Below, in pieces: positions 1 to 64,000 of a DNA stretch of 64,000 nucleotides. The stretch is from Erodium maritimum. Its lineage: Eukaryota; Streptophyta; Magnoliopsida; Geraniales; Geraniaceae. The position numbers were made by a program, and so were the translations under genes. Under the pieces are notes generated by a model. The model was not told where the DNA came from. It saw only the letters and a list, made by a program, of their open reading frames with translations, and ran no database searches. The stretch is taken from assembly GCA_963921825.1 (NCBI GenBank), contig OY997592.1, positions 53,278,336 to 53,342,335 on the forward strand, read 5' to 3'. How positions within the stretch are numbered: the first letter of the stretch is position 1; each line of letters begins with the position of its first letter.

Positions 1-438
1 CGATAGGGTCATGCCCCCGAAGGGTCGATGTGGAGAAGTCAAGGAGCTTCCCAGAGAGGGTGGGCGCGCCATCGGGGGGTTTTGTTGGTGTACGATGATG
101 ACCTGACACTTGGAGGACCTAGTCGGGTTAGGAAGTACTCTCGGACTCAACTCCGGCGACGGAGGAGTCACCGAAGAATATTGTGTGGCGGCGAAGCAAG
201 GGGAAGCAGGTCGTGGAGCCTAGGGTTTTTGAGGAACCAGAGGCTCCGTTGAGCTTGGTACGCGGTTTCCTTGCGAACGCACGACGGGCCTGGGCGGCTG
301 GGCCTACTTGGATCCCGCGGGCAGGGTCCAGACACGGGCTGGAGCGCGTGGTGGTGGGTTCGGGTCGGGTGATCCAGAGCAACGGGGCTCGGGTGCGTGG
401 CGAGGAAATTTCTCGTGGTTTGACCTGATTGCGGCGGG

Positions 439-1976
439 TAGGAGGGGGCATCAGCCGGGGCCCGACAATATTTTCATTATCCGTAACCCAAACTGGGAGG
501 ACCGGTTACCTGAAATCCATAACCGTCACCGCACCGGGTTCAAACGGAAAACCTAAAAACCGACCATCACGGAGCCGGCTGGTTATGGTTTTTAACCGAC
601 CCATTGGGATTTCTTTTGGGCCTTCTGTTAAAGCCCAAAATATTAATAAATAAAAAAGTAACAATTTCTTAAACAACTAAAACAATAAAATCAATGTACA
701 ATAAAAACACAATCAGTTATTACTAGTAATTTACTATTAAGCTATTACATCAAGAAAAACATTTTATAAAAAGTCTTTAATCTAAAATAAAAACGTTCAA
801 GTTAAATACATGCCACAAACAATAAATGATTAAAATGTATGTTTATTCAAGTACAAGGATTTAAATTAAGTTCACTTTAATCAAATAAACTTTGAACTTT
901 AAAATCAAATAAATTCATTAATATTAGTGTCACACGATTGGCAGGATCACATCAGTGTTTCTCCATACGAAGAGCTGCTTCATGATCAAGCTACTGAGTT
1001 GGCAAATCAGGGTGGGGGTGTTCTCTCCGACCATTCTACACCTCAGGATAATTCCCAACTGATTGACTCTTTGATAGGAGAAGTTTTGGAATTTTCAACT
1101 ATGGAGGTTCCGGTACAACAGTTGGAATCGGAGAAGGAGTTGTCGTCAAAGGATAGACCTTGGAGGGATGCCCTCCTCAAACCTCCGTCTTGTCAAAATC
1201 GGGCCCCCTCTCGTCAACCTACAGTTGTGTACCACACTAGGTCGAAAACCCGATCCTTAAGTCGAGAGCGTGCATTAAAGTTTGCGCTTCCTGCTTCATA
1301 TTTGAGGAAGCATCTTCTTGAGGCCACCAAGGCTCCTGCGGACGTAAAGGAGAAGGCTTTTGACGACCCGATCTTGACTTCAGAAGGAGAGGAATGGACC
1401 GAGGATGAAGGCTGATTCCTCTGGTTCTTCCTTGTTTTCTTCTTGGACTTGTCCTCCTTTCTTTAGGCTTTGCCTTTTAGCTCCCGATGTTGGAGTTCCT
1501 TTGTAAGTATTGTTTGGCCTCTGACCTCTAGGCCTTTTCTCCTTGAAAAGTTCTCATTTTAAATAAATTTTCGAGCTCATAAAAAATATTTAATTTATTT
1601 TAATTTGAACAACCAACTTACTACATGACTTTTTATAGGCAAATTTAGGATTAAAAGTAAACTAGTCTCCTATATTTTACCTCTGTTACACTATTAATCT
1701 AAGGTACAAGTGTCAACATTTAATTTAAACCCCTTATAATACTATAACCATCAAGTTAGTAAAACAAAACATAAATTTTTTTATATACACACCTAAAGCC
1801 GATCGGCCGGTTTTTACCGGTTTGGAGGATAAAAAACCGTACCCACCCAAAATGATGTCGGGTTGGTATTTTTTAACCATAACCGTCGCCGGTGACACCG
1901 GTTCGGGTGATTCTAGTGATGGGGACGGCCGGTGACGGTCGGTTTTCGATGACGGCCATATATTTGCCCAGCCCTA
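439..1976. mobile_element. hAT-like DNA transposon, non-autonomous
   Basis: The element starts TAGGAGGGGGCA and its other end, read on the - strand, starts TAGGGCTGGGCA. It is flanked by 8-bp direct repeats GCGGCGGG (431-438) and GCGGCGGT (1977-1984), seven of eight matching. An 8-bp duplication with a TAGGG..GGGCA terminus is typical of plant hAT elements. Both ends are rich in short CCGGT/ACCGG motifs, as hAT subterminal regions often are, while the interior is AT-rich. No transposase is visible, and the interior holds a LINE ORF1 fragment at about 927-1590. Confidence 0.6.
927..1590 (+). mobile_element. LINE ORF1 3' fragment with 3' UTR and tail
   Basis: An open frame of 162 codons (927-1415) ends in an acidic tail and contains TRSKTRSLSRERALK. 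This resembles TRSRTRSFDQERAKG near the end of the ORF1 at 31872-32375 on the other strand, so I read it as the C-terminal end of a plant LINE ORF1 (gag-like) protein. About 175 bp of T-rich 3' UTR follows, with a short A-run after 'cgagctcat' near 1580. There is no ORF2, so this is a truncated or ORF1-only copy. It sits inside the hAT-like element, and I found no clear target duplication. Confidence 0.55.
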
Positions 1977-2075
1977 GCGGCGGTTACTCGTATCATGACA
2001 GATCCTGGGCCGGGTATGGTACATGGGTCGGGTCCTGGTACTGACCCGAATTATGTAGGTCGACCATACTGGGCA

Positions 2076-5000
2076 TGTCACACCCCAATTTCAGTAAACC
2101 GAACTCGGGACGCGAACGTTTAAAAAAAGAAAACACTTTGAAATCATTTCCATTAAAACACTTTACAATACCGGTTTAGTTCAACAAAAGGATAATTACA
2201 ACTCAAAATAAAACGTCCCACAAGCGGACAAAAAGCGAGGTATCCGTCGCTAGACTAAAAGTAACCCGGACTCCCGCCCCTAGCTCTTCAAGCTTCGGAA
2301 GCTCACCTAGTCCGACCTGCGACAAGTACCTATAGGAAAAGCAGCTAGGGGTGAGCGTTCGCTCACCACCACGGATAACAGACTGACTACAGCATAATTA
2401 GCAGACAATGCCGGTAACACCAACAATGAACTCAACACCGGGGAACACTATCCCCAACTTAAGTAACCCGACCGACACCCACACACTGATACTTTCCTCA
2501 ACCGGCTCAACACTCGGACACATAAGGTAGACCCGACACAACGATCGACGACCTCTTCCAAGGACTCAAAAGACTGAAAGCTACACAACACCAAACAAGA
2601 TCACAAAGAATCGCACACCAAACAAGATCACAAAGGATCGCAAACCAGTTGCTCAGTAACCTCCCTCACGCCCTTTACCGATCTCATCAGGTCAGGCGGT
2701 CGACCTGTTGCATTTCCTCGACACAAAGTCGGATCAGACTGTCAACCTATCACACTCACAACCCCGAACCACACACGCGTGGCCAGGACCCCTTTACTGA
2801 TGGGCGGGCCCCCTACCCCGTCTGAACATGCAGACGCGTGTGATCGAGGACCCCCGTTTAATGAAGCGGGCCCACAACCTCAGGTAACCACAATCACTGT
2901 CAACCTATCACACTCACAACCCCGAACCACACACGCGTGGCCAGGACCCCTTTACTGACGGGCGGGCCCCCTACCCCGTCTGAACATGCAGACGCGTGTG
3001 ATCGAGGACCCCCGTTTAATGAAGCGGGCCCACAACCTCAGGTAACCACAATCACAATCACAAACACAGTTCAACAACAGCAACAAAACAAGTTCAGCAC
3101 TCCACAGGCACTCATGGCCACCCAAGACACCAACCCTAAAACACGGACTCAACAGCCCCACAGGCACTCACGGCCTCCCAAAATACACAACAGTAACTCA
3201 CGGCTCAACGACCCCACGGGCACTCACGGCCACTAAAAACCACCAATAGTAACGACACGGGTTCACAACCCCACGGGCACTCACGGCCACCCGAAACACC
3301 AAAACGAAAACACGGGCTCTCATGGCCACCCAAGACTCAGCAATAGTAATACGGGCTCTCAAGGCCACCCAAAACTCAACAATAAACAACACGGCTCTCA
3401 AGGCCACCCAAACTCAACAACAATTAACACGGGCTCTCAAGGCCACCCAAACTCAACAATAAATAACGCACAACAACCTCCGACATAATCGATGCCTCCA
3501 ACAGTCCTAAGATCGCTAGTTTCACAAACAACCTCCGGGCATGGTCATATGCCTCCAGTAATTCAATTATCGCTAAGTTCTCTGCTCCTACGACACTACT
3601 AAGTGTCACATGCCTTTCCAATAATTACTAAGTTCCCGTAACATGCATTTCTAATATTCGATAACCTACTCAACTCACGACACCCCGGTGTCACATGCAA
3701 TTCTACTGTTAACTTTCCCTAGTCAGGGCCGAGATCCGGCTACTTTTCCCTACCTCAACCGAAGAACATCCGCTACGCTTCCTAGCTGCTGACGTTCTGG
3801 CTCACTACCTCCGGGCTCCACTTCGATCGAAGCCGGACGCTAAAGAAAACACGAAAGCCATAGATTAATAACGGTTCCACCGTTAAGTTAAAGGTTACGA
3901 TTAGTCCAGTTTAAATCCGACAGTTGTCTTTTACACTCGAGCGGGATAAAAGTGGGATTACGACGGATCGGGTTCGAGCACCCGCGCACCGAACTCAGAT
4001 TGATCCAAAACCCAGTTAAAACCAATTTTAACTCAAAACCTCTTTGAAACTCCTTTGCTTTATCTAATTTCGACTTTGATTTTAAAACAGAACGATTCTT
4101 TCCTGTTCTTTTCCAAACTCAATATTTTGGTCCAAACCTTTCTAAATCCGATCTGATTTCGTTTTCCCTTTTCGATTTAACTTAACTCAAGTTTAATTTT
4201 AACGACAGACTTTCGTTTTAAAACCCATTTAATTTAACCCGATCTAGTTTTATCAATTATCTTAAGAACGCAAAACTGTTTTTCCCTTTTTCCCTTTTTA
4301 CAATTGTTTTTCGTTTCAACCAAAATTCCTTTTCAATTTCTGTTGGTCTTACAACTTAAACACTTCAGATTCAAATGGAAATCGGTTTAAACCGAGACCA
4401 GATCCAGTTTTAAAACAATTTCCTTTTCTCATTTGAACAGATCTGAGTCGTTTTTAATTACTTTCCCTTTTAACCGATATTTTTCATTAGTTTTGTGCTT
4501 CAACCAAGCTGTGCCCAACTCGTCCAGATCCAAGTAGAAACACAGAGTAAAATCGATCAGATTCAAGGCAAATACGGGACAGAATATAAAGCGGGAAGAC
4601 GTTAAGGAAACGAAATCGACCACCGGCGAAGCCATCGCCGGCGACCAAACTCCGTGGGTGAGATTTCTCACCGTAGGAAAATAGAGGACGGTGGCGGGAT
4701 CTAGGTTTCAGTCGTGGAAGAAGCACGGCGAGCTCTTCGGCTTTGGGAGTGGACGGCGACGACGGCTAAACGGAGAAGAAGGGGAGGAGCTCGGGACGGT
4801 CGTGTCCCAGGCGAGCTTGTCTCGCCGGAGATCTGGAGATGGAGGTCGGGTCTCGGTGAGGAAGAGGGAGGTGGAAGACGAGCTGTGAGTGGGAGGAGGG
4901 ACGGTGACGGCGAGGGTTTCGCCTGAACGGAGAGGAGACGAGGTCGGGTACGAGGAGCGGTTGCTAGATCTGGATGGAGGCGAGCGTAGGGGGCGGAGAA

Positions 5001-5399
5001 GGGCGGCGACGACGGTTTGAGACGAGGAGGAGATGAGGAGAGGGTCGGAGGGGACGAGCTCGGGCTCGGTCGGTGCTGGTGTGGTCGGAATCGAAGAACT
5101 AAGAGGGGGAGAGAGGTCGGGAGGAGTTCGAAGAAGGAGAAGGAGTAAGGGGAGGTCGGCTGCTGCGTGAGAGAGAGGCAGAACATTTAGGGTTTTAACC
5201 CTAAATGTGGGTATAAATACCCAGGCTTGACTCGATTGGGCCTCAGGTGGCTCGGGCCCAAGGACGACTGGGCTGGGCTGGGCCTGCGCGCCTAGCCTGG
5301 TCTAGACCTGCTTTTTTTTTTACCACTTGTTTCAAAAACCTACCCTAAGGTTTTCAAGTTTCAATTTAATACCCTTTTGAAAGCGAAGCGGGTTTTACA
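2076..5399 (-). mobile_element. Long solo LTR, about 3.3 kb
   Basis: Read on the - strand this starts TGTAAAACCCGC and ends GGGGTGTGACA, giving TG...CA ends. The flanking 5-mers GGGCA (2071-2075) and GGGCC (5400-5404) agree at four of five positions. It shares its 3' part, including the GGTGAGCGAACGCTCACC block and the 'gtgcgatcctttgtgatctt' type motif, with the LTR at 36289-39655 on the other strand. A TATA-like tatttatacc lies near 5207-5217 on the - strand. No internal retroelement region, PBS or PPT adjoins it. LTR length fits long-LTR Ty3/gypsy groups such as Tekay/Del, but without coding sequence the family is inference. It is a fossil with imperfect flanks, probably older than its relative. 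Confidence 0.75.
2739..3054. repeat. 158-bp tandem duplication inside the LTR
   Basis: The segment 2739-2896 is repeated directly at 2897-3054 with almost no differences. I see one substitution, in GATGGGCG versus GACGGGCG. The relative at 36289-39655 does not show the same doubling, so it seems to have arisen after the two copies separated. Confidence 0.85.
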
Positions 5400-6142
5400 G
5401 GGCCAGATCCAATCACACAACGGTGGGGGGCTATAAGCACCCTCACCTCCAATAATGAGTCCTCAAGGGTCCAGGGAAGGGTCGGTCGGCTATACCGCCT
5501 CTCTGGAAGTAGGGTGGCAACGGTTCCACCAAAAGTCGACAAGGTTCTTTCCTACCAGTTTGGGGTCAGCACATCCGCGTTTAAGAGCCCTACCAGTATC
5601 AGTCAAGGGAGGACGACGCACCCTGACATCCCGGGGGAGTTATTGGTCCACCGCTGCAAAGATCCACACTAGATCTGCCCGATCACTGCCCCTTTGGTTG
5701 GCTTATGATGTATCGGTGTCCACGGATGCTACCGCAGTTCTCCTGTCCAATCACCCTCTATGTCCAAGAGCAAATTTACTATTCAGTTCTTGTTTTTTCA
5801 ATTCCATTGTAGTTTGTAGTTTCCCTTATGTACTCAAGTGTTGGCAGTTTTGCGAACATTTTGAAGTTATAATATCTCCATTTTCGATAAAAAAAAATAC
5901 CATGTTAAATTATTAATATATACATTCCATGATTTTCGTTGTTTTTCATTACAATGAATCTCGTTCCATAGAGATTAGCTCTATACTATTTTTTTGAGAA
6001 AATGATACCAAATTTTTATATGCTAACAAAAAGATACACCTCATGAACATACATGATCTATAATAATTAAACGTTATAAACTTTAGACCGAAACAAAAAA
6101 TAACATAACCCAATGCATATAAACAGGTGCAACAAGTACAAC

Positions 6143-7290
6143 TTTTTTTTAAACGGTAACGAGACCAAAGTGCACTACTACCAATAGAGGTTACAAAAGG
6201 ACCAAGGTCTTGGGCTCCAGAATATAGTCTGAGTCCCCCTCAGGGTACCCGGCGCTCTTGGACCCGTAGAAATAGTCTGCTTAGCCTTTACAAACACCAA
6301 ATAAATTGAGATCTCATCCGACCGTCCCAAAAAAAAAAAAAAGCCAAACAAACAACAAAGTCCAAAACATAAAGTAAATTCAAATAACATGAAAGTAACT
6401 GAAAATAAGTCCCACAAGAAAAGAAATGAGCCTCTATTGCTTCCAGAGTCTTCTGGGACGAACAAGCACCATCCATCCCGGGTCTAAGCGAATAGGATCA
6501 GGTCCCCTCCCCCTCTCGGGGTCCTCTCAATGGTCCTGGTGGGGCTATTTGGTAGCCCTCGCTCGTTGGTCCTCGCTACCCTCCTCGTCTTTGTTCTTCC
6601 AGTTTTTGATCATCAACCCCCAGAGGGTAGAAACGTTGCACCGTGCATCCCCCAATATCCGGTCGACGAGGGAGTGAAGGTACCAATTGTTTGATGCGAC
6701 AGGGACTTCTTCCAAAGGGACGATAATACCTTCATCGTCCTTATCCAGATCCTCCTCCGCCGGTTGTGTCATTCCCGGAAGGTGGAACTCTCGTGGTGGT
6801 TTCGGGACAACCGATGAAGATACTTCTCCAGTGGCCGGTTGCGCTCAGATCGTTAGGGGCTAGGGCGGGGCTCCGCTCCATTTCGTGGTTGTCGGTGGGA
6901 GTTGCACCCTCGGCCAGATCAGGACAGGCTGCGACCCCGATGGGTTCGGGATAGGCAGAACATAGTTTCCCACCAGCGGTGAGAGCGCCTTTGAGACCGG
7001 TTTCAGTGGAGACGCCCTAGGATTGGAGGTTGGCGTTTGCAGGACGTTTGAGGTCTAGCTTGCATACGGCTATAGCGACATATTTGAATACTGCGGCGGC
7101 TTGTCAATCCCATTGAAACCTTCATTTCCAGGCAAGGGGTCACAGATTTGCTGCTAACCATGGTAGGAATGGTGGAAATGGGAGGGATAAAGGTTGAAAG
7201 TGACCGGTGAATATGAAAATGGGAGACGACAATGGTGGTTTCAAATAACCCTAGCAGAGTAAATAGTCCTCTTAGTCTCTCGGACTCCAA
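6143..7290 (-). mobile_element. LINE ORF1-type retroposon, lacking ORF2
   Basis: A T-run at 6143-6150 marks the 3' poly(A) of a - strand element. Near its 5' half (6545-6772) the frame reads VDRILGDARCNVSTLWGLM, which resembles the start of the DUF4283 gag-like domain of plant LINE ORF1 proteins. A leader with simple sequence precedes it up to about 7290. About 400 bp of non-coding sequence lies between the coding remnant and the tail. There is no reverse transcriptase. No convincing target duplication was found, so the 5' boundary is approximate. Confidence 0.55.
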
Positions 7291-7343
7291 TAGATATACA
7301 CTTATCCCAAAATCTAACTCAATACCTCTTATATTAGAAATAA

Positions 7344-7672
7344 GGGGTAACCATGGGTCCTAACCTCCTTTGAGGTTTGTTTTGGCGATCTTAACTGGGC
7401 TTGACCTTTCCTTGCACTTCCCAACTGTGACCTTTCCATTTTTTGCGCAAACTAACATTTTCTGTCTATTTTGACGATTCCGTTAAAAAAATGCTACTGT
7501 GCACGTGACCAGCACGTGTCAAAAACCTAACGGATTCCGTTAAAATAGACAGAAATTGTTAGTTTTCGCAAAAAAAAAAAGTCAAACGTAGTTGGGAAGT
7601 GCAAGGAAAGGTCAAGCTCAGTTAAGATCGCTAAAACAAACCTCAAAGGGGGCTAGGACCCATGGTTTCCCC
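7344..7672. mobile_element. Foldback MITE, Mutator-like, 329 bp
   Basis: A perfect 9-bp direct repeat TAGAAATAA flanks the element (7335-7343 and 7673-7681). The ends are GGGGTAACCATGGGTCCTA and, on the other strand, GGGGAAACCATGGGTCCTA. The two halves are complementary almost to the centre near 7505-7510, so the single strand would fold into one long hairpin. The 9-bp duplication and the long inverted repeats point to a non-autonomous MULE. It contains no coding sequence. Confidence 0.88.
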
Positions 7673-7802
7673 TAGAAATAATATTAATATTAAGAAAAAC
7701 CCAACTAAACAGGTAATAAGAAATCTTGAAAATTAACTAAAACTCAAATAAAAATTAAAGTTTTAGTTTTAGTTTTATTTATCATAATGGATATATATTT
7801 TT

Positions 7803-8232
7803 GGGTTAATTCCATCTGAATACCTTAACTTTTTATATTTCATTTAGAATACTCTAAATTTTTTGTGTCATTTTAATACCCTGAACTTTTATTAATTCAT
7901 TTAGAGTACCCTAAATTTTTTTTTGTCACCTCAGTACCCTAAACTTTCATTAATTCCACTTTATTATCCACCGTTAACTTTACCCTAAATTTGGTTGTTA
8001 GTGAGGAGTATTACGATTATTTTACCTCTTTTAGATGTAAAATCAAATGGAAAGTTGACGGTGGGTTTTGAAATAGAATTAATGAAAGTTTACGGTACTG
8101 AAGTGACACACAAAATATTTAAGATACTCTAAATGTATTAGTAGAAGTTTAGGGTACTGCGATGACAAAAAAAAATTAAGAATACTCTAAATGAAATATA
8201 AAACGTATAAGGTACATAGATGAAATTATCTC
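7803..8232. mobile_element. Foldback MITE, about 430 bp, older
   Basis: The left end (GGGTTAATTCCATCTGAATA) and the right end read on the - strand (GAGATAATTTCATCTATGTA) are imperfect inverted repeats. The arms share a recurring TACCCTAAA motif and pair across a centre near 8010. TATTTTT occurs on both sides (7796-7802, 8233-8239) and may be the remnant of a target duplication. It is likely a degraded MULE-type MITE and has no coding content. Confidence 0.65.
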
Positions 8233-8261
8233 TATTTTTTTAACATGATACTATAAAATTA

Positions 8262-10609
8262 TTAATTAAAAAACTCTTTCTCGCTTGTCGAGAAACCCTG
8301 CCCGATAAATTCTAGCCCTATGGCCTCCTCTACTCTAGCCACCGCCGTCGCCGACTTGCCAGCCAATGGTGGACCTGTCCTGTCGCGTTTGCCCAGGTGC
8401 AGCCCTCGGTACTTGTACCGCCGCCTCGTCCCTCCTCGGACGTGGTGCCCCCGCCAGATAAGAAGATGGCGTAGGCCTAGCCAACCGGACAAGACATCCT
8501 CTTCTCTCCCTCTTTTCCCTCTTCTCTCTGCTCTGGCTATGATGGAGGGCTCTATCTCCCTCGGCTAAGCAACCCCGACACATAAACCCCGTTGAGGTCG
8601 GCCGCATAAAACCTTAGGGCTTGCATCTCCTACAAGCAAGCCTAGGGCATTGATTCTTCAACCTCCATCTGACTTGGTGGTCGCAGCGGCTACGATTAAT
8701 CCCCCTCCACAAGGAGCAGGACCGGTTAGGGTTCCGATCCCTTTGGACATAATTGAGGTCGCCCTTGCGTCTCCTGCAAGTAATCCTACGGAGGCGCCTC
8801 CTCAGACATTTGTTGTGCCGGTGGTCGTGGTGGAGAGGGGGAAACCTCGGATAAGTGTCGGACCCCTGTGGTTCCTCCTAGCTTTGTTCCCTTGGCAGTC
8901 TCTCCTCCTGCTGCGGCGACATTGAAGAACACCGAACGGGACCTGGTTTCTTCATCTCCACGCTTTCGCGATCTTGCCCGATGGAAGGCTCCGATGTAGG
9001 AACTAGAACGGATGTTGTTGTGGGAACTACGTGGGGGAGGGCTTACCCCGAACTTTGACCGGATCCCCATCGTACATGCTGCTCTGAATCTGCCCCCGGG
9101 AGTGGTTCGGCGTTGACGGGTCTACAAGTCCAGAGATGTTGGGTCCACCTCGGAGCCTCCACCGATGGAGCCAACCTTGGAGATTAACCTCAACAATATC
9201 CAGGACGGTTTCTCGGTCTGCTCGCTGAATATGAGGAGGAGGTGGAGGTCGTGATGCTGATTGCATCACTTAGCCCCTCACTATTGGCCCGCTAATAATT
9301 TGCTATGATGGGGAAATTGTGGGCGGCTAAACTACCTCGGAAGGACGTGCTGCTCCGAGTCATCACCAGGGTATGAAGAAAAGCCGCGGAGGGTCTGGTC
9401 ATCAAGGACATCGGGCCAGGGGAATTCGGTTTCTACTTTGAGATTGAGGATGCGCGTACGTGGGTCCGTAGAAACAAACCCTGATGCTTTGACGGTCGTC
9501 CTCTCCTCCTTGGGGACTTGGATCTGATGGCTAGCGAGCCTCCTGCCTTGGACCGGCTCCAACTCTAAGCCCATGCTCACAGTCTCCCTCCGTTGGTGCG
9601 AACCAAGACAACGGGGAGACGATCAGCTATGTGTTGGGGCTGAGCGTTGAAGTGCCATTTGATAAGTGGGGCACATGGTTGGGAGGAACTGTTCGAATCA
9701 GATTCTGGCATCTGATGGAGCGTCCCTTCCACCGTCATCTCCTGCTCCAATTTCGGGAATTTTCGGAACCAATTCATGTAACTCTCACATACTCTAAGTT
9801 GCGTGACTTATGTGAAATTGTGGGATGATTGAACATGGCATAAAGGAGTCAACCCGGGAAGTGGTGGGAACCCCGCGGTTTGACTCTTTGATGCTAGAGT
9901 ATCACAGGGATCGGGACAAGAAGGTATACGCGACGGATTGGATACCGGTATCCGCGACTACTGCACTTAAGGGACCATTGTATCGAGGCAGCGGGTCGAT
10001 GGTATCCCCGACTACTACACCTAATAGTGCGAGTCCTCAGGGCGACACTCGGCCCCGCTTGGTGGATCTGGGCTGGAAAAATTTGGTGATCGGCCGGATC
10101 TCTGGTGACCGGAAGCCTGACACCTCGACCCTGCTTGTGCGCAGAGATGGAAGCGGACCTGAAACTGTGTCTGGGTTTTGTACATGGCAGGAGTTGAGGG
10201 AGTGAAACGGGGTTCCACTGGTGAACCTCAAGAGGATCAAGAGCGGGCGGGAAATCATTCTCACATGGAGGAATGAAAGGAATCCAGTTCTCCAGGGACT
10301 AGGTCTGGGAGGGGTCCTTGGTTAGAGCGCTGTCTCCCGATGAAGTGTATGATAGCAGGTTCGGTCATATACTGTGCATGTAGTGTTTAGGCCAGACCTC
10401 GAGCAGCCTAGTCTACTTGGTTTAGTTCTACTTTTGTTATATAGCCTTTGTGGCACTCCGTTCAATAGCGTCAGTAGTGGTTATAATTTAACAAGAATTG
10501 TGACATCATTGTGTTTTATGTCTGTTCTTTGTGGTCAGGGATTTAACCTCAATGCACTCATATGTAAGGAACTTTAAGTTAATGAAATTGCCTCTTTCGC
10601 TCAAAAGAA
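8262..10609 (+). mobile_element. LINE ORF1-type retroposon, lacking ORF2
   Basis: A GC-rich 5' region (from about 8300) leads into broken frames near 9430-9560 that include ARTWVRRNKP and CFDGRPLLLGDLDLM. These recall the WxFxGxLLxL segment of the DUF4283 gag-like domain of plant LINE ORF1. Downstream comes a retroposon-type 3' UTR ending in A-rich sequence at about 10602-10618. ATAAAATTA occurs at both edges (8253-8261 and 10610-10618) and may be the target duplication. There is no reverse transcriptase, and the frames carry several stops, so it is decayed. Confidence 0.55.
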
Positions 10610-10619
10610 ATAAAATTAA

Positions 10620-10928
10620 CAATTTAAGACATACTATTTGGGATTTAAGACGAATCAGATTAAACAATTAAGTTTGGTTACTATCGAAGGCTGAAGTGAA
10701 GTAGCTGCCCAATCAATAATGAGGGCATCTATAGCAAGTGGGAAAACTCTTTTTCATATTTCGGTCAGCAAAATGCAAAATGGAAGAGAGTAAAATAAAA
10801 ATAAAACTTGTTACCATCCAAGGCCAGACTTTCTATATATATAGGTGGCTGGAGCAGGTCAAAATATCTACATAAACATTCTCAACTTCATATATTTGAT
10901 AATCGTAACCAGTATTAAAATATAGATA
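10620..10928 (+). promoter_or_regulatory. MYB upstream region with TATA box
   Basis: The stretch between the retroposon tail and the MYB start codon is AT-rich. TATATATATA at 10834-10843 is a good TATA box about 90 bp upstream of the ATG, giving a 5' UTR of roughly 50-60 nt. The retroposon at 8262-10609 ends only about 320 bp upstream of the ATG, so the native promoter is short or the insertion lies inside it. Confidence 0.6.
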
Positions 10929-12273
10929 ATGGATGGGTTGATGATTTCAAGGGGTTTAAGAAAAGGTTCATGGACTGAGGAAGAAGATCATCTCCTCCGG
11001 AAATGCATCCTCTCGTTCGGGGAGGGAAGATGGCACCAAGTCCCCTCCAGAGCAGGTTCGTTAGTTGCCCTAGTTCCGATAATCTACTTTATTCCTCGTC
11101 CATTTTTATTTATCCGATTCAAACTTTATTCTTTGGATCAACAACCTTAAACCCTAACCCTCGGACGAAAAAATATATCCGTACTTTCGACCAGAATGAT
11201 TCGTGATCATTGATATGGAGTTTATTTATAATAAACTTTTGCGAATGAAAATGAAACAAAAAAGAAATTTCTTTGTGGGTATATAGGTCTGAACCGATGC
11301 CGGAAAAGCTGTAGAATGAGGTGGTTGAATTATTTAAAGCCATGTATCAAAAGGGGAGAGTTCGAAGAGGATGAAGTTGATCTTATCATCAAGCTTCACA
11401 GGCTCTTGGGGAACAGGTAATCAACTATTTTTGTGTATGTAATCTATATACTTGATACATGAATATACGTTTTTAATGTATATATAATTGTTGCACCTTT
11501 AATACCATAACATATACCTGAGTTATTATGTGCCGGGTATGGTCCGGTCATCTTAAAATCGGTTCATTCAAAATTAGTATGATGATAGATGAATTGTCGA
11601 TTTGATGGAAATTTTGTTTAAATCTGAAATTCTAGAATCAAATTCACCTAACATATAAATACGTAATAAAATATGTGTATTATAGGAAACATCATATGAA
11701 ATGATAATCTGTCGAATATTATTTCATTACGTTTCTGAATATGTACTATACATATGCAGATGGTCATTGATTGCTGGGAGGATTCCGGGTAGAACAGATA
11801 ACGACATAAAGAACTATTGGAACACCCATTTGAAACCTGAGAAGCAGCAACATAAGAACAAAAGGACAATACACAAGAATAGGAGGACTGGTTCAGCTGC
11901 TGGGGTCAAAGAAAAGCAATTAATTGACTCGGACAATGTCAATCCCGTCAAAACTATTGTGTTTAAACCCCGCGCTCGAACCTTCTCTAAGACATCTTCA
12001 TGGGTTTGGAAGAGCGATGATGTTAACAACGTTAATGGTAATAGCCATGAGTACACTTCTTTGGAGATTCAAAACCAAGTAGCGTCCATGGAGTCGATCA
12101 ACGAGGATCTCATGCACGACTCTAGTAAGTGGTGGGAGAGCTTGTTGTTCGACAAAGAAGACGACGTTAACGATCATGAAACTTGCGTCCATAGTAATTG
12201 GTGGGAGAGTTTGCTACTCAACAATGATGAGCTCAATGACTGCGAAAAAGGGATGGTTGAATCTCATTTGTAG
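10929..12273 (+). CDS. R2R3-MYB transcription factor, subgroup-6 (anthocyanin) type
   Basis: Three exons, 10929-11055, 11287-11416 and 11760-12273, with GT..AG introns join to 771 bp, giving 256 residues. R2 (about 11-61) has W15, W35 and W55. R3 (62-110) has F68, W87 and W106. The second intron falls between GN-R and W in R3, its usual place in this family. D74-L75-x2-K78-x3-L82-x6-L89-x3-R93 matches the bHLH-interaction motif, so a nuclear MYB-bHLH-WD40 complex is expected. KPRARTF at 155-161 matches the subgroup-6 KPRPR[S/T]F motif of PAP/AN2-type activators of anthocyanin genes. The R3 box reads DNDI where most eudicot activators have ANDV. The C-terminus carries WWESLL twice, about 20 residues apart. 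No stop or frameshift is seen, so it looks functional. A repressor or a proanthocyanidin regulator is the main alternative. A 1.06-kb palindrome lies 109 bp past the stop. Confidence 0.93.
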
Positions 12274-12325
12274 TATATTATTATTGTTGTTGCGTTTGAA
12301 TTGTTGAAGATTAATTCCCTTTATC

Positions 12326-12376
12326 ATATTAAAATGTTCAAACTATTACATTAATATTAAAATGTTCAAACTATTA
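12326..12376. repeat. 28-bp-period direct duplication
   Basis: The motif atattaaaatgttcaaacta occurs at 12326 and again at 12354, in the 3' flank of the MYB gene just before the palindromic element. It may affect the MYB 3' UTR. Confidence 0.8.
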
Positions 12377-12382
12377 TATTAA

Positions 12383-13446
12383 GGGAAAATTTCATTTTAC
12401 CACCCTGTCAAACATTTAACTTCAGTTTGATACCCTGGCATAAATTTTTATCAGTTTCATACCCTAAACAAACTTTTAATTTCACTTTCATACTCAGCCG
12501 GGTAATATGTCCAAAATACCCCTAACTATTACTCAAATTTTCATCCCATGCCATTGCCTCAGAATTTGAAAAGAGGTGAAATGACAATAATACCCTTCAT
12601 TGTTTAGGGTGTTAAACTGAAAATTTCAATAATTTTAAAACAAAATCAGTTTTTTTTATAAATTCAATTTTTAATTTCAAAAAATCAGATTTTAATTTTA
12701 AAAATACATAAAAAAAAAGTTTTTTTTTTATATAAAAATATTTTTTTTATTAAAAACAGTTTTTTATATAAAAAATCATTTTTATTTATAAAAAAAAAGA
12801 CGCGACTTCGTCTTCTCCGGCCACCTCTCCAGCCATCCAGCTCCGCCGGCGTCGTCCCCGAGCCCTCCTACTTCGCCGGCGTCGTCCCCGTCGTCCCCGG
12901 CGTGGTTCAGATCTGAACCACGCCGGGGACGACGTCGGCGAAGTGGGAGGGCTCGGGGACGACACCGGCGGAGCTGGGTGGGGTCGGGGACGACGCCGGC
13001 GGAGCTGGGTGGCCGGAGAAGACGCAGTCACGTCTGTTTTTTTTATATAATAAAAATGATTTTTTATATAAAAAACTGTTTTTAATAAAAAAAAAATTAT
13101 ATAAAAAAAAACTTTTTTATGTATTTTTAAAATTAAAATCTGATTTTTTGAAATTAAAAATTGAATTTATAAAAAAAAACTGATTTTGTTTTAAAATTAT
13201 TGAAATTTTCAGTTTAACACCCTAAACAATGAAGGGTATTATTGTCATTTCACCTTTTTTCAAATTTTGAGGCAATGGCATGAGATGAAAATTTGAGTAA
13301 TAGTTAGGGGTATTTTGGACATTTTACATGGCTGGGTATGAAAGTGAAATTAAAAGTTTGGTTAGGGTATGAAACTGATAAAAATTTATGCCAAGGTATC
13401 AAACTGAAGTTAAATGTTTGACAGGGTGGTAAAATGAAATTTTCCC
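12383..13446. mobile_element. 1,064-bp foldback Mutator-like element (near-perfect palindrome)
   Basis: A perfect 9-bp direct repeat TTATATTAA flanks it (12374-12382, 13447-13455). The left end GGGAAAATTTCATTTTACCA is inverted at the right end, and complementarity runs through both arms to the centre at GGTTCAGATCTGAACC (12904-12919). The arms are AT-rich outside and switch to a GC-rich core at about 12800-13035, itself palindromic, made of repeated GCCGGCG/GGGGACGACG motifs. The core composition suggests captured genic DNA, as in Pack-MULEs, but no parent gene is recognised. There is no transposase. Transcription through it would give a hairpin of about 530 bp. Confidence 0.9.
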
Positions 13447-13630
13447 TTATATTAATTGTAAGTAGATGTAGTATAGAGTGTTCTTGTTATAAACACTGTT
13501 CTAATAACTGGGCCAGGCTAACAGATGAAGGAAAAATATGTTTGATATAATTATTTAATAGATTTATATATTTTCAGTGGGAAACTGATACTTGTCGTTG
13601 TATACGACTAAATTAAAAATATTCATATTA

Positions 13631-14340
13631 TTTTTTTTTAAACAGGCGACGAGGAATTATGTCCGAATATGTCCGAGCCTCTCGTATGACTCCCGACGCT
13701 CCTGAAACCGTAGAAATAACCAATTTTTCATCCTAGATAAAGAAGTAGATCCCTATGTCCTACCATTGTCAGGAAAATAAAGTACTGAAAGTAAAGGAAA
13801 TAACCTATAACAAAGTACTGAAAATAACGGAACTGACAGGTAATAAACTAAAAAGAAATAAACAGTAGATAGACGCCTCATGAGAGATCTTGTATTCCGG
13901 ATCAGCCTAGGATGCGTCGCAAGAAAAGCCTAGGATTAGCCCTCACTCACCACAAAAAAAGAAGAAGCTAAACCCTAATTTTCACAAACCATGAACAACA
14001 CATAATTGATACTCACCCGGTAATTCCCACAACCAGCAAAGCTCCGTCCAGGATTCTCCATCGTCCTCGAGGTGCGTATGGCTGCTGGAACTCCACAGTA
14101 GCAAACCAACTGTTCGAACTTCATGTTCTTCGGACTAGACCTTGTCGCCCTCGATTTCATCGACATCGAGCCACCAAACCAACATTCAGCTACCTGTCCA
14201 CACCACCACCGCCACAGACTTCCTATTTCTTTCAACCTCCGCGTCGACTTCGATGGAGAACTTCAGAATCGTGGATGCGAGCTTTAGGTGTCGTGAACTG
14301 AAGTTGAGCTAAGTATGGGTTAGAGGAAAGGGAAAGGTGA
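13631..14340 (-). mobile_element. Retroposon-like segment with T-run tail
   Basis: A T-run at 13631-13639 followed by sequence such as 'ctcgtatgactcccgacgct' looks like the 3' poly(A) end of a - strand retroposon, similar in layout to the one at 6143. It contains a short tandem duplication near 13782-13835 (AAAGTACTGAAA repeated). The 5' half carries a zf-GRF exon (14017-14166) with a downstream splice donor that is still present, so a spliced mRNA was not the source of that part. I found no target duplication, and the 5' edge is approximate. Confidence 0.4.
14017..14166 (-). pseudogene. zf-GRF zinc-finger protein, exon 1 only
   Basis: From an ATG at 14166 the frame gives 50 codons to a GTGAGT splice donor at 14016-14011. 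Residues 22-50 contain CYCG (22-25), TSRTMENPGRSF and GCGNY. This matches the first half of the GRF zinc finger (CxCG...TSxTxxNPGRxFxxC), a single-stranded nucleic acid-binding fold. The second half of the finger, normally in the next exon, is not found downstream, so it is a fragment. Short zf-GRF exons of this kind are common as plant genomic repeats. No function is expected. Confidence 0.6.
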
Positions 14341-14389
14341 TTGTGAGGGTATTTCAGTCTGTTCGCGCGAGTTAGTAAGCACGTAAGGG

Positions 14390-14516
14390 GCACATGCCTC
14401 TCTTTCCGTCCATTTTCTAACGTCGTCAGGGGCTGGGTACTAAAGTGACGGAAAATGCCATTCTAGAGTATTGAGGTGCCACTGAAAATAGTTAGGGTAT
14501 TGAGGTGAAAAAAATG
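14390..14516. repeat. Possible half of a foldback MITE
   Basis: This AT-rich stretch contains 'gggtactaaagtgac' and 'tagggtattgaggtg', resembling arm motifs of the MITE at 7803-8232 (for example 'acggtactgaagtgac'). No inverted partner is seen, and the stretch stops at the (TA)n tract where the next element begins. Confidence 0.35.
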
Positions 14517-14535
14517 ATATATATATATATATATA
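14517..14535. repeat. (TA)n microsatellite, boundary 1
   Basis: Nineteen bases of pure AT/TA repeat immediately left of the first terminal-inverted-repeat element in the cluster. Confidence 0.95.
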
Positions 14536-15056
14536 GGGTAGCTATCCAGTAAAAACCACCTTTATCGTGCAAACTACGAACCAATCTAAGCCATAGGATG
14601 CGGTCAAAGTGACGTCAGCAGAACGCCCCAGATGCTGACACGTGGCGCGCGCGCTGCTGGTGCATGTGCGCACACACAGTGCTGGTACACGCGCGCACAG
14701 TGCTAGTGCACGCGCGCACGGTGCTGATAGTTTACACAGCACAGTGCTGATAGTTTACATAGCACAGTGCTGATAGTTTAGTACAAATGCAACCTATCAG
14801 CACTTTTGTTCTAAACTATCAGCACCGTGCTATGCAAACTATTAGCACTCTGCGCGCGCACACCAGCAGCGGGCGTGCCTACGTGTCAGCATCTGGTGAG
14901 TTCGTAGTTTGCACAATAAGGTGCGGTGTTTTATATATTTAATTGCCCACGTGTCAGCATCTAGTGCGCTCTGCTGACATCACTTTGGGGGGATCCTATG
15001 GCTCAGATTGTTTCGTAGTTTGCAAAATAAGGGGTGGTTTGTACCTGATATCAACC
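14536..15056. mobile_element. (TA)n-flanked MITE, copy 1 (521 bp)
   Basis: The left end GGGTAGCTATCCAGTAAAAA and the right end on the - strand GGTTGATATCAGGTACAAAC continue as imperfect inverted repeats for about 100 bp, sharing AACCACC, TGCAAACTACGAA, CCATAGGAT, AAAGTGA, GTCAGCAGA and GATGCTGACACGTGG. The element sits exactly between two (TA)n tracts. The centre (about 14700-14880) has repeated 'gtgctgatagtttacatag' units and GCGCGC-rich DNA. It has no coding sequence. A second member lies at 26673-27187. Confidence 0.85.
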
Positions 15057-15071
15057 ATATATATATATATA
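15057..15071. repeat. (TA)n microsatellite, boundary 2
   Basis: Fifteen bases of AT repeat separate the 521-bp MITE from the 9.9-kb element. Confidence 0.95.
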
Positions 15072-15948
15072 ACCATTATCCAATGTAAACTATAGATTGA
15101 AATAAAAAATAAAAACTCATACCAGCCCTTAGATCCTACTCTATAGATGGCTGAGATCTTTTTGGTAGAAATGTTAATTATTTTGGTTTTACTTGTACAC
15201 TATTGTATTTGTATACCACGAAGGGTATTATAGACATTTGATGGCTTTTCAGTTTTTGTCTTTTCCCAACTACGCTGAGACCGTTCCTCCTCCGAACCAC
15301 GACCCGTAGTTCTCGAGCTTCAACTGCAATTGCAACTGCAACTTCAACTTCTAACAATAATGTTCCTCGATTCAGATATATCTTTGAGTTGATTAATATC
15401 AGAGTTTGAAAGTTTCCAGTATCGATTTTGGTTCTGATCTTTCTCAACCCAAGTAAGTGAGCTCTAGATTAAGGTATTTTTTGTGTAAACACAATGTGAA
15501 GTACCATTTTGCAATCTGAAATTCTTGTAGTCTTTAGGTGCTTAAGAGTGTTCAGGATTTCAATTTCTATTTCGGTTGCGAAGCTTCAGAACCCTTTTTT
15601 TCTGATTCATTGATGAGTTGCATGTTCAATGAAAATTCCATGTAGTCGTTAGGTGTTTAAGAATGTGAAGGATTCTCAATTTCTATTTCCGTTGCGAAGC
15701 TTCAGAACGCATTTTTTTATTCATTGATTGATGAGTTTTACATGTTCGTTTAATTTGTTTGTTTTGGTAGTCATGGTACGACTCAAAATGATCATTCGCC
15801 GGAAAGATGTTGCAAGGAAACGAGCTGCTGGATTGAGAATTTTGAAACGAGCTGCTACCAGGAAATCCCAAAGGTTGTTGTCTATTGCTAGCAATAGGGC
15901 TACAAAAGGTACTTTCTAGTACATATTGTCGACGTATTATTGTTGATG

Positions 15949-16570
15949 TTTTCAATTTCCCAATGCATATGTTTCAATTCATTATAATTACTGGTGTTTC
16001 CTTTTGCATATGAAGTTGGTGTTTTCAATTTCCCAATGCATATGTTTCAATTCTTTTGTAAATCAGTAGGGAGTAGTGAAACTCAACTTCTTTCAGTTTT
16101 GGTTTAGCTATAATTAATGATGTTTCATTTTTCCTCTGAAGTTGGTGTTTTCAATTTCTTAATAAATATGTTTCAATTCTTTTGTAAATCATTAGGAACT
16201 AATGAAACTCAACTTGTTTCAGTTTTTGGTTTAACTATAATTGAATTCATATGGAAATGCATAGTCGTTCATAACATGCATGTGCTTCTTACAATATGTA
16301 CTTGCAGATGTTTCATTTTGTGTTCTGAGTTGTTGTTTTTCAATTTCCTAATGCACATATTTCAGACTTTTGTAACTTATTGGGCAACAATGAAAATTTA
16401 AATCAATGTATGTGATTCTTTGTATGCATACATGTTTTTTGTAATTTAATTGTATGCAATGGTTTAATTAATTTCTTGTACACATTGGTTTGTATTCGAA
16501 AGTCTATTGTTTTTCATATATTTCAATTTCCTAAAGCATATGTTTCAATTCTTTTGTATATCAGTAGGAA
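15949..16570. repeat. Irregular repeats in the Ulp1-gene intron
   Basis: The phrase ttttcaatttcccaatgcat, with variants, recurs near 15949, 16022, 16147, 16337 and 16513. It is usually followed by 'atgtttcaattcttttgta' and a GTAGGxAxTxATGAAA block. Spacing is uneven (about 75-190 bp), so it is a set of degenerate repeats and not a clean array. Confidence 0.65.
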
Positions 16571-18644
16571 ATAATGAAAGTCAGTGTCACTATTAAACTT
16601 GTTTAGTTTTTTGTTTTAGTCATTCATAACATGCACCTGAGTAGTTCATTTCGAAAAGACAATTGGTATTAGTTCATTTTTATGCAGCTAAATCTCGTCG
16701 TTTTTTCTCTTGGATTCTGATTCTGATTTTGAGTCACCGTCAACTGATGCAGTACCAGAATCGAAAAAATCCCCTACACAACCACAATCGATCACACAAG
16801 TTCCAGAAGTCGATGATGATTCTGTTTTTGTTGTGAGCGATTCTTCTAGTTCTGATTCTGAGTATATTCCTGTGCAATCTTCTAGTAAGGTTGAAAAGAA
16901 GACGAGCCCTAAAATTGGAATGAAACGTATGATAATGAGTAAGAAGCATTATACGTCTCATTGAGGACCAGCTCATACCCATGTATCAAAGAAACCAAGA
17001 CGCATCCCTAACAAAGTCAAAATTGAAGAATGCGAGGTTAAGAAGGAATGTGTTGATGAAGTGAATGAAGATTCAGATAGCGGTAATAATAGCAATTGCT
17101 CTATACACTATCCACATCTAGAATCAAGAGGGTCACCATTGTCTTTGGTGAAGGTCATGACTCAGTTGAGTGAAGAGCAGAGGAAAGCTGTCCAAGAGTT
17201 AGGATTTGGATCAATCCTTGAGCTAGGTGTGCGCCAAATCCCTCGTGCACTAGCATATTGGTTGGTGCACCAATTTAACAGCATAAACTGTTCCATAACT
17301 TTGCCTGAAAGTCGTATTATTCACATTTCAGCAGTAGATGTGTATTATGTTTTTGATTTCCCTATGGATAAAAGGGTTGTTCCCGAGAAGAGACAAGATT
17401 TGTATGCTCCTGGATTTACTGAGTGGAGGGATAGTTATGGGCACGGGAAGTTTGCGGGGAACAACATACGTCCTAGTGATATTGGTGATAGAATGATGAA
17501 GACTCCAGAGGTCTACCCGCGGTTCACTAGAGATTTCATTTTAATGGTTATTAGTGTTCTAGCTGATTTTGGGGTGAGTCGGTTCGTTTCACTATCATAT
17601 TTTGACGCATTGGAGGATATGTCAATGATACATGAGTTTAATTGGTGCCAGTTCGTTGTCATGAAATTGATCGATCATAAAGAGAAGTACGAGTTGTCTA
17701 GTAAGGCTAGTAAGGCAAATCCTTGGTTTGGCGGACCTATCCTTTTTTAGTGGTTAGTATTACTTATTTCCTTTTTAATGTATGTCTTTTTTTATTACGT
17801 TGTTATTATTTCAACTCTCTAAATCACATGTTTCAAAACTGTATCCCCTTCTAAATTGTTTTCTTACTGTATTTTAATTTAAAAAATCATAGAGTTCAAC
17901 ACAAGATTTCAGTACATAATTTATTGTTGTTTCAAAAATATGCGTCTGATATTTCATATACAACGTTTGTAGCTGTTATATCTTGATCGGATGGAAATCA
18001 GAGGTCCTTCACCCATTCCCAGAGTTATTCCGACTTTTACTGGATGGACGTCAGAATTCATCCGAAAGATTGAACAATTCGAGATGGACAATGGTGGTTT
18101 TGGGAAAGGTTATTTGCTTGCACCACCTATTGATGCCCCAGATTCAATTTTCAGAAGCTTTAGACAAACAGTCCAACGTCCTGATGCTTCTAAAGGAAAA
18201 CGTAAAGTTGAGGAGGAGGAGGATGATGATAAGGTACAAGTATACACTAAAAAAATTCATTTTGTACAGGTTCATTTTTAAATAGATAATTAGTTATTTT
18301 TAATTTTTTAGTATTCAATAACAATTAGGAATTTTATGTAATAGGATGGGATTAAAGAGCTTTGCAAACTTGGTCGTGATGTTATAAATAGCGTTATCGG
18401 TTTTCGTGATCAATTGTCAACAAAAAAGAAGCAACATCCACATAGCATGACATTAAAACGTTTAGAAAAAGCATTTAAGCAGATGGTTGGGTGTCCATCG
18501 AGTCCGTTAAGCGAAGAGAATCCTGATGAGGGTGAAGATTCTTTTTGGGGCAATAAGATTTTATTAGATACTATTGACGCTTTCACATAGGTCATTATCA
18601 ATATGACTCCTACAAAGCCATCTCCTGAAAACAAGAAAGACAAG

Positions 18645-19028
18645 GATCCCATTGCTTCAAGATTTGATATTGGCAATTCTAGTCAGGAGATCAATACTGA
18701 TAGTGGATTTAAAATACCAGCTGTACCAGGGACAGTTACATCTACTGAGCTGGACAAGTCACATCCAACTTCATCTACTGTTCATACTCCTATATCATTG
18801 AATCGAGCTGCCGAACTTCGTTTCAAAGATCAAAGGGATCCCATTGTTGCAATGTTTGATATTGGCATTTCTAGTCAGGAGATCAATATTGATAGTGGAT
18901 TTAAAATACCAGCTGTACCGGGGACAGTTACATCTACTGAGTTGGACAAGTCACATTCAAGTTCATTTACTGTTCATACCCTTGTATCATTCAGTCAAGT
19001 TGTCGAACTCCGTAACAAAGATGAAAGG
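18645..19028 (+). repeat. 192-bp (64-codon) in-frame tandem duplication
   Basis: Units 18645-18836 and 18837-19028 both begin GATCCCATTG and encode DIGxSSQEIN and SGFKIPAVPGTVTSTELDKS. The period is a multiple of three and the frame stays open through both copies. The duplicated peptide lies in the low-complexity linker before the protease domain. Confidence 0.9.
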
Positions 19029-21559
19029 GGAATCAAGCTTCCTGCACCACTTGTATCTCCTTTTTGTGTTAGGGTTACTGATGTCACATCACCACTTAAG
19101 TATGATGAGAAGATGATTTTCCGATGGTTGTTGGCCAACAGAGTAAGTTTATAATGAGAACATCCTATAGTTTGTTATCTTATATATCCTCTTTATATTG
19201 TTATTAACGATGTTTCCTGTTCTTTTCACAGGATTTCAGATGCTATACGCAAAGAGTAAGATATTAAATTATTTTCTTAATAATTTGTTCAAGGTTTTGT
19301 CAGTATATATGATCCTTATTTGAATTTTCTTGTGTTCACATAGGCTGATGTATATAAAATATGGTGATACTTCTGTGCTGAAACATGATTTGGAGACGTT
19401 GGACATTGGATCTGAGGTTGATGTCAGTGTAATCAATGCATGGTGTAACTATGTTAACCATGAAGAAGTTCGGAGGAATCCAGATTCAGCTTCTAGATTC
19501 TGTTTCTCCGTAGATACAAGCGTATGTTCTTTTTTCTTTATAATTCGGTTGTTTCATAATATTATATATGCTAAAATAACGTCATACAATTTTACAATTC
19601 ATTTCAGCGTAAGATTTTGGCTAATGCGAACGATACTATTGTGATCGATCAGATCAAGTTTGAGTTGAATTATTACCCTAAGTTGAAGATCAAAATAGAA
19701 GATACTGACTTGGTATGTGAAACTTAAGTAGCTGAAAGTTAGTCTACATAACAATATTCAATACCTTCTCATATTATTTTTAGAATACTAATTCATATGT
19801 TTCATATTATTCTTCATTTCAATTTTATTAATTACGTATTCATTTATTCTTCTTTGTAGGTTTTTTTTCACTGTCATATTGGGGAAGCACTTTTTTGATG
19901 TTTGCATCGATCGTAAAAAACCATCTGTTGATATTATTGATAACCTCATTTCCGATTATACGGACAGTGAGCAATATGTGAAAGTAGTATACAAGCCGGT
20001 AAGTTTTCTCAACAGTTTTATACGTTCGTTTCCATGGATGTGACATTAACTAATATATATGATGCTTTTCTTTTGTACAGCGTGACATTTATGCAAATCT
20101 TATTGAAGACAAAAACATAAAATTGGAAAACAAAATTCGGAAGTTGGTGCCAAAACGCATCTCTCTTCCGTGGGCATCCAATTCAAATGTCATTGACTGT
20201 GGTATCTTTTCTATGTTTCACCTGGAGGCTTATATTGGTGGAAGTAAGTGGAAAAGTGTGCTTAAGAAAGATTGTGTAAGTGCATTCAAGTTTAGTACAA
20301 ATTTCATATGTTCTTCTTGTCATTATTTTGCCCATTTTTAAAAATGAATCTCGTTTTTTTTTCTTTTATAGGATGATCAGCTGGACAAGTTAAGAGTTTG
20401 ATATGCATACAGACTAATTACAAGCAAGAGGAATGAACTGTGGCCAGACATTGAAGCAAAGATCATCCAGTTTTTTCAAGCAATGAAGAAGCCATTACAT
20501 TTCAAGCTCAGGAAACGCGAATAGCTCGAACACATCTTTAGTTTCAGATATTACTTTAGTTATTTTTCACTTTATGGTTTGAACAAGTTTAATGTTTGTT
20601 TTTATGTTGGGTTAGTTTGATGTTATGTGGAACTAGCAGTATGTGTGTTTGGACATCTCGTATTTTAATTCATGTTTGTTGCTCAACATAGATTCATTTA
20701 CATGTTAAATTGTACCGTTTAAATTTTGTGCGAGTGTTCATTATATTATAGCTTACTAATATTTCAAACTTTACCCATACATTAATCAGCTTTATGTTAC
20801 ATAAGGGACTGAATTCTAAATAAGTTGCTAGTAAGTACTCATATAATTGAATCTCGACGTTGAGCAAACGGTGTCCACAATTTACAAATTTACAGTCATT
20901 GCATTGATAATGTTATGAAACAATTATCTTATGTGTTTGATTTGATCATAAAAAAATTTGATTTGCACTTCGAATGGAGGTAACGAACAAAGAAATTAAG
21001 CATTTGCTCTATCCGATTTCAATAGGGTGTGAATTTGAATTCAGTCGCTAAAGAATACTCATAGAATTGAAACCCGCCATTAAACACACGGTGTCCATAA
21101 TTTATAAATCTATTATCATTTCAGGGATAATGTTGTGAAACATCTATCTAATATCTATGATCATAAGAATATATTTGAAGTGCAACTCACAAATAAAAGT
21201 ATAACGCCAACAGGTTCAAAATTCCATACAATCTGAAACAATTCCACTCCACACTTATAATTAAGATATGTTAAATCTTTGTCAATATTTAAACTTAAAC
21301 AGTTAACTATTTTTTATTTCACATCATTACTCTTACAATGAAAATCAAAACTAAAACACTTCCCATAAACCATTCATCTTCATATAAAATCATAATTTAG
21401 ATTTATCAAAATACTAATAGAAATGAAAATAAAATGCACTAACATGTTCATATAAAATAGACATGATGTTCAAACAATACTAAATAGAATTCAAAATAGC
21501 ACACACCTAATTGTTCATATGAAATTTGTAGGTAATTCTAACATGTAATAATATAAGTT

Positions 21560-23935
21560 TTAGTCATACTTAACGGGACAGTTGCGCTTGTCATGCCAGG
21601 CTTTTTTGTGGCAGTTCCTGCAAACTCTTTTCTTCTTTCTCCCTTTCTTTTGCATTTGTTCAGTCACTGATCTCATTCGCTTTTTCCCTTTTGTGCGAGA
21701 TATATTTGGGACTTTCACCATTAATGTTTCTGGCATAGTCAGACCAGTCAGCTCTTCCAACATACTATTCTTGCTTTGTTCTGTACTAGCTTCATCACTT
21801 TCATCATTATCCATGGTGAAATTGTCAAGCATCTCTAACAAACTATTGTACCAGCTTGTAGTGCCATTTTGAGTCCCCATTAGTGCCTGCAACTTGCACC
21901 AAATCTTGTGTTTAACTTGCTGCAACTCAACACCGTCGTTTGTTGGAAAGCTTGCCTCAGTCAGTGCTACCACTTGCTCCCTACACCACCGCTGGTTTAT
22001 CAAAGTACGAGGTATCCTTGTAACAGTTGACGTTTGCAAAACATTTAAGATGTGGATACACATCAATCCACATCCCTCAAATCTTTTGCAGGTGCAAGTG
22101 CAATGGTTAGTCAATAAGTTTATGCAAGTTTCATATTCAACCTCTGAATCAATAAACTTTTTGGTATTTCTCGAATCCATTTTGGTGAGCACATCTTGGA
22201 CTCCATAATCAGCTTGGTATGGTTGTGTCTCTGATCATCCACCACAGTGTTGCACCACCAAATAAACTGAACTAATTGTTGTTTTTTTTCTTTACGTTTT
22301 CCATAAACACTATTCTCACCTTCAGATCTGGAAGTTGTTCTCATTAGGAGTCCCATTGGTGTTTCCTTGAAAAACGGTGCAATCCAAGATGCCCTCATGT
22401 TGTAAATGTCTGTCAGCCACACATTATCCTCCAGCTTAAACTCTTCAATGATCTTCATCCATTCACTCTCAAACTTTGAGATGCCCATTATTTCCCCAAA
22501 CAAGCTTGTATATTTTCTTGAAAAATGTAGTGTCCCTTAATGCCGGAAGTGGAACCTATTTATTCAGAGTAATAGGCAACTAATTAATGAAAAATTAACA
22601 AAAATAATATGAACATTTGATGATTTTGTTTGAAACAAATACACACATCACATGTGCACAGATTAGAATAAAAATCATATGAATAGTGTAATTACTACGA
22701 ACTACTTCATAATATATCTAAATCTAACTAGATAACTGGCACCAATAGGTAATGAACATGCTAACCTTTTTTTTCCAGCTTTTCCATAATATGCCAGATG
22801 CATAAACGGTGTATTGTGTTTCCAAGAACATCTTCTATTGCTTTTTTCATTGCAGGGTCTTGATCAGTCACTACAGTAATTGGTGGTTTGAAATCCATAC
22901 ATTTCATAAAACTTTGAAACAACCAAGTAAATGATTATGCATCTTCTTGTCCAAGTAATCCGGATCCTAAGGTAACACATTTGTTGTGATTATCAATACC
23001 TTTGAAAGGACAAAAAACCATCCCGTACCTGTGTTCCATATCGTAACAAGGACAAAGTAAATTAGAACTAAATTTTAATAGTACATTATCAAGTATGCAA
23101 CATATCATTATTTGGAATTTTACTTGTTGGTATTATAGGTTGTATCGAATGCAATTGTATCCCCATAGAGTTTGTAGTTTTCAATTGCCACACGGTGTGC
23201 CCAAAAAAGTTTTGAGAATCTACCTTCATGATCAACATCATGTTCAAAGAAAAATCCAGTGTTTTTGGAAACTTTTTCATGAAATGTTTGTAATACAAAA
23301 TGACCATCCGTCTCCCCCATGAACACTTTCAGATCACGCTCAAAGTTCAGAAAATCCATAACTGTTGCACCTACATTATGACTCCCTCCGACTCTTTGGC
23401 TCAACAATTTGTGTGCTTGTACTGGGCCTATAGCAACTCTGTAGCTGTCAATTATCCATTGTTTATGCGATGGTGTGAGGTTACGATTGTCTCGCAGAAA
23501 CTGTAGGTCGTGTATTTGGTAGAATTCGTGATTATGCTCCTCAACAAACTTGCTTACTCTAAAAGCTCCATTAGACACATAACTAAAGCTGATTCTTGCC
23601 TTACACCCTATTCTACCAGAAACACGTCTTTTCCGTATTGCTTTTCCATCAGATCTTGTTAGTTCGTTCCTTTTGCAATGACCTTCTTTGAAACAGTATA
23701 CATATTGAAATGTAACTACACCTCTCCTTTTGTTCTTTGTCCCCATTCGCGTACTAAATCCACATAGTATTGCATAATTCTTGTAGAATTTGATTCCATC
23801 CTCAAGACTTTCAAACACTTTCCTATGATGTGGCTTGTACTCATCATCACAATTTGGGATGTACAAGCTGTCCACTCGAGAAGGCAATGGCTCATCATTT
23901 TCACTCTCATCCGAAGAGCTACTCACTCCCATCAC
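21560..23935 (-). pseudogene. FAR1/FHY3-type MULE transposase, decayed
   Basis: The first exon (23935 down to about 23120) has an acidic start, then a FAR1 zinc-finger DNA-binding region (residues about 52-140, ending CKARISF...EEHNHEF), and at its end the beginning of the MULE catalytic domain (GDTIAFDTTYNTN, first catalytic Asp). After an intron, 23045-22757 encodes GMVFCPFKGIDNHNKC and VVTDQDPAMKKAIEDV (second Asp). The exon at 22503-22120 has the SEGENS segment. The last part (22192-21560) has a SWIM zinc finger, CTC then CGLMCIH, followed by a basic CxxC tail (VCRNCHKKAWHDKRNC). One in-frame stop follows GLLGQEDA near 22940 and there is at least one frame change near 22190. The family moves DNA by cut-and-paste in the nucleus. 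Confidence 0.82.
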
Positions 23936-24986
23936 AAGAGCTATTTGAGCTGCAACAATAGTTTTTTTTTTCAGTTAATAACATTATATGAAATTAAGGC
24001 AATGGAAAATTTAATAGTTTTCATATATCATTTGAAACATTAGTCAAACTAGAAATTGTATTTGTGCTAACAACATTATCAATATATTTCTTAGTCAGTG
24101 CACATATATCATCAATCATAGTCTGTGTGTAATATGTTCACAACTTCAAAAAATTTACTTCAAAGTCCAGGTTCTGAAACAAATAATCAAATGTTATGAA
24201 ACAACTTTAATTAAAAAGTTTAGTTAAAACTTTCAATCTTACGAAATAGTTTAAGATATCATCAACCATAGTCAATTGGTACTTTGTTCAGAACTTTTAC
24301 ATATTTATTTCAAACTTCAGAGTTCTGAAACATATTTTCCAAAATTATAAACAACAGTAATTATAAGTTTCAATCTTAGAACATTCCCATTTCATTTGTT
24401 TTTGTCATTCCACTTAAGTTTATGTATTTTGAAACAGTTGCTTATACAAATTGAAATCTTCCCCAAATTACAACCTGTACATTTGATACCAATAGACTAT
24501 TTTCCTAATCATAATTTTGTTTCATACTAACTATTTATGTGTGCACTACAAATATATAAACGAAACTACAATTTCTCTATCAGTGAATAATTTACAGTAC
24601 CCTGAATCATCTTCTAGTTCAAAAATATCCGCAAACATGCTCTCGTCTACAGTCTTCCGTCAAAAATCGAATGCCGCCATTTTTAAGAGTGCAAGTTCCC
24701 ACCGTAGAATTCAATTTACAACAACTTCCCATGTATAATGATCTACAACCCATGCTTTACGGTTCAAGGAATTGGGTTTCAGTTTTCGGCAGTTATGGGA
24801 GAAGTAGTGCGTTGGATTTCAGAAGCAAGAGAATTTTTTTGTTCCAGCCATGCCCTTTTACCCATTTATTAATTATTAAATTAATTAAATTGTTTAGATT
24901 TACAATCTTTAGATCTTCATTAATCCAATGGTTTAGATTGATTTTCATTTTATATGTTAGGTTTAGTTTACATTGGATAGTGGGCC

Positions 24987-25014
<28 letters not shown>
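24987..25014. repeat. (TA)n microsatellite, boundary 3
   Basis: Twenty-eight bases of TA repeat, the longest of the five tracts, lie between the 9.9-kb element and the next one. Confidence 0.95.
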
Positions 25015-25017
<3 letters not shown>

Positions 25018-26658
25018 ACACTATCTACTAGAAACCATTGATTTAATAAAAAATAGGGACTAAATGTGGCCACAGGATTAGAATATATGGATGAATGAGA
25101 TTAAACATGTCAGTAATGGCATAGACGTAAATAAATACAACTGTAAATGCATTTTAGACATTTAAAATGGAAATATAAAAGCTGATTGTTTACTGAACAT
25201 TTACTGAAGCGTCACTGTAGCAAATTAACTGTTTCATTTGGACGAAATGAATGTTTCATCTCCTGTTTTCATATCTGAGTCAATTGTTTCATTTGATTGA
25301 ACTAAATGTTTCATCTCCTAATTTCATAATTGATTTTAGTGAACTTTTATTTTGTCGAATCATATCTTTCATTTGATGAGTTTTTTGCCAGTTTGCAACG
25401 TTTCATTTGAATGAATATGTGTTTCATTCGTCGCATTTGATTTAGAAATAACTTATATCTCTGATATAATGTTTCATTTTGATGCACATGACGTTTCACT
25501 TGATCTGAGTTTCAAAATTTTCAGTTTACAAGTGTTTCATTTGAATCAATATAATGTTTCATTCGATGCTCAGCTAAACCAGTGTACGATGAGAACACAT
25601 TTTTTTAATAAGAAAACCAGTGTGCGATGAGAACAAATTAGAAACAACTAAACATTTGTTTTGTCAGATAGACAAACACGAATACAACTTAAGGAATTGA
25701 ATATTGGTGTGAGTTTTGGTTCTTCAAAACAACAACAAACTAATAATTGTTTTTACCATTCAAAACATGAATTATATCACAAAATGGAATCAGATATATA
25801 AAAAAATCAGTAAAAAATCAAGGCCTAGAACCCAAAAAGCCACATGAATTGTAGCTCTAAGTGAAATCGTTTCCATTCTAATGTTAAGAATTGTTTTGTA
25901 CTATTCTAAACATGAATCCATGCTCAGCTAGATCGAGATCCCTGGATCAGTGTACAAATATTGGAGAAGGAGAGGAGTGTATATCTGTTAGAACTCAAAT
26001 GACGGTCGGATACGGCCGCAACGAACTCAGATTCTTGCGCTCATTGGAGAGCGCGACGAAATGGCGCAGATCTGTTGAGGAGATCTCGGATCTGTACACG
26101 ACGGAGGCGATGCATAATGGTGGCAAGAACGGCGGAGGCTCATCTTCTCCGGTGGCATGGCGCAGTTGGAAGGCGAAACTGAGACCACAACGAGAAGTCA
26201 AAACGGAGAAGCCACAACCTGCTCATTCCTCCATGAAACACTACGGAACAATAAAGTTTGTCTGGGTTTTTGGTATACCTCGTATGAAACCGTAAAACCG
26301 TGATGCTTGGGTGAACTAACAAGCGGCGGTGGCGAAGATCGCGAGAACAAACCAGAGGCGGCGACTTCTTCGATGGGGCTCAACACCAGATTGGCGATGT
26401 GGGTTGTGCAAGAAAGAGGATACAAATAAATTAAACAGCTCAGGTGTGAAATAGGGTAGGGTAAAAAAGTAATGTAAGAGGACGAAAACACCCTTTATCA
26501 AGGATGAAATGACGAAATTAAAAACGAAAAATATTTAATATTACAGTCCATGCCATTATTAATATATTTAATCTCACCCATTAAAATTTATTCATCTAAT
26601 GATCACAAATGGGCCTTAGTTTGTATTAGAGTATATGGTTTTTAGTAGATTGTAAACC
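25015..26658. mobile_element. (TA)n-flanked non-autonomous MULE-like element, 1.64 kb
   Basis: The left end AGGACACTATCTACTAGAAA and the right end on the - strand GGTTTACAATCTACTAAAAA are inverted repeats sharing ATCTACTA.AAACCAT, and (TA)n tracts lie on both sides. Between about 25225 and 25570 the motif TGTTTCATTTGA recurs many times, as in the non-coding parts of the 9.9-kb element. A more GC-rich block at about 25980-26400 with a 134-codon frame (25891-26295) may be captured genic DNA or the remains of a 5' leader. I recognise no protein domain there. Confidence 0.7.
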
Positions 26659-26672
26659 TATATATATATATA
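26659..26672. repeat. (TA)n microsatellite, boundary 4
   Basis: A short TA tract between the 1.64-kb element and the second MITE copy. Confidence 0.9.
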
Positions 26673-27187
26673 ATATGTATCAAATACTAACCACCCCTTA
26701 TTGTGAAAACTACGGACTAATCTGAGGCACAAGATGTGTGCGCACTAACGTCATTAGGGCGCAAGATGCTAACGCATGGGCACTCCGCGCAATGATGCGC
26801 AAACCAAGTGTTGGTACCTTACCTAACATAGTGATGATATCTACATAGAGAGTGTTGATACCCACATAGAGAGTGTTGATACCCACATATAGAGTGCTGA
26901 TACCTACATACAGAGTGCTAATACTATACAAAGTGTTGGTCCTTACCTAACACGGTACTGGTACCTTACATAGCAAAGTGTTAGTACCTTGAATACACGG
27001 TGTTGGTACCTTATAAAATATGGAGTGCTGGTACCATACGTGATGCGTGCCGAGTCAAATGCGAGGGACGGAAAATGCCACGTATCAGCATCGCACACGC
27101 TTTGATGACGTTATCTTGGCCGCATCCTGTGCCTTAGATCAGTCCTTAGTTTACACAATAAGAATGGTTTGTATAAGATATCATTCT
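26673..27187. mobile_element. (TA)n-flanked MITE, copy 2 (515 bp)
   Basis: Both ends match copy 1 at 14536-15056. The left reads TATCAAATACTAACCACCCC then TTATTGTGAAAACTACGGAC. The right on the - strand has ATGATATCTTATACAAACCA and GGATGCGGCCAAGATAACGTC. The interior contains repeated 'gagtgttgatacccacata' units, the counterpart of the 'gtgctgatagtttacatag' units in copy 1. It is non-coding, and the two copies have diverged considerably inside. Confidence 0.82.
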
Positions 27188-27197
27188 TATATATATA
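27188..27197. repeat. (TA)n microsatellite, boundary 5
   Basis: A short TA tract closes the right side of the cluster. Confidence 0.8.
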
Positions 27198-27272
27198 AAA
27201 TTTATTGTGTATATCCAAAACTCCATGATGCCTTACACGATTAAAGCAAAGTCCATTTGTAATAGGATAGTT

Positions 27273-28117
27273 TTTTTTGAAACGGGAAAGAGGAAGTTGT
27301 ATTACGCTTTCATATCAGGATTACAAGGAGGGACATAACAGTCCCGGATACCAGCTTTTTGTCCCAACCGGCTGTAGCCCGTCGGGCGCACATGGTTCCA
27401 TACACATAGTCTGCTTTGATTCGCAGATCCGAACTCAAGAGTTCCTCTATCCAACGTTACAAGGAAATAACAAACCAAAGTCCTAAACTTATTGAGCCAA
27501 AAGGTTATTCGACCTAGCACAGTAAATAACCAATACTTTATTCGACCTAAAACAGGATAAAAAATTAGCACACGATCGAAAGAGCAGACTACCAAATCTG
27601 TGATGCCAGGTCTTCTAGGCCCCGTGCCATTGGAGCGAACTGGTATCGTCAATTCCTCGTCTTGATTCGCCCGGATCTTTCGAAGTAGTGCGGAAGACGA
27701 GAACATCGATTCGACCCGCATCGGTTTGTTCGAGATCGAGGGTCCCGACTTCGGGTGTCGTGGAGGCAGATCCCGGCTTATCGTCCATCCTCCCGGATCC
27801 AAGATCCATCGAGGGAACAGACCCATGCCGGCGTTAGGTGGCTCTGGGACGGGAGGCCGCTTCAGATGGAGGACGTCGCATAAAGCCCGTAACCCGGAGA
27901 ATGGCAGGAGGGCCACAGTGGCTGAGAGACGGCGATGACGGCGGCGGCGATGGACGGAGATGACGGCGACAGCGATGTACTACGATAACGGCGGCAGCGA
28001 AAGACGGCGATGGACGATGATGACGGCGGCGGCGGACCCTAAGTAGGGTATAAAGGACCTCACCTGAAGGTAGTGGAGAACCTTGAAGCCGGAGCTTCGA
28101 TGATGGAGGCAGGGAGC
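27273..28117 (-). mobile_element. Retroposon with perfect 15-bp target duplication
   Basis: TGTAATAGGATAGTT occurs at 27258-27272 and again at 28118-28132. The - strand 3' end is an A-run (T-run up to 27278). The 845-bp insert has a GC-rich 5' part with CGGCGATGACGG-type repeats, then an open frame of 204 codons (27916-27302) which I do not recognise; it begins MALLPFSGLRALCDVLHLKR and is likely derived from a LINE ORF1. It has no reverse transcriptase, so it must have been moved by another element. The exact duplication argues for a fairly young insertion. Confidence 0.88.
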
Positions 28118-28334
28118 TGTAATAGGATAGTTCATGCTTACGTCTAATGTATGTATATTTTTTGTCTCAGTTGCATTAAGCTATCTAGATTGTATATGAT
28201 GCTTTACTTGATTCTTTTACCTACCCCAACCTACACTCCCTTTCTTTTGGTCCCTACCTTCCCTTACAACAAATAAATGAATCCCAACAAAGTTATTCTT
28301 TTCAATTGATTGATGATGTTACATCAATGCAACA

Positions 28335-28880
28335 TATTTCTTGGTGTTTTCCACCGGTGACACCTCCCTCAATCGGAGTTACTGTGAGTCTATTGGTTGG
28401 ACCGGCTCTTCGTCTGACTGTTTGTGGCTGCCTCCAGCGGTGGATGGGACAGTAGGTTTGGATTACTTCGTTTTCATTGCTTACGAGTTCTCTTGTGCTT
28501 CATGGTAGATAAACTTCGGTTTTTAGACCTTCGTAAATGTTCTAAATTTTGTTCTTCATGGTTGTAAAATCAGGGTTTTACACCTTTTGTTTTTCTTTTG
28601 GACTTCATGTTTGTAAAATCTAGTTAGTAGACCTTGGTTGTCAGGTTTGCGCCCTTGTTGGGTTGCCAAGGTTCCTATCATATGACTGCTCTTCCTTGTA
28701 CTTGTTCGATACTTGTAGGATCCCTTCCTTAGTTTGAGGCTAAGATCTGTTAAGCCCTCGGGTGTTTTTTGTGAATGCCAAATCTAGTTCGGTGCTTTGT
28801 TCTGTATGGGCTTCTCCTTTGTTGCTCGTCTTTTATTCTCTAAAAATCAGGTTTTCATATACTACTTTGCTGATAAAAAA
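28335..28880 (+). mobile_element. 546-bp retroposon with LINE-like tail
   Basis: AATGCAACA flanks it (28326-28334, 28881-28889). The 3' end reads TACTACTTTGCTGATAAAAAA, a tail form common in plant LINEs and their derivatives. No domain-bearing frame is present. It may be a 5'-truncated LINE 3' UTR or an independent SINE-like family. Confidence 0.8.
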
Positions 28881-28889
28881 AATGCAACA

Positions 28890-30154
28890 AACATTCTTAA
28901 TCTGCTCGCAGTTGCAGGATAGCATGAGAAATGGAAGAGAATTAAGTAACTCTAATATTAAACAATGATAATATACAAAATAAAATCTCTCCTTACTGAA
29001 ATAAACTCTTATATCTAAGAAAACAAATTATATCAGCCATGAGCTCAGTTAGGGTTTCTTCTATGTCGATAGTGTTGACTCCGAAAATCCCAACACGATA
29101 TCGTCATTCATCCTGGCCTCGGTCTGGTCATTCTTCTCTGCCTAAATAGCGCCCAACCCGAAAAAACCTTCGCCTTCATCCACCCCTCTAGCAATTTTAT
29201 AGTCTTATGTGGTCAACGCCCCTCCTTCTCCATCGCCTCTCTCTAGTTTATCGCTCATCCCTACTGCCCTGGACTTGTCTAATCCGACCCCAATACAATA
29301 GTTCCAACGCCGGGTAGATCCTGGTTCGGGGAATATACATAAGTGATAATCTTGTTACGACGTGCATGGTAGAAGAGGGGCTTCACAACGTGTAATAATG
29401 AGGTGCACTATGTGTAGCCCAAACCCTAGTACGTCACTCATCAGGTTGCCACAATGTGTTCGCTTCTACATGGCATGAAGGTTGAACCTCCACAACATGT
29501 AACTTCATAGGCATTTTATTCTTCAACAACTTTCTTCGATATTGGATAGGCTCAACTTGCAAAGGTCCTAGATCAGCCTTCTCCTCTTGAGCTCCTCCAA
29601 CTACCTGCAAAGAGAAGAACACGTGGAGAAAAAGACAAACAAAACATGGGGAAAGGTGTCACTGAATACCACACCAAATATAGGATTTACTACTCAAAGA
29701 AAGTTTTGATTTATTCGGAGTCACTCAACATAGCTTAAGCTAATCAAGGATATATAGGATTTGTACATTTTAAACCACTTTCCTCAAACAGTAATGCATG
29801 TTGGTGAATGCCAACGCTTATTGTTTAAGCTTGAAGATGGAACAGAGTAGATAAACATGATTAAATTAGCATGATTTCAAACTTCATGTCATCTATCTGC
29901 CCTACAGTACTCTGAATGTGCACCTAGAAAATGTGATCAGAAACATATAAAAGTCAAGGTGTTGTTTATGCATTTTGCGGTTCTTGGGCTATTTTGAATA
30001 TGAAAATTTCTTGTTCCTTTACGAGCTATGTGGCTGCCGAAAGTTTGTTTGGTTTTTCCATTTATTTGGAAGATGGAAATTCATATAGGATGATGTACAT
30101 GTCAAAATTTCCTGATTATTTTTCGTATATGTTATTTTTATTTCTAGTTATTTA
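28890..30154. other. Unassigned intergenic DNA
   Basis: I see no supported gene here. A moderately GC-rich block at about 29040-29620 has short broken frames on both strands without a recognisable domain. The rest is AT-rich. Confidence 0.5.
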
Positions 30155-30340
30155 TGCTAGAGTTTAGTTTATTTCCCGTTTACAAGTATCTCCTATTCTA
30201 GTTAAGTTAGATTTCCTATGTTGTTTAGTATTATTATTTCCTATTTCGCATAGAGTTAAACCCTATATAAAGGGGTGCTCTCATTGTATTGAAACATCAA
30301 GAATATCAAGTTCAATTAATAATATTTTCAGATTTTTACA
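30155..30340 (+). repeat. 5' LTR of the TRIM-like element
   Basis: It begins TGCTAGAG and ends TTTTTACA just before the PBS. It contains CCCTATATAAAGGGG, a TATA box in a short palindrome, which the 3' LTR shares. Confidence 0.88.
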
Positions 30341-31172
30341 TGGTATCATAGCCTTTTCGATTCTAGGTTAGATTTTCGTGGGTTATGGCTTTGCCCACTC
30401 GTTAATATATAATTTAGCGGATGGGCAAGGCATTGTTGTTCGGAATTTTACTGTTCATCCGCGACACTGTTCATGGATTACTGTTCATGTGGTACTGTTC
30501 ATGTCGGGTACCGTTTTTTTCCCTGATTCTCTTCTTTCAGGTTTAATTTTAAAGGTTTTGGTGATTTTCCTGAAACTAAAAATCACACATTCTGCGCATC
30601 CGTAAAATCAGAAGTGTTTGCACCATCGTCGTGCTTACTTGAAGATGTTTCGCACCGTTGTTATAATACGTAGTTGCTCAAAGTTTTGCACCGTCGTTAT
30701 GCGACATAGTTGCTCGAAGTTGTTTCGCACTGTCGTTATGGGACGTCGTTGCTTGAAATTTTTTGCAGCGTCATGTGACATAGTTGCTTGAAGTTGTTTC
30801 GCATTGTCATTATGCGAATTGCGTGAAGATGTTTTGCTCCCACGTGGTTTAATTGCTCGAAGCTGAATCGTGCGTCCGTAAAATCAGGGTATGAGCCAAT
30901 GGCTTCAGATCGTCTTAGGCTTTAAAAAGCCGTTATTGGGTATCGTCCCGTTTGTCACCTCCACCCTGTGGTCTCCGGTACATATGCAGATGTTCAGACC
31001 TGCTATGGCCCACGTGTAGATGATCATACCTACACGTGAGGGGGAGTGTTGAAAAAAAAATCTTAGTCTTCGGCAACAACATCATAGTGGTGAAGCAGCA
31101 ACATAAAGAAATTTGAAATTTATTCTTCGTCCACGTGCAAGACTCGTTATCCGATTTGCACGTGAGGGGGAG

Positions 31173-31357
31173 TGTTAGAGTTAAGTTTATTTCCAGTTTA
31201 CAAGTATTTCCTATTCTAGTTAAGTTAGGTTTCCTATGTTGTTTGTATTAGTATTTCCTATTTCGCATAGAGTTAAACCCTATATAAAGGGGTGCTCTCA
31301 TTGTATTGAAACACCAAGAATATAAAGTATCATCAATAATAATTTCTGAATTTTATA
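31173..31357 (+). repeat. 3' LTR of the TRIM-like element
   Basis: It begins TGTTAGAG directly after the polypurine tract. The last few bases have drifted from the usual CA end. The central 60 bp, including the TATA box, are identical to the 5' LTR. Confidence 0.85.
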
Positions 31358-31496
31358 ATTTATAAAATTATAATATTGGATTTTTCAAAAATTAGATCAT
31401 GCGTTTTTTGAAAACCCTAACTTTGTTCTAATCGATAGAGTAAACTGAATTTTAGAAATTCATGAAGGATGTTGTATATTTAGAAATTTCCCAATC

Positions 31497-33955
31497 TTTT
31501 TTTTGATAAGCTTAAAAATATTATTAGAGAAAAACCCAATTCTAAGCAGGAAAAGGGGAAAGAGAACGACCATTACAAAGTAGCTCAGAAAAGAGACGTG
31601 AGTCTTAAACCCACCAAAAAAACACAACCAGTCTCCAAAACTCGGAGAAAACCGCCGAAAAAACCTCAACAACCAACTGCCAAAACGACTGAAGTAACGA
31701 CCACCAAAGGCAAAGCCAAGCACAGAACCAAGCCAAAAAACATAGCTCCACCTGCACTTCATGACGAAGGAAAATAAAACCCTGACAACCAAAGCTTCAA
31801 AAAAAAAACAGTCCCCAAACACCAGCGGTTCTGGGAGGAAATAGCTCCTGCAATTTCCTGCACCGCCCTTATCACCAGCTTACAACTTTCTCACAGTACC
31901 AATATTGGATTTGGTAATAAGATTTTCTGATTGCAGACACTAACTGAGTATTAGAATTCCCAATTGATTTTGTCCTCAAACTTCTCATATACGTCCATGC
32001 TGCAGCAGTGACTAGAATAGGATTAGGGTCTAAAGCATTAAAGTACGAAGGACATACCCCTTTCGCCCTTTCCTGATCGAACGATCTTGTACGAGAGCGA
32101 GTCTGGATTGTATACGTCGAAGAAGTTGGAACTGATAATTGTTCAGGGGTCCTAAACGGTTTCCTTGATTTGCCCTGCTTCTGAAAAACCGGAGACGATG
32201 TGTTATTGGAATCCAAAGGAGGAAATTCAGCTAAAGCATCAACCTGTATAACCGGCTCCGTAACAATAGCAATCACCGCGGAATCAGGGTTGACATTCGA
32301 ATTTGAAACATCCCATGTTTCAACCTCAGAAGCCACAACAACCAATGCACTAGTTTGAAAATTATCCTCTTTCATAACAAAAACTGGCCTTGACTGTGCC
32401 TCAACGGTTTCCCCTAAACCAGCGGGATCCTCATTTGAGTTTTCATCTCGGTCACCCTCTGAACACGTTGGCTATGAACTAAACATCGGGGAAGGTAACT
32501 GAAAATCATCCCTCCCCTTAATCATAACTGGAAAATTTTCTTTTCCTACAAAAACCTCTTGTGAAGTTGGGACATAATCAACACGAGTCCGTAGAAAAAC
32601 ATAAATTGTACCCAGGAATTCAGTCGGATTGATATCAAAATGAGTAAACATTACCTGTCCATACCTCGAAAACATTCTCTGCATAATGTTTTGAACATTC
32701 CCAAAAAAGGGAATACCTGAAACTTGGTACCAGCACCACCGATCACCAGACGAAGCTCCTGAACCGTCCAATGAGAGAATTGAAAACCAAGATTAAAACC
32801 ACTTCCATTCAGTATGTCTAAGCATTGAAGAAAAAACAACATCCGAACAAGTTAAAACAAAAATATTTCCGTTTAAGCGTCGGACTTCCTCACCTTTGGC
32901 TCCCAAAGCCTGTAACTCATATAATACTTGATCCAAATCGAGACCTCCACGCAGTGAAGCGATAATTCTATTCTCAACCAAGGACATCAAATCAGGTTGA
33001 ACGTCCATTGGAAAAGTATGAGCTACTACCACCTTTGGACACAAAATTGCCCTTTTCGTCAGTCCATCAGCTCTCATACAATCCGACCAATCGAATGCTA
33101 CGAAAAGTTCAAAACATTTTACTTTTACTCCATTCTGGTTGTTAATTAACAACTCGACGATTCTGGGTATGAATGAAGCCAAAATATTTGCCTCTTCTAT
33201 TAGGTCTCTTAATAACCGCTAATTTTACGAGCTTAACAACGCTCCCAAAGTACGAATCGACCCACAATTGAGAGGTTTCAAAAGGCATGTTACAAATAAA
33301 TACCTTAGTGATTTGATCGCCTGTCTTGCCTACACCACTGGACACATGGGAACCAGCCGATATATTCGGATCACCAGTGTTCTGCTGCTCATTAACCTTT
33401 TGACGCTGTACTGAACTGATCGGAGCATTGGACTACAACGTCGGCACCGAAGAATACCCACCTATCTCGAACCCCATTTTTGAAAATATGATCGACCAAT
33501 ATTAAGCTTGTAAGAACGCAACAAAACCCACCTCGTCGTCCCGTAATTTTCCATTGATAATCACGCCACAATATCACCAAAATGAACCTAATATAGGACC
33601 CGCTGTAATTCAGAGTGCACAACAAACATAGTTGCGTGGCCACCGATCAAAAAAACAAAGCTTGGAGAAAACTTTGGTCTCCTCAACAAGAATTGATCCC
33701 AGAAGCTCTCCTCCATTTGGTAATGTTGAACCACACCGGCGAAGAGCGGCGAAGCACAAGACCAAAACCCGGACACCCGCCGAGTCGACTAAAACCCACA
33801 AGCTCGACAACCAAATCTGGATCGTGAACCTAGAAATAATGCGAAATAGAACAAAACCCCACCTTACCGAAAGATTTTGGCCTTGTAACCGTCGGAATCA
33901 TGCCGGAAAAGGCCAAACTCCGATGACCTAAAAAGGAAGAGGGAGGCGGCTCCAT
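31497..33955 (-). mobile_element. LINE-type element with RRM-bearing ORF1, no ORF2
   Basis: The 3' tail is an A-run (T-run 31497-31504) preceded by the LINE-like ending TAATATTTTTAAGCTTATC. From the 5' side the coding remnants are an RRM-like segment (33345-33142: KVFICNMPFETSQLWVDSYFGSV then GKYFGFIHT, which look like RNP2 and RNP1), a 129-codon piece (33182-32793), a gag-like piece (32842-32472) containing DINPTEFLGTIYVFLRTRVDYVP, and a C-terminal piece (32375-31872) with TRSRTRSFDQERAKG. These lie in successive frames with breaks. About 370 bp of 3' UTR follows directly, with no endonuclease or reverse transcriptase. RRM-containing ORF1 proteins are known in plant LINEs and bind the element RNA. 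The 5' edge is approximate. Confidence 0.7.
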
Positions 33956-34464
33956 AAGACTCAACCTTTTTTAATATGAATAAATTTTATTTATATTCAT
34001 TTATAAGAATATAAAATTAGATCTTAATTTTTCATAAACCCTAATTTTTGCTTTACTTAAAAGTTTAAATAAGTTTTTTTTGTAAAATTAAATTGTTTAT
34101 CTAAAGTTGCATGAAATACTCATATATTTTAATTATATTAACATACATTTTTTATTTCAAGCAATGAAAAAAATAACGAGATAGAGATCTCAAACATTTA
34201 CAAAGTTTACATTACTTTTATCTTATCACTTGTATGTGTAGCACCCTTTGACCAAGATCTTGCATGTTACCCGCTTTAGAAAATGCTCAAGGTAAAAAAT
34301 GACATAAATGGACTATTCCATTATGTGTTTATTTTGGAATTAAATTTTGCATGATTGATTGGCTTATTTTCTCCATCACATCATCTCCGATCCTCATGAG
34401 CCTTCATTCCAAGTTGATGTATTCAAGACAATATTCTTATTTCATTTCAAATTATCCATTACTT
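33956..34464. other. AT-rich intergenic DNA
   Basis: I see no gene or terminal repeat. The base composition is very AT-rich at 33960-34200, followed by unassigned sequence up to the start of the reverse-transcriptase remnant. Confidence 0.5.
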
Positions 34465-36841
34465 GCGCAGGAAGAGACAAGGGATTACAAGTTTTATGGC
34501 TTTCAAACTGGACATGAGAAAAGACTATGAGCGGATGGAATGAGATTTATTCTCACTATCATGAAACGGTTGGGTTTGTCTGCCAAATGGATCTCTTTAC
34601 TATCTAGTTTTCTGAAAATAGTTATGAGCTCAGTTTGCTCAAGAGGTAGGGAGACCTCGAAATCTAGCCCAACAAGAGGAATTTAGTAAGGGGGCACCCT
34701 TTTTCCGTACTTTTTTTATTATTCTATACGGAAGGTATGTCTCAACTTCTCATGAAGGCGCAAAGGTCAAAGGATATTCATAGCGTCTCGGTTGTGCGAG
34801 GGGCGTGGGGTTCTCGCATATTTTTTTTTTATAGATGACTGTTATATCTTCTGTCGTACGATCTCAGCTGAGGCTCAGTCCATTCAAGATATTCAATGTG
34901 TGTTCGGGAATTTATTGGGTCAAGTACTTAATCTCCACAAATCGTGTAAAATATTATCTATTAGAGAGACGTATGAAAGTTCTATGTACTTAGGAGTACC
35001 AAACATGATTGGATGGAACCGAAATCAAACCATGGCTTATCTTGGGAGTCAAATCTTTAACATGGTCTATTCTTGGGATGGAAAGCTCCTCTCACCTACT
35101 AGTAAGGAGGGCATGATTCGTTCATTTTAACCTCTCTTCATGTGTATATCATGTCGGTTTTTCATGTTCCCATGAGAATAGTTAATTGGATCTATGTAGC
35201 ACTGGTCAAATTCTGGTGGGGTCGTAAATCCTCGAAGGTTAGGCCTATTATCAGAAAAGATTGGGATAGGCTTTGTACGCCAAAGTCACATTGGGGAATA
35301 GGGTTTTGATATCTACAGGATGTTAATACGGCTCTTCTAGGGAAGTAGACATGGGGACTAATACATAAACCCGAGTCTTTGGTTGTCTGGGTGCTCAAAG
35401 CCAATTGTTTTTCGACTACAGACTTTTCGCATGCTCGGCCCGGGTATGTCTGAGCTTCACTTGGTCTAGAATTTATTCTACACGATCTCTACAAAGAGAA
35501 GAGAAGACCTATAGGTCGCGATATGATATGGGCGTTCCACCCTTATCTCCAAAGCCCCATGCCTTATAGAGGAAGAGACGCATGTCCAAACAACTTCTCT
35601 GGTGTTAGTGGGAGCCCTACTAGCTAGCATTATGGTACCGAGTACTCATTATTGGGATGTAAATCTTATTGATAATATCTTCTTACCACTGGACTAGGAA
35701 CGTATCCTTGAGGTTCCCTTGTCCTCAGATAGGATCAAAGACGAATTGTATGGGGTTAAGTCAGAGACGGGCATTACTAAACTAAAGCGGGATATAGAAT
35801 CATGTCTACTAACAAACAGCATGCCCGTCTAGGAGGAGGGCCAAAGACCTTGGTGGACATTTGGGTCATATCTATTCACCCTCGCCTATGGATTTTCTTA
35901 TAGTGGGCTCTCTCGGATACCTTGCAGGTGGCTAGTAATCTTCATCAGTGCTATGTCCTTATTTCATCGTTATGCGCTATCTATGCCCATTCAATGAAAA
36001 GATTATTCATCTTATGGTCTACTGTGGCTTTACTCGGTATGTAGGTCTCGGCTTTAAGGATTACCTACATCAGGGAAGAGGCTAACTTTTGCTGATTGGT
36101 GGGGTCTGTTCATAGGAAGGGCCATTCTGGGCAGGATTACTGAGATATTGTGTTACCTCTAAGAGATTTGGAAGGCACGTAATGCACATGTCTGGGGGGC
36201 CTTCATCCCAATCTTCCGTTGGGGTTTCATCGGTTGTGGGAAGCTAATTCTTCGCCACTACCACCTCGGAATACATCACCCTAGTTTATGTAATAACCAC
36301 TCCCGGTCAACGCTAGTCAAACCTGCGAAAAACAGGAAAATTTAAAAAATTTAAGACAGACACTCAAGGGAACCTAAATTGACCCCGAGGGTCATACCGG
36401 ACTTAAGTTGACCCCGATATCGACCAAAGTGAGTTCCGGGGGACTCAGAGCAACTTTCTGGTCACTTTGGGAAAAGTTGACTTTTCGCTGGAAAAGTCAA
36501 CCGAGCGACGTTTTGGTCCATTCGAGGACCGTTTTGGATCCAAAAGGTTTATCCGTCGTCGATGCGGTCTTAGTTGAGCCGTTTCCTTGTAGCACGTGAA
36601 GTTTCGTAATTTTTGGGAAAAAGTGCCCGTTCGGGGCCTGAAACGTCCGATTTTCGCGAATCTGATTGGAAAATATCTAGTAGATATTTTCCAAAAGGTG
36701 TGGGACCCACCTTGCCACTTGTCCAGCAAGTGGTGGTGTTAGTTTTGGGGGGAAAATAAAGATGAAGCTATATGGGGGGGTTCGGCCAAGGTGATTTTAA
36801 AAGAGAAAAAATAGAAAAAAAAGAAGAGACAGGTTTAGAGA

Positions 36842-36941
36842 GAGGAGGAGGAGGAGGAGAAGAAGAAGAAGAAGAAGAAGAAGAAGAAGAAGAAGAAGAA
36901 GAAGAAGAAGAAGAAGAAGAAGAAGAAGAAGAAGAAGAAGA
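36842..36941. repeat. (GGA)n/(GAA)n microsatellite
   Basis: About 100 bp of GGA and then GAA triplets, lying in the 5' half of the solo LTR. The run of Glu codons in one frame and Leu codons on the other strand is a by-product of the repeat. Confidence 0.95.
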
Positions 36942-38118
36942 GTTTGGGAGAGATCTAACCCTTGGATCGTCTCAAAGCTAGGAGAAATCGAACTCCCCTC
37001 GTCTTCCTCTACGGTAATCACCAAACCAATCTTCGATTTGATTAATTTTGGAAGTTAGGGTTTGTGTAAAACTATTAGTTTTGGGTTGTATTGAGGTTGG
37101 GGGATCGTTGGAGACGTTTTGGAGTGAAGGGGGACGTTTTCCGGTGACCGGGAGCTCGGTAGGAGCTTCGGCCACCATAGGGGGTGGCCGGCCACCATGG
37201 GGGGGGGGGGTGGCTGGCCGGAGCTAGGGCCGGCCACCACCATGTTGGGCCGGGCCCACTTGAACCCTAGGGCCCACGGCCAAGTTGGGCCGGGTGGGGC
37301 CCACATGCTCGGGTGATCGGGTTTTGTGTTCGGGTGGTTTAGAACGTTCCCCGGACCATTTATCCATAACCGAATCGAAATTTGGAATTAAAATACGAGA
37401 GTTGTAATTATCGGGTTTAGAAACTTTAAACGTTAATTAATTGACTCGGAAGGCGAAATTCGATTCCGTCGAGTGCATAGGAACCCTCAATTTATTCTAA
37501 GACCGTAGAAACAAAAACGGGAATTTTTGGAGCCCCGGAAGAGCGTTTCCAAAACCCGGGCAGATTCGCCATGTCGGGCGAATCGGGCTTTTCCGGGTCC
37601 TTTATCGACAATGTCGAGTAATTGGGAAGTTTGGGAGTGATCGACATTGTCAGGGTTACGTTTGGGCGTTAAGTTTACTGAATTTAAGTTTATTCCTACG
37701 AGTTTAAAAGTGCCTTAAAACTGTGTTCTTTTAGATCGTGCTGCAGACCGAGGGAAAGGAAAGCTAGACGAGTGACTGAGATCACGCCGGAGATTGTTGG
37801 TTATCTTTTGGAGAATATATACGAGGTAGGGAAAAGTAGCCGGATCTCGGCCCTGACTAAGGAAAGTTAACAGTAGAAATGCATGTGACACTGGGGTGTC
37901 GTGGGTTAAGTGGGTTATCGAATATTAGAAAGGCATGATACGGGAATGTAGCGAATATTGGAAATGCATGTGACACTTAGTAGTGTCGTAAGAGCAGAGA
38001 ACTTAGCGTTATTAGAATTACTGGAGGCATATGACCATGCCCGGAGGTTGATTGTGAAACTGTTGATATTAGGACTGTTGGAGGCATTGGTTATGCCGGA
38101 GGTTGATTGTGTATTTTG

Positions 38119-38700
38119 TGTCTTGGGTGGCCATGAGAGCCCGTGTTTTACTGTTGTGTCTTGGGTGGCCATGAGAGCCCGTACTTTACTGTTGTATCTT
38201 GGGCGGCCATGAGTGCCCGTGGGGTTGTTGAACCCGTGTCTTTACTGTTGGTGTGTCTTGGGAGGCCATGAGTGCCCATGAGGTTGTTGAACCTGTGTCT
38301 TTACTGTTGGTGTGTCTTGGGAGGTCGTGAGTGCCTGTGGGGTTGTTGAACACATGAGTTACTGTTGGTGTGTCTTGGGTGGCCATGAGTGCCGTGGGGT
38401 TGTTGAGCCCGTGAGTTACTGTTGGTGTGTCTTGGATGGCCATGAGTGCCCGTGGGGTTGTTGAGCCCGTGAGTTACTGTTGGTGTGTCTTGGGTGGCCA
38501 TGAGTGCCCGTGGGGTCGTTGAGCCCGTGAGTTATGGTTGGTGTGTCTTGGGAGGTCGTGAGTGCCCGTGGGGTTGTTGAGCCTGTGAGTTATGGTTGGT
38601 GTGTCTTGGGAGGCCGTGAGTGCCTGTGGGGTTGTTGAGTCTGTGTTTTACTGTTGGTGTATTGGGTGGCCATGAGTGTCTGTGGAGTGTTGAACCTGTG
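38119..38700. repeat. Tandem array of about 60-bp units in the solo LTR
   Basis: Units contain GTGTCTTGGGTGGCCATGAG, then TGCCCGTGGGGTTGTTGA and GAGTTACTGTTG. Roughly nine full units are present, the first ones shorter. The relative LTR at 2076-5399 has a shorter, more varied version near 3090-3460 on the - strand, so copy number has changed since they separated. Confidence 0.85.
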
Positions 38701-38804
38701 TTGTTGCTGTTTGTTGAACTTTGCTTGTGATTGTGATTGTGTTTGCCCGAGGTTAGTGACCCGACTGTGTGTCGGGAAGTGGTGTGGAATTTGGCTGGCT
38801 TGCC

Positions 38805-38930
38805 CGAGTTCGAGTCTTGGTAAGTTGCGAGCGTTCTTTGGCTGGCCTGATCCGTGTTCGAGTCTCGGCAGGTTGCGAGCGTTCTTTGGCTAGCCTGACC
38901 GAGTTCGAGTCTCGGCAGGTTGTGAGCGTT
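38805..38930. repeat. Three about 52-bp repeats with GTTCGAGTC core
   Basis: Three direct copies of TTGCGAGCGTTCTTTGGCT and GTTCGAGTCTCGGCAGGTT. The GTTCGAGTC core resembles a tRNA B box, but no A box or cloverleaf is seen, so I call it only a repeat. Confidence 0.7.
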
Positions 38931-40246
38931 TTTAGGCGATGGAAAAGGCGGCTCCCCTTCCGACTAGCTATCGGAAAAGTAGCTCGGTTTATCGCCAACA
39001 GGTCGACCGCCTGGAGCCTGACAGGGATCCGCAAAGCGCGTGGGGCAGGCTCGAGCCCAGCCAGTTAGCAACCGGCACTGAGCAGCTGACAGGAGTGCGA
39101 TCCTTTGTGATCTTGCTTGGTGTGCGATCCTTTGTGATCTTGGGTGTTGCGTGGTGGTCTATCGTGTCTTTGGAGGAGGTCGTCAATCGTTGTGTCGGGT
39201 CTACTTTACGTGTACGAGTGTTGTGTAGGTTGAGGAAAGTATCTGCGGGTTGTGTGTCAGTTGAGTTACTTGAGTTTGGGGATAGTGATCCCCGGTGTTG
39301 AGTTAGTTGCTGGTGTTACCGGCATTGTCTGCTAATTATGTCGTAGTCAGTCTGTTTTCCGTGATGGTGAGCGAACGCTCACCCCTAGCTGCTTTTCCTA
39401 CAGGTACCGGTCGCAGGTTGGACTAGGTGAGCTTCTGAAGCTTGAAGAGCTAGGAGCGGGATTCTTGGTTTATTTTGAGTCTAGCGACGGATACCATACT
39501 TTTGTCCATTTGTTGGGACGTATTTTAAGTTGTAAATACTATTTTGTTGAACAAATGGTGATTTTTAAAGTGATTTAATGTAAAAGGTTTCAAAATGTTT
39601 TATTGTTTTAAAAGTTCACGTCCTGAGTTCGGTTTACTGAAATTGGGGCGTGACAGTTTACATCTAAATGGATCCCACCACCTTCAGACATGATATTCTA
39701 TAATGTTTAAGGGGCGGTATTTCAGAACTCATCATAGTCGGCTTGGGGCATTATAGCTAGACCAGTAGAAGAGAGGTCTACCTGTTCGAGAATAGAGTGG
39801 TGGATGGGGTATGGTCCCCAATTATGATTGAGGGTTGTACGATTAGAACAACAATAAAAAATGTTCCGACCCTAAGGGATGGGCCCATTGTGATATGTTC
39901 AGATGCCCATATTTTGATTACCATGATCAAAGCATTCTTCTAACTTCTTCCCCGATAGGTACTCTCATTAGGAATATTCACCACATGCTACATCATGTCG
40001 AGAATGTTAGACTCGAATTTTTCAAAATAACTGCAAACAACGTATCTTATTGGGTAACCAAAGAAACTCATTCTATACTTGTTCTTTAATGAACAGGGTT
40101 GCACTTACTTGACGCACTTCCTTGTATCCTTTGTTAGATAATCAATAAAGTATGATATCCTTCGCTAAAAAATTAGAACGTGAGCAAGAAGTGAACACAA
40201 ATATGTTCAGCTTTTTCTTGTTCTCGTCTTTGTCTCCTTTTTTGTC

Positions 40247-42655
40247 TTTTTTTACAGGGAAATGATTGAATGTTATAGATAAAAAAATAATGAAACACAG
40301 ATAAATCACCCACCACCAAAAAGAAAGTAGTGAAATAATAGTCCTAACAATATTGGATCATAACACAAAATAAAAGAGCTCAAGGCACCAAATCGCTTCA
40401 CTGATATGTTCGGAAGGGGATACTACTGTAGCGTTTGTCGATACCAATACATCAAACACGAACTAGAAGTTGGGATAGAGCGGACCCATTTCTGAAAAGT
40501 ACTATGGCGGACAGAATACTCCTCATGGTTACCAGGGCATGTCGTCATATCTGGAATAATAAAAGTAGGGCTCTAAAATGAAGGATTGTTGGCATGCAAG
40601 AAGGTAAGGATGTACCATACTAGCTCTTGGTTGAACCTCTGCCACCTTACATCCAGTGGGTGGTCATGCTGGCCAGACCACCACTAGACCACTTCATACT
40701 CATTTCGCGAGTCGAGGGTGCTTATAGCCCCCGTCGCTGCAAGTGAATCCCTTATTGATCGTCTGATTCCTTCCGACTCCGCCTCCTCTTCCTCTTGCTC
40801 GGGACGCTTTCTCCCGAACGACACAGAGGTAGTGACCTTTTGACGAGCGTTCTCCTGGTTCCTCGGGAGGTCGCCTATGGATCCAGACGTCGTCATTGGA
40901 AAGCCTATATGGCCGATGCATGCCGACTTGGCTCTTCCCAACTTTGGGCCGAAGCTTTGCTCCTTCTCATCCTCCTATTCTACCTTTGTGCCATTGGAGC
41001 AAAAAGTCGGGTCAGATGTCCCGATAATCCTCCTACATAGGCCCAATTTGTCCCCAGGTCGGATTGCCCATGTCGGGATCTCACCAATGGTTATCGTGGG
41101 TCAGTTGGCGACCTCAGCGAGGGGCCCCTAATTCCTCCCTCAAAGGGGTAAGCTGTGAACAAGTATCTCGCAAAGCTCCACCCAAAACACTGATCGGGTA
41201 GTTTCTCGTACGAAACATGTAAAAGGGTACGAACCTGTGACTTAGTGAGTCTAAACCATAGTTGAATCTGAAGTAGGACCCAAATGTCCAATCGAATCTG
41301 ATTGCGTATAAAATCGCCCCACCATATATCGTCTGCATCATCATCCACTACCAAACAGATTCTCAACGCTCTCCCCAACTGGAATCCCATGCCTCTGTTC
41401 CATACTCCCACTGGCATATTTGAAATTCTTGCCTAGACCAAGAAATGCGTGAATATCATGTCTCCGGATCTTATATGGGGTCTTAAGTCAATGAACATTA
41501 CCAACAAAATTCTGAACGCCCATGGTTCCCGTGCTAGTACTCGTGCATGTTCTTTTACCATTTTGAGAAAGAAAGCGACTGCCCCCTCCTCCAACGGTCT
41601 GGTCTCCACATTTCGAAGCTCTCATAAGTCCTTCAGCTAGTCCACTAAAGTCTTCCAGAAAAAAGGTTGTGCTATGAGGACCTTGGCTGCAAGTGCATAG
41701 GCGAAATTAGCCCCCTATCCATAGACCTCCGACGGGTGTACAATCACCTCCTTGTTTTACGAAACCCCCATCCTTACTCCTAGATCTCCCAAACGCAAAT
41801 GGTCATTGCCCGATGTCCTTCCGCTCCGACTTGAATTATCGAACGTGTCCCAACCGACCCGAATACGGTCTTGGGTACCCCTTATTCCCGATCTGTCACA
41901 AGTCGACCCGCCCTCCCGTTCAACGAGCCTCTAGGCCTCCCCGCCCCGTTATGAACCGGGTCTTGCTCTCGTTTGATCGGGTGTCCAGTTTCCATTGGGC
42001 TTCGGCCCAAACATGGATGGTGAAGGCCCGTCATTTGAGCCTTCCGATCAGGAACCCTAGACATTCCTTTTCCTTCACAACGCTGCCATGTCGGGCCGCC
42101 CTTGTGCCTAGTCGATGTACTCTCACTGTCGCCGTGAGTTTCTGGCAGTAGTAACGAGGGGACTTTCGGGAGGCTACCCCCGAATGCCACCACCACCTCT
42201 GTGTCATTGTTCCCCGAGTCGACCTCCTTTGGCGAGAATCTTCCCCACAAAATGTTGTTCTATCCTTTGTTTTCAAGGTCTAGGACCCAAGACCAGAGTT
42301 TTGCGGACAACACCCCGTGGGCCTTCCAACATACCTCTTGATTTCTCTGGCTCTCTTTCCCTCTAGAAATCATTGAATTTCCTTGTTCCACCGCCCTGAT
42401 GGCGAAGAACACCACATATTGTTTCCCTTACTGCGACGTCCCATCCGAGATCGGTGATTGAGGATCGAGAGATCGATTTATTTTCTGAGACAACGGGGTT
42501 GGAGACGTTGGAGGGGAATCCCCAATCGACCTTACTTCCTATCCATCGTCGCTCGACGTATAATGACTGCCGGACTTGGTTTGAGTTGACGTCGCCATTG
42601 ATGTCGCTTGAAAACCCTAGCTTTTAATAGATAAAAGGAGGGTCGCATACCATTG
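40247..42655 (-). mobile_element. LINE ORF1-type retroposon with 16-bp TSD, no ORF2
   Basis: TGTCTCCTTTTTTGTC (40231-40246) and TGTCTCCTTTTCTGTC (42656-42671) differ at one position and flank the insert. The 3' end on the - strand is an A-run at 40247-40253. Codons at 41417-41091 read GVWNRGMGFQLGRALRICLV and later VSYEKLPDQCFG, which match the DUF4283/zf-CCHC_4 gag-like region of plant LINE ORF1, with the knuckle no longer complete. The segment at about 40380-40760 shares the block encoding AISTLxSRNE with 49701-50825 and with the copy ending at 5899. There is no endonuclease or reverse transcriptase, and the coding part is broken. Confidence 0.8.
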
Positions 42656-42671
42656 TGTCTCCTTTTCTGTC

Positions 42672-43954
42672 ATTCTCTTCTATATATTAGAATACAATTA
42701 AATAGGGGGTGTTTGATAAACCTGATTGCCCCGGTCCATCCAAGAACCAGCCCGAGCCTCAAATAGAAAGACTCATATGTTAGATTAGATCAAATGTTAG
42801 ATCCACAGGTCATCCAATCTGGTCGCGTATACTCCAAGCCCTATGTAGAGTCCAAATTTCAAAGTAGGCTATTTATTTAAGTTCTTGTTGGTATCTCCGA
42901 ACGCGTAATCAACAGATTATTGAACACGTTTGTTCGGTCTCCATTCCTTTGGCGGAAACTAATTTTAATCTGTACCAAATAAACCTATGAAATAGCTAGA
43001 GATTGGTGAAGTTTAGATATTTATTGTTGAGGATACATGGAGATATCCTATTAGCAGGAGGAGATATCACAGACCGTTACGTGTTGTTGTGGAAGGAATA
43101 TCCCTACAAAATGCTGCCTCCTTGGTGGGCAATTTTTATGCATAGACTTGTCTTGAGTCAGTGGGAGAATCAAGATTCGCACCGATCATACTCTTGATGA
43201 CGGCAAGTTCAACTTGATCAAAATAGGGCAGTGATCGGGAGGGATGTATTGTTGCTGATGCATGCGCCAGTGGATGTTGGAAGTGTTATGGCCATCAATG
43301 TATCTTGGTTTCTAGTGTTGCGACTATAATGTGTTTTGAGTGTATACTAGGTTATCCCCATTAAGTATGAAACCTTGTTGCAGCGGATCCATTTGCAAGT
43401 ATACAGACCATTTGTGTATATCGTGAACTAAGTACTAGTTACTAATCTAAAGAGGTTTCATTTATAAATTTGCTTTCGCTGATAAAAAATATTACTAGCT
43501 ACTGATTGTTGAATCTCCGCTTTGATTACATAGAAATGCCTTTTCCGGGCAAGGCTATTCCAGCTCAACTGTTTTTGAGGATGTTGTGTCCATTTGAATG
43601 TGTTGATTTCTGATTGGGGGTAACTGTTTCTCTAAGTTGAATTCTCATCCCTGTAACACATACTAACTTGTTGGGGATTTCATACCAAATCATCTGCAGA
43701 CTACGCTTTTGTGATCCAAACATGTTTTTCAGGATCATATGTCTTTGGTACAATGAGAATTTCCACCTATTCTTTCACATCAAAAACAAGGTCCCTAACC
43801 TGGTTTCTTACTTCAGGAGAGAGCAAGAGAATCAGTCTGTTGCATCCTCCTCGAACCTGATATAAAACAGATTTTAGAAGAGGATATTGAATTTTACGGG
43901 AACCTGACATGTTCTCCAATAGAAACAATCTTTTCTAACAACAAAAGGAAGAAA
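42672..43954. other. Unassigned DNA with a LINE-like 3' tail
   Basis: No gene is recognised. A tail of LINE type (TTTCATTTATAAATTTGCTT then TCGCTGATAAAAAA) ends near 43487 on +, so the few hundred bases before it are probably a retroposon 3' end. Its start and target duplication were not found. The remainder has only short broken frames. Confidence 0.45.
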
Positions 43955-44111
43955 CTAAAACCAAAATAAAGAATGTAATAGTAGCAGTTATATTGTAAGA
44001 AGGGGACGTCTTTCTTAGAGTGATAATCAGCTTTAAGCACTTGTTTTTAAATTCTCTCCACTATTACTAATGTTTTATGTGTGTTTTTTTTCTGTCTGTT
44101 ATATAGAGGTC

Positions 44112-46508
44112 GAGATTGGGAGAAAATCCTAGAAGGTACAAGACTTGGACTTCTATTCTCATCAAATTCAAGAGGAAACTTAATCTCTAGCGGTCCAAGA
44201 CTCTCAATTTTGGGGATAGGATAACACTAATCAAATCTTCTATATTCACTCTCCCTCTATATTATGTCTCTCTTCAAAACCCCTAAAAAAGTTTTAAAAG
44301 AAATAGAGATGTGACAAAAGAGGTTTTTATGAAATAGTTTCGTGACTAAAAAGGTTTTTCACAAGGTAAAATGAGGCATAGTTTGCACTCCAAGAGAGAG
44401 AGAGGGTCTTGGAATTAAGAGCCTTTATATTATGAACACAACAATCTTAGCAAAATAGTGGTGGAGGTTTGCATTAGAGACTAATTCTCTCTAGAAGAAA
44501 TTTATTTGTGCTAAATATGGATGGTGTGTAGAAGATTGTGATTTATCACAAATTAAGATCTCAGGTAATCAGAATTTTCTCAACCACATTTAGGCACTCT
44601 TATCTGACCAAAAAATCAGCAATTCAGTTGGTTTTGCGGGTTTGGAATGGTTTGTCTAATGCTTTGATGGTGGATTTGGGGGGGGGGGGGGGGGGGGGGG
44701 GGGACACTTAGTTAACTGATGTCCTACTTAAGGCTAGATTTCAAAGATTATTAAGAATTTGAAGGTGGCTCACTTCTGGAACAATGGCATCTGGTATATT
44801 CACTTTAGAAGACATCTTATAGGGTGGGAGCTTGGTCAGTTTAGAGTCCTATCAGAACTACTTAACCTCTTCAGCCTTCAAGACTCATGTGAAGACAAAG
44901 TTTCCTGGAAAATTCATGAAGCAGGCTTTCAGGTGAAGAAGATGTATAATTTCTTAGAGGAAGCAGATTTGCAAGATCAACTTTGGGCTAAGCTACTTTG
45001 GTCTCCTCTCTTGCCCACCAAGATATCAGCCTTTGCCTGGTTAACTTGTCATAATTCTATTCCCGAAAAGCTTTTTTTAGATGGCAGAGGTCTGAAATTT
45101 AATCTACGTGATACGCTTTGTCCTTTCTGTGATCAAGACTTTGAAGAAATAAATCATATCCTCTTAACCTATCATAGATCCTGGTTAGTTTGGTCTGTTG
45201 TGTTGGACTGGTGGGGCATCAAAGGAGCTGTTTTGAGAGATTTTTTATGTTTCATCTATTACTAGGTATATCTTAGTCCTAAAACCTCTTTAATTCAGTG
45301 GAGGAATATCTCTTTTATTTCCCTTTGGCATATCTCGCTAGCAAGAAATGCTCTTATTTTCAATAATAATACTTCATCTTCTCTGGTTATACTAATCCAG
45401 AGTTATTCCTTCAATTTGTAGTGGAGTCTCTTCCAAAACTTTCAGTTTTTCTCCTTCAAAGAGTGGGTTACTTCACCAAAGCCCTGCACTAGGAGAAAAC
45501 TCAAAACTTAGACAGTAACTCATAATATTGTCACTTTTGGTGGATCCTTCTTGATTGCTTGAAGGTTAAGTTATATATTTGTAGTCATGGTTCCCTTCTT
45601 ATTTATTTTCATGGACGGCCTCTATATTGTTTCACTATTGATCATACCTCTAAGGATCCTTGTTAAGGATATCTGATCTTGGTTTTCTTGGGTCTAGACT
45701 TGGGACTCAATTTCATGATACTTCTGTGACTTTTTGTAGGTGGGATTTAGGGTGGATTAGGGGGGTTTTGTAGGGGGGGTGTGGTGAGGATGGTAAGGTC
45801 TATTATTAGTTTCTCATGGGTTCTTCTCCTTCCCTCTTTGTCTTTTTTTTTTAGTGTGGGTAGGCATGGTTGCTTCCATCAATTAGGTTTTTTTTTATAT
45901 ATAGAGAGTGGGTAGATCTTTTGTATGGGTTGGAGTGTTTTGTATTTTATTTTTTACTCAGTCTTCATATGGTTGCTACTCACTCCTCTTGATTTCTGTT
46001 TCCATACTAACATCATTTCTCAACTCCTTCAGTCATCAATTTGCAACACTTGTTGTTTTACTGATTTTAGTGTTGCGTAATAGGAAATCTCTTTGGGAGA
46101 GTATTGTTGGAGGTTTTATCAGATCAAGGAACTGGCAGCTCAAGTCTTGGAAGGTTCTGCTTCGTAGTTCGGCTTGATTGATTGTTCAATTGGGGTGTTA
46201 TTTTGATTTCTTGAGGAACAAGAAAGATAAAATGGATCATTAATTTGGGGTTTTTTCTCGTTACTTCAAAACAAGTAAGAGGAATTGGTTCAATATGGTT
46301 TGTTAGGGATTTTTTTATTATCTGTTTAGAGTTGTTTCAGTTGGGTAGTTGGTTTTGTTGTGATATTAGTTTGTTTGGGTTCTTAGTTTGGGTTGATTGG
46401 TGTGCTTGTTAACCTCAATCCCTTGTATTATTTTTTTAGAGTTTACTCTTGGCCCCTTCTTTATTTCAAAGAATTCGCCCATCAATAAATTTTTGCTGAT
46501 CAAAAAAA
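44112..46508 (+). mobile_element. 5'-truncated LINE with 11-bp TSD
   Basis: ATATAGAGGTC at 44101-44111 and 46509-46519 flanks the insert exactly, and the 3' end is CAATAAATTTTTGCTGATC plus A8. The first 250 bp encode the end of a LINE reverse transcriptase (LNFGDRITLIKSSIFTLPLYY). Codons 44759-45265 give a zf-RVT domain (VSWKIHEAGFQVKKMYNFLE, LWSPLLPTKISAFAWL, and LCPFCDQDFEEINHIL with the Cys/His set). A long T-rich 3' UTR follows. There are stops in the first 600 bp. It was truncated at insertion, so ORF1, the endonuclease and most of the RT are absent. Confidence 0.88.
44678..44703. repeat. Poly-G tract, 26 bp
   Basis: An unbroken run of 26 G lies within the LINE, upstream of the zf-RVT segment. 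It could form a G-quadruplex, or its length may be affected by sequencing. Confidence 0.9.
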
Positions 46509-46659
46509 ATATAGAGGTCAAGTATCAGTTTTGGTCTTTCAGGCTGATCCTCGTTTTGAGTTGATCGCTTCCTACTCTATGTTTTTTTATTATAAAACAC
46601 GAGACATCAATAAAACCCTTATTGATAAAAAAAAATAAAACCAAATAAAGAATATAATA

Positions 46660-47018
46660 ATAATATTCATTTTTTCTATTCGATATATCTTGTTACCAAG
46701 GTGGCGCGACTTTAAATAATGTGTTTTCTTAGTGCTCACTTAGCCGCTTAAGTGGCCACCAGAGCAACAGAGCTAATATTCTGCATCGTCCCAAATAACT
46801 CAAAGAAAGGATTATTTTATTTAGTCGTTCATAAGAACAAAAGATCCTTTGTTTGTAAAATAAGGTTGTTGGTTGACTAATACAAATTGAATATAATGGT
46901 TAACTTTCTACTTATAAGATGTACCATTTAGATGTTGCATCGTCTAAGTGTTTGAGCGCCATAACTTGAAGCATGATAGCTCAAGAAATCGTTTTTTCAA
47001 TGCTTTAAGATTTTGAGA
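46660..47018. other. Intergenic DNA, nothing recognised
   Basis: AT-rich with short frames only. I see no repeat boundary or gene. Confidence 0.5.
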
Positions 47019-47800
47019 TTTTTTTAGGGAGTAATGCTATAATTTTATATATCAAACAGCGAGGATATACATGCAATCTGATGAAAACGCACAAGAAAAC
47101 CAAAAATATTACCGATTCCTGATCGAAAAAACCGCGTAACAAAGTGGGCCCCAAAACGTGAAACAATAGTGCACGCCAAAAGTGCAACAAGTGCATACCA
47201 AAAATGCAACTAGCGTACACAAAGTGCAACTAGTGCACACCAATGTTGTAACAAGTGCAGTTATTTGACCCAAAGAGTCCACAATCAAGCCAAAACCTAA
47301 CAACAATGAACAAAAAAAGAAGCTGAAAACGTAACCATGCCTCCTTGGAATCCAACCACGTCGACCATCTAAGTACTCCTCCAACTGAGTTTGATCACTA
47401 GTATCCGAAGAACATCTCCAGAGAAAACTAAGTCCAACACATAGAGCTTCAACTCCCCTCACCATATCACCCCTTCCACAGTCGGAGTATAAATCCAACG
47501 TTGGTTCAATGGACTATGATGGTCAACACCGCGAAAATAAATGGTGAAACGAAGAAATTGAAAGAACCAAAACTGGTAGAGGAGGAAAAGGGAATGTGAG
47601 GAACGAACTAGAATCGAGTAGTCATGGACAACGAAACAAAACCCTCGAGAGAGAAGGTGGGGAAAGGGAAGGGGTTGACCTCCACCGACAACAACCATAA
47701 CCGAGCCACGATCATTATCGACAAGGACAAGAGGTCGAAGGAGAGAGAAAAAATGGTTGCAGCTATCAAAAGACGAGTCAAGTGAATGTTCATTTCACTT
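47019..47800 (-). mobile_element. Probable retroposon, LINE-type tail
   Basis: The T-run at 47019-47025 and the - strand ending GCATTACTCCCTAAAAAAA preceded by TTTGATATATAAAATTATA look like a LINE 3' tail. Two overlapping frames (47498-47109 and 47698-47459) are Leu/Phe/Cys-rich and match nothing I recognise. Repeats of GTGCAAC/AGTGCACAC type occur at 47165-47260. No target duplication was found. Confidence 0.45.
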
Positions 47801-48164
47801 GTTAGCTTAATTCTCGGTTGAATAACTGTTAAAAAAATTATCATAACTAATTTTAGTAATTTTTTAATTAATTAATGTATACATAATAGCGGTAGTTAAG
47901 TGATCAATTTATTATTTGGTTATAATCGTGAATATTATTTTAATGTATTTGTAAAATAAACAAATAAAAGCCGAACATTTTTTTCAAAATTTCGGTGATA
48001 TTAAAATTAAATTTTATTTGAAAAATAATTTTTTCAGTTTTATATTTTTTAGTTTTCTGATTATAATTTCCATAATATATATTTTTCTATACTACTGTAA
48101 TTTTAAAAATATGTATTTTTTAGATTTAAAACAATTTTTATTTTTTATATAATTTTCAAAACTA
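47801..48164. other. AT-rich intergenic DNA
   Basis: Strongly AT-rich. Nothing is recognised. Confidence 0.5.
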
Positions 48165-48430
48165 TTTGACTCTTTTTTGATCAGCGGGAATATATTAAAT
48201 GAAACCTCTCACGAGAGAAAGATGAGTACAAGAGGACTGACTACAAACCACAAAAATCCCAAGAAGTACGCAACCTTCTTGTAGAGCACAATCGAAACTC
48301 AAGAAAAACCAGCAAGAGTATATAATCAACAAGAAACAAACCACCAAGACATACAACACAAGTCCAACACTACAAACCTACACACTTCACGTAGGAAGCC
48401 AACAAACATAAAAACGGGATCTAATACCAA
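48165..48430 (-). mobile_element. LINE 3' end fragment
   Basis: On the - strand the sequence ends GGTTTCATTTAATATATTCC then CGCTGATCAAAAAAG, a standard plant LINE tail. The upstream 200 bp are T-rich 3' UTR without coding. The element is 5'-truncated, and the 5' edge is approximate. Confidence 0.55.
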
Positions 48431-49700
48431 AATTTAACAACTGTCATGTAGTGCGAGGGTAAATTCAACTTTTTGAATCAAATTTATCTGTATCAGTGAC
48501 AAACGTAAAACAAAAAATTGCATTTAATCATTTTCAATCCATGGATTTTAAGAATTAACCAATAGAGCAACCGATCATAACAAACACGATTACATGCATA
48601 CCGTTGAAGAAATATTTAAAGATTTGTAAAAGAAAAAGAAAATTTGTGCTTGGCGAGGATGCAAACAATTTTGGGTTAAATACATTATAGTACCCTTATG
48701 TTCGGTCAACTGACCTTTTGGCACCCTTATGTTTTTTATTACATTTGGGTACCCTAATGTTCGGTCCACGGACGGAATTAGCATATTCCTTCAGAAAACT
48801 AACGGAATATTCCTACAAGCTAGTCATGTGACACCATGTGTAGTTAAGTGGAATGTGAAATGACAATTTTACCTTTCGGCATTTGAACCTTATGTTTTTT
48901 AATCAAGAAATGACCAATCTACCCTCTTATAAACAAATAATCAAATAAAAAGAATAAAAAATAAAACAAAGTATAATATTTAATTAGTTAATTTGATTTA
49001 ATAAATTATAAAACAAAAAAACATACACCTAATAAAAATAAACCTAAAGCGGATGCAAGACATATCAACAAACACTTCTTCGTTTCATATGTTCTTGCGA
49101 GACCCATTATCGAAGCTCATCTTCTTCGAGGAGATCATGGCGAGGAACTCGACGCCGGTGAAAATTAAGCTCGGATTTGCGTGAGGAAGAAGAGCCCAAG
49201 CCAAGTGGTGATGGTCGACGTCTAGAACTCGTCGCCGACGCACGAACTTCCTCCCTCGCCTTCTCTTCTATGTACCGATTCCCACTCCATGGTCGTGCCC
49301 TAACCCAGAAGAAGCTTGAGATTTGCTCCCCGGTAAGATTATAGAACCCATTGTTTGAAATTAGGAATTTTGTAGAAAATCAGTTTTTGGGATTAATAAG
49401 ATATGTTCTGGCAAATTAGGCGTCAGCATCTGCCTTAATTTTGTCAAGTAACAAATTAGGGGTGTGGTATACATACAAGGTATTACTAAACCCAAAAAAA
49501 TTTAACTTGATAGAAGGTCACACAATATGTTATAATATAATTATAATTGTGCCCCATAAACAGATTTGTTCATAAGGACGTGTGTTAGAATATAATTATA
49601 ATTGAACTTTAAACTAAGTTGGTCCTCTAACATAGTATAAGAACCTGATTCCTCACAGATTCAGGTTTAAACTCCATTCTCTACAAAAAAAAATATATAT
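48431..49700. other. Intergenic DNA with a half MITE and a GC-rich island
   Basis: 48670-48910 carries 'tagtacccttatgttcggtc' and 'gggtaccctaatgttcggtc' motifs like one arm of a foldback MITE, with no partner found. 49070-49340 is a GC-rich island with a short frame starting MARNSTPVKIKLG, not recognised and possibly a captured gene fragment. 49541-49700 is a unit of the tandem repeat continued at 50830. Confidence 0.4.
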
Positions 49701-50825
49701 TTTTTTTTGAGAGGAAATGGAAATATCATTAATGTAAAATAACTTGGTAACCCCACACATGGAGATCACCGTACATAAACCAAGCTAACATAACTGGAAA
49801 GACAAGTGCAGAAAACTTAAAAGTGCTCTGTAGCATAATTGCGGTCGGGGGGTGGGACTGCGGTAGCATCCGCGGATACCGATACAGTTTACTCCAACCA
49901 GAAGAAACTGATCGAGCAGATCAGAGGATAAACGAACAACGGTGGACCAATTACTCCCCCGGTATGTCAGCGTGCGTCGTCCTCCCTTGATTGATAATGG
50001 TAGGGCTCCTGAACGCGGGAATGCTGACCCCGAAGTGGTAGGGCAGTAACACATCAGCTGTTGGTGATATCAATGCCACCTATACACCAGGGAGAAGGTA
50101 CAGCCGACCAAACCCTCCCTGGCCCCGGCATGACTCATTCCTGGAGGCGAGGGTGCTTATAGCCCCCCGCCGCTGTAGGTGATACCTCATTCGACGCCGC
50201 CGAGTCTTCCCCTCCGACGCTGGCGTGATCTCCGAGTCCGACGATACCGGAATCGGATTGCCTCCCACCCCCATCATCGCCGGCATCACAGTAGGGAAAG
50301 CATCCCCGGCTTTCTCCCCGTCCGCCTCCCTCCGTCCCGACCTACTTCCCAGACGTCTGGGTCGTGGAGCTCTCGCCGGCGTCCGGCGGAGAGTAGCCGG
50401 TCCCGTCCGGACCCGGCCTCCCACCGCCCAACCGACCATCTCCTCGGATCGAGCCGAGAATTGCATCCCCGGCAGGCCAAACGGATCCGATAACACCTCC
50501 TCCGAGGCCGCCAGCCCATCCTCCTCCTCCGGTTCCCCTTCCGGTCACTCATCCCCCATGATCGCCGTGTTCCCCACCGGTACCAATCCCGACTCCCCCA
50601 CACCAAGTGCTCGAGTCTCGTCCCTGGCGGCGAGATCCCCAGCCCTGGTCTCCTGCTCCGAGAGACAGGGTCCCCACTGCACCCCGCCGTCGTCGCTGTC
50701 TACCCCGCCGACCATCACGCTCGAGTTCTCCATGTATGGCGACGAAAATCGCAAAACTTCGTTTAACCCTAGCAGAGATAGGTTAGAGAGGATGCGCCTT
50801 CATATCATCTTGTTGAGTTGATTTT
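49701..50825 (-). mobile_element. LINE-related retroposon, best copy of the family at 1-5899
   Basis: The T-run at 49701-49708 and the - strand ending TAATGATATTTCCATTTCCT plus CTCAAAAAAAA mark the 3' tail. The 3' half (49785-50180) is shared with 5400-5899 and partly with 40247-42655. The 5' half is GC-rich with a start frame MENSSVMVGGVDSDDGG (50754 downward) and proline/arginine-rich overlapping frames, probably a decayed ORF1. No reverse transcriptase is present. It interrupts the tandem repeats at 49541-49700 and 50830-51375. Confidence 0.65.
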
Positions 50826-50829
50826 CTAA

Positions 50830-51375
50830 CATAGTATTAGAGCCTTATACCATTAAATTCTAAAGAAATATATTAATTTCTTCTAAATTTAACAAATTGT
50901 CCAAAATGAAATGCCCTTATATATCTCTTCTCAATGAGAAAATAACTAATTTTTCTTTAATTTATCAGATTTGTTCTAAATGTGTCAACTCTTATCTCTG
51001 TTCTCAATTGGCTTTTCTCTTCTTCTAATAATTCATGTCCTAACCTATAAACAGACTTGTCCGTAAGGCAACGTGTTAGAGTATAACAATAATTGGACCT
51101 TCGACTATCAGTTTGAGCTTTTAGTTCAGTTGGCTAATATGGTATCGGAGCTTAATTTCGCTCGGACCCATGTTCAAACCCCACTAAGTACAAAAATTAT
51201 AATTTCTTCTCTATTTATAAAATTTGTCTAAAATGGGCCAACTATTATCACTCTTCTTAATGGGTTCATCTACTTCTCTAAATAATTCACTTCCAAACTC
51301 GTGAGAGCTCTTACTAGAGTATAAATATAATTCAGTTTCCAGCTATCTACTTGAGTTTTTGGTTGAATACATATT
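50830..51375. repeat. Degenerate tandem repeats, period about 248 bp
   Basis: Blocks such as 'atttgttctaaatgtgtcaactcttatctc' (near 50970) and 'atttgtctaaaatgggccaactattatcac' (near 51218) recur about 248 bp apart. Each is followed by 'ttagagtataa' and 'ttggctaatatggtatcgga' type segments. A further unit lies at 49541-49700, before the retroposon. The TGGTATCGGAGC phrase resembles an LTR-element primer-binding site, so the units may descend from LTR-element ends. Confidence 0.55.
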
Positions 51376-52445
51376 AAATTTAGATACACATCTCTACTCC
51401 CAGAAGAATATACATTGCAATCGAATAGTTAATATGTTGGAATAAAGGTACATTGTAGATATAGTAGCATCCTACTTTGCGTTGAAGCCAAGTTTTGTTA
51501 AAGAATCACTAGCATGATAAATTAGAAAGTATTATTAGGGGTGAGAAAATTATGAATCTAATTCCTTGTGACAGGAATGATAAAGCACACAATGATTATT
51601 TCTAAATATAACTAATGAGTGAACAATTAAGCGGACCAATTGAGATGTTAATGACGATCGGTATTAGTTATGATGGAAGGACTATAGTTGTTGAAATTGG
51701 TTTTATGATTAAAAAAAACCACCCAAGTCATACAAGATCAATTTCTAGAGACATATGTACCGATATACACGCCTAATGGCTAATACTAACAAGTTATTTC
51801 TTTTTTCTTTTTTTACATACTGACAAGTTATTTCAAATTTTCAACCATTTAAATCTGATTGTACGAAATCAATGAACGGTTATTTTCAAAATATTAGGTA
51901 CACCACAAAAAAAAAATCAGCTTGAGTATGGGAATGGGATAAAAATTGACCTCAACATAAGTAAAGGAATGGAATTGGAAATGGAAAGGTCAGTAGTCAA
52001 TGGTCGATGAGGCCAGTTGGTAATTTTCTTAAATATTAATTGAATTGAAAACTAGTGAAAAGCGCGTGGCCGCGTTGAGGTCAGCATCGTCTATAACCCC
52101 AAATCCGTCCATTAATATTCACGCGGATTAGCTCCACAAGATCAACACCAACTACTTTTCACAGACTTGTCCAACAAGGTATCAAGTATGAACAATTCTA
52201 TCACCAGGAAAGTAAAATTACTCCAGAAATATTGAAATCAAATATTCACGGTGATAATCGAAATTAAACAGATCAAATCAAGCATCCATCTAGTCATGTA
52301 AATCGTTAATTAGTAACCCTATTAGTCTAATCTAATCTAATCAAGCAGGATATTTACACCTGATGATAGAGAATTATAACAAGACGGAGAAGCTTAATCA
52401 GCAGATTCACCACTGACCTTGAAGGTGGGTTGGTATCAGATCTGC
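51376..52445. other. Intergenic DNA 3' of the EF-hand gene
   Basis: AT-rich. No gene, inverted repeat or tail is recognised. The EF-hand gene's 3' UTR and poly(A) site should lie in the right-hand 200-300 bp. Confidence 0.5.
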
Positions 52446-52904
52446 CTAGGCCTTAGTCGACGGCGATTTGGTCATCATCTTCTTAAACTCCTCGAAATTG
52501 ACGCTGCCGTCGCCGTCCTTGTCGACGGAGCTGATCATCTTCTTACAGTCCTTGAGCGAGCACTTCTCTCCCAGGCTCCTCAGCACGGAGTGCAGCTCCA
52601 CCGCCGATATCACCCCGTTCTTGTCGAGATCGTACAGATCGAAGGCGTCACGGAGCTCCTTGTTGCCACACTTGTCCTCTCCGCCGGCGCAGTGGAACGC
52701 CGCGAACTCCTCCACGTCGATGAAGCCGTCGCCGTCCTTGTCGAGCTCGGCCATAATGCGGGAGACCTCGTCTGGCGTGGTCTCGGATCCGAGGGCGCGG
52801 AGGATGTCGCGGAGCTCGGAGGAGGAGATCTTGCCGTCGCCGTTCTTGTCGAACTTGTTGAAGATCCTGAGGACCTCTTCGTCGACGAAAGTTGTTTTGG
52901 CCAT
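52446..52904 (-). CDS. Calmodulin-like calcium-binding protein, four EF-hands
   Basis: An intact intronless frame of 152 residues. The ATG at 52904 sits in GTTGCTATGGCC, a good plant start context. The in-frame sequence upstream lacks an ATG. Canonical EF-hand loops lie at residues 19-30 ([12 protein letters not shown]), 55-66 ([12 protein letters not shown]), 92-103 ([12 protein letters not shown]) and 128-139 ([12 protein letters not shown]). All four have Asp at position 1 and Glu at position 12, so four Ca2+ sites are expected. Length and layout match the CML23/24/25/26/27 branch of plant calmodulin-like proteins, cytosolic or nuclear sensors that bind targets when loaded with calcium. 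The CEF-like Cys72/Cys79 linker is as in that group. No signal peptide or lipidation motif is seen. The high GC at third positions contrasts with the AT-rich surroundings. An allergen-type polcalcin is excluded because those have two EF-hands. Confidence 0.95.
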
Positions 52905-53021
52905 AGCAACGGAATGGGAGAGAGAAAGTTGCAGCGGCTGAGTTTCTGTTTCAGGGCTGCTTTGCGTGCTGCTATTTGTAGGTAGGGGTTCACGCGTTTT
53001 CAACTTAATGCCACGCGTTTC

Positions 53022-53044
53022 TTTATATATATATATATATATAT
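53022..53044 (-). promoter_or_regulatory. TATA-rich core promoter of the EF-hand gene
   Basis: A (TA)n run of about 23 bp ending TATATAAAG on the - strand lies about 120 bp upstream of the ATG. It can serve as the TATA box, giving a 5' UTR of roughly 80-90 nt. Being a microsatellite, it is likely to vary in length. Confidence 0.6.
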
Positions 53045-53244
53045 TTTATTTTTTCAGTTATGGTCCCATGTGATCTGTTGTACACTTGTACATATCAAAT
53101 CGTGCTAACCCATTAATAGGACAATTAATCAGTAATTAACATATTATTGATTTACGTATAACTAATTTTTTAAGAATAAAGTCTGTAGTTAATTCCGATG
53201 GAGGAGTTCTTTTTGGGAGCAAGAGACTTTTTATTAAACTTCCA

Positions 53245-54400
53245 TGTTTTATGAAAGGAGATTCATTAATAATTAATAAACCTTACGGATAAAACAACAC
53301 AGGCGTTGCATCCATCGATTATTTTTGGAAAACCGAAGGATGACCAATGAGATGAGAGCTCTCGGATAGGGCGACGCAGCGCCTAGACAACTAAGTACCA
53401 GATCGTTCTTTCTTGTCGACGATCCAAAATGGTTCGCCGACAGAGAGATCCGACCGGTAACACTACCAAAGGTAGCAACAACACCTACCGGAGATCTGTC
53501 GATCAAAGACGGATCTTTAACGACGAAAATCCGATAGGGTGACTTCATGGAAAACAAAACAAACAGACAAAATAACAAAACAACAACATCAAAACTAAAA
53601 AAACTCTGGACCGACTCCCGATGTTCGGGGCTGAGATTGAAGCGAGGGGGGAGGCGGACGGCGCCGACGGTACAGATCCAATCCGCTTGGGGCAGGTGCA
53701 CGGGACTGGACGGGTGAGAGCGGTAAAGCAAGAGCATTCGGCACGGACTGCGGCTCTCCGGCAACATGTGGGAGTAGATCTGGTCGTCTGGCCGGAGGAG
53801 TATGGCGGAGAGGCTTGTCCAGAGTAAATCGGGTCGTCGATGTCGGCTGGAGAGAAGGGGAAATGACGGTGAGGGGGTCAGCGAGGCTGACTACCTCCGG
53901 CGACCAAGCTCTGGCAGGTCCAAGAGAGGCAGGGCATGCTAGCACCGGCGAGCTACCAGATCTGCAGTGAATAAATCTGGAAGTTGTCGATCTGACGGTA
54001 AGGGGCTGAACTCCGGCAGGTGAAGTGAGGAAGGGACAGTGGGTGTCGCCGGGGAAAAAAGATGGAGAGGGCACGGGTTGTTACCGACAAATCTAACCGC
54101 TGGGACAACAGATCCGTCGAGGTCGAGGCTCACACAGACGAGGGTTCTGGCCGAAGAAGGAGAAAGCAACGGGGGGCAGGGGTTGGGGGGTCTGTGGACG
54201 CCGGAGGAGCACACTTGACGATGGAGCACGACTGCCGGAGAAGCCAGGGAAGGCGGAGGAGTTATGGCAGACGGAGTAGCCATGACCGGTGGAGAAGCAT
54301 GGCCGACGATCGGAGGGACGAAGGTGGAAAGAGAGGAAGAGTGGGGAGGTTGAAGGTGGAGAGGGACGACCACCGGCAGCCATCATGAGCGGAGTCACAG
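53245..54400 (-). mobile_element. Probable LINE-type retroposon upstream of the EF-hand gene
   Basis: On the - strand the 3' end reads GTTTATTAATTATTAATGAA then TCTCCTTTCATAAAA, like a plant LINE tail. The 5' part (54373-53595) is GC-rich with Pro/Ser-rich overlapping frames such as PPSLASPAVVLHRQVC. The middle contains a frame (53767-53273) with a TTTGTTTTG-rich stretch. The layout matches the retroposons at 27273 and 49701. No reverse transcriptase or target duplication was seen. It lies about 200 bp upstream of the EF-hand gene promoter. Confidence 0.5.
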
Positions 54401-54564
54401 TGGCTGCCGGTGGTGACGGCGCGATGTGGATTTATGGTTTGCAGGTCCTTCAGGGAGAGAGTTTGCTCGAGTCAAAGGTCGTTCCAACTAATTGTATCCT
54501 TTTTGCTTTATTAAACTTCAATTACCAACACACATATAAAGAGTCCGTATTAAGTAATGGATGT

Positions 54565-54911
54565 TGTAAAAATCAAGTTTGATCGGAACCAACACCACGA
54601 CACCAATAGCTTAGAGTAATACGAAGGTTGGTGTCTACGGGTTGGTTACCAAACAAGACAAGAAAGAACACTTGAGAATCAGAGAGTAGAGAGAACTTTT
54701 ATTAATTTCTTGAGAACTTTACTACAAGATGAGAGTGTTGGGTGTGTGTTGTGCTGTATTGGATTGCATATTCTAATACAATGAGTTGGCACCTCTATTT
54801 ATAGGAACTAAGAATACATGAGGTAATGCCACATATACTACTAACATGCAATTAGTGGTGACATGCTAATTGTGGTGGCCACATGTGGCATTAGGATGCC
54901 ACTTCATAACA
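54565..54911 (-). repeat. 3' LTR of copia element A, about 347 bp
   Basis: On the - strand it begins TGTTATGAAGTGG just after the polypurine tract and ends near TTTTTACA. It contains CCTATAAATAGAGG as TATA box and a T/C-rich R-U5 region. The left edge could be shifted by about three bases. Confidence 0.8.
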
Positions 54912-57713
54912 CTCCCCCTAGGACACCACAATGCGCTTCAAGATCAAGTTGTCTCGTTAAAAACCTCCTCAGGAAAACCCGGTGGGAAAAAACTTGTAAG
55001 GAAAAGAGTGCAACACACAAAAGTGCTTGAAGTTGTGCTTGATGCTACCTCGTTAAAGATCTTTTCAAGAAAACCATGTGGGACAAAACTTGGATAATGG
55101 AAAAATAAGTCGGCAAGGCTTTTATAAATAAATCTACAAGGTTCTCGCATGACCGAATCTACTTGACATCTATCTCATTATTCTTCTAGAGCTCATGAGT
55201 ATAAAAGAACTTCGGAGAGATATGGTTGATCCTATCTCCTTTGATATAGCCTCCTCTGACTTGAGCAATACAAGTTGCATTGTCTTCATATGTAATGGAA
55301 TGAGAGTTTGACGGAGGAGAGCCAACCAAGCATAGCACATGCATGATAAGAGACCGCAAGAACACACATTCTCAGCTAGCTTCATGTAGCGCTACAATTT
55401 CTGAGTGATTTGAGGACGTCACAACCAAAGTCTGCTTCGTAGAGCGCCAGGAAATGGCTGTTTCACTGCAGATGAAAACATATCCTGTCTGGGAGCGAGC
55501 TTTGTGAGGATTTGATAAATAGCCTACATCCGCATATCCAACTAGGCCAACGCTCCTCCTAGACTTAGAATACATATGTTTCAAATCTCTGGTCCCGCTC
55601 AGATAACGAAGTATATGCTTGATACCGTTCCAATGTCGTCGAGTGGGTTCTGAACTGAACCTGGCAAGTACATTTACTGTGAACGTTATGTCATGTCGCG
55701 TACATTGTGCCAAATATAACAAACCCCCAATAGCATTTAGATATGGTACTTTAGGACCAAGTATCTTTTCATCTACTTCTTTGGGACGGAATGAATCTTT
55801 CTTTGGATCTAAAGATCGGACGACCATTCGAGTACTGAGTGGATGAGCATTTTCAATGCTAAAGCGATTCAGGAGCTTTTCAACATATGCATATTGATGG
55901 ATCAAAATGCCATCAGACATGTGCTCGAGCTGTAGGGCGAGACAGTGTCTAGTTTTGCCTAAATCTTTCATCTCGAATTCTCTTTTCAGGTACTCAGCAT
56001 GTTTAAGGATCTCTTCAGTAGTCCCAATCAGATTTATGTCATCAACATATACTCCTATAATAACGAAACCAGAGTTCGTTTTCTTGATGGACACACATGG
56101 ACATATGGCATCATTCTTATAGCCTTCTCTGGTAAGGTACTCGCTTAGGCGATGGTACCGCATCCTACCAGATTGCTTCATTCCATATAGAGACTTCTGT
56201 AACTTTATGGAACACAGATCTCTGGGGATATCTGTCATTGCTTCAGGCAATCTCAACCCATCGGGGAGTTTCATTTAGATATCAGTGTCCAAATTACCAT
56301 ACAGGTAAGCAGTGACAACGTCCATCATGCACATATCAAGTCTTTCAGAGACTGGTAGGCTGATCAAATACCTGAAAGTGATCATATGCATTATTGGGGA
56401 ATATGTCTCATCAAAATCGACTGCTGGTCGTTGAGAGAATCCTTGGGCCACAAGTCGAGCCTTATATCGGGCGACTTCATTTTTCTCATTCCGTTTCCGG
56501 GTAAATACCCACCTGTAACCAACAGGTTTGACATCTTCTAGTGTCTTGGAAATGGGCCCAAAGACTTGGCGTTTTGCCAATGAAGACAATTCTGCCGAAT
56601 TGCTTCTTCCCACATAGGCTAGTCATCTCTGTGACGACATTCGTCAATGCTTCGGGGCTCAAAATCAAACTCATTGATTATCTCATTAGCCACTGTGAAT
56701 GCAAAGACATCATCAACAATAATATTAGAGTTTTTCGGCGCTTTTGGGTCGACCGGTTCTACTTCCGGGCCGATCGGAATCACTTCTCGGCCGTTCGGCT
56801 GCATTTCCGGGCCGATCGGAGGCGCTTCTGGGTCGTTCTGTTCTACTGGAACCGGCTCTGGTAGTTCTTCTGGAACTACTTCTGGTAATGAGACTATTTC
56901 ATTCCTTCTATTCTTTTGACATTTCCGCTTCCAGGGAACGATGTCTTTTGATCCAACTGCTCTCCCACGCTTCAGGCGTGCACTAGAGGAATCGATGGTT
57001 GTCTTTGCAGTATCAACAATGATTTTAATTTTAGCTGGTACATTGATAGCATCTATATAAGACCTCGTCATCTTTGACGTGTCTGCAAATGCATCAGGCA
57101 TTTGATTTGCAACATTTTGCAGATGAAGTATTTTCTGGACTTCCATCGCACATTGTGGCGTGCGTGGGTCAAGATGAGACAGAGAACTTACTTTCCAATC
57201 AAGCTCAGGCCTAACTTCAGGAGGCTTATCTTTCTCACCCAATGGTGGAAACGATGTCTCATCAAAATGACAGTCTGGAAATCTTGTAGTAAACATGTCA
57301 CTAGTCAAGGGCTCAAGATACCTGATTATTGATGGTGAATCGAAACCAACATGAACACCCAATCGCCGTTTGGGTCCCATTTTTGTGAGCTTAGGAGGTG
57401 CGATCGGCACTTGCACGGCGCAACAAAAGTTTCGCAAATGGGATATATCAGGTTCATGACCACACGCAAGTTGCACGGGAGAATATCGATGATATGAACT
57501 AGGCCTCAACCGAATTAAAGATGCAACATGTAATACAACATGTCCCCAAGTAGAAATAGGTAATTGTGATTGCATCAGTACTGTACGTGCAATTACATGT
57601 ATACGTTTGATAAACGATTCTGCCAAACCATTTTGGGTATGGACATGTGCAACGGGATGTTCTACAGTTATCCCTATTGACATGCAATAATCATCAAACG
57701 TTCCTGACGTGAG
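54565..57713 (-). mobile_element. Ty1/copia element A, 3' portion
   Basis: On the - strand, in order: the end of integrase and its C-terminal region (from 57713), a long linker with ProGlyPro-type repeats (about 56700-56880), reverse transcriptase with YVDD (about 56085), RNase H (to about 55170), a polypurine tract ending GGGGGAG, and the 3' LTR (54911 down to 54565). The left part of the element continues past copia element B, which is inserted into its integrase. Its 5' LTR and gag are outside the window. The RT phrasing recalls the Ivana/Oryco lineage, which is tentative. It is a fossil with a few breaks, roughly three to five. Confidence 0.85.
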
Positions 57714-59400
57714 TGTTGGGTCTCGAGGTAGGGTTGGAGATGAACCAACTCGCAGCGGAAAATCAATGAAAACCAAGAGACGATTAAAACCATGAAACAA
57801 CTAACAAAGAATGGATTCACAAGAGAAAAATGCAGCACTAGTTCTTACCAAAACAAGAACACCGGTTAACGAATGATTGGCTTGAGTCTCCAAGACGCCT
57901 ACGTATCCACATGGGAATCAAAGCTACGTAGTTCTTCTCTTTGAGGACTCAAGAACACAAAATGGAGGTGGTAACTTGTCAAACCCAAAATTGCAAGGAA
58001 AGGAAGAGAGAAGTTGTGTTTCCTATTCTTGTCTTGTGTTTGTTATGTTGAAAAAAGATGACTTAAACATAACAAAACTCATACTTGTCCAACTAAAGGC
58101 ATGGGACAAGTATGGTGTCAAGTAAGGTGTAAATAGGACAAAGTATGGCAAGACAAGATTGGGTTAGGTGGTGAATCACCAACACCTTAATCCTTGTCTT
58201 GCTCACTTAGTACTAATTAATCAAGACTTGATTAATTAGTTCCATGGGCCTTGGTTGCATGGGCCTTTCATGGGCCTCTTGGAACATGGCACATGGCCAT
58301 TTCCAACGAGGTCTCGTAATTCGCTCATCGCCTCCAAGCCTTCCATACCGGAAATGTCCAACATTATCCGACGCGATCAATCCCAAGACTCCAAGCCTTG
58401 TCTTGATCCGTAAAGTCCTATTCACTTACGGGCACATGACTCAAAACCCAGTTTTGATCATGTCCCGAGACAACTCCCTTTTGGCCATTCTCCATAAATG
58501 TGTCAATGAGTTTCATCCTCCGGTGTGACCCTTAGGTTTATGCATGTCAATAGATCAACGTAAAATCCCATTTTACTTGATCCTATTTAAGTGGCAACTA
58601 ACGAGACTTTAGTATTGCCTGACACTGCATAACGAATCGACCATGTCGATTCTAACCTTTCCGTCATCCCTGTCATTATCCTTTTATCTCCGATATCCTG
58701 ATTGAGATAAGGCATAGAGCCGTCATCCTTATTATTCTCAATCACCGTTCCTTGATATGTAAGATGACTGAAGATATGATACCCAGTATCATGTGCATGG
58801 CCATGCTATTCTTTCAGTCACTCTCGATCAAGCGGCCGAGAACCAATATCTTTCCCATACCTCAGTATGAGGGATAAATCCCTTAGCCGCCTTTCGTGTC
58901 ACTCATGTAGCCCGTCCCCAAGCCAATCTTGGCCGTTATGGAAGCCCTGTTACGGACAACGTTAGGCTCAGGTCAAACTCAGTTGTTGACTACATAGCAA
59001 TCACAAAGACTCCTTGGTCTAAGGATACATGACAAGCTACGACACTGAATATGTTCATGACTTAATCTATGGCACATATTCAGGGCGGGTCGTCCAATAT
59101 CATGTCCCACATGATATCTATGATCAGACTCCGGAATTTCATTCCAATGACTAACAGAACGTAAGCCATAAAGAGCCATCTTTCATACTAGTCGCTTATA
59201 GTGAAGCTTTGTTGACTAGGGACTCATCGAGTGTGATCTATCTCGATCTATGGTTCTATTCGCATGGTGGGCATAGATCAGAGCACACATCGATATATTA
59301 CTCCAACACATAAGTAATATAAAGCCGCTTTAATTTTATTGCTAACGATAATATATACATTTGGACATTTAGGATTGAACTATGGGCACTAAGACTAACA
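57714..59400 (-). repeat. 3' LTR of copia element B, about 1.69 kb
   Basis: On the - strand it begins TGTTAGTCTTAGTGCCC directly after the polypurine tract and ends GAGACCCAACA, giving TG..CA ends. The flanking 5-mer in element A is GTGAG (57709-57713). Its partner copy would lie beyond the right edge. Confidence 0.8.
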
Positions 59401-62400
59401 ATCTCCCACTTGCCCTAGTTCCAATCTAAACTCCAATATGTCCCCATCGACTTTACATGTCTAACATGTTCAGGCAGCGACACCTCCTTAGTCAAAGGGT
59501 TGGCTATGTTATCATCTGTTGCAATATAGGTTATCTTCACTTCACTTTAATTCAGTATTTCTCTGATTAGGTGGATACGCCGTAGTACATGTTTGGATTT
59601 TTTATGCGATCTGGGCTTTTAGCTTGTGCAATGGCCCTTGTGTTGTCGCAAAATGGATTCACCGGGCTGGATGGGTTTTTAATTACATCCAACCCTGTTG
59701 TGAATTTCCAAATCCACATAGCCTCCTTAGCTGCCTCTGCAGCATCCATGTACTTGGCCTCTGTTGTAGATTCGGCAATGGTATCTTACTTTACGCTCTC
59801 CCAGCTAAAGCTCTTCCATTCAGCATAAACACATATCCTGACTGACTTCTAAAGTCATCTGGATTTGTCTTGGAAAACTAGCGTCTACTCATCCTTCGAC
59901 GACTAGTTCAACATCATCTTTCCCCGGGTTAGAATGATGTCTACTGGTACAACATAAGGCTTACGAGACAGTCGGTCTCATACATGTCATGGCATATATG
60001 ATCGATCCTGCCCCCAGGCGCATAGGACTCTCATCATCCTTTTCAGCTCATCAGGTGTCTTAGGACACTAAGTCTTGCTGAGATGAATGCCATGACTAGT
60101 GGGTAAGAGTCCGTTCTTTGAATCGAGCATTAAGAACCTACTCAATGCCTTGTTCACATAGGTTCCCTGACTTAAATCCAAGACCCTCTTGGTGCGATCT
60201 CTACATATCTTAATCCTAAAGATATAAGAAGCATCGCCTAAGTCCTTTATTTAAAAACACTTGCTCAACCAAGCTTTAGTCTCGTGCAAGGTTGTGATGT
60301 CGTTTTCAATGAGAACCAGAAAGGTAATCTTGCTCCCACTAGCCTTCTTATAAACGCAAGATTCATCCTCGTTCTTGATTAAGCCAAATCCAATTACAGC
60401 TTCATCAAAACGAAGGATCCAACTCCGAGAAGTTCGTTTCAATCCATAAATGGATTTCAACAACTTATAAATCTTTCCCGTATTCTTCGGATCGTCAAAA
60501 CCTTTGGGCCGAGACATACAAACGTACTCAGTCAAATTTCTATTTAGGAAAGCGGTTTTGACATCCACTTGCCATATCTCGTAATTATGATACGCAGTTA
60601 TGTCAAGAAGAATTTGGATCGATTTTGACCATAGCCACTAGGGAGAAGGTTTCCTCATAGTCAATCCATTGGATTTGCCTATAACCTTTCGCCACCAGTT
60701 GAGCTTTGTAGGTCAGAGGGTTGCCGTCCATGTCCATCTTCACCTTGAAGATCCATTTGCATCCAATGGTCCTCACACCATTGATGGGATCAACCGGTTC
60801 CCAGACTCGGTTGTCCGACATGGATTGCATTTCCTCCCTCATGGCTCCCAGTCATAACTCGGAGTCGGGCCCATCCACGACTTCCTGAAAGGTGGCTGGA
60901 TCATCGTGATCCACCATGACTTCATTGTCACCTCCGGATACCATATCTTGGAGGTGGAAGATTGATCCTTTCAAATTGCCTTAGACCTTCCGGAATTGTA
61001 ACAGGAATTGGTTCTTACTCTACGACAATCTCTGGCTCCTTTCTACTGGGTTGTCAATTGGTTTAGACAGATTCGTACCATCCTGAATTTCTTCGAGATG
61101 CACAGTCCTCCCAATGACGTCTTTGGAAACAAAACTCCTTTTCCATAAAGACCCCACCCCAAGCGACGAACACCATGTTCTCACTAGGATTGTAGAAGTA
61201 GTATCCCCTTGTTGCTTTGGGATACCACACGAAGGTGCATATCTCAGATCTTGGTTCGAGCTTAGTCGAAACCAAATGTTTCACATAAGCCTCGCAGCCA
61301 CAAATCTTTAGGAAGGACAAAGCGGGCATCATCCCCTACCATTTTTTAAATGGTGTCCCTTCCACACCCTTCGTCGAAGCCCGATTCACTATGCATGCGG
61401 TCGTCTCTAGAGCAAAACCCCTAAAAAGAGATTGGGAGATCAGTCCAACTAATCATGGAACAGACCATTGTCTAACAATGTCCGATTTCTCCGTTTGGCT
61501 ACACCTTTCAACTACAGTGACCTAGGAGGAGTCCATTCCAAAAAGATCTCATTCTCTTTTAGATGATCTAATAACTCTGTGGTCAAGTATTTTCCACCTC
61601 GATCCAATCGAAGTACCTTAATACCTTGGTCGAGCTGGTTTTCTACTATAGTCTTAAACTCTTTGAATTTATCAAAAGCTTCAGACTTATGTCTCACCGA
61701 ATAGACATAACCATATTTACTGTAATCATCAGTAAATGTGATAAAGTAGCTAAAACCCTTCCTTGCAAGTGAACTTATTGGTTTACACACATTCAAGTGT
61801 ATCAGCCCCAATAATTCACCCGCCCTTTCATCGCGATCGATAAAGGGCACTTTAGTCATTTTTCCCATCAAACAAACCTTGCACCTATCGATCGAATGGA
61901 ATTCGAATGAACCTGAAAGCCCGCACTTCTGAAGTGCTGATAGGCACTTCTTGTTTATGCGGCCCAAATGACAGTGCCATAACAGAGTTAGGTTTAAATC
62001 GTTGGATTTAGACCTCTTGGTATTAACGGAATATATAGAACTTGAGGCATTGTTACCCATATATAATATGTACAATTCTCCAACCATGTCAGTACTGGTA
62101 TAAAACATATCATTGCATAGAACATTGAAAACTCCATTTCCAATATTAACATTATATCCTTCCTTGTCAAACACGGATACAGATATAATATTCCTACTAA
62201 AAGTATGTATGCAATATACATTATACAATACTAAGACAAGGCATGTTGGCAAAGCAAGACTCATGGATCCTATAGCAGTTGCCACAACTCTGAGGTCCAT
62301 TTCGTGCTTTCCAAACCTCTCCTACTTTCAGCCACCATATATTAGTGCATGTGTGAGATTCAGTCATGGTATCTAATACCCATGAATCTTTGGAAGTAGA

Positions 62401-62428
62401 GAGATGTAGCTCTATACAGTTAATACCG

Positions 62429-62572
62429 AATGAAGGCACGGTCCCACCGCCCTTCCTTAGATCATCCAGGTTTCCTGATGAAGGCGCAGTCCTACTGCCC
62501 TTCTTCAGATCATCCAGGCTATTTGATGAAGGCGCAGTCCCACTGCCCTTCTTCAGATCATCCGTGAACTTC
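62429..62572 (-). repeat. Three 48-bp repeats in the gag of copia element B
   Basis: Three in-frame direct units encode variants of DDLKKGSGTAPSS between the zinc knuckle and the protease. The two right-hand units are the most alike. Confidence 0.8.
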
Positions 62573-63244
62573 CTGTAATCCCGGTTCCAATGACTAGGCT
62601 GTTGGCAGTAGAAGCAGAAATTCTCAGGTGTCTCATCTTTCCTGCCAAGTGCGTATGGGCCCAGCCCTTGCCACTTCCAATTCCCTTGTTGACCATCAGA
62701 ATATCCTTGGATCCCAGATCCCTGAGATATTCTTCTCAGCAGTTAATGACACTTCATGTAACTCTGATATGGTCTTAGAGACAGCCATGTCAAGGACATA
62801 TTCTTTGCGTTCAGACTTGAGGACTATCCTCAAAATTCTGTACCAGTCCAAATAGTTTGTCCCATTTAGCTTGACCCTGTCAAGAATGGTTTTTAATGAC
62901 AAACTATTAATGTTCGCTGAATTTGCCATTTGATCTACAACAGATAAAATTTAATCAGTAAACTGAATAAATTTTATGAAGATCAAGCTTAAACACCAAC
63001 AATCAATTCTAAACCTTTAGTATCTGAAACCAAGATCCTTGATTTACTCGATTACGCTGAACTAATGCTCACCACTTAATTGAGCTATGTAGGTAGGACT
63101 TCATCCAATCACATCCAATGTGACTCTTGGCTAGGGTATGCACTTATGTACACGACTTACCCTATCTGTTACCCTAGCTCAACCTCAGGCTGAGAATCGT
63201 AGTCGGGTCCACCAATTTTCAACTATGGCCCGTCACTATGTAGG

Positions 63245-63335
63245 TGCTCCGCTAATGCGCACGACACCCACATATGTCGTCCAAACCTACTACCCCGCTT
63301 TCCCATGGATGCTCCGCTAATGCGCACGACACCCA
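63245..63335 (-). repeat. 25-bp direct repeat, period 66 bp, in the copia B leader
   Basis: GCTCCGCTAATGCGCACGAC plus ACCCA occurs at 63245 and at 63311 in the non-coding leader upstream of gag. Confidence 0.85.
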
Positions 63336-64000
63336 TAGGACGGGGAGGTAGTAAGGTGTTGATAATTGGGAGGTATCGGACATGACCCGTTTTTACTTGT
63401 TCGGTTGTGTTTAAAACTTAGACACATCCTAGATGCGATGAGCACATCAACTACATTCCAAATGCAATGATGCCTCAAATTTCATCCAATGTAATTCTTC
63501 CTTCGAACCCGTCAACTACATCCAATGTAATGACGATTCTAAGGGCTCACACACAAGGATTAAAATTCCAATTTTATCTTTGCATGTGAGGTGATATGCT
63601 CGGTAAATAAAGTTAAGCATGCAATTCTAAAACACATAGAATTAATCATGCATAAACTAAACCAAGCATAAAGCGATAAATGTGCACATAACAGCCCCCC
63701 TAAACTAACTCCCACTAGCTTCTTGAGCTCCACCGACTCCAAGCCGATACCAACACCCGAAAAGCCACCAAATGACCTTTTCGCCCTTTCTTCATCTTGA
63801 GTAAAATATTACAATTTAATACACGACTCGCAGGTCGGGAATAAATAAATATTACAAACAAGTGGTTCGACGACCACACCTTGAAAGAATAATTACACGC
63901 TAACACTAACGGCTCGCAGGCCGTGAAAAGCGATAAATAATTAAATCGAGCTCGGGGCTATTATGTACACCATGCCAACATCACATCACACATCGTGTTA

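Follow-up and report, generated by a model that had tools for sequence, protein, structure and literature searches.

Four terminal-inverted-repeat elements stacked through TA tracts in Erodium maritimum, an array probably built by Mutator-like insertion into one microsatellite

Introduction

A 64,000-nucleotide stretch of the Erodium maritimum genome (contig OY997592.1; hereafter the window, meaning the whole stretch analysed) contains four terminal-inverted-repeat (TIR) elements laid end to end with only perfect TA tracts between them, raising the question of how such an array was assembled. We consider it very probable that four separate Mutator-like elements (MULEs) were inserted into a single (TA)n microsatellite by ordinary cut-and-paste transposition with a 10-bp target duplication. 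This reading draws on the relatedness of the element ends, the FAR1-MULE-SWIM transposase of the 9.9-kb member, the strong association of each family with (TA)n, the 10-bp duplications seen in E2 and E3 relatives, one precise insertion among those relatives, and a near-fixed target register.

Results

Architecture of the array

The array consists of the following features:

14517..14535, no strand: TA tract 1, left border of the array, 19 bp
14536..15056, plus strand: E1, 521-bp MITE-like TIR element with long TIRs and an internal foldback
15057..15071, no strand: TA tract 2, 15 bp
15072..24986, minus strand: E2, coding FAR1-type Mutator-like element (MULE), 9915 bp
24987..25014, no strand: TA tract 3, 28 bp
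25015..26658, plus strand: E3, 1644-bp TIR element; three relatives have 10-bp target duplications
26659..26672, no strand: TA tract 4, 14 bp
26673..27187, plus strand: E4, 515-bp TIR element, related to E1, with internal 21-bp tandem repeats
27188..27197, no strand: TA tract 5, right border of the array, 10 bp

These coordinates and tract lengths, with TA as the sole spacer, confirm the description in an earlier note on this DNA. Seven perfect TA tracts of at least 10 bp occur in the window, five of them the array borders and two elsewhere, at 10834 and 53024; when the threshold was raised to at least 14 bp, five tracts remained, all but the one at 53024 being array borders. Dinucleotide-preserving shuffles of the window (n = 200) yielded a mean of 0.15 tracts of at least 10 bp, with a maximum of 2, and none of at least 14 bp.

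Each element carries a TIR pair, with identities of 91/110 (E1), 77/115 (E2), 87/122 (E3) and 79/109 (E4). The local scores of these pairs (71, 29, 48 and 44, respectively) exceeded the maxima of 500 mononucleotide shuffles for each element (20, 24, 24 and 16), barely so for E2, whose TIR comprises a near-perfect 20-bp core and a weak extension. At the E2 left terminus, relatives carry an extra GA or GG that the window copy lacks. A sub-terminal motif, [AT]ATC-N5-8-N-AAC, composed after inspection of these same ends, was present in 8/8 termini and in 1140/102142 window 30-mers outside the array.

E2 encodes a damaged FAR1-type transposase

Within E2 we delineated four regions:

23123..23974, minus strand: transposase N-terminal exon, FAR1 DNA-binding domain (PF03101, 2e-15)
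22764..23059, minus strand: transposase MULE catalytic region (PF10551 on 22764-22934, 1e-13)
21563..22234, minus strand: transposase C-terminal part, SWIM zinc finger (PF04434, 1.1e-5)
16692..20338, plus strand: second open region, several ORFs on the strand opposite to the transposase

The detection of PF03101 and PF10551 bears out the earlier note's assignment of a MULE/FAR1-type transposase to the array. The catalytic region is broken by an in-frame stop at 22935-22937, and near 22159 the window copy lacks 129 bp present in a relative on C3. In that relative PF10551 scored 1.8e-22, together with FAR1 and SWIM domains; the MULE domain evidence comes from the E2 family only. The window copy of E2 encodes a damaged FAR1-MULE-SWIM transposase, and a working enzyme is probably no longer made from it. 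On C3 and C6, two 96% identical transposase exons are enclosed by E2-type ends. A further relative on C4, 5.4 kb long, has the left ~1.9 kb (96-97%) and the right ~130 bp (79%) in common with E2 and a different interior, and the left ends of three E2-family copies (L004, L006 and L007), all at TA tracts, are 99.4-99.8% identical over 478-558 bp. A Ulp1 protease in the second open region is not claimed, the PF02902 match being sub-threshold (E 0.043; 14.1 bits against a cutoff of 20.7).

In the genome loci examined, a transposase was not found inside any element with true E1, E3 or E4 ends. Two E1 ends, at C1:13889703 and C1:100163713, are located upstream of FAR1 exons at a distance of 1.3-1.5 kb. 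One candidate for an autonomous E1, at C1:98010723, where an E1 end lies near a FAR1 exon, was rejected by the structure of the locus (L118): a 491-bp E1 copy is followed by (TA)13 and then by the end of a different element, inside which the FAR1 exon is located.

Element ends adjoin TA tracts across the genome

Relatives were sought in the window's own 763-Mb genome, and an end was scored as TA-flanked when a perfect tract of at least 8 bp lay within 6 bp of it. For E1 and E3, 40 copies each were scored (1391 and 136 candidates, respectively), of which the best 20 apart from the window copy were read; for E4, 30 of 42 matches were read, including the window's own (128 candidates); the sample leans young because the most similar copies were those read. 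Among these most similar copies, 84/116 ends were TA-flanked, or 81/113 once the three window copies were excluded, with two loci that share one flank (L059 and L060) counted twice. Control positions gave 856/152000 and 64/50851 (0.1-0.6%). By family, the counts were 19/20 for E1, 21/25 and 14/21 for the left and right ends of E2, 13/20 for E3 and 17/30 for E4. The adjacency of element ends to TA, which the earlier note had proposed to check genome-wide, therefore holds for most ends in each family, against controls below 1%. Its proposal of repeated insertion by a (TA)n-targeting family is supported as regards the targeting, but several related families, not a single one, are involved.

For E1, the first look returned 1391 candidates, and the 23-base end has 533 exact copies. 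On the reverse strand, TATATATA lay no more than 4 bp away from the exact end in 228/258 cases, and backwards-pattern controls gave 0; each reverse match was taken as one end, as in all those listed, and the forward-strand count (458), where many ends were counted twice, was left out.

At the remaining 32/116 ends no perfect TA tract adjoins the element, and some of these ends border imperfect TA, CT or TG repeats. Among the E4 copies, 13/30 lack TA on the left; the right end is readable in eight of those 13 and has TA in seven of the eight. Perfect tracts at element ends reach 64 bp, and three E1 right ends are followed by (CT)n and then TA. Both observations would suit a scheme in which the original targets were short AT-rich sites and the tracts were lengthened afterwards by repair or slippage, the microsatellite being more product than target. 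So would maize TAFTA, for which PMC5907723 reports empty sites with short TA and flanks that have expanded. We regard this scheme as unlikely, given that a further TIR-like end was found beyond 44/84 tracts; elements therefore entered such tracts, which were targets at least secondarily. Later growth of TA is compatible with cut-and-paste insertion, and both can hold.

The same count extends the modular joining by microsatellite seen in the window array to other loci. At random positions the TIR-like end was found in 1413/76000 cases; the motif used for this count was composed after inspection of the same flanks. Elsewhere in the fetched loci, the end motif was also present on 66/202 sides of TA tracts, which is not a clean control because those tracts may border further elements.

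The four elements are separate units

We also considered whether E1-E4 together form a single composite element that moves as a unit. Two E2-family copies (L003 and L006) resemble the window in having an E1-like element beside the left end, in the same mutual orientation. These neighbours, however, are 93.5% alike over 354 bp, with mostly unrelated sequence beyond, and they face E2 with the end opposite to that of the window E1. Furthermore, all four families are present elsewhere in the genome with different neighbours. E1-E4 are therefore not one element, in agreement with the earlier note's view of four distinct elements, and we rejected the composite as highly improbable.

Target duplications and TA register

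Target duplications were read in copies outside perfect microsatellites. An E2 relative on C7 has a perfect 10-bp duplication at a non-TA site. Nine E3 right ends were examined, of which L101 looks mismatched and L102 is cut off at the end of the fetched stretch; three E3 relatives have 10-bp duplications, perfect at a non-TA site (L113/L136), with one mismatch at a non-TA site (L107/L130) and perfect inside an imperfect TA-rich stretch (L103/L126). An uninterrupted paralogous site of L113/L136, located in the window's own Copia stretch, is identical at 224/235 positions without gaps and contains a single copy of the 10 bp. The duplications in these one E2 and three E3 relatives lie within the 8-11 bp range of Mutator-like elements. 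No E4 duplication in non-TA sequence was found among 30 copies, and none was seen for E1, whose readable copies are mostly in TA. For the window array itself, no empty (TA)n site was obtained because both array flanks are repeats.

A near-fixed register of the TA target, ...TA/element/TA... (slashes marking the borders), was also observed. Adenine stands at the element border in 77/84 tracts, right ends being scored for E2 only; with both ends scored, E2 gave 21/21 on the left and 13/14 on the right. The right border of the window E1 is in the opposite register (CC/ATAT).

A Tc1/mariner-type insertion, with its 2-bp TA duplication, would likewise leave TA on both sides in even register. Nevertheless, the transposase domains are FAR1, MULE and SWIM, and the duplications are of 10 bp, not 2-bp TA. 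The MULE domain in E2 and the duplication length led us to reject this explanation, which the earlier note had already favoured less and which we consider extremely improbable.

A further route, proposed for SaTars in PMC5907723, starts from circular copies of an element whose ends are joined by TA filler; these would enter genomic (TA)n through homologous recombination. Such a route would explain why stacking is frequent and why the tracts differ in length, the register could come along with inherited filler, and in some copies TA is present at one end only. Against it stand the exact 10-bp duplications in E2 and E3 relatives, one with an uninterrupted paralogous site, from which it follows that a normal cut-and-paste route exists in the E2 and E3 families; moreover, at E2, where both borders are in even register, a 10-bp duplication accounts for the pattern with no additional steps. 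We therefore judge recombination an improbable origin of the array.

Discussion

A cut-and-paste origin could operate as follows. FAR1-type MULE transposases of this clan would prefer the palindromic target TATATATATA, and on the similarity of the ends, transposase may be supplied in trans for E1, E3 and E4. Each insertion would duplicate 10 bp of TA, so that either flank still offers a landing site and arrays lengthen by end-to-end addition. We tentatively suggest, as a possibility that we rate below even, that the transposase clan itself reads the repeat register, cutting 5′-T...A-3′ 10-mers with TATATATATA as the ideal palindromic target. If so, every insertion would rebuild TATATATATA on both sides, making TA tracts self-renewing landing pads, and modular stacking would arise from plain cut-and-paste without recombination or a circle intermediate. 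Uniform register could also be inherited, had element-plus-TA units moved by recombination.

The near-fixed register is the most useful detail of the array analysis. How Mutator-type MITEs enter TA microsatellites has been called unclear for carrot MiMs (PMC8227079), and recombination has been proposed (PMC5907723). The present genome combines young ends of the E2 family in TA tracts, relatives that carry a transposase, 10-bp duplications that are exact, an uninterrupted paralogous site and the near-fixed register, and the cut-and-paste reading is therefore directly testable in it.

The array itself is no new phenomenon. It is best read as a clear fresh example, with a large coding member, of the published SaTar or MITE-in-microsatellite phenomenon (PMC5907723, PMC8449440, PMC4486113). 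Stacking of TIR elements via TA repeats has been published for guayule, rice and pineapple (PMC5907723, PMC8449440), with SaTar elements or arrays also known from sorghum and citrus (PMC5907723). With clusters in print both for SaTars (PMC5907723) and for pineapple mMITEs (PMC8449440), the cluster of four is less striking than the earlier note had thought.

Likened by description only, SaTars are TIR elements of mixed families joined through (TA)n; those copies that lie outside microsatellites have 10-bp duplications, and related defective autonomous MULEs occur within the same clusters (PMC5907723). The guayule autonomous element, in contrast, is 5.3 kb with 400-bp TIRs (PMC5907723), whereas E2 spans 9.9 kb, its TIR has a short core, and it contains a second open region. 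In Medicago, MuTAnT/AutoMuTAnT are likewise MULEs located in (TA)n and accompanied by short non-autonomous elements related to them, and the transposase resembles Jittery. Their duplications, however, are of 9 bp, against 10 bp here, the autonomous element measures 4.9 kb, against 9.9 kb here, and stacked arrays are not described in the portion of PMC4486113 drawn on. Pineapple Ac-mMITEs are MITEs of 210-570 bp in (TA)n with GA/TC termini, GA or CT repeats alongside and 9/10-bp duplications in copies outside microsatellites; 46.1% of the full-length ones lie in non-nested clusters, a likeness to the present array. No autonomous element was found in pineapple according to the part of PMC8449440 used, whereas here the E2 family carries a transposase gene. 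Similarly, carrot MiMs are Mutator-like MITEs in TA stretches, three families of which have putative autonomous relatives (PMC8227079), and rice Micron and maize TAFT, again by description only, are (TA)n-targeting (PMC5907723, PMC4486113, PMC8227079, PMC12550479).

An array of elements joined by TA tracts

The earlier note had read this stretch as four elements with terminal inverted repeats (TIRs) joined solely by (TA)n, and our analysis bore this out: the interval 14536-27187 is filled by four TIR-bounded elements, with perfect TA tracts alone between them. A separate TIR pair bounds each of them, the E2 pair barely exceeding those of shuffled sequences.

14536-15056: E1, short, similar to E4
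15072-24986, minus strand: E2, 9.9 kb, a coding Mutator-like element (MULE)
25015-26658: E3, 1.6 kb
26673-27187: E4, short, similar to E1

Seven perfect TA tracts of at least 10 bp occur in the window, five of them bordering the array elements (14517-27197). Dinucleotide-preserving shuffles (n = 200) yielded a mean of 0.15 such tracts and none of 14 bp or longer; five of that length were observed, four within the array and one at 53024.

Left of the array, 14297-14514 forms the terminus of a different abundant repeat, for which a first look gave 1227 candidates and which shows inverted ends at other genomic places. Its examined copies extend beyond the array-side point, the window copy being without the last stretch of that end, and its other end was not found within the window. 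On the right, the sequence from 27271-27417 onward runs into a further, very abundant repeat, with 1579 candidates at first look, and among the matches listed most start near 27271. A perfect (AGA)28 tract lies at 36858-36941.

Most element ends read across the genome adjoin TA tracts

We searched the window's own assembly (763 Mb; the window lies on contig C5) with the element ends, as the earlier note had proposed, and scored an end as TA-flanked when a perfect TA tract, 8 bp or longer, terminated within 6 bp of it. This held for 84 of the 116 ends read (81/113 without the window's own three copies), compared with 856/152000 random far-flank positions and 64/50851 window positions outside the array. 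Some of the remaining 32 ends adjoin imperfect TA, CT or TG repeats.

Element ends in the genome and their TA flanks; counts of the large families are lower bounds.
End; matches; candidates scored; TA-flanked; tract ending in A at the element
E1 left; at least 45; 40/1391; 19/20; 19/19
E2 left; 25; –; 21/25; 21/21
E2 right; 21; –; 14/21; 13/14
E3 left; at least 41; 40/136; 13/20; 11/13
E4 left; at least 42; 40/128; 17/30; 13/17

A 23-base E1 end had 533 exact matches (275 forward, 258 reverse), and 228 of the 258 reverse-strand ends carried TATATATA within 4 bp, each reverse match being taken as one end as far as the matches listed show. Right ends were found for 15 of the 20 E1 copies read, and 11 of these 15 had TA on both sides. 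For E3, likewise with 20 read, this was the case in 3/9, the nine right ends including one probable wrong match and one that is cut off. The earlier note's main interpretation, repeated insertion of (TA)n-targeting elements, holds.

Target duplications and a near-fixed register

Outside perfect TA tracts, the relatives behave like normal MULEs. An E2 relative on contig C7 has an identical 10 bp on either side. Seven E3 copies lack the left TA; the right end was readable in three and not found in four, and all three readable copies bear a 10-bp duplication immediately at the element ends (perfect in two, of which one sits in imperfect TA-rich sequence, and with a single mismatch in the third). 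One of these E3-family insertions, on C1, falls inside a Copia copy, and the Copia-type stretch at window positions 61975-62209 is its uninterrupted paralogous site, with 224/235 identical positions, gap-free, and a single copy of the 10 bp. For E4, no 10-bp duplication was seen among the 13/30 copies without left TA, of which 8 had a readable right end, 7 of these with right-side TA.

Inside perfect TA tracts a duplication is not visible; an even-length one would nevertheless predict the same register, that is, the same base of the TA repeat abutting the element, at both ends. A abuts the element in 77/84 tracts, both-end register being scored for E2 only; the window's E1 copy departs from this register at its right border. 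A sub-terminal motif, defined after inspection of the ends, is common to all eight termini of E1-E4 and occurs in 1140/102142 window 30-mers outside the array. We infer that the FAR1-type transposases of this MULE clan would use TA-rich palindromes of 10 bp as cutting sites, keeping to a single register, and that every insertion would restore a target on each side.

Stacking with other elements

Stacking is common: a second TIR-like end lies past the TA tract in 44/84 cases, by a pattern defined after inspection of the ends, compared with 1413/76000 random positions and 0/14 sides of non-array TA tracts in the window. Other TA tracts in the fetched loci have such an end on 66/202 sides, which may represent further elements. 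E1 ends face one another over short gaps (e.g. C3:80667924/80667935 and C6:9087115/9087134), and at a C1 locus (TA)13 separates an E1 copy from the end of an element holding a FAR1 exon.

Two other E2-family copies also adjoin an E1-like element, and we considered whether such a pair moves as one unit. The two E1-like neighbours are 93.5% alike over 354 bp; this reading was rejected because their surroundings are mostly unrelated and they meet E2 by the opposite end compared with the window's E1.

Comparison with published systems

The array is a fresh example of an already published phenomenon. The SaTar arrays of guayule comprise 15 families, show 10-bp duplications and include defective autonomous MULEs in their clusters; up to 47% of the members of a family are linked or fused to other elements (PMC5907723). 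Of the pineapple mMITEs, 46.1% are clustered, with GA/TC termini and GA or CT repeats alongside (PMC8449440); these adjoining repeats resemble the (CT)n, followed by TA, at the E1 right ends of three loci here (L079, L089 and L091, only a short run at L089). Also described are MuTAnT of Medicago, whose autonomous element is Jittery-like and whose duplications span 9 bp (PMC4486113), carrot MITEs within microsatellites (PMC8227079), and Micron-type MITEs across 207 plant genomes (PMC12550479). A limited look at parts of the literature on such elements found no description of a fixed TA register. The present array includes a large coding member, and the same genome supplies clean mechanistic evidence.

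Coding content and relatives of E2

The minus strand of E2 encodes FAR1, MULE and SWIM domains. Its transposase is probably inactive, because it has an in-frame stop within the MULE region and is missing 129 bp that a C3 relative carries; that relative is free of the stop. The plus strand holds a second open region, in which a domain search gave an Ulp1 match under the cutoff; Mutator families with a ULP1-like region are known from grapevine (PMC2528002). This second region contains a 192-bp tandem duplication, 88% identical, at 18644-19027.

The first 100 bp of E2 (15072-15171) match the eight nearest relatives at 94-99%, whereas its right end (24887-24986) is just 76-82% like the right ends of those same elements, and these values therefore suggest a chimeric element. 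The nearest match to the right end (92%) is at C5:52016744.

On both C3 and C6, transposase exons with 96% identity to those of the window are bracketed by E2-type ends, these ends (13 and 25 kb apart) being paired by position with the interior mostly unread. Two E2-family left ends, one on C3 and the other on C6, share 99.8% identity over 558 bp; another left end, at a separate place on C3, matches this pair with 99.4-99.6% identity over 478 bp, and all three adjoin TA tracts. A further relative (L077, C4:12469700-12475700) retains E2-like sequence for about 1.9 kb at the left end and 130 bp at the right; its interior, which differs from E2 and holds a 390-aa open frame, is possibly captured or inserted DNA.
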